A stretch of 43,317 nt of DNA from Clostridiales bacterium (GTDB lineage Bacteria > Bacillota > Clostridia > Lachnospirales > Lachnospiraceae): NCBI GenBank assembly GCA_023663185.1, contig JAMPHY010000023.1, forward strand, positions 1-43,317. Direction: 5' to 3'. Shown piece by piece: positions 1 through 43,317 of this stretch. The notes beneath the pieces are model-generated. The model searched no databases and was not told where the DNA came from. It saw only the letters and a program-made list of their open reading frames with translations. The position numbers were made by a program, and so were the translations under genes. Every line of letters begins with the position of its first letter. Position 1 is the first letter of the stretch.

Positions 1-82
1 GCATAAAATAAAGGTTTTTGACATTGTATATACTATTGTGAAACATAAATTTGCTAATTAGTGAAAGTTAGCGAAAGTTAAA

Positions 83-1489
83 TTATGCCCAATATGGTAT
101 ATATTTTTTATATCTTGGTGCCGTTTCCGGATCAACAGCTTTAATCAGCCCTGCATCTATTGTATTTTGAATCAAACGCGATGCTTTTGCCATTTCTTGA
201 TCTGATAATCCAAACAATTTCCTTATATCTCCATTAGAGACAGCTTCATAATTGACATAAGCTAGACAAGCCTGCATATAACAGGTGCGAACACGATCTT
301 CCTTTGTTGTCATTTCAAATGGAACCTTTGCAAACAATACGGCTTTTGTAAATTGATTGTTCTGATTTTCAATCCTTGGTGCAAGCAATTCATTTTTTGC
401 AGTAGCCTCTATAATCTTGTCATATCCACTGCCTCGTTCTTCACAGATACCGCATTTATGCATAAATCCGGCAATATTTTCATTTCGTGATACTGGAACC
501 GTATCTATAATACGATCTATTGCAACCAGCGGAGCACCTGCATTGGAAAACTCTATTCGATTTTTGAACACTTCCACCATAGGATTCGTACCACGTTGTT
601 GCAGATCCTGATGAATCATGGCATTCGCCAACAATTCACGAATTGCTATTTCCGGAAAACTAATAACGGACTTTCTTGTTGCTTCCACTATCACTTCTTC
701 TTGTGGAATAATTGTCATAATATATTGAACAATATCCTCATGTGCAAAAGCATAACCGCCCGAAAATTCTTTTTCTCTAATTGCCTCCAATCTGGAATTT
801 TCTTTATACCAAATAACACGTACAGCTCGACGGTGAAGATTATCAAACTTTTTCAAATCTTTTGCAATCATCAATGCTCCCATATTTGTAATGTTCCAAT
901 TTCCAGCATCATTTTTAATGATAAACTTTTCATCTTCCTCAACATTACTTTTGCCAAGCGAAGCTCATATGGTGTTGTATCAAATGCCTGCCATAATTCC
1001 CTTTCTTTATCTGGATATTCTTTTAAATTTTTCTTATTTGTACCAACCCGAATATATTTATTCCACTCCTGCAAACTGAACCGGCTGTTTCTCAGCACAG
1101 GGAATTTCAATCATTATAACATTTTTCCTATCCATAGAAATTTCATAAAATTTGAAATTGATTCGTGGAGAAACCATACGCGAAAGCCATGCTTCCAGTT
1201 CTTCATTTCCTTTTTTCATTTTCCGATATTGAAATTCTGTACCTATTATTTCGTGTGTATTATCATGAATTCCCCAAACAAGATATCCTTTTGTACGATC
1301 GCATAATGTGGCAGAATTGCTCAATGCCGAGATATATTCTCCTATCAACTGAGGATCTTGATTGTTGCATTTGAACTCCACCCATTCTGTTTCAGACGGC
1401 AGTTTTACAAGTTCTCGCACAAGGCTTTGCAAATATTCTATAGATGCAGCAAACATGAAATCACCCCATTTCGTCTCCATAATCTGCAT
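83..1489 (-). pseudogene. Broken AlbA/Schlafen-type ATP-binding transcriptional regulator
   Basis: Three reading-frame pieces read leftwards form one damaged gene. The first (1489 to 1058; likely start at 1456, after a GGGGTGAT Shine-Dalgarno) carries an AlbA_2/Schlafen-like domain with the motif ETEWVEFKCN. The second (in frame up to about 940) continues with YIRVGTNKKNLKEYP and TPYELRLAK. The third (883 to 83) has the GHKL-ATPase-like half with FPEIAIRELLANAMIHQDL and GSGYDKIIEA, and a C-terminal winged helix (about residues 215-266). A stop (GVE then TAA) near 1058 separates piece one from piece two. A shift near 940 joins SNVEEDE directly to KFIIKNDAGNW, where the family normally has about 30 more residues, so a small deletion is likely. 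The intact family regulates or senses an unknown signal. I infer that the gene no longer makes a full protein. Confidence 0.8.
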
Positions 1490-1660
1490 TCTTTATTTCT
1501 ACAACATCTCTTATAATAACTATTACCAATGTATCATACATTTTTCATATTTTCAAACCAATACTTTAGAAAACTAAATTTAGTTAATAAAATGGAGATA
1601 TTTTACAAGACTTTTAAAAACCTTTGCTTTACAATGATTTGTAGTAAAGGGTGAATATGA

Positions 1661-2491
1661 ATGAAGAAAAAAATTAGAACAGTTGTTTATGATGAAGCCT
1701 TAAAGATTGAAGCCTATTGCTTTGAAGGAATTGTACAGCCATTTCCTAATCATTTCCATGAGCATTATGTAATTGGTTTTGTGGAGAGCGGGGAACGTCG
1801 CTTATCTTGTAGAAATAAAGATTATACAATCGGACAAGGAAGCGTTGTTTTATTTAATCCGGGCGATAATCATGCCTGCGTACAGACAGATGAAGGGACA
1901 CTGGATTATCGTGGTTTTAATATCAGTAAGGAAATCATGCTTAATTTAGCGGAAGAGGTGACAGGAAAACGGGAGCTTCCGGGATTTTCAAAAAATGTGA
2001 TTTCTGATGATGAAGTTATCTGCCATCTGCGCTCACTACATGAAATGGTGATGAATAATAACAGTGACTTTGGAAAAGAAGAAAATCTGTTGTTTCTGTT
2101 ATCCGGCTTGATTCAGAATTATGGACAACCCTTTGAGAGTTGTATTCCAGAGTGCCGCGAGGAAATTGAAAGGGCTTGTAAATTTATAGAGCAGCATTTT
2201 ACAGAGCGCATTTATTTAGAGCAAATTTGTCGGCAAGTAAACCTAAGCAAGTCAACGTTACTTCGGGCATTTACAAAATCAAAAGGAATTTCGCCATATC
2301 GATATTTAGAAACTATTCGCATAAATGAAGCAAAAAAATTATTGTCGAAAGGCGTATCTCCTCTTGATACTGCAATAAGAACAGGTTTTTCCGACCAAAG
2401 CCACTTTACAAATTATTTTACCAGTTTTATAGGACTTGCGCCGGGTGTATATCGCGAAATCTTTTTTGAAAAAAATAAGGACGGTGAATAA
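1661..2491 (+). CDS. AraC family transcriptional regulator with N-terminal cupin
   Basis: A 276-residue regulator. Residues about 20-95 look like the AraC-type cupin sensor (HFHEHYVIGFVESGERR, FNPGDNHAC). Residues about 170-270 hold the two helix-turn-helix motifs, with LEQICRQVNLSKSTLLRAF and the hallmark DTAIRTGFSDQSHFTNYF. An AAAGGGTG Shine-Dalgarno lies about 8 nt before the ATG. Upstream, CTTTAC and GTAAAG half-sites at 1627-1649 form an imperfect dyad that could be its own operator. Two downstream genes follow within 20 nt (GNAT-like and DUF2000), so it probably controls or is co-transcribed with them. The ligand is unknown. Confidence 0.9.
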   Translation: MKKKIRTVVYDEALKIEAYCFEGIVQPFPNHFHEHYVIGFVESGERRLSCRNKDYTIGQGSVVLFNPGDNHACVQTDEGTLDYRGFNISKEIMLNLAEEVTGKRELPGFSKNVISDDEVICHLRSLHEMVMNNNSDFGKEENLLFLLSGLIQNYGQPFESCIPECREEIERACKFIEQHFTERIYLEQICRQVNLSKSTLLRAFTKSKGISPYRYLETIRINEAKKLLSKGVSPLDTAIRTGFSDQSHFTNYFTSFIGLAPGVYREIFFEKNKDGE

Positions 2492-2508
2492 AATGGAGAA
2501 AAAAGAAA

Positions 2509-3087
2509 ATGAATGAATTAGCCGTTAGATTGGAAGAACAAATTATCAGTTTGTGTTCCAATATTGGAACAGAATTATATCAAGGCTGGGTACTAAAACA
2601 GGATTTTAATAAAATAGTTATCTATCCATTGTATAGGACTTTATCTAGCAAGCAGGATATTGTAGACTGTATAAAACAATGTGAGGAAATTAGCCGACAA
2701 AAGTCTTTAAATTGTGAATTTCGCATTGTAGAGCATACCAACTATTATTTAGCTTCAATTCTTGAAGATAATGGATATAAACAATGCGGTTATATCATTG
2801 TAGAACGATGTGTAAATGAACGGATTGATATACCTGCTCACAACATAGGTAAGACAAAACAAGAAGAAAAAATGATTATAAACAGAACAGCAGGAGTTTT
2901 GTATTTGCCTAACGGGAGACTGTCTTGTGAATCAGAAATATATGATATTTTTCAATTTGCAGTTAGAAACCAAATTTCAAGAATATTGATAAGCATTCCC
3001 GACAATGAAAAGGCATTAGATTATTATAGAAAAATGGGATTTAATAAGGTGTATCGTTATCGATGTTATCAAAAGGAGAATTTATAA
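2509..3087 (+). CDS. GNAT-like acetyltransferase domain protein
   Basis: A 192-residue protein with a weak match to the GNAT fold. The C-terminal stretch AVRNQISRILISIPDNEKALDYYRKMGF looks like the last helix and strand of GNAT enzymes, and the middle (LASILEDNGYKQCGYIIVERC) resembles an acetyl-CoA-side strand. The classical R/Q-x-x-G-x-G/A loop is not obvious, so activity is uncertain. It starts 17 nt after the AraC gene and ends 1 nt before the next ORF, which indicates an operon. Its substrate cannot be told from sequence. Confidence 0.6.
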   Translation: MNELAVRLEEQIISLCSNIGTELYQGWVLKQDFNKIVIYPLYRTLSSKQDIVDCIKQCEEISRQKSLNCEFRIVEHTNYYLASILEDNGYKQCGYIIVERCVNERIDIPAHNIGKTKQEEKMIINRTAGVLYLPNGRLSCESEIYDIFQFAVRNQISRILISIPDNEKALDYYRKMGFNKVYRYRCYQKENL

Positions 3088-3088
3088 G

Positions 3089-3511
3089 ATGGATTTACAG
3101 AATGAGAAATGTGTCATGGTGATTGATGAAAATTTACCATTGGGAATTATCGCTAATACAGCAGCTATTATGGGAATCACGTTAGGAAAGAAAATGCCGG
3201 AAGTAGTTGGTGTAAACGTATATGACAGAACTGGTAAGGAGCATTTGGGAATTATAGAATTTCCTGTACCTATTTTGAAAGGTAATGCGAATATTATAAA
3301 AGCTATTCGTGAAAAATTGTATAAACCGGAATTTTCAGACTTAACAGTAGTTGATTTTTCAGATTTAGCACAAAGCTGTAAAACTTATATGGAGTTTATC
3401 GAAAAAATGGAAAGTACAGCCGAAACAGATTTGAATTATTTTGGGATTGCCATTTGTGGCGCAAAAAAGAAAGTCAATAAATTAACTGGAAGCATGGCTT
3501 TACTGCGATAA
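3089..3511 (+). CDS. DUF2000 family protein
   Basis: A 140-residue protein of the DUF2000 type. It has the typical opening KCVMVIDENLPLGIIANTAAIMGITLG and the end YFGIAICGAKKKVNKLTGSMALLR. The fold is related to peptidyl-tRNA hydrolase II-like proteins, but no function is established. Members of this family often sit beside AraC regulators, as here (AraC, GNAT-like, DUF2000 in one tight operon). A Shine-Dalgarno AAGGAGA lies 8 nt upstream of the ATG. Confidence 0.8.
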   Translation: MDLQNEKCVMVIDENLPLGIIANTAAIMGITLGKKMPEVVGVNVYDRTGKEHLGIIEFPVPILKGNANIIKAIREKLYKPEFSDLTVVDFSDLAQSCKTYMEFIEKMESTAETDLNYFGIAICGAKKKVNKLTGSMALLR

Positions 3512-3667
3512 TAATAAAGTGAAGAATGTTTCTGAATTACTTATATTTTGTACATTGTCTATGATTTTTGTTCTAAATTATTTTCGTTATACTTTTCCCA
3601 TACGCTGCTTTCAAATTTAACAATACATCTTTTCAAAACCTGAGTTCTGTTAATCTTTATGTAGCTA

Positions 3668-3712
3668 TTGACAAATACGTTATACAACCGTATAATAGTT
3701 ATACGATTGTAT
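3668..3712 (+). promoter_or_regulatory. Consensus promoter overlapped by BlaI/MecI-type palindromic operator
   Basis: A perfect promoter, TTGACA (3668-3673), 17-bp spacer and TATAAT (3691-3696), stands upstream of the BlaI-family gene. A 31-bp palindrome at 3682-3712 covers the -10 box: its outer parts ATACAA and TTGTAT and its inner CGTATAA and TTATACG match with one substitution per arm. The TACA/TGTA ends resemble known BlaI/MecI/CopY operators. I infer autorepression of the regulator-sensor pair. Confidence 0.85.
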
Positions 3713-3730
3713 AATAGGAGGCTCAGATAA

Positions 3731-4114
3731 ATGGACAAGGTTATGAAAAAGTTAGGGGAAGCCGAATTGGAAATAATGCAAGTGATTTGGAAAACAGACA
3801 TTCCTGTTACTTCCAGTTTTATCTTAAAAGAATTGCAGGAACAGAGAAAGTGGCAGCTTTCCACTCTTATGACTTCATTATCACGTTTAGTTGACAAAGG
3901 CTTCATTAGTTGTGACCGTACTACTGGGAACAACTTATATTCACCAATTATTTCGGAAAATGATTTTAAGGCAAAAGAAAGCAAAAGTTTTTTAGAGAAA
4001 CTATATAACAATTCCATACAGAACATGGTTGCTACCCTTTACAGCAATAAGGCGATAAAAGATTCTGATGTAGACGAATTGAGAAAGTTTTTAGATGATT
4101 TGGAGGAAAGATGA
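3731..4114 (+). CDS. BlaI/MecI/CopY family transcriptional repressor
   Basis: A 127-residue winged-helix repressor of the penicillinase-repressor family. The motifs LGEAELEIMQVIWK and WQLSTLMTSLSRLVDKGFISCDR are typical, followed by the dimerisation half with FLEKLYNN. The family binds TACA-type dyads as a dimer and is cleaved when the partner M56 protease is activated. The start is set by AGGAGG 9 nt upstream. The stop overlaps the next start (ATGA), so translation is coupled to the M56 sensor. No beta-lactamase or mecA-like target lies in the window. Confidence 0.92.
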   Translation: MDKVMKKLGEAELEIMQVIWKTDIPVTSSFILKELQEQRKWQLSTLMTSLSRLVDKGFISCDRTTGNNLYSPIISENDFKAKESKSFLEKLYNNSIQNMVATLYSNKAIKDSDVDELRKFLDDLEER

Positions 4115-5757
4115 TAACAAATTTATTTTTAAATGTAATTGCTATTTCCATATCAACAAGCCTTATTATAATATTCCTGCTCATTTTTGCACCATTCCTG
4201 AATAAGAGATATGCAATAAAGTGGAAATATCTAATATGGATAGTTATTGCTGTTCGCTTGATTATGTCGTTTAATATAGATATTCCATTTCCGCAAATAT
4301 TGATTGATGTTCCAGCGGAGGTTACAGCTCCTATTAACACAAATAATGAAAATGACGCTTCAATAATGTCCTCGATAGAACCAGTAGAGGTCAATAATGT
4401 AAATGTCCTTAAAGAATCATCTCAAACAGAACCAAAACATTTGACACTTACTTTGTTAGATATTACAGCATATTTATGGCTAATGGGTTGCGTGTTATTT
4501 TTGTCAGTACATATATTCAGTTTTCTGCATTATAAATGGCGAATTACCAAAGAAGGCATGGTTGTGAAGGAAATATATATTTTACAGCAAGCCTATAAAT
4601 TATCAAAAAAATTGCGAATGAAGCCTCACATTAGAATTATGAGATATGAGGATACAAAAAGTCCAATGGTTATTGGCTTTTTGAAACCAATATTAGTTTT
4701 GCCTAATTATGATTATAGTGAGGAAGAACTGTTCTTTATTTTGAGACATGAATTGATACATATAAAACGCCATGATATTTATTTTAAGTTACTTTTTGTG
4801 GTTGCAAATGCTTTGCACTGGTTTAATCCATTAGTCTATATTATGCAAAGGGAAGCGGTTGTTGATATGGAATTATCCTGCGACGAAAAAGTAATCCAAC
4901 AAACCGATTATGCTGTCAGAAAAGCATATACGGAGGTTCTGCTTTCTACTTTTAGCAGACAACATAAAAAAGGGGCTTTTTTTACTACACAATTTTATGG
5001 CGGGAAAAAGATTATGAAAAAACGCTTCAAAAATATACTAACTAAATCACCTAAGAAAAATGGGCTATTAGTTTGTATATTTGTTATTTCAGTTACCTTA
5101 ATTTCGGGAATGTTGATTAGTTGTTCTGTAATAAAAAATGATTCATCGGAAGATAATACCAATACACAGGCAGATTCGATAGAACAGCCAATAACATTAG
5201 AGAAAAATAATTACAAATCTGTACTTTTAGGTGAGAGCAGTTTTATATGTACGGATTTGGCAAATAGAAGTTTAAATATTAGCGAAATAGGTCAGGTTGT
5301 CACAGATGATGATAGTATTACGGTAAATGCTACAAAATTTGCAAATATAGATATTGATGGTGACGGAGAAAATGAAATCGTTCTTTGGCTCCAAATAAAT
5401 GGTATATCTGACTATGGTTTTGAAATATTACATTATCAGAATGGAGAAATCTATGGATACACATTGCAGTATAGGGCGTTTATGAATTTAAAAACAGACG
5501 GTACATTTCTGTTTTCTAGTGGCGCTGCTGATTTCGGAATAGGAAAAATGACTTTTTCCGAATCAGGATACAGTATAGGCACTCAGGCTTATAGCCAATC
5601 AGGATATGATTCAAACAATGAATTAAGCATACAGTATTTTGTAAATGATGAATCTTGTTCAGAAGATGAATTTAATAATGCTATAAACGGTCAAGAGCAA
5701 AAAGCAGATGTGGAGTGGTATGATTTGACTGAAAACAACATAAATACTATTTTATAA
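4111..5757 (+). CDS. M56 (BlaR1-type) membrane metallopeptidase/sensor with unusual ectodomain
   Basis: A 548-residue membrane protein. N-terminal helices lie at about 5-30, 37-54 and 117-140. The zinc protease motif HELIH is at residues 213-217 and the second ligand region LSCDEKV is at about 256-261. A further membrane segment at about 325-347 leads to an outside C-terminal domain. That domain lacks the SxxK transpeptidase motif of true BlaR1. Instead it has a DxDxDG calcium-loop-like motif at residues 414-422 (DIDGDGENE) and is about 200 residues long. In the family, ligand binding outside triggers the protease, which inactivates the BlaI partner encoded just upstream. The signal sensed here is unknown. 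Codon and base use are AT-rich compared with later genes. Confidence 0.88.
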   Translation: MITNLFLNVIAISISTSLIIIFLLIFAPFLNKRYAIKWKYLIWIVIAVRLIMSFNIDIPFPQILIDVPAEVTAPINTNNENDASIMSSIEPVEVNNVNVLKESSQTEPKHLTLTLLDITAYLWLMGCVLFLSVHIFSFLHYKWRITKEGMVVKEIYILQQAYKLSKKLRMKPHIRIMRYEDTKSPMVIGFLKPILVLPNYDYSEEELFFILRHELIHIKRHDIYFKLLFVVANALHWFNPLVYIMQREAVVDMELSCDEKVIQQTDYAVRKAYTEVLLSTFSRQHKKGAFFTTQFYGGKKIMKKRFKNILTKSPKKNGLLVCIFVISVTLISGMLISCSVIKNDSSEDNTNTQADSIEQPITLEKNNYKSVLLGESSFICTDLANRSLNISEIGQVVTDDDSITVNATKFANIDIDGDGENEIVLWLQINGISDYGFEILHYQNGEIYGYTLQYRAFMNLKTDGTFLFSSGAADFGIGKMTFSESGYSIGTQAYSQSGYDSNNELSIQYFVNDESCSEDEFNNAINGQEQKADVEWYDLTENNINTIL

Positions 5758-6276
5758 CAACTTATGCCCCTTTTCCAGCACTTCGCCCACTTCATCATAT
5801 TTTGCCTCAATAAGCGGCGTGACCTTTTTTCTCCGGCGTGCTTTAGTGAAACGATAACCGTACCATGACAAAAACCATAATAGAAAACCCGGAGCCGCAA
5901 GAACCGCACACAATAAGACGCGCGGCGGGAGAGCGGTCACGGCAAAGACTGAGCCTGCCATAAATGCACAACCGCTCAGCCCGCAGGATATGCTCACAAT
6001 AGCCGCGACGGATTGCACAGAATTTTCCAAATAGATAATTTCGTCCATACATGATTCAAAATGTCTTTGCAGCCGTGTGAGTTCTACTTTATTTATAATC
6101 TGCCTGCTACGTTTGAAATAGAGCGTGGCTTTTCCCATGCTCTTTACAGGCGGCATATTCTCGTCTAACTTCCAGCCCAGATTTTCATAGCCGTCCATAT
6201 AGAGCGACATTTTATCTTCCTGAACGATTGTCTTCAAATAATCATAGGTATTAAAATCGTTATTGTTTTCGCCCAT
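5752..6276 (-). CDS. Small membrane protein of the two-component operon, unknown function
   Basis: A 174-residue protein I do not recognise. Residues about 1-80 are hydrophilic with a possible helix. Two membrane segments follow at about 88-112 and 118-141, then a basic patch (KARRRKK) and a short cytoplasmic tail. It starts 3 nt after the histidine kinase stop, so it is the last gene of the operon. Its stop codon shares the sequence TTATAA with the convergent M56 gene, so the two genes overlap by 6 bp. Confidence 0.7.
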   Translation of the reverse strand: MGENNNDFNTYDYLKTIVQEDKMSLYMDGYENLGWKLDENMPPVKSMGKATLYFKRSRQIINKVELTRLQRHFESCMDEIIYLENSVQSVAAIVSISCGLSGCAFMAGSVFAVTALPPRVLLCAVLAAPGFLLWFLSWYGYRFTKARRRKKVTPLIEAKYDEVGEVLEKGHKLL

Positions 6277-6279
6277 GTG

Positions 6280-7326
6280 TTACGCCCCCTTTGTTAAGCT
6301 CTTAGGCATAGTAATGGTAAAAATACTTCCTTTACCAACTTCGCTGGAAACTTCAATCTTAAAATGGTGCAGCTCTAAAACCCTGAGCGCCAAAGCGAGC
6401 CCAAGCCCGTTACCTGCCATAGAACGTGAAGTGTCGCCTTGATAGAATTTGTCAAAAATATGACGGAGCGTTTCTTCCGACATTCCGCAGCCGGTATCTT
6501 CTATGGAAACAATGACATTATTTTTGTCGGATTTTTCTTTTAGAAAAACAGTCCCGCCGCTTTCCGTAAATTTAATTGCATTGGACAACAGATTATTCCA
6601 TACAAGCTCCATAAAACTGCTGTCTGCATTGATTGGCGCATAGTCCTCTAAATCCGCTTCAAATGAAAGCCCCTGCCGTTCCCAGATATCTTCCAAAGCA
6701 ACCGCACATTCCGCTAACTGCGTACATAAGTTATAAACTTCTGCGTCCGGTAGTATTGCCTGTTTTTCCAGTTTATTCATTTTAAGTATATTACTTATCA
6801 AATCTGACAATCTTTTGGTGGTGAGATGTATGGTTTCCGCACATGCTTTTTGTTTAGCTGGAAGGTTCTCATTGCACAATAATTCTGCGTTGCTCTGGAT
6901 AATTGATAAAGGAGTCTTTATTTCATGCGATACGTTGGCGAAGAAGTCGGTTTTTAATGTTTCGATGCTTCCAAGTTCCTCAACCATTTTATTAAAATCC
7001 AATATCATTAAATCAAGATAGTCCGTTTTGTCCGCTGTATGAACCGGCGATACATATACGGAGAAGTCCCCGTTTGCCACCTTCCTTGTCGCTTCTGCAA
7101 AACGCTGTAATGGAAGTTCATAGACCTGCTGCATGCGCTTTTTGGTAAAAAGAGTTAAACCAAGCGCTGCCAGCGCCCAATAAATTATGGGAATATTTAT
7201 CACCCAGAACTCAGAAAGACCTATTCTTGAAATAAGAACGATGGTTCCGATGTGCATTCCGGACATTAACAGCATTACCGCCCAATATATCAGAAACAGA
7301 GAGTGGGGAAAATTAGATTTTTTCAT
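6280..7326 (-). CDS. Sensor histidine kinase
   Basis: A 348-residue kinase with two membrane helices (about 10-33 and 42-61) separated by only a short outside loop, so it likely senses within the membrane or via a partner. HAMP follows at about 72-120, HisKA at about 124-190 with phospho-acceptor H134 in FFANVSHEIKTPLS, and the HATPase domain with ELVWNNLLSNAIKFTESGG, EDTGCGMS and GNGLGLALA. The gene is downstream of its response regulator. The very short sensor loop resembles intramembrane-sensing kinases of Firmicutes, which often work with a membrane partner; the gene at 8038-8961 is a candidate. Confidence 0.95.
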   Translation of the reverse strand: MKKSNFPHSLFLIYWAVMLLMSGMHIGTIVLISRIGLSEFWVINIPIIYWALAALGLTLFTKKRMQQVYELPLQRFAEATRKVANGDFSVYVSPVHTADKTDYLDLMILDFNKMVEELGSIETLKTDFFANVSHEIKTPLSIIQSNAELLCNENLPAKQKACAETIHLTTKRLSDLISNILKMNKLEKQAILPDAEVYNLCTQLAECAVALEDIWERQGLSFEADLEDYAPINADSSFMELVWNNLLSNAIKFTESGGTVFLKEKSDKNNVIVSIEDTGCGMSEETLRHIFDKFYQGDTSRSMAGNGLGLALALRVLELHHFKIEVSSEVGKGSIFTITMPKSLTKGA

Positions 7327-7347
7327 AACAGTAACTACGCTCCTTTT

Positions 7348-8019
7348 CTACACTAGCACCGCCTTGTAACCAAGTCCTCTGACCGTTTTAATCTCAAATC
7401 CGTCGCAGGCGGAAAATTTTTCCCTAAGCTTTACGATATATACATCAACCGCGCGCAGACTGGTATCCGTGTCCATTCCCCAAAATTCGTCCATGAGCTG
7501 CGCTCTGGTAAATGTTTTATTAGGATAGGAAAGCAGCTTATACATAATATTAAATTCTCTTGTGGTAGCCGGAATCTCCTCGCCGTTTATTACTGCAGTC
7601 ATGGCGTCTGCGTCAAGGCAGAGGTTGCCTATGGTTAATTTTCGCTCCACTTCAATATTGGCGCGCCGAAGAAGCGCCCTGACACGCATTTCCAATTCGG
7701 CAAGCTCTACGGGCTTTACCATGTAATCATCAATGCCAATCTGAAATCCTTTCTGCTTTGCCGAAAGGTCGTCTTTTGCAGACATGAATAGAATCGGTAT
7801 CTGCCTGTTGACCTTCCGTACCGTCCGCGCAAATTCAAATCCGTCAATTTCCGGCATCATAATGTCAGATACAATCAATTCATATAGATTATTATACATT
7901 TCGTCATATGCTTCTTTTGCGCTCAGCACGCCTTTTACAGCGAAGCCGCAGTCGTTTAGATAATTGCATACAACCTGATTCAGTTGTTTGTCGTCATCAA
8001 TCACAAGAATATGTACCAT
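7348..8019 (-). CDS. OmpR/PhoB-family response regulator
   Basis: A 223-residue protein with a receiver domain (IDDD near residues 8-10, phospho-acceptor D52 in SDIMMPEIDGFE, K102 region in DDYMVKP) and a C-terminal winged-helix domain (about 127-223) with TTREFNIMYKLLSY and the recognition region SLRAVDVYIVKLREKF. It is the partner of the kinase encoded 21 nt downstream. Direct repeats of GTTTTGTT with an 11-bp period upstream of the operon (9014-9032) are a plausible binding site. Confidence 0.96.
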   Translation of the reverse strand: MVHILVIDDDKQLNQVVCNYLNDCGFAVKGVLSAKEAYDEMYNNLYELIVSDIMMPEIDGFEFARTVRKVNRQIPILFMSAKDDLSAKQKGFQIGIDDYMVKPVELAELEMRVRALLRRANIEVERKLTIGNLCLDADAMTAVINGEEIPATTREFNIMYKLLSYPNKTFTRAQLMDEFWGMDTDTSLRAVDVYIVKLREKFSACDGFEIKTVRGLGYKAVLV

Positions 8020-8037
8020 ATTAATACCTGCCTTTTC

Positions 8038-8961
8038 TCAACTGTTTTCTTGTAAGCTTTTAAGACGCCTGTCGGCATTCCATACCATGTATATTGCTAT
8101 AATGATTACGCCGGAGCATACTGCCGTACTTGTAATCATGTTCATGAGTTTGCGAAAAGAATCGTCACCTCCGAATTGTGCAATCATGGAAGTCTGTAAT
8201 GCCAGTACGGACATTAATGCGCCCGCAAAAGTCAATGCCTTTGACGCGGAAAGCACAGGGCTTTTTAACTTACGGAACTTAACCATGTTTATAACAGCCA
8301 TGATTGTAATATAAAATGTATAGGCGGCTGATAAATAAATTATATAACCGGGATAAGTAAAGTGCATATTGTCGCGTACCATCAAAACCGCCATTCCCGA
8401 CATGCCCCCTGTCAACAGGAACATCAAGAGCCCGCACATACGGTAACTTTTATATTCCTGTATGCTGCGCATATGGAGATTGTCAGTCTTGCTTGTCCCG
8501 CGCACGCTATGAGCAAGCAGCCCGCGAAACACGCAGAGCATGAAATAATAAACCGCAATTACGCCAAACCAGACAGACGAATAAAGAAAAGCTGTAATTC
8601 CACGAAAGAGTGCATATAACAGGTTCATGCTAAATCCCTGATAAATGGAGATTGTACCGCGGAAGCCCATGTCCTCTAAAAATTGTGTTACAATCGGAAG
8701 TTCCATTGCCTTTTTAACGTGTTTTTGAGTAAAGAATTTCTTTTTTAATGTTCTTACACAGCGCGGGAGGCGGATAACCAGCAGAATAAGCATTGCTGCC
8801 GAAAACGGATATACGGTGTATGCTAATGGAGTCTCATCAAGTCCGTTGGTAAAAATAACAATAAGAAGCGCCGCAGCAAGTACACACAATCCTGCCATAC
8901 ACAAATTAGACATATGATAAAATTTATTACACAGCTTTTTAAGAAACTGCAAATATACCAC
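8038..8961 (-). CDS. Multi-pass membrane protein, first gene of the two-component operon
   Basis: A 307-residue protein I cannot assign to a named family. It shows about seven hydrophobic segments (about 20-40, 48-63, 112-133, 137-150, 176-195, 205-225, 237-258 and 275-297, some weak) and a soluble loop at about 70-105 (KKKFFTQKHVKKAMELP). It is the promoter-proximal gene, followed 18 nt later by the response regulator. Its position suggests either a target of the system or a signal-input partner for the kinase, which has almost no outside domain. Both are inference. Confidence 0.75.
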   Translation of the reverse strand: MVYLQFLKKLCNKFYHMSNLCMAGLCVLAAALLIVIFTNGLDETPLAYTVYPFSAAMLILLVIRLPRCVRTLKKKFFTQKHVKKAMELPIVTQFLEDMGFRGTISIYQGFSMNLLYALFRGITAFLYSSVWFGVIAVYYFMLCVFRGLLAHSVRGTSKTDNLHMRSIQEYKSYRMCGLLMFLLTGGMSGMAVLMVRDNMHFTYPGYIIYLSAAYTFYITIMAVINMVKFRKLKSPVLSASKALTFAGALMSVLALQTSMIAQFGGDDSFRKLMNMITSTAVCSGVIIIAIYMVWNADRRLKSLQENS

Positions 8962-8986
8962 GCCCCTAAATGCTCAACATATTCAA

Positions 8987-9034
8987 ATTATACCATACAT
9001 TTTAATTGTTTGTGTTTTGTTGGAGTTTTGTTAG
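8987..9034 (-). promoter_or_regulatory. Promoter region of the two-component operon with 11-bp-period direct repeats
   Basis: On the minus strand a TATAAT box lies at 8992-8987. The -35 region is poor, but just upstream of it the plus strand reads GTTTTGTT at 9014-9021 and again at 9025-9032, exactly 11 bp apart. OmpR/PhoB-type regulators bind such direct repeats next to weak -35 boxes. I infer positive autoregulation by the operon's own response regulator. Confidence 0.6.
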
Positions 9035-9089
9035 AGAATTGTTAATTGCAAGACAGGTATCGAAAGCTGTAAGAACGCGCAAAATTCGT

Positions 9090-9118
9090 TTGACAACATG
9101 GAAGTCTTTCTGTACAAT
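9090..9118 (+). promoter_or_regulatory. Promoter of larC leader transcript
   Basis: TTGACA at 9090-9095, a 17-bp spacer and TACAAT at 9113-9118, with an extended TG just before the -10 box. Transcription should start near 9125, giving a leader of about 220 nt before the larC ATG. Confidence 0.85.
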
Positions 9119-9124
9119 AAAACT

Positions 9125-9343
9125 GAACCACTGAAACCGCAGATGCGATGTAGGTGGTGTTTCCGTAAAAACAGTGCGTAAGAAGCGGCTGGAAATGCAG
9201 AAGCATTTTGTTATTCAGACTCGGATTTTCATTTTATATGTATGCCATGAAGGTATGCGGTTTCCTCATAGGGAGATTGCATGCTTTTTTATTACAAAAA
9301 TGAAAATTTAAGTATAGCAATACTATCCATGAAGGAGGCAGAC
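9125..9343 (+). ncRNA. Candidate riboswitch/attenuator leader of larC
   Basis: The leader holds an intrinsic terminator and an exclusive alternative fold. The terminator stem pairs 9253-9265 with 9272-9284 (13 pairs including four G-U), has a 6-nt loop and is followed at once by T6 (9285-9290). Its 5' arm can instead pair perfectly over 9 bp with the start of the transcript: GAAACCGCA (9133-9141) with TGCGGTTTC (9256-9264). That long-range helix encloses about 114 nt with a local hairpin, AAATGC-AGAA-GCATTT (9193-9208), as expected of a multibranched aptamer. Forming it would block the terminator, so the predicted logic is ON upon ligand binding. I do not recognise any known class (NiCo, cobalamin, T-box and Moco motifs were not found). 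Given larC, a nickel-, lactate- or cofactor-related signal is possible but is only a guess. Confidence 0.65.
9253..9290 (+). terminator. Conditional intrinsic terminator in the larC leader
   Basis: A 13-pair stem (9253-9265 with 9272-9284, four of the pairs G-U), loop TCATAG, then six T residues at 9285-9290. It ends 53 nt before the larC start. No gene stops just upstream, so it is positioned to control larC and not to end another transcript. Confidence 0.8.
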
Positions 9344-10594
9344 ATGAGAACATTATATTTAGACTGCGGCATGGGCGCGGCGGGCGATATGCTTAGTGCG
9401 GCGCTCATAGAACTTTTACCGGAGCCCGACGCTTTTATTGAAGAGATAAATGCGCTTGGGATTCCGGACATTCAGATAAAAAAAGAATCGGCCGTTAAAT
9501 GTGGAATTACGGGCACGCATATTTCCGTCAGGGTAAATGGTGAGGAAGAAGACGAGGAGATGCACGAGCATAATCATCATGAGCATGAGAGCCACGAGCA
9601 TAATCATCATGAACATGAGAACCATGACCATAACCATCATGAGCACGACCACCACCATCATCACAGCGGAATGCACGATATCGAAGACATTGTAGCAAAT
9701 CTGCATATATCAGAAAATGTTAAGAACAACGTCTTCTCCGTATATCGTCTAATTGCAGACGCTGAAAGCCATGTCCACGGCGTACCCGTCACGGAAATAC
9801 ATTTTCATGAGGTCGGTACAAAAGACGCCATTGTCGATATTGTAACAGTATGTATGTTGATGGATAAATTGTCTCCCGATGAAGTTGTCGTTTCGCCTGT
9901 TCATGTAGGAAGCGGACATGTGAAATGCGCCCACGGCATTCTGCCTGTTCCTGCGCCTGCCACAGCTTTTATTCTGAAAGACGTACCTATTTATAGCGGA
10001 GGGATTAAAGGCGAACTGTGTACGCCGACAGGTGCAGCCCTGCTTAAACATTTTGCGACACGCTTCGGAGATATGCCTATGATGAAAGTACAGTCGGTTG
10101 GTTATGGCATGGGTAAAAAGGACTTTTCAGCCGCTAACTGTGTCAGGGCAATGCTCGGTGAATGTGAAGGCGTTGAGAATACCGTCCTTGAACTTTCATG
10201 CAATGTCGATGATATGACGGCGGAAGAGGTCGGCTTTGCAATGGAGCGTTTGTTTGAAGGCGGAGCGCATGAAGTTTATACAATACCTATCGGCATGAAA
10301 AAATCCCGCCTCGGCACATTGATTCGCGTAATCTGTACGGAAGAAAATAAAGAGCAAATAATTGCTCTGATATTCAAGCATACAACAACAATCGGCATAC
10401 GCGAAACCGCAACAAAGCGTTATGTTTTGGACAGGCAGATAGAAACATTGGATACTCCGTATGGCAAAGTCAGGCGAAAAGATTCGTCAGGCTATGGGAT
10501 TACCCATTCAAAATATGAATATGAAGACCTTTCTAAGATTGCAAAAGAAAGGAAAATCAGCCTTAAAGAAGCGCGCAAGCTGATTGAGGAATAA
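9344..10594 (+). CDS. larC: LarC, nickel insertion protein for the lactate racemase pincer cofactor
   Basis: A 416-residue protein of the LarC (DUF111) family, which inserts nickel into the pyridinium thiocarboxylate pincer cofactor of lactate racemase-like enzymes in a CTP-dependent reaction. The family start MRTLYLDCGMGAAGDML, the motif VTEIHFHEVGTKDAIVDIV and the C-terminal CNVDDMTAEEVGFAMERL are present. The start at 9344 follows AAGGAGG by 5 nt; an upstream in-frame ATG at 9281 lies inside the leader terminator and is rejected. Residues about 72-106 form a very His-rich stretch, probably a nickel store. In Lactobacillus larC is split by a programmed frameshift; here it is one continuous frame. 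No larA, larB or larE lies nearby, so partners must be elsewhere. Confidence 0.95.
   Translation: MRTLYLDCGMGAAGDMLSAALIELLPEPDAFIEEINALGIPDIQIKKESAVKCGITGTHISVRVNGEEEDEEMHEHNHHEHESHEHNHHEHENHDHNHHEHDHHHHHSGMHDIEDIVANLHISENVKNNVFSVYRLIADAESHVHGVPVTEIHFHEVGTKDAIVDIVTVCMLMDKLSPDEVVVSPVHVGSGHVKCAHGILPVPAPATAFILKDVPIYSGGIKGELCTPTGAALLKHFATRFGDMPMMKVQSVGYGMGKKDFSAANCVRAMLGECEGVENTVLELSCNVDDMTAEEVGFAMERLFEGGAHEVYTIPIGMKKSRLGTLIRVICTEENKEQIIALIFKHTTTIGIRETATKRYVLDRQIETLDTPYGKVRRKDSSGYGITHSKYEYEDLSKIAKERKISLKEARKLIEE
9566..9655 (+). repeat. Three 30-bp tandem repeats encoding the LarC histidine-rich segment
   Basis: Three in-frame 30-bp units (9566-9595, 9596-9625, 9626-9655) encode EHNHHEHESH, EHNHHEHENH and DHNHHEHDHH, followed by HHHHSG. 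The repeat number could change by slippage without breaking the frame, which would tune metal-binding capacity. Confidence 0.9.
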
Positions 10595-10984
10595 CTGTGG
10601 AAATGATAAAAGCAAGTATAGAAAATCAGTTTTATAATGAACCCTGCGCCGTCACGGACACCGAGGATATATTTTAAGAAGCCTGAAAAAATATCTGTTC
10701 TATAGCAATCAAAAAGTATATAATTTATATGAATGTTCATGATAAAGAGTATCGAATATAAGTCCGCAATGAATGTGGGATATCCTATAAAATATTCCCA
10801 TTGCTAATCAGGAATCTACTATTTGCTAGAAATGTCTTGGAACTGAAACGGTATTATTATGGAATGCAGACAATCTGAGTGTTATTTTGATACATTATTA
10901 CTGTGAAAAAATAAATACAAACTCTGACAGCATTGACATGATATATATTGCGGTATATACTATAATATAGGGAGGTGCTTAAAG
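10595..10984 (+). other. Gene-poor 390-bp gap after larC
   Basis: No convincing gene was found. A 24-codon ORF at 10603-10677 (MIKASIENQFYNEPCAVTDTEDIF) begins 9 nt after larC and uses plausible codons. Its reading continues only after a frame change (KKPEKIS), so it could be a gene remnant. The rest is AT-rich and stop-dense. The vapBC promoter lies at the right edge (10933-10961). Confidence 0.4.
10933..10961 (+). promoter_or_regulatory. vapBC promoter
   Basis: TTGACA at 10933-10938, a 17-bp spacer and TATACT at 10956-10961. The palindrome GTATATAC (10953-10960) overlaps the -10 box and TATATA half-sites flank it, fitting autorepression by a VapBC complex. Confidence 0.8.
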
Positions 10985-11215
10985 ATGATGACAGCAAAAG
11001 TATTTGAAAATGGCAGAAGCCAAGCAGTTAGACTGCCAAAAGAATATCGGTTTAATGATGAGGAAGTGGCTATAAACAAAATAGGAGATATTGTCATATT
11101 AATGCCGAAAGAAAACAAATGGTCCGGATTTTTAAACAGTCTGAATCTTTTTTCAGAGGATTTCATGAAAGATGGACGTGGGGAGTCTGTGGAGCAGGAG
11201 CGAGAGTCTCTATGA
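10985..11215 (+). CDS. vapB: VapB-type AbrB/MazE-fold antitoxin
   Basis: A 76-residue antitoxin. The N-terminal half (about 1-47) is the swapped-hairpin AbrB DNA-binding domain with VFENGRSQAVRLPKEYRF, the signature of VapB antitoxins. The C-terminal half should wrap around the toxin. GGGAGGTG stands 8-13 nt before two adjacent ATG codons (10985 and 10988), either of which could start it. The stop overlaps the vapC start as ATGA. Confidence 0.92.
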   Translation: MMTAKVFENGRSQAVRLPKEYRFNDEEVAINKIGDIVILMPKENKWSGFLNSLNLFSEDFMKDGRGESVEQERESL

Positions 11216-11622
11216 AGTATATGTTAGATACAAACATCTGCATTTATGCTATTAAGCATAAACCGGATACTGTGATTAGAGAATTTCTTTCGCATGATCC
11301 AGAAGAACTGTGCATTTCGGCAATTACTTATGCAGAATTGATGCATGGTGTTGAGAAGAGCATGGCAGTAGAGAAAAATCGTATTGCAATGTCTTTGTTC
11401 CTCTCTCCAATCACTGTTTTGCAATTTGACGAACTGGCTGCCGAAGAATATGGGAGAATCAAGGCAGAACTTGAAAAGAAAGGTACGCCGATCGGTCCGA
11501 TGGACACATTGATAGCGAGTCACGCCAAGTCAAGAGGGCTTATTATCGTGACGAACAACACAAGAGAATTTAACCGTGTGGCTGGTTTAACAGTAGAAGA
11601 TTGGACGCAAGAGCAAAGATAA
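11212..11622 (+). CDS. vapC: VapC PIN-domain ribonuclease toxin
   Basis: A 136-residue PIN-domain toxin. The catalytic acidic set is visible: D6 in MLDTNICIYAIK, E42 in TYAELMHG and D98 in GPMDTLIASHAKSRG, followed by IVTNNTREFNRV. VapC enzymes of this subgroup usually cleave tRNA. The start overlaps the vapB stop by 4 nt. A longer frame opens upstream at 11119, but it lies inside vapB and lacks family similarity, so it is not used. Confidence 0.94.
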   Translation: MKYMLDTNICIYAIKHKPDTVIREFLSHDPEELCISAITYAELMHGVEKSMAVEKNRIAMSLFLSPITVLQFDELAAEEYGRIKAELEKKGTPIGPMDTLIASHAKSRGLIIVTNNTREFNRVAGLTVEDWTQEQR

Positions 11623-11708
11623 CCTGTTTAAGTCTGAAAATTTTGTCGGCATAAAAGTTGGTTAAATATTTTAGGCAATACAACGGAAGAAAGGTCATGT
11701 GACAATTT

Positions 11709-11996
11709 ATGAAAGAAATAACGAGTACAAAATGCAAAATCTATCGGGTTAATCCATTTTGCCCAAATTGCGGTGAAGAACATGCATATTATGATATCAT
11801 GATATCAGAAGAAGAACAGAATACATTAGATAATTATTATGCAAATCATCATGGTGAATCCTCGTTGGCTTTGCTTTTGAAAGAACCGCCATTAAGAATT
11901 GAAAAAAAGTTTAAGTGTCCTATGTGTGAAACGGTGTTTTCTAAAAGTATAGGAATTTATAGAGAAAATGCCATTGACTATAAAAGTGATAATTGA
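11709..11996 (+). CDS. Small zinc-ribbon-like protein, unknown function
   Basis: A 95-residue protein with two paired-cysteine knuckles, CPNCGEEH at about 17-24 and CPMCETVF near residue 74, about 55 residues apart, typical of a zinc-binding ribbon with an insertion. The middle is acidic and helical (SEEEQNTLDNYY). No standard Shine-Dalgarno sequence precedes the ATG (AGGTCATG is the nearest), so the start is uncertain. It stands alone between vapC and pyk. Confidence 0.6.
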   Translation: MKEITSTKCKIYRVNPFCPNCGEEHAYYDIMISEEEQNTLDNYYANHHGESSLALLLKEPPLRIEKKFKCPMCETVFSKSIGIYRENAIDYKSDN

Positions 11997-12039
11997 ATCA
12001 TAAAGTTTTTATATAAAAACCGAAAGGCAGGAAATATGA

Positions 12040-13455
12040 ATGCGTAAAACAAAGATAGTATGTACATTGGGACCGTCAACGGATAGCGAAGATGTAATGA
12101 GACAGCTTATGCTCTCAGGCATGAATGTCGCAAGATGCAATTTTTCTCATGGCGTTCATGAAGACCATAAGAAAAGAATGGATATGGTTAAGAAAGTACG
12201 TGAAGAGGTAAATGCGCCTGTGGCAATCTTATTAGATACCAAAGGACCTGAGGTAAGGGTAAAGCAGTTTAAAGATGGAAAGGTTATCTTAAAGCAGGGA
12301 CAGTTGTTTACGTTGACTTCAGAAGATGTGGAAGGAACTGACGAGAAGGTTTCCGTTACCTATAAACGCCTTTATGAAGACCTTGAAAAAGGTATGAAGG
12401 TCTTGATTGACGACGGCTTGATTGAAATGCAGGTAGAGAAGGTGGAGCAGAGCAATATTGTATGCCGCGTGGTAAACGGCGGCGTGGTTTCTAATAATAA
12501 GGGAATCAATATTCCTGACGTAAGCCTTTCCATGCCGTATCTAAGCGACATCGACCGTTTGGATATACTATTTGGCATAGAGCAGGACGTGGATTTTGTC
12601 GCCGCATCATTTGTGCAGAACAAAGATGATGTTTTGCAGATTAGAAAACTGCTTGATAAAAACGGCGGTGAAGATATAAAGATAATTTCCAAAATAGAAA
12701 ACACGCAGGGCGTGCAGAATATTGATGAAATAATAGATGTATCCGATGGAATTATGATAGCGAGGGGCGACATGGGCGTTGAGATTCCTTATGAAGAGGT
12801 GCCTGTGATTCAGAAAATGATTATCAGAAAAGTATATGAAAAGGGGAAACAGGCAATCATCGCCACTCAGATGTTGGAGTCGATGATTAAGAACCCCAGA
12901 CCGACAAGGGCGGAGGCTACGGATATTGCCAACGCTGTTTATGACGGAACCGGCGCGATTATGCTTTCGGGTGAGACGGCAGCAGGCGCGTATCCAGTAG
13001 AAGCGGTTAAAACTATGGTGAGAATTGCCAAGCGCACGGAAAAAGATATAGATTATCAGAAGAAATTCGTGGATAACGGCGGAAAAGCAAAACCCGATAT
13101 AACAGACGCTATCTGCCACGCCACATGCACGACGGCGCATGACTTAAATGCGGGAGCAATCGTTACTGTCACCAAGTCGGGTTATTCCGCAAGAATGATA
13201 TCCGGATACCGACCGGAAAGCGATATCATAGGCTGTACGACCTCAGAAAAAGTATGCAGACAGCTTGCACTGGCATGGGGCGTAATTCCTATTATGTTGA
13301 AAGAAGAAAACGATGTATTCGACCTGTTTAACAGCGCAATTATGGCAGCCGAACAGATGGGATTATTGAAAAAGGGCGATATAACGGTAATCACGTCAGG
13401 CGTTCCGATTGGAAAGTCAGGCACGACTAATATGATAAAGGTGCAGATTGTATAA
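12040..13455 (+). CDS. pyk: Pyruvate kinase
   Basis: A 471-residue enzyme that transfers phosphate from phosphoenolpyruvate to ADP in the last step of glycolysis. It has the family start RKTKIVCTLGPSTDSEDVMRQLMLSGMNVARCNFSHG, the active-site signature KIENTQGVQNIDEII and DGIMIARGDMGVEIP, and IMLSGETAAGAYPVEAV. It is the short form without the extra C-terminal phosphohistidine-like domain seen in some Firmicutes. AAGGCAGGAA lies ahead of the ATG. Its 3' end overlaps the convergent transporter gene by 29 bp. Confidence 0.98.
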   Translation: MRKTKIVCTLGPSTDSEDVMRQLMLSGMNVARCNFSHGVHEDHKKRMDMVKKVREEVNAPVAILLDTKGPEVRVKQFKDGKVILKQGQLFTLTSEDVEGTDEKVSVTYKRLYEDLEKGMKVLIDDGLIEMQVEKVEQSNIVCRVVNGGVVSNNKGINIPDVSLSMPYLSDIDRLDILFGIEQDVDFVAASFVQNKDDVLQIRKLLDKNGGEDIKIISKIENTQGVQNIDEIIDVSDGIMIARGDMGVEIPYEEVPVIQKMIIRKVYEKGKQAIIATQMLESMIKNPRPTRAEATDIANAVYDGTGAIMLSGETAAGAYPVEAVKTMVRIAKRTEKDIDYQKKFVDNGGKAKPDITDAICHATCTTAHDLNAGAIVTVTKSGYSARMISGYRPESDIIGCTTSEKVCRQLALAWGVIPIMLKEENDVFDLFNSAIMAAEQMGLLKKGDITVITSGVPIGKSGTTNMIKVQIV

Positions 13456-14452
13456 ATAACGCCACCAACGGAATAGTCGCCAGACTTAAAATAGTAGTAA
13501 GAATAATTCCTCTTGAAATCGTGGATTCGTCTACGTTAAGCTGCTTAGAGAGCATTAACGGCATGTTTCCGGCGGGTACGGCAAGCATTAGGGCGCAGGT
13601 ATTCAATATCAGCGGAGCTTTAATAAAGATGCCGAGGATTAAAGTAAATCCTATGGGTAACAATATCTGCCTGATTAGTGTAAAGACATAGAGTTTCGGG
13701 TTGGAGAAAATATCCTTAAGCGCCATCTGCGCTACCGAGACTCCGAGTACCAGCATGGATAAAAACGTAGTGGTTCTTCCCGCATAGGTCAGAGTGGAAG
13801 AGACGATGGCGGGAACTTTAATATTGCTAAGATAAAATATTACAGTCAGTAACGCGGAAATAGTTCCGGCGTTTATAAGCCTGCGGAAGATACTTTCGGA
13901 CTCTGGTGAATCGGCTGTCGAACTCTGGTTAGCCGCAACACTGTTTTCGGATTTTGCTGAAGCATTTTCATCACTTTCGGAATGCTGTCTTTTCGCGGCG
14001 TTTTTCAAAGTAGAAAGACCGAAGGTATAAACCAGAATGTTATAAATCAGGTTGCTCATGGATACGAAGATTAAAGAACCCGAACCAAGAACCGCAGAAG
14101 CCAAAGGAATACCGATAAATCCCACATTCCCGAAAACCGTCAGCATACGGTATGAGTAGTGTTGGCGTTCGGGAACCCTTAATACCCACGGAATCAGATA
14201 TGCAAAAAGTATCAACATGGCATAAGAGAGCAAAAATACACACATGCCGACTCCAAGTTCAGCAAGGGAAAGCTTCGGCGCGTCATCAAAAGCAGAGCAT
14301 ATCAAAAGAGCCGGATTAGTGACATTGACAATCAACCCCGATATCTGTCTGGAGGTATCTTCCGAAATCATTTTCTTCCGATATAGAAACATACCGGTCA
14401 AAATCAAAATCATAATTATCATCATCTGTTCCAATACTACAGTAATACTCAT
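13427..14452 (-). CDS. AEC (auxin efflux carrier) family transporter
   Basis: A 341-residue membrane protein with about ten hydrophobic segments, two bundles of five flanking a loop at about 165-185. The start MSITVVLEQMMIIMILILTGMFLYRKK and the motifs NPALLICSAF and GFIGIPLASAVLG are typical of the family, which exports organic acids or similar anions. The central loop is Ser/Ala/Glu-rich low-complexity (ESDENASAKSENS). It faces glpK divergently across 162 nt and ends inside the 3' end of pyk. The substrate is not evident. Confidence 0.9.
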   Translation of the reverse strand: MSITVVLEQMMIIMILILTGMFLYRKKMISEDTSRQISGLIVNVTNPALLICSAFDDAPKLSLAELGVGMCVFLLSYAMLILFAYLIPWVLRVPERQHYSYRMLTVFGNVGFIGIPLASAVLGSGSLIFVSMSNLIYNILVYTFGLSTLKNAAKRQHSESDENASAKSENSVAANQSSTADSPESESIFRRLINAGTISALLTVIFYLSNIKVPAIVSSTLTYAGRTTTFLSMLVLGVSVAQMALKDIFSNPKLYVFTLIRQILLPIGFTLILGIFIKAPLILNTCALMLAVPAGNMPLMLSKQLNVDESTISRGIILTTILSLATIPLVALFIQSAPLSY

Positions 14453-14575
14453 TCTATAACCATGCTCCCTTCTGGTTTTGCAACTATCTATTCATGCCCC
14501 GCGTAGCATACCACATTTTAATAAAAAATGAAACCCCCTTAACAGAAAAATAAAAATACTATATACTTATAATAA

Positions 14576-16108
<1,533 letters not shown>

Positions 16109-16131
16109 ACAAGTAAATCATAGTTTTTTAT

Positions 16132-16208
16132 AAAATCCACAACTTGAAAGCAGCCCATGCGTCCGCGGGCTGAGCTGTTATAAATTTTTCAAAAAAGTTG
16201 TGGATTTT
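16132..16208 (+). repeat. Nested hairpin/inverted repeat after glpK
   Basis: A perfect 14-bp inverted repeat pairs 16132-16145 with 16195-16208 (AAAATCCACAACTT and its complement). It encloses a second hairpin, CAGCCC (16151-16156) with GGGCTG (16167-16172). The outer 3' arm ends in TTTT, so it may end glpK transcription in either direction. It stops 3 bp before the next promoter. Confidence 0.75.
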
Positions 16209-16211
16209 CTA

Positions 16212-16255
16212 TTGACATTAAACTGATTATACTGTATATATAACATATAAACAGT
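16212..16255 (+). promoter_or_regulatory. Promoter with overlapping palindromic operator of the YtrA-type ABC operon
   Basis: TTGACA at 16212-16217, a 17-bp spacer and TATATA at 16235-16240 (extended TG). A 25-bp imperfect palindrome at 16231-16255, with ACTGT and ACAGT ends, covers the -10 box. YtrA-type GntR repressors bind such dyads at their own promoter. Confidence 0.8.
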
Positions 16256-16277
16256 AGGAAGGAGCATAGTTACATAG

Positions 16278-16646
16278 ATGAAATTATTGCAAAATTCCGG
16301 CGTGCCGATATACCAACAGATTGCCGAACAGCTAAAAACTGATATTTTGGCGGGAAAAATAAAAGAAGGTGAATATCTGGTGTCGATAAGGGCGCTGGCA
16401 AGAGATTTGAAAATCAGCGTAATCACTACGATGAAGGCATATGAACAGCTTGAAGCGGAAGGGCTTGTAACTGCTGTTCAGGGGAAGGGCTTCTATGTGA
16501 ATGCACAAAATAGCGAGATGCTTAAGGAACAGCATTTGCGCAGGGTGGAAGACGCCTTGACGGAAGCGATTCAGGCAGCAGAGATTGCCGGCATGACGGA
16601 CGATGAGCTGATGGGAACTTTAAGGACTTTGTTGGATATGAAATAG
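16278..16646 (+). CDS. GntR family (YtrA subfamily) transcriptional regulator
   Basis: A 122-residue regulator made of a winged helix (about 8-75: GVPIYQQIAEQLKTDILAGKI, IRALARDLKISVITTMKAYEQLEAEGLV, GKGFYV) plus a short helical tail of about 45 residues. The short C-terminus is the mark of the YtrA subfamily, which represses neighbouring ABC transporter genes. It is the first gene of an operon with one ATPase and two permeases, and a dyad operator overlaps its promoter. AGGAAGGAGC precedes the ATG. Confidence 0.94.
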   Translation: MKLLQNSGVPIYQQIAEQLKTDILAGKIKEGEYLVSIRALARDLKISVITTMKAYEQLEAEGLVTAVQGKGFYVNAQNSEMLKEQHLRRVEDALTEAIQAAEIAGMTDDELMGTLRTLLDMK

Positions 16647-16684
16647 GAATTTGCGCAGACAAATTCGCAGACTAAGAAAGGGGC

Positions 16685-17575
16685 ATGTTTATTAATATGG
16701 AAAATGTAATACAGGCAGTTAATCTGCAAAAGAAATTCAAGGGATTTACGCTTTCGATTCCGCAGTTACAGATACCTAAGGGCTTTGCAACCGCATTGAT
16801 TGGGGAGAATGGGGCGGGCAAAACGACGCTGTTAAATATTCTCTCCGGTATAAGACTGGACTTTAAGGGCGAAGTAAATTATTTTGATAAGTCGGAAAAA
16901 GGCATAGACGCAGACGTACAGGAGCGTATCGGTTATACGGGGACAGGCTGCTATTTCCTGCCGCATTGGACTATCGGGCAGGTTGAAGATGTAAACGAGC
17001 TATTGTTTGAGCATTTTCATAAGGACAGATTTAGGGAGATATGCGAAGAACTTGGAATCAGTAAAAGCATGACTAAGGGCGTAAGAACCCTTTCGGACGG
17101 CAATAAAATGAAACTGATGCTTGCGACTGTGTTAGCAAGGGATACGGAACTTCTGATGATGGACGAACCGGCTTCCCCGTTAGATCCGCTTATGAGGGAT
17201 AAATTATGCGATATACTGCGTGAATATCTGGAGCAGGGGAACGGAGAACGCACGGTTTTCTTCTCCACCCATAATATATCGGATATGGAGAATGTGACGG
17301 ACTACGCGATAATCATGGAGCATGGCAGCATCGTAGAAGCCGGATTTGTCGAAGACCTAAAGGAAAGATACATAGTGGTAAAAGGAGAGAGCGCAGACGC
17401 AGAAACCGCGCAAAAACATCTTTTCTCCATCAGCAAAAGCGCACATGGCTTTGAAGGCATATGTTTGGCGGAAAATTTGGATAAGCTTGCCGGACTGGAT
17501 ATAGCGAAGGAAACGCCGACACTATCGCAGATATGCGTAGCGGTAATGAAAGCCAATACAAGCCTGCGCATTTAA
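16685..17575 (+). CDS. ABC transporter ATP-binding protein
   Basis: A 296-residue ATPase with Walker A GENGAGKTTLLN (about 39-50), a Q-loop-side region with YTGTGCYFLPHWT, signature LSDGNKMKL in place of the usual LSGGQ, Walker B LLMMDEPASPLDP, and the switch histidine in FFSTHNISDME. A tail of about 80 residues follows. The start is uncertain: AAAGGGG is 1 nt before the ATG at 16685 and 13 nt before a second ATG at 16697, which would give the usual family start MENVIQ. It energises the two permeases downstream. In the YtrA-type family such cassettes often export peptides or antibiotics. Confidence 0.94.
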   Translation: MFINMENVIQAVNLQKKFKGFTLSIPQLQIPKGFATALIGENGAGKTTLLNILSGIRLDFKGEVNYFDKSEKGIDADVQERIGYTGTGCYFLPHWTIGQVEDVNELLFEHFHKDRFREICEELGISKSMTKGVRTLSDGNKMKLMLATVLARDTELLMMDEPASPLDPLMRDKLCDILREYLEQGNGERTVFFSTHNISDMENVTDYAIIMEHGSIVEAGFVEDLKERYIVVKGESADAETAQKHLFSISKSAHGFEGICLAENLDKLAGLDIAKETPTLSQICVAVMKANTSLRI

Positions 17576-17590
17576 TGGGAGGGAGTAACG

Positions 17591-18367
17591 GTGAAAAGAT
17601 ATATCAAAAGCTATCTGATATTTACTTCGTTTATATATAGGATTGTTATGTTTATTGTGCTGCCTATAGTGTTGATTGCGGTCTTGGCATGTGGCGGAGA
17701 TATGTGGAGCCATTGGAGTAAAGAAACCATTTATCATGCAAATCCGTGGATTTCTGAAAGCGTTGCTTATCTTTCCATGATAATCATACCGTTTTTGGAG
17801 ATATTATCGGACAACTGGCTGTTTTGCGGCATACAGTCGAAACACGCGGAGAAGATGGATTATCTTAAGACGTCGTCTGCCGGAATGCCAGTGATTAGAA
17901 AGGCGCTGCGCATGGATTTAATCAGAAGATTTGTTTCATCAATGGTTATCACCTTTGCAGCATATGTCGTGCTGACGTTTAATGATAAAACGCAAGTCCA
18001 TAACATAGCGTCGGATTTATCCATACTGCTGATTGGCTGTCTGGCGGCGTATTTTTTGTCCATGTTGGGAATAGTGATTTCAAGATATGGCAACATGCTA
18101 TGGATAAACCTGCTTGTATCTTATCTGATGTTGTTCATTTCTATAATGGGCGTACATATATTGATGGATATTAGCGGCAGTTACTTTGATAACGGCGCGT
18201 CCGTTTATATGGCGGGCGCGGATATATTATCCCAGGACGGACATGCAATGATGTTTATATTGCTGACGGTTTTTCTGCTGTTTCTGCTCATCATAGCAGA
18301 TGCAGCGGTAAGTATGCTGGCAGTTAAAAAGGCAATGAAAAAGACGGAGGAAAGCTATTATGATTAA
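17591..18367 (+). CDS. ABC transporter permease (first)
   Basis: A 258-residue membrane protein with about six hydrophobic segments (about 8-35, 55-78, 117-135, 140-165, 170-195, 220-248). It starts with GTG at 17591, 15 nt after the ATPase stop, with GGGAGGGAG upstream. It overlaps the next gene by 8 bp. No substrate motif is visible. It is assigned as a permease from its topology and place in the GntR-ATPase operon. Confidence 0.8.
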   Translation: MKRYIKSYLIFTSFIYRIVMFIVLPIVLIAVLACGGDMWSHWSKETIYHANPWISESVAYLSMIIIPFLEILSDNWLFCGIQSKHAEKMDYLKTSSAGMPVIRKALRMDLIRRFVSSMVITFAAYVVLTFNDKTQVHNIASDLSILLIGCLAAYFLSMLGIVISRYGNMLWINLLVSYLMLFISIMGVHILMDISGSYFDNGASVYMAGADILSQDGHAMMFILLTVFLLFLLIIADAAVSMLAVKKAMKKTEESYYD

Positions 18368-19043
18368 TGATATAAAAAAGGGAATAAAACTTATGCGCTA
18401 TGGGTATGGACTTAAATCGCTTGTTATAATAGGTATAATTTACATTATATGCGGAATTTTGATTTTGGGAATGTGGTTGTTTACGCCTGGGAATTCTAAA
18501 CTCGGAACACAAGGGATATTTTTATTAATAATACCATTATTGCTTGTGCAATTACTACATTCGCTGAATATATCCAAGATAGCACTATCGTCTCCTATGA
18601 GAAAGAAACTGCAGACGTCGATTCCGTCAGTAATAAGCTGCATGGGTATGCTCATTATATATATTTTCTTTATCTTATACTGCCTTTTGGCAATATCGAT
18701 AAGTCCTGATCGGGCAGGAAACTTATGCGTAGATATTGTGTTTGAGGCGTTGAGCGCGGCGCTTATCATGATATATATGCCGATATGCTGCAAGTATATG
18801 GTGGCATCCATATTGCTTTTTATGATATTATACATGACTTTGACTTTTACTTATGTGTTTAATGCCCCAGAGATTGAGTTTTTTAATAACGCAAATGTTT
18901 TTACCTTTCTATGCGTGGCAGCGCTGGGGATTTTATTCATTATTATATTCGGGTTTGTGGGATATCTGCTCTCGCTCCTTGTCTATAAGGCGCCAGTGTC
19001 CAAATATTCACAGAATGTATATCTGAGAAAGGAATTGCAATAA
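18360..19043 (+). CDS. ABC transporter permease (second)
   Basis: A 227-residue membrane protein of about six hydrophobic segments spread over its whole length. It overlaps the preceding permease by 8 bp and has GGAGGAAAG upstream of the ATG, so it is the last gene of the operon. It resembles two-permease antimicrobial-peptide-type or ABC-2-type exporters, but the sequence alone does not decide this. Confidence 0.75.
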   Translation: MINDIKKGIKLMRYGYGLKSLVIIGIIYIICGILILGMWLFTPGNSKLGTQGIFLLIIPLLLVQLLHSLNISKIALSSPMRKKLQTSIPSVISCMGMLIIYIFFILYCLLAISISPDRAGNLCVDIVFEALSAALIMIYMPICCKYMVASILLFMILYMTLTFTYVFNAPEIEFFNNANVFTFLCVAALGILFIIIFGFVGYLLSLLVYKAPVSKYSQNVYLRKELQ

Positions 19044-19068
19044 GCTATAATAATTTCCAAATCAGGTA

Positions 19069-19097
19069 TTGACGCGCCTATGATTTAATCTTATAAT
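19069..19097 (+). promoter_or_regulatory. Promoter of the cystathionine lyase/synthase gene
   Basis: TTGACG at 19069-19074, a 17-bp spacer and TATAAT at 19092-19097. The leader is only about 35 nt, which leaves no room for a T-box or SAM riboswitch. Confidence 0.8.
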
Positions 19098-19141
19098 ATA
19101 TAAAACATATATAAATAATAGGATATAAAACGGAGGCGCGT

Positions 19142-20290
19142 ATGGACTTAAAAGTAAGCACGGTATGTATTCACGGAATCGGAAAAAGGAAAAATGTAGA
19201 TAACACGGGGAGCATAAGTTTCCCGATATATCAGAGCGCGACCTTCGCGCACCCCGGCGTAGGGCAAAGCACGGGCTATGATTATTCGCGGGCGCAGAAC
19301 CCTACCAGAGAAGAGGCGGAACGCATAATGAAGGACTTGGAGCATGGAATTGACGCGCTGGCTTTTTCATCAGGCATGGCGGCAGTCAGCGCATTTATGG
19401 AGATGTTTCGTCCGGGAGACCATATAGTCGCGACAGACGATTTATACGGGGGAACTATCAGACAGTTCAGACTGATTAATGAGAAGAATGGTATCATTGT
19501 AACCTATGTGGACACTTCCGATTTGGAACAGGTAAAAGCGGCGATTAGGGAGAATACCAAGCTTATATATGTGGAAACGCCGACAAATCCGATGATGCAG
19601 GTGACAGACATAGCTGCGGTCAGCAGGATTGCAAAAGAAAAAGGCTGCCTTCTTGCTGTGGACAATACTTTTCTCACGCCATATTATCAGAACCCGCTGG
19701 ATTTGGGAGCAGACGTCGTTATACATAGCGCAACCAAATACTTAGAAGGACATAACGACACACTGGGCGGTTTTTTGGTTACAAATAAAGAAGATATTGC
19801 GAAAGAAATGCGCCAGATTATTAAAACTACGGGTGCGGGGCTGGCGCCGTTTGACTGTTTCCTTATCCTGCGGGGGATTAAGACGCTGGCGGTACGCATG
19901 GACAAGCATCAGGAGAACGCGCTGCAAATCGCCAAATGGCTAAGGGAACAGCCGAAGGTCAGGGAAGTGCGGTATATCGGACTTGAAGACCACCCAGAAA
20001 AAGAAATCGTAAGAAAACAGTGCCGCGGATATGGTGGAATGTTGACCTTCCGCGTAGACTCTCAAGCGACCGCGCATGCAATGCTGGCAAACGTTAAGCT
20101 CGTGCAATATGCCGAAAGTCTGGGCGGTACGGAAAGCCTGCTGACTTATCCGATGACGCAGACACATGCAGACGTGCCGGAGGAGAAACGGCGTGAAAAA
20201 GGCATAGATGAAACTCTGCTTAGAATGTCTGTGGGGATTGAGGACGTTGACGATATTATTGCGGATTTGGAGCAGGCGATGAATGGGTGA
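19142..20290 (+). CDS. Cys/Met metabolism PLP enzyme (cystathionine gamma-synthase/lyase type)
   Basis: A 382-residue PLP enzyme of the trans-sulfuration family. It has GYDYSRAQNPTREEAE, the PLP-ring stacking site DLYGGT (about 100-105), ETPTNPMMQ, VDNTF and the Schiff-base lysine K199 in HSATKYLEGHNDTLGG, and ends with RMSVGIEDVDDII. Family members cleave cystathionine or make it from O-acyl-homoserine and cysteine; the sequence does not separate these clearly. A second C-S lyase gene follows after 55 nt, so the pair probably serves methionine or cysteine interconversion. Confidence 0.93.
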   Translation: MDLKVSTVCIHGIGKRKNVDNTGSISFPIYQSATFAHPGVGQSTGYDYSRAQNPTREEAERIMKDLEHGIDALAFSSGMAAVSAFMEMFRPGDHIVATDDLYGGTIRQFRLINEKNGIIVTYVDTSDLEQVKAAIRENTKLIYVETPTNPMMQVTDIAAVSRIAKEKGCLLAVDNTFLTPYYQNPLDLGADVVIHSATKYLEGHNDTLGGFLVTNKEDIAKEMRQIIKTTGAGLAPFDCFLILRGIKTLAVRMDKHQENALQIAKWLREQPKVREVRYIGLEDHPEKEIVRKQCRGYGGMLTFRVDSQATAHAMLANVKLVQYAESLGGTESLLTYPMTQTHADVPEEKRREKGIDETLLRMSVGIEDVDDIIADLEQAMNG

Positions 20291-20345
20291 GAGAAACTAT
20301 TATTCGCTGATTATATAAAATTGATACTTGAAAGGAATAGATTTT

Positions 20346-21524
20346 ATGAAATATAATTTTGACGAAGTTATAGATAGAAGAGGCAGCGATTGCCTAAAGT
20401 ATGATTTTGCCATAGAGCGTGAAATGCCGGAAGATGTGCTGCCGCTGTGGGTAGCGGATATGGACTTTAGGACTGCGCCGTGCATTACTGAACGTCTGCA
20501 CAAGGATATTGAACTTGGAATTTTCGGTTACAGCGAAGGAAAGGAGAATTATTTCCGCGCGGTATCCGACTGGTATGAGAAATATTTTGGCTGGAAGACG
20601 GAAGAGGGCTGGCTTGTGAAAACGCCGGGAGTGGTTTTTGCAATAGCTATGGCAGTTCAGGCATTTACTAAAGAAGGGGAAAGCGTTCTCATTCAACAGC
20701 CTGTGTATTATCCTTTCAGCGAAGTGATTAAAGATAATAACAGGGTTATCGTTGACAATAGGCTGATTTTAAAAGATGGTCGCTATGAGATTGATTATGA
20801 AGATTTTGAGACAAAGATAGAAAAGGAGAATGTAAAACTTTTTCTGCTTTGCAGTCCGCACAATCCAGTGGGTAGGGTATGGACTAAGGAAGAATTGCAG
20901 CGTATCGGGGATATCTGCCTGAAACATAATGTTAAAATAGTGAGCGATGAGATTCATGCGGACTTTGTATATCAGGGTTACGAGCATCATATGCTGCCGA
21001 CGGTAGATGCGAGGCTTAATGATATCAGCGTTATATGTACGGCTCCGAGCAAGACGTTTAATCTCGCGGGCCTTCAGGTTTCCAATATTTTTATTCCTAA
21101 CCCTGAATTAAGAAAAGCCTTTATACATACGATGTATGCCGCAGGATATACGCAGGTCAACATGCTTGGTCTACATGCGTGTCAGGCAGCTTATGAAGGC
21201 GGAAGGGAATGGCTTGAACAGTTAAAGATATACCTTAAAGGAAATCTTGATTTTGTAAGAGATTATTTAGAGAAAAATCTTCCGCAGATTAAGCTTATTG
21301 AGCCGCAGGGAACATATCTTATCTGGCTTGACTGCCGCGGGCTGGGACTGACAGAAGAGAAGTTGGAAGATTTAATAGTGAATAAAGCGAAATTGTGGCT
21401 GGATAAAGGCGCGATTTTCGGGACAGCAGGCGAGGGCTTTGAACGTATTAATATTGCCTGTCCGCGCAGCATATTAGCGGAGGCGCTGGAACGGCTGAGA
21501 AAATCCATTCATGTCAAAAAATAG
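20346..21524 (+). CDS. PatB/MalY-type cystathionine beta-lyase (C-S lyase)
   Basis: A 392-residue aminotransferase-fold PLP enzyme of the PatB/MalY group, which splits cystathionine or cysteine conjugates to thiol, pyruvate and ammonia. It has LPLWVADMDFRTAPCI, the motif CSPHNPVGRVWTKEEL, SDEIHADFV and the PLP lysine K236 in TAPSKTFNLAGLQ, with RINIACPR at the end. The ATG at 20346 is chosen because AAAGGA stands 9 nt before it; an upstream TTG at 20328 has no ribosome site. It is probably co-transcribed with the trans-sulfuration enzyme gene just upstream. Confidence 0.93.
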   Translation: MKYNFDEVIDRRGSDCLKYDFAIEREMPEDVLPLWVADMDFRTAPCITERLHKDIELGIFGYSEGKENYFRAVSDWYEKYFGWKTEEGWLVKTPGVVFAIAMAVQAFTKEGESVLIQQPVYYPFSEVIKDNNRVIVDNRLILKDGRYEIDYEDFETKIEKENVKLFLLCSPHNPVGRVWTKEELQRIGDICLKHNVKIVSDEIHADFVYQGYEHHMLPTVDARLNDISVICTAPSKTFNLAGLQVSNIFIPNPELRKAFIHTMYAAGYTQVNMLGLHACQAAYEGGREWLEQLKIYLKGNLDFVRDYLEKNLPQIKLIEPQGTYLIWLDCRGLGLTEEKLEDLIVNKAKLWLDKGAIFGTAGEGFERINIACPRSILAEALERLRKSIHVKK

Positions 21525-21634
21525 CCGTTTTACAACACTGTCATTTATTATGCTAAATTATCAAATAAAAATAACCGATAATCATAATATAGAAATACAT
21601 ATTTGGCTAATAAATTGATACAGGGAGGTATATT

Positions 21635-22699
21635 ATGGCAGTACAGATAATGAGAAACTTAAGTTACGCACAACGGAATAGCCATAATGAAAAAATTCAG
21701 GCGCGCAGGGAAGCAAGGCAGGGTAAAAATAATAACAACTTATCTAAAAACAAAAAGGGCACTATTAATATGAGCGAGCTTAGCATTAAAGCGGATACGG
21801 TTTTGATGCGTAAACAGCTTGCCAGAAAGCGTGCGATGAAAGTAATAAGCGACGCATGGGCGGGAGATAAGAAGGTAGATTCAGGAATAGCTGACAGCAG
21901 GGCGCATATTGAGGAGCTTAGAGCTGATATGTTGGAGAACGCCGATGTCGTCAGGGATTATAATGCTCGTAAACAAGCGCTTAAAGAGGAATATGGAGTA
22001 GCAGATGACAGTCAGGAACAAAAAGATTTGGAACTGTTGGAAAGGTGGCAGTATCGTAAAAATAATCCATATGATACATTTACAGATGAAGAATTAGCGC
22101 GGCTTAAAGAACTGGAAGACCAGCCGCTTACCGAATATCAGCAGCGTGCGTTAGAACTAGACGCTGTAATTGATGACAGACAGAAGAAAGTCGATGAAGC
22201 TGAATCAGGAATTATCGCTGAGAATGCTTCCATACGCGCAACACGCATTGAACGCCTTAAACATCATGGAATGGTGGACGCGCAGAAGGAAGCTGATAGT
22301 ATCAATGAAGCAGCCAGCAAGGAAGCCATCGGTATGTTAATCGGAGAAGCCAAAGATCATGTCGATGAGAGCTTTGAAGAGAAGCAGGAGGCGGCAAAAG
22401 AGAAAGCAGAAGAAAAAGAAGAGCAGGAAGAAAAGCTCGAAGAGCAGAGAGCCGAGAAAGAGCAGCTGCAAGAGCAGCTTGAACTTAAACGCGAAGAAAA
22501 CAAGGACGCAGAAGAAGCAAGGGCAGAGCAGCGCAAGAACGCCAGAGAGCAGGAAAGCCTGCTGGAAAATGCGGAAGAAGCTTACACGGGCGCAGATTCG
22601 CTTCCTTCACAGGTTAAGGCGGAAATTAAGGATATGTTGCAGAAAATGAAACTGCTAGACGAAGACTTAAAGGGCGCGAAGGTGGATAGTACGGTGTAA
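21635..22699 (+). CDS. Highly charged coiled-coil protein, unknown function
   Basis: A 354-residue protein, very rich in Glu, Lys, Gln and Ala, with no membrane segment or signal peptide. Residues about 1-45 are basic (RNSHNEKIQARREARQG). Residues about 48-100 hold MSELSIKADTVLMRKQLARKRAMKVI. Long heptad-like coiled coils run through about 160-330. Similar hypothetical proteins are common in Lachnospiraceae, as far as I recall, but none is characterised. GGGAGG stands 8 nt before the ATG. It is a single-gene unit ended by the terminator at 22734. Confidence 0.75.
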   Translation: MAVQIMRNLSYAQRNSHNEKIQARREARQGKNNNNLSKNKKGTINMSELSIKADTVLMRKQLARKRAMKVISDAWAGDKKVDSGIADSRAHIEELRADMLENADVVRDYNARKQALKEEYGVADDSQEQKDLELLERWQYRKNNPYDTFTDEELARLKELEDQPLTEYQQRALELDAVIDDRQKKVDEAESGIIAENASIRATRIERLKHHGMVDAQKEADSINEAASKEAIGMLIGEAKDHVDESFEEKQEAAKEKAEEKEEQEEKLEEQRAEKEQLQEQLELKREENKDAEEARAEQRKNAREQESLLENAEEAYTGADSLPSQVKAEIKDMLQKMKLLDEDLKGAKVDSTV

Positions 22700-22733
22700 A
22701 AGACTATGGAAGACTTTAATTTATGGAAATTGT

Positions 22734-22765
22734 AAAAGCTGTTGCATTTTGATGCGACAGCTTTT
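22734..22765 (+). terminator. Intrinsic terminator after the coiled-coil gene
   Basis: A 14-bp stem with one G-U pair (22734-22747 with 22752-22765), a TTTG loop and a 3' arm ending in TTTT, then GCGGTTTTT. It lies 35 nt after the stop codon. The AAAA/TTTT ends would let it work both ways. Confidence 0.85.
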
Positions 22766-22857
22766 GCGGTTTTTAAGAACGTTTGTTCACTAAAGACGTT
22801 GATAATATATAAATCATATAGTATAATTTATATATAATTATGATATGGTGGTAGAAT

Positions 22858-24345
22858 ATGTTAGAGAGAGTTATCAATTTGACAAATCAATATATAAATA
22901 ATATGCCTAAAAATGAACGTAAAAAGTACGGTCAATTTTTTACAAGTATAGAAACAGCATATTTTATGGCTGGATTATATAATATTTCAGAAAATATGGA
23001 GACGGTCAGAATTTTAGATGCTGGAGCTGGTTCAGGAATTTTGGCATGTGCTTTTTTTGAACGTCTGGAGCAATTAGACTTTGTTAAGAATATTGAATTG
23101 ACTTGCTACGAAAACGACAGTAATGTTTTGCCATTATTGCAAGATAATCTTGAATTTTGCAAAGAACATTCAGCTAAAAACATTACAATCAATATTATTA
23201 CAGATAATTATATTACAAGTCAGTATTTGGACTTCAATCATATGTTAGGTGGAAATCTTCAACCTAAAAAATATGATTTTGTTATTGGCAACCCACCATA
23301 TATGAAAATACCGAAAGATGCGCCGGAAGCAACTGCCATGCCAGAGGTTTGCTATGGTGCACCAAATTTATATTTTATTTTTGCAGCAATGGGATTGTTT
23401 AATCTGAATAATGATGGGGAAATGGTATATATTATTCCACGTTCGTGGACTTCTGGCGCTTATTTCAAGCGGTTTAGACAGTATTTTTTGACAGAGGGAA
23501 AGTTAGAGCATATTCATTTATTCGTAAGTCGGAATAAAGTGTTTGACAAAGAAGATGTTTTACAGGAAACGATTATCATTAAAGTAAAAAAGACAAACAA
23601 AACACCGGAAAAAGTAACAATTACTTCTTCGCAATCAAATAATGATTTTGCTAATCTTACATCTTTGACTGTGCCATATAACCTTGTGGTATCGGGGAAT
23701 GATTATTATGTGTATTTAGTAACAGATGAAAGAGAAGTTTCGGTATTGGAACGTTTACATAGATTTGATAAAACATTGCCGGATATTGGGTTAAAAATGA
23801 AAACGGGATTGACAGTTGATTTTCGTAATCGTGATATACTTCGTGATGATGCAGAAGAAGGGGCGATTCCGCTTTTTTACTCGCAGCACATCAAGCAGGG
23901 GGAAGTACAGTTCCCTATCCAGAGAGAACATGAGTATGTGGTGACGAATCAAAATGGATTGATGCAGGATAATCGAAATTATTTGTTTGTCAAGCGTTTT
24001 ACTGCAAAGGAAGAACGACGCAGGCTGCAGTGTGGGGTATATTTATCGAAGAAATATCCGCAGTATAAGAAGATTAGTACACAGAATAAGATAAATTTTA
24101 TAGATGGACTGATAACGGAAATGTCAGAGTGTCTTGTGTATGGACTATATGTGATTTTTAATTCTACTCTTTATGACGAATATTATAGAATTTTGAATGG
24201 TTCAACGCAGGTAAATTCAACAGAAATTAATGCAATGCCTATGCCTGATTTGGACAGCATACAGGAAATGGGCCAAAAACTGATGAAAAGCAAGGATATG
24301 TCGGAAAATAATTGCAATATGATATTGGAGGGATACTGTGGATAA
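22858..24345 (+). CDS. BsuBI/PstI-type N6-adenine DNA methyltransferase
   Basis: A 495-residue modification enzyme. S-adenosylmethionine motif I is ILDAGAGSGILACAF (about 52-66), catalytic motif IV is NPPY at 145-148, and GQFFTS near residue 25 is the usual start of the methyltransferase core. Length and the nuclease gene behind it fit M.BsuBI/M.PstI, which methylate adenine in CTGCAG; that specificity is inferred. The nuclease gene starts inside its last codons (8-bp overlap). Both genes are AT-rich compared with the flanks, suggesting transfer. Confidence 0.92.
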   Translation: MLERVINLTNQYINNMPKNERKKYGQFFTSIETAYFMAGLYNISENMETVRILDAGAGSGILACAFFERLEQLDFVKNIELTCYENDSNVLPLLQDNLEFCKEHSAKNITINIITDNYITSQYLDFNHMLGGNLQPKKYDFVIGNPPYMKIPKDAPEATAMPEVCYGAPNLYFIFAAMGLFNLNNDGEMVYIIPRSWTSGAYFKRFRQYFLTEGKLEHIHLFVSRNKVFDKEDVLQETIIIKVKKTNKTPEKVTITSSQSNNDFANLTSLTVPYNLVVSGNDYYVYLVTDEREVSVLERLHRFDKTLPDIGLKMKTGLTVDFRNRDILRDDAEEGAIPLFYSQHIKQGEVQFPIQREHEYVVTNQNGLMQDNRNYLFVKRFTAKEERRRLQCGVYLSKKYPQYKKISTQNKINFIDGLITEMSECLVYGLYVIFNSTLYDEYYRILNGSTQVNSTEINAMPMPDLDSIQEMGQKLMKSKDMSENNCNMILEGYCG

Positions 24346-25255
24346 AATTGATGAGGCAAGAGAACTTTTAAAAATGTTTGGGATGCCCAAAGCACAGCAG
24401 GCGGATATTTGTTGTTATGTTTTGTTGGCAATGGCAGGGATAAAGCAAGATACAAAGTGGGCAGATGCCGTAAACGAGTGGATTCGCATACATGACATTA
24501 TTCAGTTTGCAAATACATATTATGGCTCTACTTATGCGGAGAATAGTAGGGAAACTTTTCGCAAGCAGGCGCTGCATCATTTCCGAAATGCTGCACTTGT
24601 AGAAGATAATGGAAAAGCAACAAATAGTCCTAATTATAGATATAGACTTACAGAAGAAACATTGTAGATAATAAGGACATTTCAAACATCAGAGTGGCAA
24701 AAGTCAATAAGTCGGTTCTTGAAATACCATGAAAAGTTAGTGGATATCTATGCTTCAAAAAAGAAGATGACAATGATGCCGGTGCGTATAAATGGAGCTA
24801 ATTTTCAATTTTCTACAGGAAAGCACAATGAACTGCAAAAAGCTATTATTGAAGAATTTGCACCACGATTTGCGCCCAATTCAGAATGTTTGTATGTTGG
24901 CGATACCATAGAGAAAGATTTAGTAAAAAATGTTGAAAAATTAACAGAATTGGGGTTTGAGATAACTTTACATGATAAGATGCCCGATGTGGTTTTGTAC
25001 AGAGAAGATAAAAACTGGATTTACTTTATTGAGTCGGTAACGTCTGTAGGACCGATGGATTCTAAAAGAATACTGGAATTAACGGAGCTGACAAAAAAGG
25101 TTACAGCGGGAAAAATCTTTGTGACAGCATTTCTTGATTTTAAGACATATAAGAGATTTTCAGAGTCTTTGGCATGGGAAACGGAAGTCTGGATTGCAGA
25201 GATGCCGGAGCATATGATACATTTAAACGGAGATAAGTTTTTGGGACCGAGATAG
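24338..25255 (+). pseudogene. BsuBI/PstI family restriction endonuclease interrupted by an amber codon
   Basis: The GTG start at 24338 follows GGAGGG and overlaps the methyltransferase stop. Residues 1-109 match the helical N-terminal domain of BsuBI/PstI nucleases (AREMLK-like start, HHFRNAALVEDN). Then TAG at 24665-24667 stops the frame. The same frame reopens at once (IIRTFQTSEWQKSISRFLKYHEKLVDIYASKK) and runs to 25255 with the catalytic domain, including STGKHNELQKAIIEEFAPRFAP, MPDVVLYRED and FIESVTSVGPMD. No start codon with a ribosome site begins the second part; its first available start is a TTG inside family sequence. Total length, 305 codons, is that of an intact nuclease. Probably CAG to TAG; inactive unless read through. 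Confidence 0.88.
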
Positions 25256-25391
25256 TTATTGTATAATAATATATGGCAATGTAAAGTAAGCTGGTAAAGA
25301 ACACAAAACAGCTATTTTATTGCAAAACTCCGCAAATTAGATTAAAATTAAACCATAATAATCGAAATATACATAAGAGAGGGAGTCTGAT

Positions 25392-25841
25392 ATGAAAACA
25401 AAAGGTTTAATTGGTGAGTTTAAAGATTTCATTACCCGTGGAAACGTTATGGACATGGCGGTAGGCGTTCTGATTGGCGGCGCTTTTTCCACAATCGTCA
25501 CATCTTTGACTGAGGATATCATTTCTCCGATTTTGGGATTATTTGGGGGAATGAATTTTGACAGGTTATCTGTTAATATTTTAGGTGAGGTCACGCTTAA
25601 TTATGGAAAATTTTTGACAGCCGTTGTGAACTTTTTATTAATGGCGTTGATTATTTTTCTGATGTTAAAAGGACTTAACGCATTGCGGACAAGAACAGAG
25701 AAATTGGCGCATATGGGTAAAGAAGAAGTTAAGGTAGAACCTACTGTTAAGACCTGTCCTTATTGTCAGATGGAAATTCCGATTAAGGCGTTAAGATGCG
25801 GGCATTGCACATCTGAACTAATGGAAGATGGAACGGATTGA
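25392..25841 (+). CDS. mscL: MscL large-conductance mechanosensitive channel with C-terminal zinc ribbon
   Basis: A 149-residue channel subunit that opens on membrane stretch to relieve osmotic shock. The amphipathic start GLIGEFKDFITRGNVMDMAVGVLIGGAFSTIV with the pore helix and the second helix (about 74-96, NFLLMALIIFLMLKGLNAL) are typical. Beyond the usual end lies a tail, CPYCQMEIPIKALRCGHC (about 122-139), a four-cysteine zinc ribbon. GAGAGGGAG precedes the ATG. Its stop lies 6 nt before the next start. Confidence 0.96.
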   Translation: MKTKGLIGEFKDFITRGNVMDMAVGVLIGGAFSTIVTSLTEDIISPILGLFGGMNFDRLSVNILGEVTLNYGKFLTAVVNFLLMALIIFLMLKGLNALRTRTEKLAHMGKEEVKVEPTVKTCPYCQMEIPIKALRCGHCTSELMEDGTD

Positions 25842-25846
25842 TTAAT

Positions 25847-27025
25847 ATGAAAAAGATTTTGCTTTTTGAAGGCGACATTGAGACTCAAGGGTACTTTTCG
25901 CAGAAGTTAGCGGAAGCCTTTCAGAAGATGGGGCATCAGACTTTTATGTTTGATTTAAGCAGACCATGGAATAGTTCAGAGCGTTTCTTCCGCTTTTTTG
26001 AACAGGAAAATACCGTACTGGTTAATTTTAATTTTCATGGAATGAGCGGAGAAGATATTTTCCTTGATGAAAACGGGCGCATGATGTGGGACGTTCTGGA
26101 TATTCCCAGTTACAATATCGTGGTAGATCACCCGATGTACTATCATCATTTTTTGGAAAAAGTTCCGCATAACTATCATCATATAAGCATCGACAGAAAC
26201 CATGAGAAATATATGGAAAGGTTTTTTCCGCATATAAAAAGAAGCGGATTTGTGCCGCTTGCCGGAACGGAACTTAATCCTAATAAGTCGTATGTGCCGG
26301 CGCAGTATAGAAAATATGATATAACGATGGTCGGCAATTATACGCCGCCTAAGCAGTTTGAGAAATACATAACCAGAATTGATGATGAATATACGGAATT
26401 TTATTATGGAATGATTGACGACTTGCTCGCCAATCCGATGCGGACGCTTGAAGAAGTGGCGCAGGAGCATATTCTTAGGGAGATTCCGGAAGCGACAGAG
26501 GAAGAACTTAAGATGGTTATGAGCAAGCTGACCTTTATAGACTTATATGTGCGTTTTACCACAAGGGGCGAGGCGGTTAAGGCTATCGCAGACGCCGGAA
26601 TCAAGGTGAATGTATTTGGCGGCGGCTGGGATAAACTTGAATGTAATAAACCGGAAAATCTGATTGTAGGAAACAGTCTGGATTCTGTCGGTTGTTTAAA
26701 GAAACTGTGCCAGAGCAGAATTTCGCTGAATGTGATGCCGTGGTTTCGCGACGGCGCGCATGACAGGATTTTTAATTCCATGTTAAACGGTGCGTTGTGC
26801 CTGACAGACAGCAGCGTATATCTTGATGAAATCCTGCATGATAAAACGGACTGTAGGATTTATTCGGCGTCACAGATGGCAGAGCTGCCGGATATAGTCT
26901 ATGGACTTTTGGCTAATCCTGTGCGTTTACAGGAAATTATTGATAATGGATACGCTCTGGCGAAGGCGTCGCATACATGGGAGCATAGGGCTGCCGTACT
27001 GCATGAGATTATAGAGACTGCGTGA
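25847..27025 (+). CDS. CgeB-like glycosyltransferase
   Basis: A 392-residue cytoplasmic protein related to CgeB/DUF3880 plus glycosyltransferase family 1-like proteins. The N-terminal half has a Rossmann-like start (KKILLFEGDIETQGYFSQKLAEAFQKMGH). The C-terminal half shows the family motif ISLNVMPWFRDGAHDRIFNSMLNGALCLTDSS, typical of the nucleotide-sugar side. CgeB proteins modify spore surfaces or make polysaccharides; the acceptor is unknown. The ATG at 25847 is chosen over a TTG at 25838 that overlaps the mscL stop. It is closely spaced with mscL and the HD gene. Confidence 0.8.
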   Translation: MKKILLFEGDIETQGYFSQKLAEAFQKMGHQTFMFDLSRPWNSSERFFRFFEQENTVLVNFNFHGMSGEDIFLDENGRMMWDVLDIPSYNIVVDHPMYYHHFLEKVPHNYHHISIDRNHEKYMERFFPHIKRSGFVPLAGTELNPNKSYVPAQYRKYDITMVGNYTPPKQFEKYITRIDDEYTEFYYGMIDDLLANPMRTLEEVAQEHILREIPEATEEELKMVMSKLTFIDLYVRFTTRGEAVKAIADAGIKVNVFGGGWDKLECNKPENLIVGNSLDSVGCLKKLCQSRISLNVMPWFRDGAHDRIFNSMLNGALCLTDSSVYLDEILHDKTDCRIYSASQMAELPDIVYGLLANPVRLQEIIDNGYALAKASHTWEHRAAVLHEIIETA

Positions 27026-27046
27026 GATTATGGATAACAGGGAGAG

Positions 27047-27619
27047 ATGAGGGTATTGAATATTATTATTAAGTTAAGGCAAAGGCGTGCCGAGCGGTTT
27101 AAAAGGCATTATGAGCGTTACCGCAGGATTCATATGCTGCTTAAGGAGTACGGCGATGATATTATTAACTCTGAGAATTTTAGAAAGACTAAGGCGCACA
27201 TACAGCATGGGAGCATGACTGTAAATGGTCATTGTATGGACGTGGCAAGATACAGTCTGATTATAAATAAAAGGCTTGGAATACATTGCAATATAAGGGA
27301 TTTGGTAAGGGGTTCTCTATTGCATGATTATTTTCTTTATGACTGGCATGATAAGGAATATCTGTCGCAGCGCAAGCGTTTGCATGGTTTTAGGCATCCG
27401 GGGACGGCACTTATAAATGCGGATAAAGAGTACGATTTAACGGACATACAGCGTGATATTATTATTAAGCACATGTGGCCGATGACCATTGTGCCGCCGA
27501 CATGCAGGGAAGCATGGGTGGTTACTGCTGCGGATAAGTATTGTTCGCTTATGGAGACGATAGGCGTACATAAAGGACATGGAAAGCAGGAAAACAGAAT
27601 TGACAAAGAGGCTGTATGA
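27047..27619 (+). CDS. HD-domain phosphohydrolase-like protein
   Basis: A 190-residue protein with an HD metal-binding core: H near residue 66 (VNGHCMDVARYS), HD at about 96-97 (GSLLHDYFLYDWHD), and further histidines in GFRHPGTAL and IKHMWPM, with D of AADKYCS at about 167. HD proteins of this size hydrolyse phosphoesters; the substrate is unknown. The N-terminus is basic. GGGAGAGATG precedes the start. The last 41 bp overlap the start of the decarboxylase-like gene in another frame, suggesting coupled expression. Confidence 0.8.
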   Translation: MRVLNIIIKLRQRRAERFKRHYERYRRIHMLLKEYGDDIINSENFRKTKAHIQHGSMTVNGHCMDVARYSLIINKRLGIHCNIRDLVRGSLLHDYFLYDWHDKEYLSQRKRLHGFRHPGTALINADKEYDLTDIQRDIIIKHMWPMTIVPPTCREAWVVTAADKYCSLMETIGVHKGHGKQENRIDKEAV

Positions 27620-29030
27620 GAGTCTTGCCGGTTATGGCGCTGGAGATTTTTACCCTTATCATATGCCGGGGCATAAGCGGAGTCAAAACTGCGGAGCAAT
27701 GTCGGATTTTTTCCGCATTGACATTACTGAGATAGACGGATTTGACAATCTTCATCAGGCGGAAGGCATAATCAGGCAGGCTCAAGGAAGAGCGGCAAAG
27801 TTATATGGTGCGGAGGAAACTTTTTTCCTTATAAACGGTAGTACCTGTGGAGTGCTGGCTGCGATTTCTGCCGTGGCAGACAGGAACGATATGCTTCTGA
27901 TTGCCAGAAATTGTCATAAGTCTGTGTATAATGCGGCTTTTTTAAAAGAACTGAATTTACGTTATATATATCCTAAGCAGATAGAGGAATACGATATCTT
28001 TGACGCCGTGAGTCCGAGAAAGGTGGAAGAAGCGCTGGAATGTTATCCCGAATGTAAAGCGGTGGTAATCACTTCGCCGACTTATGAAGGAATTGTCTCG
28101 GATATAGAAGCAATCAGCCGCATAGTCCATGCGAAAGGTAAAATTTTAATTGTGGACGAAGCGCACGGCGCGCATTTTGGCATGGCGCAGGATATACCGG
28201 AGAATGCCGTAAGACAGGGCGCAGATATTGTTATTCACAGTCTGCATAAAACGCTGCCGTCCATGACGCAGACGGCGATTTTGCATGTGAACGGCACGCT
28301 TGTAAACCGTGCGAGGCTGCGCAGGTATCTTAGCATATATCAGTCCAGCAGTCCGTCATATGTGCTTATGGCAAGTATGGATTCCTGCATATCGTATATG
28401 TCAGAAAATGCGGAAGAATATTTTGCCAAGTTTTACCAAAATTATCAAAATTTTTTAAATTATATGGAAAAATGCAGTCATATCCGTATCGGACAGATAA
28501 AGGACTTGGATAAAAATAAATATAATTTTTGTGGCTGGGACATATGTAAGCTAGTAATATCCGTAAAAGGAACGTCAATTACAGGACAGGATTTATATGA
28601 CATGCTTCTTAAGGAATTTCATTTACAAATGGAAATGGCGGCTAGAAGTTATGTGCTTGCGATTATGACGATTGCAGACGAAGAAGAAGGCTGGAAGAGA
28701 TTGGCGAGTGCATTATTGCAGATTGATGGTAGGATAGAAGAGAGGACAGAAAATAAGACAGATGATAAGGCAGAAGGCACATTACTGTATCCGACCGTAA
28801 ATATGACGCTTGCGCAGGCGTTGGAGTCAGACAGCATGGAAATACCGCTTAAGCAATCCAAAGGAAAAATCGCCGCGGGTTTTATCAACCTGTATCCGCC
28901 GGGAATACCGATTCTAGTGCCGGGGGAAGTGCTAAACGATTATGTGCTTGAGCAGATACAAGAGAGTATGGACGCGGGACTAAATGTGCAGGGCGTGTCG
29001 GAAAATGGAATGGTTTCTATTATAAAATAA
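27579..29030 (+). CDS. Orn/Lys/Arg decarboxylase family PLP protein (YaaO-like)
   Basis: A 483-residue aminotransferase-fold PLP protein of the major Orn/Lys/Arg decarboxylase group. It has PYHMPGHKRS near the start, NGSTCGVLAAI, the PLP aspartate in VDEAHGAHFG (about 192-201) and the PLP lysine K224 in HSLHKTLPSMTQTA, and a C-terminal domain with NLYPPGIPILVPGE. Enzymes of this group decarboxylate basic amino acids to polyamine precursors; the substrate cannot be fixed here. In Bacillus the homologue YaaO stands directly before tmk, and here the gene stands before a guanylate-kinase-like gene, so the old cluster order is kept. Confidence 0.9.
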   Translation: MESRKTELTKRLYESLAGYGAGDFYPYHMPGHKRSQNCGAMSDFFRIDITEIDGFDNLHQAEGIIRQAQGRAAKLYGAEETFFLINGSTCGVLAAISAVADRNDMLLIARNCHKSVYNAAFLKELNLRYIYPKQIEEYDIFDAVSPRKVEEALECYPECKAVVITSPTYEGIVSDIEAISRIVHAKGKILIVDEAHGAHFGMAQDIPENAVRQGADIVIHSLHKTLPSMTQTAILHVNGTLVNRARLRRYLSIYQSSSPSYVLMASMDSCISYMSENAEEYFAKFYQNYQNFLNYMEKCSHIRIGQIKDLDKNKYNFCGWDICKLVISVKGTSITGQDLYDMLLKEFHLQMEMAARSYVLAIMTIADEEEGWKRLASALLQIDGRIEERTENKTDDKAEGTLLYPTVNMTLAQALESDSMEIPLKQSKGKIAAGFINLYPPGIPILVPGEVLNDYVLEQIQESMDAGLNVQGVSENGMVSIIK

Positions 29031-29135
29031 AAATATTGAATAATTGAAATATTTATAGAAATATGGCATTATTAAAGGGGAGCGGTTTATGCTTAGGTAT
29101 AGACTGGTGCATTTAACGGAAGGCATATTATCGAT

Positions 29136-29723
29136 ATGGGAAAAATCGTGTGTTTAATGGGAAAAAGTTCATCTGGGAAAGACACCATATATAAGAAACT
29201 GCTTGGACACGATGAGCTTGGACTTAAAGAAATCGTACCGTATACGACCAGACCTATCCGTTCGGGAGAGCAGGAAGGCGTAGAGTATCATTTTGTGGAC
29301 GAAGCGGCATACAATGAGCTGTTTAGTGCAGGCAAGATTGTTGAGTCAAGAGAGTATCATACCTGCCACGGCCTATGGAGATATTTCACAGTGGCGGATA
29401 AAAATATTGACTTAAGCAGTCAATCGTATATAATGATAGGTACGATTGAGGCGTATGAGAAGATTAGCGCTTTTTACGGAAAAGACAAAGTGCTGCCGGT
29501 TATGATAGAACTGGACGACGGAGTGAGACTGCAGCGGGCGCTTAACAGAGAAAAAGCGCAGGACAATCCCAGATATGAAGAGATGTGCAGGCGTTTTCTG
29601 GCGGACTTGGAAGATTTTTCAGAAGAAAAACTGAATAAAGCAGGGATTACGCGGACTTTCTCAAACCGTAGACTTAAACAATGCCTTAGGGAGATTGAAA
29701 AATATTTGAAAGAAAATTGTTGA
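29136..29723 (+). CDS. Guanylate kinase-like P-loop kinase
   Basis: A 195-residue P-loop kinase. The A-loop GKSSSGKDTIYKKLL (residues 9-23), the GMP-binding region YTTRPIRSGEQEGVEYHFV (about 37-55) and SREYHTCHG match guanylate kinases, which make GDP from GMP. The usual GMP-site ETHGNLYGT-like stretch is altered (HTCHGLWRYFT), and D replaces T/S after the P-loop lysine, so a different substrate is possible. It sits exactly where tmk stands in the Bacillus yaaO-tmk-yaaQ-yaaR-holB cluster. A true housekeeping gmk may exist elsewhere. Confidence 0.8.
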   Translation: MGKIVCLMGKSSSGKDTIYKKLLGHDELGLKEIVPYTTRPIRSGEQEGVEYHFVDEAAYNELFSAGKIVESREYHTCHGLWRYFTVADKNIDLSSQSYIMIGTIEAYEKISAFYGKDKVLPVMIELDDGVRLQRALNREKAQDNPRYEEMCRRFLADLEDFSEEKLNKAGITRTFSNRRLKQCLREIEKYLKENC

Positions 29724-29756
29724 CGCATTATAACAAGATGTGTATGGAGGATTCAG

Positions 29757-30197
29757 GTGGATATTAAGGTAAATCAGGTACAACAGCCTGTTCAGGTGCA
29801 GCAGCCGCAGGTTCAGGAGACAACCGATGATTCATTTAAATTTACGCTTGTAAGCCGAATCGGTGAGCAGGAGCTGCAGAGCGTTCTCACACATATGATG
29901 GAAGAAATTACGATGCAGGGGGAGAAGCTTGCCAAGCATCGCGATATCAAGGATATGAAAAGATATCGCACTTTGGTAAAAGATTTTTTAAATGAAATCG
30001 TCAACCGCTCACATGCTTTTGCAAGAGAGAACTTTCTGGACAGAAAAGGCAGACACAGAGTATACGGAATTATACGTCTGATTGATAAAAACTTAGATGA
30101 ACTGGCGCAGGCGCTTGTAAACGACGAGAAAGACAACTTAGAAATCTTAAATAAAATCGGAGAGATACGCGGTCTGCTTCTGGATATCTTCACTTAA
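29757..30197 (+). CDS. YaaR family (DUF327) protein
   Basis: A 146-residue helical protein of the DUF327/YaaR family with the typical end [25 protein letters not shown] and the core [21 protein letters not shown]. Its function is not established. It starts with GTG at 29757, 6 nt after TGGAGG. The N-terminus is Gln/Val-rich ([13 protein letters not shown]) and probably disordered. It lies 21 nt before holB, as in Bacillus. Confidence 0.88.
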
Positions 30198-30218
30198 ATT
30201 GTGGAAAGGGGTGGCAAT

Positions 30219-31208
30219 ATGGCAAAATTTACGGACATTATCGGACAGGAACAGTTAAAAGAACATTTACAGAACGCTATTTCCATGAATAAAGTTTCGC
30301 ACGCATATATAATCAACGGCGAAAGAAGTTCCGGCAAGGAGTTCATTGCCAAAGTTTTTGCCAAGACTCTGCAATGCGAGAAGGGCGGAATAGAAGCGTG
30401 CGACGAATGCCATTCATGTAAACAGGCGCAGAGTGGTAATCAGCCCGACATAATCTATATATCACATGAAAAGCCTAACACCATCAGCGTTGAGGATATC
30501 AGAGCGCAGATTAATAACGATATTGTGATTAAGCCATACAGCAGCCCACGCAAAGTATATATAATGAACGAAGGGGAAAAGATGACTGCGCAGGCGCAGA
30601 ACGCCTTGCTTAAGACGCTGGAAGAACCGCCGGAGTATGCGGTTATCCTGATTTTGACGGCGAATGTGGACTCCCTGCTTCCGACGGTGTTAAGCCGCTG
30701 CGTTGTCTTGAATATGAAGCCGGTTTCTGACAGAGAAGTGAAAAAGTTTCTTATGGAAGAACTCAAGGTTCCGGATTATAAAGCGGACATATGCGTGGCG
30801 TTTGCCAGAGGAAATATCGGGAAAGCCAAGATGCTTGCTTCCAGTGAGGAGTTTGATAAGGTAAAGGAAGAGGCAATCACGCTGGTTAAATATATTAACG
30901 ATATGGAAATAAGCGAGATTGTGAAAGCAATCAAAAAGATTTCCGAATATAAATTTGATATTACGGACTATCTGGATATTTTGTCCGTATGGTATCGCGA
31001 TGTACTGCTGTTCAAAGCGACTAAGGACGCTAATAGCATGATATTTAAAGATGAAATCCAGCATATCCGTAAAGTTGCGGACAGAAGCACATATGAAGGA
31101 ATTGAGACAATCGTTAAGGCGCTTGGACAGGCAAAAAGAAGATTGGAGGCAAACGTCAACTTTGATTTGACGATGGAGCTGCTTCTTTTAACGATTCAGG
31201 AGAATTAA
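30219..31208 (+). CDS. holB: DNA polymerase III delta-prime subunit
   Basis: A 329-residue clamp-loader subunit. It has the AAA+ P-loop region NGERSSGKEFIAKVFAKTLQC, a four-cysteine zinc module (CDECHSCKQAQ), the sensor/arginine-finger stretch LLKTLEEPPEYAVILILTAN and PTVLSRC, and a C-terminal domain with VWYRDVLLFKA. The start at 30219 follows AAGGGGTGG; an upstream GTG at 30201 lies before that ribosome site. It belongs to the conserved yaaR-holB-ricT cluster. Confidence 0.95.
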   Translation: MAKFTDIIGQEQLKEHLQNAISMNKVSHAYIINGERSSGKEFIAKVFAKTLQCEKGGIEACDECHSCKQAQSGNQPDIIYISHEKPNTISVEDIRAQINNDIVIKPYSSPRKVYIMNEGEKMTAQAQNALLKTLEEPPEYAVILILTANVDSLLPTVLSRCVVLNMKPVSDREVKKFLMEELKVPDYKADICVAFARGNIGKAKMLASSEEFDKVKEEAITLVKYINDMEISEIVKAIKKISEYKFDITDYLDILSVWYRDVLLFKATKDANSMIFKDEIQHIRKVADRSTYEGIETIVKALGQAKRRLEANVNFDLTMELLLLTIQEN

Positions 31209-31236
31209 AGAAGCCAAAACAAATGGAGGAATAGAT

Positions 31237-32151
31237 ATGACAAAGGTAATAGGAGTGCGGTTTCGGACGGCAGGGAAGATATATTATTTTGCTCCCGGCA
31301 AGCTGGATATTAAGAAGAGCGACCATGTTATTGTAGAAACCGCAAGAGGTATAGAATACGGCACGGTAGTAGGCGAGCCGTGCGAGGTAGAGGACGATAA
31401 AGTTGTCCAGCCGCTTAAGGCGGTTCTTAGGATAGCGACGCCAAAGGACGACGAGCAGGAAGCGGCAAATAAGGAGAAAGAGAAGGAAGCTTTTAAGATA
31501 TGTTTGGAAAAAATCGGCAAGCATGAGCTGCCAATGAAGCTGATTGATGCGGAATATACTTTTGACAATAATAAAGTGCTGTTTTACTTTACCGCTGACG
31601 GACGTATAGACTTTAGGGAACTGGTAAAAGACTTGGCGGCAGTATTTAAGACAAGGATTGAACTTCGCCAAATAGGAGTCAGGGACGAGACCAAGATAGT
31701 AGGCGGTATCGGTATCTGCGGAAGACCATTGTGCTGCCATACGCACTTATCGGAATTTGTTCCCGTGTCTATCAAGATGGCAAAGGAACAGAATCTTTCC
31801 TTGAACCCTACGAAGATTTCCGGCGTGTGTGGAAGGCTTATGTGCTGCCTTAATCATGAAGAGGAAACCTACGAAGAGCTTAATAGGAAACTGCCAAACG
31901 TAGGCGATTTCGTGACTACGGACGACGGCTTGAAAGGCGAGGTACACAGCGTAAACGTGCTGCGGCAGTTAGTTAAAGTTATCGTAGATGTGGACGATGA
32001 AAAAGAAATACATGAGTATAAAGCCGAACAACTGCGTTTCAAGCGGAAACATAATAAGAGCCACAAAGTAGACGTAAATGAAGAAGAGCTTAAAGAGCTT
32101 GAGAAATTGGAGAAGCAGGAAGACAATAAATCCAAACTTGACGACAACTGA
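31237..32151 (+). CDS. ricT: PSP1 domain protein RicT (YaaT)
   Basis: A 304-residue protein of the PSP1/YaaT family. In Bacillus RicT works with RicA and RicF in RNase Y-dependent mRNA processing and carries an Fe-S cluster. The cysteine motifs are intact: CGRPLCCHTHLSEF and CGRLMCCLNHEEETYEEL. The C-terminus (about 265-304) is Lys/Glu-rich and likely disordered or coiled. GGAGGAATAG precedes the ATG, 28 nt after holB. Confidence 0.95.
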   Translation: MTKVIGVRFRTAGKIYYFAPGKLDIKKSDHVIVETARGIEYGTVVGEPCEVEDDKVVQPLKAVLRIATPKDDEQEAANKEKEKEAFKICLEKIGKHELPMKLIDAEYTFDNNKVLFYFTADGRIDFRELVKDLAAVFKTRIELRQIGVRDETKIVGGIGICGRPLCCHTHLSEFVPVSIKMAKEQNLSLNPTKISGVCGRLMCCLNHEEETYEELNRKLPNVGDFVTTDDGLKGEVHSVNVLRQLVKVIVDVDDEKEIHEYKAEQLRFKRKHNKSHKVDVNEEELKELEKLEKQEDNKSKLDDN

Positions 32152-32171
32152 TAACTGCGGGAAGTGTGATT

Positions 32172-32921
32172 ATGGAAGCCGGTAAAAATATTGTGCTAAA
32201 AGAAAATGAGAGAATAGACGACTTACAGCGCAACGGCTATCAAATTATCCAAAACCGCGATAAATTCTGCTTCGGCATGGACGCGGTTCTGCTTTCAGGA
32301 TTCGCAAGGGCAAAAGAAGGGAGCTTTGTACTGGATTTAGGGACAGGTACGGGCATTATTCCTATATTGATGGAGGCAAAAACAGAAGCTTCGCACCTTA
32401 TCGGATTGGAAATTCAGGAAGAAAGCGCAGATATGGCAAGAAGAAGCGTGCTGCTGAATGGTTTGGAAGATAAAATTTCGATTGTAACGGGAGACATTAA
32501 AGAGGCAGGTAGTCTTTTTGACGCTGCTTCTTTTGACGTTATTACCTGTAATCCACCGTATATGATAGGGCAGCATGGACTGACTAATCCGACTGACGCC
32601 AAAGCAATCGCCAGACATGAGATTTTATGTACATTGGAAGATGTGGTTTCTCAGACGGCAAGGCTGCTTAAGCCGGGTGGGAATTTTTTCATGGTACACA
32701 GACCGTTCAGACTTGCAGAAATCATGGTGATGCTTAGCCGCTATAAACTTGAACCGAAACGACTGCAGCTTGTTTATCCTTTTGTCAATAAAGAACCTAA
32801 CATGGTATTAATAGAAGCAAATCGCGGCGGCAGACCGCGGCTCAAAGTGGAAAAGCCGCTGATTATTTATAAAGAAGCGGGAGTGTATATGCAGGAGATT
32901 TATGATATTTATGGATATTAG
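32172..32921 (+). CDS. tRNA1(Val) adenine-N6 methyltransferase-like protein (YabB/TrmN6)
   Basis: A 249-residue Rossmann methyltransferase. It has the YabB start ERIDDLQRNGYQIIQNRDKFCFGMDAVLLSGFA, SAM motif I VLDLGTGTGIIPILME, and catalytic NPPYM in ITCNPPYMIGQ. TrmN6 methylates A37 of tRNA1(Val); a role in tRNA modification is likely. The ATG at 32172 follows GCGGGAAG by 7 nt; the frame also opens at a GTG (32166). Bacillus has yabA between ricT and yabB; yabA is absent here. Confidence 0.9.
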   Translation: MEAGKNIVLKENERIDDLQRNGYQIIQNRDKFCFGMDAVLLSGFARAKEGSFVLDLGTGTGIIPILMEAKTEASHLIGLEIQEESADMARRSVLLNGLEDKISIVTGDIKEAGSLFDAASFDVITCNPPYMIGQHGLTNPTDAKAIARHEILCTLEDVVSQTARLLKPGGNFFMVHRPFRLAEIMVMLSRYKLEPKRLQLVYPFVNKEPNMVLIEANRGGRPRLKVEKPLIIYKEAGVYMQEIYDIYGY

Positions 32922-32937
32922 AAATTGTCATTTGCTG

Positions 32938-33029
32938 TCACGAGTTTAGATGAAATGAACAAAAACGGAGCTCCATGCCTGAAAAGCGGTAAGTCACTCC
33001 TTATTTTGTTCATTTCATCTAAACTCTGA
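32938..33029. repeat. Long near-perfect hairpin (23-bp perfect arms)
   Basis: Arms 32942-32964 and 33004-33026 are perfect reverse complements, and TCA/TGA extend them outside after one bulged C. Inside, GGAG (32967-32970) and CTCC (32997-33000) continue the stem after a small internal loop. The loop contains GCCTGAAAAGCGG. Both arm ends carry A4/T4. No transposase or known motif is present. It lies 17 nt after the methyltransferase gene and 47 nt before the next start, so it may be a terminator or a mobile palindromic repeat. Confidence 0.85.
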
Positions 33030-33075
33030 TTATGGAAATCTTGCTTTGAATAATTAATACGAAGGTGAGTTGTTG

Positions 33076-34407
33076 ATGATAAAGTATGGAAAAATGTTGT
33101 TTCTGTTGGTTATATTGTTTATAATAACTGGCTGCGCAAGTCAGATTATGCCGACGGTATCAAATGATGTTGCCATAGAAGCAGAAGCGGCGTTTGATAG
33201 TGAAGAAAACAAACATGAAGAAACTGCAGCGGTAACAGAGGAAAACGCACAAACAGAGCAGGAAGTAAAAGTAAAAACAGTATCAGGGCAGGAGCTAGAA
33301 CCAGAGACCGAGCCTGAGCCCGTAAAGGTTAAGGGCATATATATAACCGGTCCAATAGCAGGCTCAGAAAAAATGGACGAACTCATTACTCTTGTAGAAG
33401 AGACAGAACTTAACGCTATGGTTATTGATGTGAAGAATGATGAGGGCGTCGTGACCTATAAAATGCAAAGCGACACGGTTCTGGAAATAGAGGCGGGTGT
33501 ACGTTATATAAAGGATATGGAGGCGTTGGTTGAAAAACTGCACGAGAAGGATATATATTTAATCGCCCGTATCGTTGCCTTTAAGGATCCGTATCTGGCG
33601 GAAATGAAACCGGAATTAAGTTTGAAAACAAATGCAGGCGCAGTTTTTCGCGATAAAAACGGTGATGCGTGGGTAAATCCGTATATGCAGGAAGTGTGGG
33701 ATTATCTTGTGGAAATAGGAACGCAGGCGGCTCAGATAGGATTTGATGAGATTCAGTTCGACTATATCAGATTTTCTACCGATGTGAACGCGAGCAGCGT
33801 GGACTATGGCGAGGTGGCTGAAACCATGACAAAAGAAGAGGTAATAACAGGCTTTACCGAATATGCCTATAATAAACTCCACCCGCTCGGAGTCAAAGTG
33901 TCGGCGGACGTTTTTGGCACAATTATTGATAATGAGTATGACGCCGCGCTTGTCGGACAGAATTATCAGAAAATGGCGGCGTATTTGGATTATATCTGTC
34001 CGATGGTATATCCATCGCATTATTCTAACGGGGTGTATGGTCTTGAAGTGCCAGATAAAGAGCCGTATGAGACAGTATACCATGCCATGAGCGAGTCTAA
34101 GAAAAAATTAGAACCAGCCGAAGATGTGAGCGCGAATAGTCTTGATAGAACAGAAGGAACTGCTGGTGTAAGCGCAAATAGCCTTGAGAGAACTGATGGA
34201 ACGGCTGGTGTAAGAGTATGGTTGCAGGATTTTACGGCAACTTGGGTGAAGGGACATATAACATACGGAGCCGCGGAAGTCAGGGCTCAAATTCAGGCAG
34301 TTTATGACGCAGGATATGATGAGTGGATTTTATGGAATGCCAGAATGAATTATACAAAAGACGCATTACTGCCAAGTGAGCAGGAAACAGAAGACGTGTC
34401 TGAGTAA
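33076..34407 (+). CDS. Lipoprotein, putative glycoside hydrolase (DUF4015) family
   Basis: A 443-residue predicted lipoprotein: a basic start, a hydrophobic stretch (MLFLLVILFIIT) and the lipobox ITGC with C20 or so. An acidic linker, rich in Glu/Thr, runs to about residue 93. The TIM-barrel-like family region follows: VKGIYITGPIAGS, MVIDVKNDEGVVTY, RIVAFKDP, DAWVNPYMQEVWDYLVEI, EIQFDYIRF and WILWNARMNY. The substrate of this family is not known. A 28-residue duplicated linker (34126-34209) lies near the end of the barrel. GAAGGTGAG precedes the ATG at 33076; TTG codons at 33070 and 33073 are too near the ribosome site. Confidence 0.85.
   Translation: MIKYGKMLFLLVILFIITGCASQIMPTVSNDVAIEAEAAFDSEENKHEETAAVTEENAQTEQEVKVKTVSGQELEPETEPEPVKVKGIYITGPIAGSEKMDELITLVEETELNAMVIDVKNDEGVVTYKMQSDTVLEIEAGVRYIKDMEALVEKLHEKDIYLIARIVAFKDPYLAEMKPELSLKTNAGAVFRDKNGDAWVNPYMQEVWDYLVEIGTQAAQIGFDEIQFDYIRFSTDVNASSVDYGEVAETMTKEEVITGFTEYAYNKLHPLGVKVSADVFGTIIDNEYDAALVGQNYQKMAAYLDYICPMVYPSHYSNGVYGLEVPDKEPYETVYHAMSESKKKLEPAEDVSANSLDRTEGTAGVSANSLERTDGTAGVRVWLQDFTATWVKGHITYGAAEVRAQIQAVYDAGYDEWILWNARMNYTKDALLPSEQETEDVSE
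34126..34209 (+). repeat. Two tandem 42-bp units inside the glycoside hydrolase-like gene
   Basis: Units 34126-34167 and 34168-34209 encode VSANSLDRTEGTAG and VSANSLERTDGTAG. They keep the frame and differ mostly at third codon positions, so the duplication is not very recent or has been selected at protein level. They sit between YHAMSESKKKLEP and VWLQDFTATW of the barrel domain. Confidence 0.9.
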
Positions 34408-34433
34408 ACTGAATTGAATAAGAGGGGATTGAG

Positions 34434-35276
34434 ATGTCAGGAATATTATACCTGTGCGCTACTCCGATTGGAAATCTGGGAGATATGACGCCGCGCGTAA
34501 TAGAAACATTAAAAAATGTTGACATGATTGCTGCAGAAGATACGCGGAACAGTATTAAACTGTTGAATTATTTTGAAATAAAAACTTCTATGACCAGTTA
34601 TCATGAATATAATAAAGTAGAAAAAGCAGAATATCTTATAACTCAGCTTCTTCAGGGAAAGAATGTTGCACTTATCACTGATGCGGGAACGCCGGCGATT
34701 TCCGATCCGGGAGAAGTTCTGGTGCAGAAATGCCATCAGGAAGGAATAACGGTTACGTCCATTCCGGGAGCGTCCGCCTGTATTACTGCGCTTACACTGT
34801 CGGGACTTAGTACCGGAAGATTTTGTTTTGAAGGTTTTCTTCCTGCTGATAAAAAGATAAGAACGGAAATTCTTGAAGAATTAAAAGAAGAATCCAGAAC
34901 AATTATTATCTATGAAGCGCCGCACCATCTGATAAGGACGCTTACGCTGTTATATGAAACGCTGGGGAATAGGAAGCTGACATTGTGCAGAGAATTGACA
35001 AAGAAATTTGAAACGATACTACCGACTACCATAAAAGCCGCTTTACTGCTATATGAAAAAGATGAGCCTCGCGGCGAATATGTACTGGTAATCGAAGGGA
35101 AGAGCCGTCAGATAAAAAAGGAAGAAGAAAGACAGTCATGGAAGTCAATGTCTATCGAGGAACATATGGCGTATTATGAGAAGGACGGTATGGAGCAAAA
35201 AGACGCGATGAAACAAGTGGCAAAGGACCGTGGAGTACCTAAAAGAGAGATATATCAATATTTGCTCAACAAGTAA
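34434..35276 (+). CDS. rsmI: 16S rRNA (cytidine1402-2'-O)-methyltransferase
   Basis: A 280-residue SAM-dependent enzyme of the tetrapyrrole-methylase fold that 2'-O-methylates C1402 in the decoding centre of 16S rRNA. It has LYLCATPIGNLGDMTPRVIETLKNVD, AAEDTRNSIKLL, ALITDAGTPAISDPGEVL and SIPGASACITALTLSGL. The C-terminal tail is Lys/Glu-rich with VAKDRGVPKREIYQYLL. AGGGGATTGAG precedes the ATG. It closes the holB-ricT-yabB-rsmI cluster, 26 nt after the lipoprotein gene. Confidence 0.97.
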   Translation: MSGILYLCATPIGNLGDMTPRVIETLKNVDMIAAEDTRNSIKLLNYFEIKTSMTSYHEYNKVEKAEYLITQLLQGKNVALITDAGTPAISDPGEVLVQKCHQEGITVTSIPGASACITALTLSGLSTGRFCFEGFLPADKKIRTEILEELKEESRTIIIYEAPHHLIRTLTLLYETLGNRKLTLCRELTKKFETILPTTIKAALLLYEKDEPRGEYVLVIEGKSRQIKKEEERQSWKSMSIEEHMAYYEKDGMEQKDAMKQVAKDRGVPKREIYQYLLNK

Positions 35277-35333
35277 AATGCTAAGACTGTTACGAATAGT
35301 AACCCTAAAATTGTAAAAATGTATAAAAAGGGA

Positions 35334-35362
35334 TTGACAAGTATGTGCGCGCATAATATATT
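35334..35362 (+). promoter_or_regulatory. acpP promoter
   Basis: TTGACA at 35334-35339, a 17-bp spacer and TATATT at 35357-35362, about 50 bp before the acyl carrier protein gene. No FapR-like dyad was recognised. Confidence 0.7.
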
Positions 35363-35412
35363 TTGAGTGTCAGGTTTATTATAAGAAAAATCATAAAAAA
35401 GGAGACATAAAA

Positions 35413-35646
35413 ATGCTAGAAAGAGTAATAGAAATTATTCAGGAACAATTAAATCTGGAAAATATTGAGATTACCGAGGATTCTTCCTTTAAAGATGATT
35501 TGGGAGCGGATTCTTTGGACTTATATGAACTGGTAATGGCTTTTGAAGAGGAGTACGGAGTAGAGATTCCCGCAGAAGATTTGGAACAGCTTACCACAGT
35601 AGGAGCTGTCATAGAGTATATGAAGAGCAGGGGCGTTGAGGCGTAA
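35413..35646 (+). CDS. acpP: Acyl carrier protein
   Basis: A 77-residue acidic protein with the phosphopantetheine site serine in GADSLDLYELVMAFEEEYGVEIP (S of DSL at about residue 36). It carries acyl chains in fatty acid synthesis. Length and charge are usual. AAGGAGAC lies before the ATG. It stands alone and no fab genes are near. A 9-bp hairpin (35661-35683) follows but lacks a T-run. Confidence 0.95.
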   Translation: MLERVIEIIQEQLNLENIEITEDSSFKDDLGADSLDLYELVMAFEEEYGVEIPAEDLEQLTTVGAVIEYMKSRGVEA

Positions 35647-35754
35647 TAATAGAAAAATGGGAACTGTCTGAACAAGGCAGTTCTGGCATGTATAGAAAAT
35701 AATACATAAAATGCGGATTTACTTCATAAAATACATATAAGAAAATTAAGGAAC

Positions 35755-35815
35755 AGCATACATAACGGCGTTTAGGTGATATGAATATAACCTTGCTGAA
35801 AAGTATGCTTTTTTT
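35755..35815 (+). promoter_or_regulatory. Hairpin plus T7 run immediately before spmA, containing a leader ORF
   Basis: AGCATAC (35755-35761) pairs with GTATGCT (35803-35809), and T7 (35809-35815) follows, as in an intrinsic terminator with a long 41-nt loop. The loop holds AGGTGAT, a perfect match to the 16S rRNA 3' end, and the start of a 14-codon ORF. AGGT/ACCT (35774-35777, 35790-35793) could mask that ribosome site. Confidence 0.45.
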
Positions 35816-35825
35816 ATTATGTTAA
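35781..35825 (+). CDS. 14-codon leader ORF overlapping the spmA start
   Basis: ATG at 35781 behind AGGTGAT starts a frame encoding MNITLLKSMLFLLC, with TAA at 35823-35825. It overlaps the spmA start (35819) by 7 bp. spmA itself has no Shine-Dalgarno, only a T7 run, so translation by coupling is likely. Alternatively a -1 slip on T7 would join this frame to spmA and lengthen its N-terminus by about 13 residues. Confidence 0.45.
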   Translation: MNITLLKSMLFLLC

Positions 35826-36496
35826 ATTATATCTGGGCATTTATGATTTTAATCGGCGTCATATTCGGCGCGTTTACCGGCAATATTGAAGCGGTATCAC
35901 AGGCGGCGCTAGACTCGGCGGGAGAAGCGGTATCTTTGTGCATTACCATGATAGGCGTCACGGCATTGTGGGTGGGGCTTATGGAGATTGCCAGAAAATC
36001 TGGTCTGATTGCAAAGCTTACTAAAGGCATATCTCCATTTGTATCGTTTATGTTTCCTAATATTCCACGTAATCACCCTTCGAGAGAATACATATCCACT
36101 AATTTAATAGCCAATATTCTTGGTCTTGGCTGGGCGTGTACTCCCGCAGGCTTAAAGGCGATGGAAGAACTTGCCAAGTTAGAGGCAGAGCGTGGGAATC
36201 CAGAATATTTGCCAGACAAAACAATATCGGATAGAAAAGGCACGATACATGCCGAGAAAGGCAGCGAACTGACCGGATACAAGAAAGAACGCACCGCTTC
36301 AAAAGAGATGTGTGATTTCCTGATTTTGAATATTTCGTCATTACAGCTTATTCCAGTAAATATGATTGTATACAGGCAGCAGTACGGCAGCGTGAATCCG
36401 ACCGCAGTTATCGCTCCGGCGATTGTTGCTACATTTATCAGTACGGCGGTGGCGGTGTTGTATTGTAAGGTGAAGAAGGAGAAGCGGAGAGGGTGA
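35819..36496 (+). CDS. spmA: Spore maturation protein A (nucleoside recognition domain)
   Basis: A 225-residue membrane protein of the Gate/nucleoside-recognition family. It has the family start MLNYIWAFMILIGVIFGAFTGNIEAV, GVTALWVGLMEIARKSGLI and NIPRNHPSREYISTNLIANILGLGWACTPAG, and a C-terminal pair of helices. SpmA is needed for spore core dehydration in Bacillus together with SpmB, which is normally encoded next. Here spmB is absent downstream: a toxin-antitoxin pair follows instead. A ribosome site is missing before the ATG (see the leader ORF). Confidence 0.92.
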   Translation: MLNYIWAFMILIGVIFGAFTGNIEAVSQAALDSAGEAVSLCITMIGVTALWVGLMEIARKSGLIAKLTKGISPFVSFMFPNIPRNHPSREYISTNLIANILGLGWACTPAGLKAMEELAKLEAERGNPEYLPDKTISDRKGTIHAEKGSELTGYKKERTASKEMCDFLILNISSLQLIPVNMIVYRQQYGSVNPTAVIAPAIVATFISTAVAVLYCKVKKEKRRG

Positions 36497-36709
36497 GGTT
36501 CTTTGCTTTAATATGTTTTTGGAAGAATATTGTGGAGAATGAGTTTATAGGGTATACTAAAGAAAGTATTAACTAGATACTTACACTGAAAGCACATGTT
36601 GAACACGTTTAAAAAAAATGATATTATAAAGGAGAAAATAATATATATTGAAATTTTTATCATGATTATTGTGTCTGCAAAATAAAGTGGAAGAAGGGTG
36701 GTAATTGGT

Positions 36710-36967
36710 ATGTCAGCATTACAGAGTCAAGTAATACAATCTCTTGATGGCTTGTCAGAGGATAATCTACAATTTTTACTTGATATGATTCAACGTTTTA
36801 TGAGAAATGATAAAATGAAGGAAAAAAGTACTAATAAATCAGTAATAGTTAATAGTAGTATCCGTAGAATTGGCAGCTTAGAAGGTCAGAATCTTATTGA
36901 TGCAGACTATGATATAGATGAATGTAATGATGAGATTGCAGAAATGTTTGGGGTAAATAATATATGA
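36710..36967 (+). CDS. Antitoxin of a PIN-domain toxin-antitoxin pair
   Basis: An 85-residue protein whose stop overlaps the PIN toxin start by 4 bp (ATGA). Residues about 1-35 form a helix pair (SLDGLSEDNLQFLLDMIQRFM), as in DUF2281/RelB-like small antitoxins. The C-terminal half is acidic (DADYDIDECNDEIAEMFG), suited to neutralising a nuclease. It has no AbrB fold, unlike the vapB gene at 10985. AGAAGGGTGG lies 8 nt before the ATG at 36710, so the GTG at 36698 is not used. Confidence 0.8.
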   Translation: MSALQSQVIQSLDGLSEDNLQFLLDMIQRFMRNDKMKEKSTNKSVIVNSSIRRIGSLEGQNLIDADYDIDECNDEIAEMFGVNNI

Positions 36968-37368
36968 AAGTGTTGATAGATACACATATAGCTATTTGGG
37001 CTGTATTAAATGATTCTAGATTACCAAAGCAGGCAAAGGATATTATTCTTGATAAAGAAAATGTGATATTTTATAGTACTGCTTCTGTGTGGGAAATTAC
37101 GATAAAACATATGTTACACCCGGATAGACTTCGCATGAATGGAAATCTTTTGGAAAAAGGGTGTGAAGAAAATGGATATATTGCGCTTCCTATATTGAAT
37201 AAGCATGTTTCTGCACCAGAAACATTAAAACGGTCTAACGATGCACCAAAACATAATGATCCTTTTGATAGAATATTGATTGCTCAAGCAAAAGCAGAAA
37301 GTCTAATGTTTTTAACACACGATTCTTTGATTCCGTATTATGATGAATTATTTATTATTTCAGTTTAA
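36964..37368 (+). CDS. VapC-family PIN-domain toxin
   Basis: A 134-residue PIN-domain protein of the group that starts MKVLIDTHIAIWAV (COG3744-like). The four acidic residues D6, E44 (SVWEITIKHM), D102 (NDPFDRILIAQAKAE) and D120 (LTHDSLIPYY) are present. It likely cleaves RNA and is held inactive by the 85-residue protein encoded upstream. The group differs from the VapC at 11212. Confidence 0.92.
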   Translation: MKVLIDTHIAIWAVLNDSRLPKQAKDIILDKENVIFYSTASVWEITIKHMLHPDRLRMNGNLLEKGCEENGYIALPILNKHVSAPETLKRSNDAPKHNDPFDRILIAQAKAESLMFLTHDSLIPYYDELFIISV

Positions 37369-37436
37369 TGGATTTTATTACAATGAAACCTTGCGAAAGA
37401 TTTATAACTGGCATAATTGATTTTACAATGGAATGC

Positions 37437-37474
37437 AAAAGCAGGAATTCTTGAAACAGAGATTTCCTGCTTTT
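37437..37474 (+). terminator. Intrinsic terminator after the second toxin gene
   Basis: AAAAGCAGGAA (37437-37447) pairs perfectly with TTCCTGCTTTT (37464-37474), loop 16 nt. The A4/T4 ends suggest it can act in both directions. The rest of the 247-bp gap is AT-rich without further features except a TATAAT at 37571-37576 ahead of the GH43 gene. Confidence 0.8.
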
Positions 37475-37615
37475 ATTATATAGATTTCATATTAAATTTT
37501 ATATAAATTTTACATAACTCAAAAATCAGTTGCTTTATTGCAGTTTATCCAATATAATTTTAAAAAAAGGTATAATATTTTAAAAAATCTATAAACAGAA
37601 AGGTATGACAGTAAG

Positions 37616-38578
37616 ATGAAGAATGCAGGAAATGAATTATTGTATAACAAACCGTGGATATTGCAAAGGGCGGATCCATATATTTTAAAACATATTGACG
37701 GACAATATTATTTTACGGCATCTGTGCCGGAATATGACAGAATTGTGCTGAGAAGGGCGGATACATTAGCAGGTTTGCAGGAAGCTGAGGAAACAGAAAT
37801 CTGGCACAAGCATGAAACAGGTATTATGGGCTATCATATTTGGGCGCCTGAGCTTCACTATATTAATGGTGCATGGTATATTTATTTTGCTGCAGGTGAG
37901 AAAGAGCGTATATGGGACATACGCCCATATGTGTTAGAGTGTACGGACGAAGACCCGATTACAGGGAAATGGGTGGAAAAGGGCAAGATGGAGTGTGCGC
38001 CTGAAGATGAATTTTCTTTTCGTGCATTTTCTCTTGACGCCACCGTTTTTGAGAACAAAGGCAGATATTATTACATATGGGCGGAGAAAGTCGGAGTAGG
38101 AAGGCAGATTTCTAATTTATATATTGCGGAATTAAAGACGCCGTACCAATTAAAAACGGTGCAGGTGCTTTTGACAACGCCGGATTATGATTGGGAGCGT
38201 GTAGGCTTCTGGGTTAATGAGGGACCTGCCGTGATTAAGAGAAATGGCAGAATATTTGTTACATATTCGGCGTCGGATACAGGCGTGGCATATTGTATGG
38301 GTATGCTTACGGCGGACGAGAACTCAGATTTATTAGACCCGTTATCGTGGAAAAAAGAAAGATATCCGGTATTATGCTCTGACGATACGAGAAAAATTTA
38401 TGGACCGGGGCACAACAGCTTTACTGTGGACGAAGAGGGAAACGACGTGTTAGTTTTTCACGCGCGTACAGAAACAGAGATTGTCGGCGATCCACTATAC
38501 AATCCTAACAGGCACGCTATGCTTATGAAGATAAAGTGGGACGAGCAGGGGAGACCGGTATTTAGTTTTGACGATTAA
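37616..38578 (+). CDS. Cytoplasmic glycoside hydrolase family 43 enzyme
   Basis: A 320-residue five-bladed beta-propeller hydrolase without signal peptide. The catalytic trio is visible: base D20 in QRADPYI, pKa modulator D141 in FSLDATVF and acid E202 in VNEGPAV, along with WAPELHYINGAWYIYFAAG. GH43 enzymes cut alpha-L-arabinofuranosyl or beta-xylosyl links. The cytoplasmic place suggests it finishes imported arabino- or xylo-oligosaccharides. AAAGGTATGACAG precedes the ATG. It opens the carbohydrate locus to the right. Confidence 0.93.
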   Translation: MKNAGNELLYNKPWILQRADPYILKHIDGQYYFTASVPEYDRIVLRRADTLAGLQEAEETEIWHKHETGIMGYHIWAPELHYINGAWYIYFAAGEKERIWDIRPYVLECTDEDPITGKWVEKGKMECAPEDEFSFRAFSLDATVFENKGRYYYIWAEKVGVGRQISNLYIAELKTPYQLKTVQVLLTTPDYDWERVGFWVNEGPAVIKRNGRIFVTYSASDTGVAYCMGMLTADENSDLLDPLSWKKERYPVLCSDDTRKIYGPGHNSFTVDEEGNDVLVFHARTETEIVGDPLYNPNRHAMLMKIKWDEQGRPVFSFDD

Positions 38579-38620
38579 AATTTAGCGCATACGGATAAAA
38601 AGCTTGATTGACTTTGAAGA

Positions 38621-40600
38621 GTGAGAGGGATAGGTATACGAGAGGGAATGGAAAACAGCATCTATGATTATTTAACGGGGTTATACAATCGAAAAGGACT
38701 CTATGAGAAATTTGAAGAGCTGTCGGGCAAGGACAATATCCAATTTATGTTTTTGGACTTGGATAATTTTAAGGCGGTCAATGATGTGTACGGACATAAG
38801 GCGGGCGATAATCTTTTGGTTGCGACAGGCAATCTTTTGCAAAAATGTATACCGGAGGCTATCGTAGTGCGGCTTGGCGGAGATGAATTTGTCTTGATGA
38901 TTTTTGGAAATAAGTCCAGAGTCGAGATGGCGTATGCGGCGGACCAGATTTTACTGCAGATGAGTCAAAAAGGCAAGGAAATGGATTTCTTTACAGTAGT
39001 GTCTATGAGTATCGGAATTGTTTGGAATGCTCCCTGTGATATAAGCTTAGAACAGTTGCTCAATGAAAGTGATGCGGCAATGTACGAAGCGAAGCAAAAT
39101 GGTAAAAGCTGTTATTTATTCTACAATGATTTGGAAGAAAAATTTCTTATAGAAAAGGAAATGGAGGAAAGAGCGGAGCACGCTTTAAAGGAAAGGCAGT
39201 TTGAAATCCGTTATCAGCCTGTTTTTAATATGCAAAGCTCAAGGCTTGAACAGGCTGAGGCGTTAGTTGTATGGAGAAAAGATGACAAGACTGTTTGGGA
39301 GACAAAGGATTATAGACCGTTGTTTGAGAAAAACAGCTTTGTTAAAGCATTGGATTTCTACACCTTTGAGATGGTATGCAGGGATATAGAAGGCTTTCAT
39401 AATGCGGGAAGGACTAAGCTTAAAATCAGCGTGCAGTTGTCAAGATTGCTTTTTATGGACGATAACTTAGGAAATCGTCTGAGCGAGATTATGGAGCGGT
39501 ATAGCGTGGCTGCAAGCGAGATAGAGTTAGCGTTGGACGAGAAAGCATTTTCCTCAAGAGATGCCGACAGATTGATTGCTTCTATGGAAAAGTTAAAAAA
39601 CATGGGATTTTTTCTTTCGCTTATACATTTTGGCGAGGATTTCTCCGGTTTTCGTTATTTGAGAAGAATTCCGGTTGACGCCATTAAATTTGAAAAAGCA
39701 TACATAAAAGAAAATATACAAAATAATAGGGGAAGACAAATTATTAAGACCTTAATAAAGCTTGGCAAGGACTTGAAGCTTTTGTTAATAGCGCAGGGGA
39801 TTGTTGACAAGGAAGAGGTAATTTTCTTAAGCAGCTGCGGGTGCGATGCCGCTGCGGGAAGTTTCTACTCAGGACAGTTTTCTGCTGAAGAATATTTAGA
39901 TTATACGCAGAATCAGATTTCTGATAAAGAAATTGTAAAAAGCTTTCGTTTTAAAGAAGGGCTTTTTGATGAAAGCGGCGAGGTGGAAGGCGAAATATTG
40001 GGCGAAGGAGTGAAACTTGCTGCAGGAATCAGCGATATGTGGGGCGGCGTATTTTTTCCCGGCGGAGATATCGGGCAGAACCTTATTTGTCTTCCGGGGA
40101 GTCTGTTCGCCGGAAACAGTTATACATTGACGTTGTGGATAAAGCCTGAATATGCTTTGGAATGGACGAGCGTTATTTATATGCGTTATTTGGGTGGGTT
40201 TGCCTCGCTTGTGCCGTATCTGGGTATCGGACAGAGCGTATATAGAATCAGCGAAGATATTGATATGAATAATGGGTGGCATGATACCTTATGCCGTACC
40301 GTTGCGCTTAATAAATGGTGCTTTATTGCTGTAACATATGATTCTTTCAGCGAATCAGTCTGCTATTATATTAATGGCAGAAAGGCAGGATATCGTGTTG
40401 ATGTGCCGACTATGATATCATGCCGGCAGGTGCTTTTGGGCGGGGATCCTTTTCAGAAATCTTATAGGGGATATGTATCTGCTTTGAAAATTTATGATTG
40501 TGTCAAAACTGCCGAGGAAGTCCAGCAGCTTTATGCTTCTTTCTTTGATGAAGCGGGATTTTGCGGAGAGCGGGAGAACTTTTGGCTGGAAGTAAATTAG
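38621..40600 (+). CDS. GGDEF / degenerate EAL / LamG-like fusion protein
   Basis: A 659-residue protein with no signal peptide or membrane segment. GGDEF domain, about 12-168: FLDLDNFKAVND and GGDEF (86-90) are intact, without an RxxD inhibitory site. EAL-like domain, about 180-425: EAL is kept (213-215), but the metal and catalytic positions are changed (NxS to QLS near 272, DDFG to IHFG at 335-338, AEG to AQG near 391), so phosphodiesterase activity is unlikely. C-terminal concanavalin/LamG-like jellyroll, about 440-640: YTLTLWIKPE, NKWCFIAVTYDSFSESVCYYINGRKAG and YVSALKIYD. I infer a c-di-GMP synthase tuned by a sugar-binding module. The start is uncertain (GTG 38621 or ATG 38648). It lies between two GH43 genes, 42 nt and 19 nt away. 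Confidence 0.9.
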   Translation: MRGIGIREGMENSIYDYLTGLYNRKGLYEKFEELSGKDNIQFMFLDLDNFKAVNDVYGHKAGDNLLVATGNLLQKCIPEAIVVRLGGDEFVLMIFGNKSRVEMAYAADQILLQMSQKGKEMDFFTVVSMSIGIVWNAPCDISLEQLLNESDAAMYEAKQNGKSCYLFYNDLEEKFLIEKEMEERAEHALKERQFEIRYQPVFNMQSSRLEQAEALVVWRKDDKTVWETKDYRPLFEKNSFVKALDFYTFEMVCRDIEGFHNAGRTKLKISVQLSRLLFMDDNLGNRLSEIMERYSVAASEIELALDEKAFSSRDADRLIASMEKLKNMGFFLSLIHFGEDFSGFRYLRRIPVDAIKFEKAYIKENIQNNRGRQIIKTLIKLGKDLKLLLIAQGIVDKEEVIFLSSCGCDAAAGSFYSGQFSAEEYLDYTQNQISDKEIVKSFRFKEGLFDESGEVEGEILGEGVKLAAGISDMWGGVFFPGGDIGQNLICLPGSLFAGNSYTLTLWIKPEYALEWTSVIYMRYLGGFASLVPYLGIGQSVYRISEDIDMNNGWHDTLCRTVALNKWCFIAVTYDSFSESVCYYINGRKAGYRVDVPTMISCRQVLLGGDPFQKSYRGYVSALKIYDCVKTAEEVQQLYASFFDEAGFCGERENFWLEVN

Positions 40601-40619
40601 TATAATAGGGAGGTTTAAA

Positions 40620-42128
40620 ATGAAAGGGAAAAAATTATTGATTTGCGGAGTGGTAATTTCAGCGATTTCGCTATCCCTTGCAGGCTGTGGGAAGGTACAG
40701 GGGAAAGACGCTGCGGAAGTATCACAAGGAAATGTTGCTCTGGGAATTTCCGTGCATGATCCATCTATTGTTAAGGCAGATGGTAATTATTATATATTTG
40801 GCTCTCATATGGAAGCAGCCCAAAGCAGCGACTTAATAGAATGGAAATCCTTTGCAAGCGGCGTAAATGCAAGCAATCCGTTATTTGATAATCTTTTTAG
40901 CGATGATATGGCGGCGTTTGCTTATGTCGGTGAATATGTAGAAGGCGGGTATGCGGTATGGGCGCCGGACGTTATTTATAATAAAGCGATGGGCAAATGG
41001 GTAATGTATTTTTCTACAAGTCATGATTGGCGCACTTCCAATATATGTTTTGCAGTTGCCGATGAAATTACCGGTCCATATAGTTATGTGGATACGCTTA
41101 TCTATTCGGGATTTACCTCTAAGACAGTAGACGGCACTAATTTAAAAGAAATCATGGGTGATGACGTCAAGGTTTCTGATTATCTGCAGGCGGCGGAGTA
41201 TAATCATTTAAATTACCCCAACTGTATTGATCCGACAATTTTCTATGATAACGATGGACTTATGTGGATGGTCTATGGCTCATGGTCGGGCGGCATTTGG
41301 CTTTTGCAGATAGATGAAGAGACGGGATATCCTATTCACCCAGAAGCAGATGAAGAGGCGCATATTGACCGTTATTTCGGACAATACCTCATTGGCGGTT
41401 TACATAATTCGTGCGAAGGACCGTATATTTTCTTTGACAGCGAGAGTGGATATTATTATTTGCTGGTTTCTTATGGCGGACTTACAAGGGAAGGCGGTTA
41501 TCAGATTCGCTGCTTCCGTTCGGAGCAGGTGAACGGTCCTTATCTGGATGCTTCAGGCAGTACGTTTGGATATACGGCTAATCATTCCGGCTTAGGTGTT
41601 AAAATGATGGGGAACTATATGCTTCCGAGCCTAAAGACAGCGTATATGGCTCCCGGACACTGTTCTGCGATTGTCGATGAAGACAGTAAAAGGTATCTGG
41701 TTTACCACCAGAGATTTGACAGCGGTTCGGAATATCATGAGCCGAGGGTTCATCAAATGTTTTTGAATAAAGCCGGCTGGTTTGTTGCCGCGCCTTTTGC
41801 GACAAACGGGGAAAATCTAAAAGAGGAAGGATACTCAAATAAAGATATAGAAGGAAAATGGTATATGCTCAATCATGGAACAGATATCGGCGCAGATATC
41901 CATGAGGGCAAAGCCGTGACTTTAAAAGGCGGGACTATTTCAGGAGACGAGAGCTTTACAGGCAGCTATACCTTAGATGAAGGGACCTGCTATATGAGTA
42001 TTACGCAAGGAGATGTAACTTACGATGGAGTAATTTTGGACATGACGGACGAGGCGGGAAATGCTGTAAGGTGTTTTATGGCAGTAGGTACAAATAATGA
42101 AACAATATGGGCGGTTATGTATTTGTAA
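40620..42128 (+). CDS. Secreted GH43 lipoprotein (arabinan hydrolase type)
   Basis: A 502-residue predicted lipoprotein: signal peptide with lipobox LAGC, C23. The GH43 five-blade domain spans about 40-400, with D47 in SVHDPSI, D204 in NCIDPTIFYD and E266 in NSCEGPYIFF as the catalytic set, plus VWAPDVIYNKAMGKWVMYF. A C-terminal beta-rich domain (about 405-502, GKWYMLNHGTDI to AVMYL) resembles the accessory domain of endo-arabinanases. It likely cuts arabinan or arabinoxylan outside the membrane. GGGAGG stands 6 nt before the ATG, 19 nt after the GGDEF fusion gene, suggesting one operon. Confidence 0.93.
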   Translation: MKGKKLLICGVVISAISLSLAGCGKVQGKDAAEVSQGNVALGISVHDPSIVKADGNYYIFGSHMEAAQSSDLIEWKSFASGVNASNPLFDNLFSDDMAAFAYVGEYVEGGYAVWAPDVIYNKAMGKWVMYFSTSHDWRTSNICFAVADEITGPYSYVDTLIYSGFTSKTVDGTNLKEIMGDDVKVSDYLQAAEYNHLNYPNCIDPTIFYDNDGLMWMVYGSWSGGIWLLQIDEETGYPIHPEADEEAHIDRYFGQYLIGGLHNSCEGPYIFFDSESGYYYLLVSYGGLTREGGYQIRCFRSEQVNGPYLDASGSTFGYTANHSGLGVKMMGNYMLPSLKTAYMAPGHCSAIVDEDSKRYLVYHQRFDSGSEYHEPRVHQMFLNKAGWFVAAPFATNGENLKEEGYSNKDIEGKWYMLNHGTDIGADIHEGKAVTLKGGTISGDESFTGSYTLDEGTCYMSITQGDVTYDGVILDMTDEAGNAVRCFMAVGTNNETIWAVMYL

Positions 42129-42190
42129 ATAAGAGTTAATATAATATTTTGAAAAAAATTAAAATGTTTTAATAAAAGTTAAAATATATA

Positions 42191-42219
42191 TTGACAATTT
42201 AGGGCATACATTGTACTAT
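42191..42219 (+). promoter_or_regulatory. Promoter of the substrate-binding protein gene
   Basis: TTGACA at 42191-42196, a 17-bp spacer and TACTAT at 42214-42219 with an extended TG. It gives a leader of about 140 nt holding TGCACAA/TTGTGCA (42262-42268, 42282-42288), a possible hairpin or operator. The SBP gene is thus its own transcription unit, separate from the GH43 genes. Confidence 0.8.
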
Positions 42220-42364
42220 ATGAATAACAGATTGTATAAAAACAGAAACAATTATACATAATGCACAAAAATAAAATATACTTGTGCAAAATGCCGGCAA
42301 ATAGTATGTATACAGTTTCTGCATAGTCTGTATCAAAGATAAAAATATTATAAGGAGGTTTAGT

Positions 42365-43317
42365 ATGAAAAAGAAGTTAATTAGTGTTTTACTGGCATCA
42401 GCATTAGTTGTTTCCTGTTTAGCAGGCTGCGGAAACTCAGGAACTGATTCAACATCAAGTTCTGACGACACTAGCTCGACCGCAGGAAGTACCACCGAGA
42501 CTGACGGGGGGGGCAGTGATTCAGTTGGAGCTCAGATTACTGTGGACCAGTCCGCAACAGATAGTGTGGCAGTTGAAGGTGAATATGGCGATGCTGACAT
42601 TACCGTATTTATTTATGCACAGGATCATGAGAAAGCAGTATATCAGTCATTAATTGATAAATTTATGGAATCAACAGGAGCTAAGGTTACTTTTGAAGTA
42701 ACTACTTCTGATGAATATGGTCAAAAAATTCTTGCTTACAAAGCGGCAGGCGATATGCCTGATATTATCTATGTAGGACCTGAGGCGGTTGCATCAAATG
42801 TAGATGACGGTTACATACTTCCGTTGGATGATTATGTTTCGGAAGCTGTTATCAATGACTTATGGCCTGCAATCACATCTGCATATCGTTATGATGGAAA
42901 AGAAGCAGGCGCTGGTCCGCTCTATTGCTTGCCGAAGGATTTATCCACATTTGCATTTGCATACAATAAGACATTGTTTGATGAAGCAGGCGTAGAATAT
43001 CCTGATCCGGAAAATCCGTACACATGGGAAGAATTCCTTGAAGTATGCGGTAAATTGACGATTGATAAAGACGGCGACGGCGAAATTGATCAGTGGGGTT
43101 GTGCAAACGCACTTCAGTGGGCGCTCGATGCGTTCATCTATACAAACGGCGGTCACTTCTTAAATGATGATTATACAGAAGTTGTTATCGACGGACAGAC
43201 AGAGTTTGTTGAAGCATTCCAGTATTTTGCAGATTTAACATGTAAATATGGCGTAACGCCTACTGTTGAGCAGGATACGGCTCTTGGCGGATACCAGAGA
43301 TGGTTAGACGGACAGAT
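42365..43317 (+). CDS. ABC sugar transporter substrate-binding lipoprotein (3' end outside the window)
   Basis: The gene runs off the right edge; 317 codons are visible. It has a signal peptide with lipobox LAGC and C22, then a Ser/Thr/Asp linker (about 23-60) with a G8 tract, then the family 1 solute-binding fold: DITVFIYAQDHEKAVYQSLIDKF, ILAYKAAGDMPDIIYVG, LPLDDYVSEAV, LPKDLSTFAFAYNKTLFDEAG and YTWEEFLEVC. Such proteins bind oligosaccharides for ABC import; two permease genes are expected to follow. AAGGAGG precedes the ATG. The link with arabinan use comes from the GH43 neighbours. Confidence 0.93.
   Translation, partial: MKKKLISVLLASALVVSCLAGCGNSGTDSTSSSDDTSSTAGSTTETDGGGSDSVGAQITVDQSATDSVAVEGEYGDADITVFIYAQDHEKAVYQSLIDKFMESTGAKVTFEVTTSDEYGQKILAYKAAGDMPDIIYVGPEAVASNVDDGYILPLDDYVSEAVINDLWPAITSAYRYDGKEAGAGPLYCLPKDLSTFAFAYNKTLFDEAGVEYPDPENPYTWEEFLEVCGKLTIDKDGDGEIDQWGCANALQWALDAFIYTNGGHFLNDDYTEVVIDGQTEFVEAFQYFADLTCKYGVTPTVEQDTALGGYQRWLDGQ

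Follow-up and report, generated by a model that had tools for sequence, protein, structure and literature searches.

What controls the transcription of larC, which encodes a nickel insertion protein, was the question raised by a 43,317-nt stretch of DNA from a Clostridiales bacterium of the family Lachnospiraceae, the full length of which is called the window here. The initial annotation had proposed that the leader of this gene is a riboswitch or attenuator, turned on when the 5' end of the transcript pairs with the left arm of a terminator. The features found in this region were as follows.

9090-9118, + strand: promoter TTGACA-17-TACAAT, 11 of 12 matches; part of the 41-nt RNA unit; top-scoring promoter-like site of the + strand between 8400 and 10800
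9124-9164, + strand: copy of a 41-nt structured RNA (R1, 59.6 bits, E 5e-16), own U-tract eroded (TTTCCG)
9133-9141, + strand: 5' arm of the initially proposed pairing, within the 41-nt RNA and complementary to 9256-9264; not conserved
9173-9190, + strand: P1 hairpin, loop AAGAA, from the fold and alignment with 18 other P1 hairpins; weakened, with one bulged G (-2.2 kcal/mol)
9192-9209, + strand: P2 hairpin, 7 bp, loop AGAA, from alignment and fold
9240-9258, + strand: P3, the putative antiterminator hairpin, 7 bp, loop ATGAA (R2, 57.0 bits, E 5.3e-13); its 3' arm starts the terminator's left arm
9253-9290, + strand: intrinsic terminator, stem 9253-9265/9272-9284 followed by T6, from pair counts over 37 leaders
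9332-9338, + strand: ribosome site AAGGAGG of larC, from the sequence
9344-10594, + strand: larC (PF01969, E 6.5e-139, over positions 1-373 of 375)

Two fused units upstream of larC

All of the features named in the initial annotation were confirmed to be present in the window. The strong promoter was there, the terminator hairpin (9253-9284, then T6 at 9285-9290) was found both in the sequence and in the minimum-energy fold, and 9133-9141 (GAAACCGCA) is, as letters, a perfect 9-bp complement of 9256-9264 (TGCGGTTTC). The terminator hairpin was missing from the list produced by a simple terminator scan. The claim that no known riboswitch signature is present also held, the Rfam search of the window yielding no family at gathering score and, at E <= 10, three chance-level matches that were far below their gathering scores. 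The fold of the leader from 9119 to 9343 had a z of -4.57, and one of 200 shuffles was equally good. The region is nonetheless not a single element: it fuses a leader part (9165-9290) to a separate unit (9090-9164), and the 5' end of the transcript, which had been assigned to the switch, belongs to that separate RNA unit and lies outside the leader family. LarC itself carries a long His-rich stretch, encoded at about 9561-9668 of the window, that is possibly metal-binding. Directly downstream of larC (10985-11622) are a MazE/AbrB-like protein, with a score just under the Pfam cut-off, and a PIN-domain protein, which form a probable toxin-antitoxin pair.

The 41-nt RNA and its DUF3800 partner

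The segment from 9108 to 9165 was found in other genomes, both of relatives and of the genus, and never before larC. A pattern scan of genome contigs gave 98 homologous loci; among those listed, 80 of the 98, were members of the Lachnospiraceae, Bacteroidetes, Chloroflexi, Spirochaetes, Omnitrophota, Atribacteria, Microgenomates and others. The 36-nt core of the RNA corresponds to 9124-9159 in the window. Since the pattern fixed the outer strands and left the inner stem free, the invariance of the outer strands is by construction; in a weaker viral-contig match, the outermost pair changed from A-U to U-A. The inner stem covaried: it was paired in 93.8% of cells across 73 distinct rows and provided all 68 both-side changes, compared to 11.9 in shuffles, none of 500 of which was as high. 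The counts of pairs and of pair types were unremarkable, being reached by 392 and 97 of the 500 shuffles, respectively. RNAalifold returned the same structure. In 88 of the 98 homologs the -10 element ends exactly 5 nt ahead of the core, as it does in the window, and a promoter score of at least 9 of 12 was obtained for 84 of the 98 homologs versus 6 of 490 random positions. The promoter is thus a component of the 41-nt RNA unit. At least five T residues lie within 6 nt after the core in 81 of the 98 homologs, compared to three in the window.

Most of these loci share a protein-coding neighbor. A DUF3800 gene lies convergent to the RNA and within 1.5 kb past it in 78 of the 98 loci, as measured by tblastn, the other 20 being orphans, fragments and contig edges. 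All 51 aligned partners matched PF12686, and their invariant acidic residues are D9, E10, D13, E61, D146, D185 and D201. The AlphaFold2 model of the partner had a pLDDT of 92, and RNase HII (2dff) was its only Foldseek match at E <= 0.001 (E 6.5e-4), with TM-scores of only 0.35 to 0.42. This match of the predicted structure agrees with the RNase H fold that the available text of PMC10910872 describes for DUF3800. In 398 genomes of the phylum, each of the four full-length partners (over 360 bits) adjoins a 41-nt RNA, and in one further genome a partner gene with internal stops lies 1.8 kb from one. Three distant DUF3800 proteins (107 to 126 bits) had no adjoining match to the RNA in this search, the filters of which lose weak matches. 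The RNA itself was found in 10 of the 398 genomes, 5 of which have no partner gene (that of the window included, and one of the matches being weak). On viral contigs, four of five DUF3800 loci carry the RNA at the 3' end of the gene, one of them weakly (23.8 bits); at the fifth, the sequence stops with the gene. No DUF3800 gene lies beside the window copy, and the three DUF3800 genes of its genome are on other contigs.

In another genome, a DUF3800 gene has been cut in frame to 34 codons (L003, 1548-1652), about the first 15 and the last 17 to 19 residues, with the adjacent 41-nt RNA and promoter kept. In two others (L161 and L162), the promoter of a DUF3800-VII RNA is immediately preceded by a decayed 41-nt RNA, an arrangement that looks as if one RNA had replaced the other. 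The Rfam family DUF3800-VII resembles the 41-nt RNA in being convergent to the 3' end of a DUF3800 gene, in the same place, in four genus mates; it differs in length, its model having 90 positions versus 41 nt. From the DUF3800-I, -VII and -IX RNAs of Rfam the 41-nt RNA further differs in matching no Rfam family and, for the window copy, in having no DUF3800 partner. Eighteen of the 98 loci were scanned and had no family at gathering score at the RNA, and at E <= 10 the window copy and two others (L005 and L057) gave chance-level matches only. A 2017 survey reportedly named eleven DUF3800 motifs, and the 41-nt RNA may be among those that Rfam did not adopt. Among the titles and abstract beginnings listed in literature searches on DUF3800, AbiF, nickel, attenuation, lactate racemase and antiterminators, neither this RNA nor the larC leader was described. 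A plasmid search gave no match, a phage collection gave one unannotated record, and the pattern scan of viral contigs gave none. PADLOC recognized 4 of the 51 DUF3800 proteins, weakly. Raw counts over the 83 neighborhoods scanned included type I restriction specificity genes in 10 and integrases in 7, which, as counts with no background control behind them, are suggestive of defence or mobile islands.

A conserved leader before lar and transport genes

The 5' unit was the only part matched when 61 relatives were searched with 281 bases, and the only part in common when the 350 nt just before larC were compared. When 9160-9343 alone was searched against the genus, 41 of 77 genomes had matches at E <= 0.1, mostly short and weak, and in several genomes the best lay 1 to 1.7 kb upstream of larC, so the view that the larC leader is not conserved was dropped. 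Among 30 larC loci examined, 25 have larC directly after larB, the exceptions being five loci that include the window; because larB mostly lies in between, searching immediately before larC had failed. We fetched 40 upstream regions from the genus, 39 upstream of larC genes and one of an ECF gene. An iterated profile search found the leader in 36 of these and in the window, and none in the other four (L204, L213, L215 and L216). The gene after the leader in the genus is mostly larE-like, larB-like or that of a protein with the signature MACF..VPAAEAV. Two other origins were considered for the leader and rejected: as a remnant of LarB, it gave no LarB match at E <= 1, and as a remnant of DUF3800, a tblastn search of 8961-9343 gave chance-level matches only (best E 0.08).

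The leader consists of hairpins P1 and P2, with A(N)GAA and AGAA loops, then P3, mostly with an ANGAA loop, and the terminator. The 3' arm of P3 starts the left arm of the terminator, making the two mutually exclusive by sequence. In the 37 leaders, P3 was paired in 98.8% of cells, with 17 both-side changes compared to 4.7 in shuffled alignments, and the terminator in 89.4% of cells, with 56 compared to 20.1; three terminator pairs were unpaired in 10 to 14 of the 37 rows. P1 and P2 were aligned in 19 of the 37 leaders, taken from 24 with a recognized hairpin pair, and were paired in 95.1% and 95.6% of cells, figures favored by a choice of hairpins that required stems. They had 31 and 32 both-side changes, compared to 8.8 and 10.1 in shuffles. 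All four helices covary, and for each of them none of 500 shuffles reached the observed cells paired, both-side cells or covariation score. Of the five covariation measures, the remaining two (the number of pairs that change on both sides and the number of further pair types) stood out less, with many shuffles as high (for example, 59 and 271 of 500 for P3, 34 and 330 of 500 for P2).

The loops were compared in a way that is free of the stem selection used for P1 and P2. AGAA ranked first among the 256 tetraloop words in the 37 leaders, with 24 occurrences compared to 4 for the next, and AGGAA and ACGAA ranked first among the 1,024 pentaloop words, with 16 and 6 compared to 2. Upstream of P3, 32 of the 37 leaders contain a total of 48 hairpins of at least 5 bp with A(N)GAA or AGAA loops, compared to a shuffled mean of 0.66 and maximum of 4. 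The loops are mostly closed by a C-G pair and are nearly invariant while the stems vary. Hairpin number and spacing are not fixed: P2 and P3 are 30 to 128 nt apart in the 21 leaders with a recognizable P1-P2 pair (L199, L206 and L214 omitted), P3 stands alone after the promoter in L221, and L201 has about six hairpins. No Rfam match was found around the leaders in the 40 sources scanned, three of which (L204, L213 and L215) have no leader and some of which overlap. By homology, 9165-9290 is part of a conserved leader that is not in Rfam. The initial description of an attenuator before larC was therefore partly supported, being correct in kind: a conserved leader with no Rfam match, in which a terminator is set against an alternative hairpin, stands, and the 5' pairing proposed for it does not.

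The leader extends beyond the genus. A model of P3 plus the terminator (R2) was used to search 299 genomes of the family and found 31 places in 30 genomes and 29 genera. All 16 places at E <= 5e-5 precede lar, transporter or lar-linked genes, with seven genes named by profile scan and nine from their N-termini by likeness to the scanned ones. They are larB or larB-like (three), larE-like (one), larC (one, in the window), the MACF..VPAAEAV membrane protein (four), an ECF S component (four), SBP_bac_5 (two) and Peripla_BP_2 (one). The 15 weaker places had E values from 6.7e-4 to 0.0096; 5 precede FecCD, SBP_bac_5, CbiM, LarE or a truncated LarE-like start, and the 10 with no lar or transport-type gene are probably false matches. 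In all, the leader is supported at 21 of the 31 places, in 19 genera. P1- and P2-like hairpins, which were outside the search model, were present in 16 of 28 matches from other genera (21 hairpins, compared to a shuffled mean of 0.55 and maximum of 4). Whole operons follow single leaders: larB-CbiM-CbiQ-ATPase (L274), larE-larB-larC-SBP_bac_5 (L267), SBP_bac_5-permeases-ATPase with a larB-like gene further down (L272), CbiM-CbiQ (L269), and SBP_bac_5 with permeases and ATPases (L268), in which the ATPases, the second permeases, the first larE and the larB of L272 were identified by reading only. The window genome has a second, fuller copy of the leader (66.7 bits) before an ECF S component, and therefore the regulator is probably present there.

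Several members of this regulon are not proven nickel proteins, and their transport substrates are putative. CbiM is named for cobalt, and FecCD and Peripla_BP_2 proteins are usual for iron or B12. The SBP_bac_5 proteins under the leader scored below the NikA cut-offs, and the ECF S component matched general ECF families, with the folate-family model below its cut-off. In four genera (L236, L240, L247 and L249) an ECF S component with an M-H-I/L-P-V motif follows the leader, L236 having been scanned and the others identified by reading; this S component is a candidate transporter of nickel or of a cofactor precursor. A MACF(L/I)VPAAEAV-like protein is found under the leader in L237, L239, L242, L246, L275 and L277, followed in the last two by a second small membrane protein. 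A Pfam scan assigned no family to the L237 protein or to the second protein of L275, and the two proteins are a candidate nickel-handling pair.

Probable antitermination and its alternatives

We consider it probable that 9165-9290 is a protein-read antitermination switch of a nickel regulon, in which P3 competes with the terminator and which, in the window, has a hybrid promoter end. As the leader is transcribed, the small hairpins P1 and P2 and then P3 would form. Unaided, the longer terminator would displace P3, and transcription would stop before larC. A hairpin-binding factor, most likely a loop-recognizing RNA-binding protein, would hold P3 and allow the polymerase to read through. A shortage of nickel or of the nickel-pincer cofactor is the most likely signal, because the leader precedes nickel-type importers and lar genes, which would be expressed under that shortage. 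In folds of the growing transcript, P3 was part of the best structure until about 9280, after which the terminator was ahead by 6.6 kcal/mol (-50.6 compared to -44.0 kcal/mol), and therefore P3 has to be held in place by something for read-through to occur, as in ANTAR systems. P1, P2 and P3 share one small loop, and the number of such hairpins and the distances between them vary; this suggests a protein whose binding unit is a single hairpin.

The switch of the initial annotation, in which 9133-9141 pairs with 9256-9264 to free larC, has in its favor the perfect 9-bp complement and a stability equal to that of P3 while the transcript ends at 9264 to 9272. When homologous leaders were collected, however, this helix was seen in no other leader examined: upstream of P3, no perfect complement of the left arm of the terminator exceeded 7 nt in the 36 other leaders, and no matching 9-nt complement occurs within 250 nt downstream of the 41-nt RNA in any of the 98 homologs of the 5' element. 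When forced, the pairing folded at -37.7 kcal/mol, which is 12.9 kcal/mol less stable than the terminator fold. Dinucleotide shuffles produced a perfect 9-bp match at some place in the leader in 7% of cases, and in 0.7% when only the downstream part was shuffled and compared with the 5' element; the leader exceeds chance because it is conserved, not because of this match. The pairing was rejected as the antiterminator on the grounds of non-conservation and fold energy, and we find such a switch barely credible. Direct binding of a nickel ion, the nickel-pincer nucleotide or a pyridine nucleotide by the hairpins, as in a multi-hairpin riboswitch, would suit both the nearly invariant loops on varying stems and a regulon of this kind, for which a metal or cofactor signal is apt. 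Each hairpin nevertheless offers only 4 or 5 loop bases, no conserved junction was seen, and a range from P3 alone in L221 to about six hairpins in L201, with spacing as variable, is unusual for an aptamer with one pocket; repeated, nearly identical loops fit a bound protein better than direct ligand binding, and we regard a riboswitch as unlikely. That the protein is an ANTAR-domain protein reading an ANTAR-type target is very unlikely. The logic of tandem hairpins, the last overlapping the terminator stem, is shared (PMC8934654, in its available part), but the same text describes ANTAR targets as dual hexaloops, the first loop base being A and the fourth G, whose spacing is strongly limited. 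In the lar leader the loop-closing pair changes from C-G to U-A in some rows (two each), which makes these loops of 4 and 5 bases rather than hexaloops, and the P2-P3 distance ranges from 30 to 128 nt.

Compatible with a real switch elsewhere is the idea that the window copy is a decayed relic at a locus losing its function, which we think rather unlikely. Its different promoter end, taken from a DUF3800-type RNA unit, its lone larC, its weak P1 and the lost U-tract of the small RNA are all consistent with decay, as is the failure to find LarB over the curated cut-off in the 95%-complete window genome, given which this larC may lie outside a working lar pathway. P2, P3, the terminator, the ribosome site and a full-length larC are nevertheless intact. 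No 41-nt unit was found at E <= 1 in 41 other regions, the 40 upstream regions and the contig of the second copy. The simplest account, we infer, is that the 41-nt unit and its promoter came to lie directly before the leader and replaced its native promoter end, that the inserted unit lost its own U-tract, and that the genes between the leader and larC were lost. The stop signal of the orphan small RNA has decayed, and therefore the promoter at 9090 now probably drives the larC leader, which as a hybrid may still be functional.

The leader may also be given a broader interpretation, which we offer tentatively: that the Lachnospiraceae have an undescribed nickel-sensing RNA control based on repeated A(N)GAA hairpins. 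These would either be receptors for nickel or the nickel-pincer cofactor themselves or be the target of a nickel-dependent antiterminator protein of a new class. In the window genome, this control would have been rewired to a promoter that belongs to an RNA partner, likewise undescribed and found across phyla, of an RNase H-like DUF3800 nuclease. In the available text of a 2009 survey, NikR was present in fewer than half of the organisms with NikABCDE (PMC2667541). Across 19 genera of a single family, a shared leader code that precedes lar and nickel-type transport genes offers a directly testable answer to how nickel is controlled without NikR. It also provides a handle on the missing regulator and singles out the ECF S component and the MACF..VPAAEAV pair as candidates for new nickel-handling proteins. 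The DUF3800 family, itself poorly understood, gains in the 41-nt RNA a partner that is compact and strongly conserved.

Three known systems invite comparison. Antiterminators of the RAT/LicT type can switch by a single hairpin that overlaps the terminator. L221, in which P3 stands alone, resembles them in this layout; the lar leader differs in its small apical loop motif and in the extra upstream hairpins of the same kind in most leaders. The nickel/cobalt (NiCo, czcD) riboswitch is likewise a metal-linked leader RNA, whereas the lar leader has no Rfam match or visible junction and precedes import and cofactor genes. The third system is that of the ANTAR leaders of the eut genes of Enterococcus faecalis, which, in the text available, also have tandem hairpins before an intrinsic terminator and a last hairpin that shares bases with the terminator stem. 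Compared to these, the lar leader has A(N)GAA loops of 4 to 5 bases in place of A1/G4 hexaloops, its hairpins vary in number and spacing, and the genes that it precedes are nickel and lar genes.
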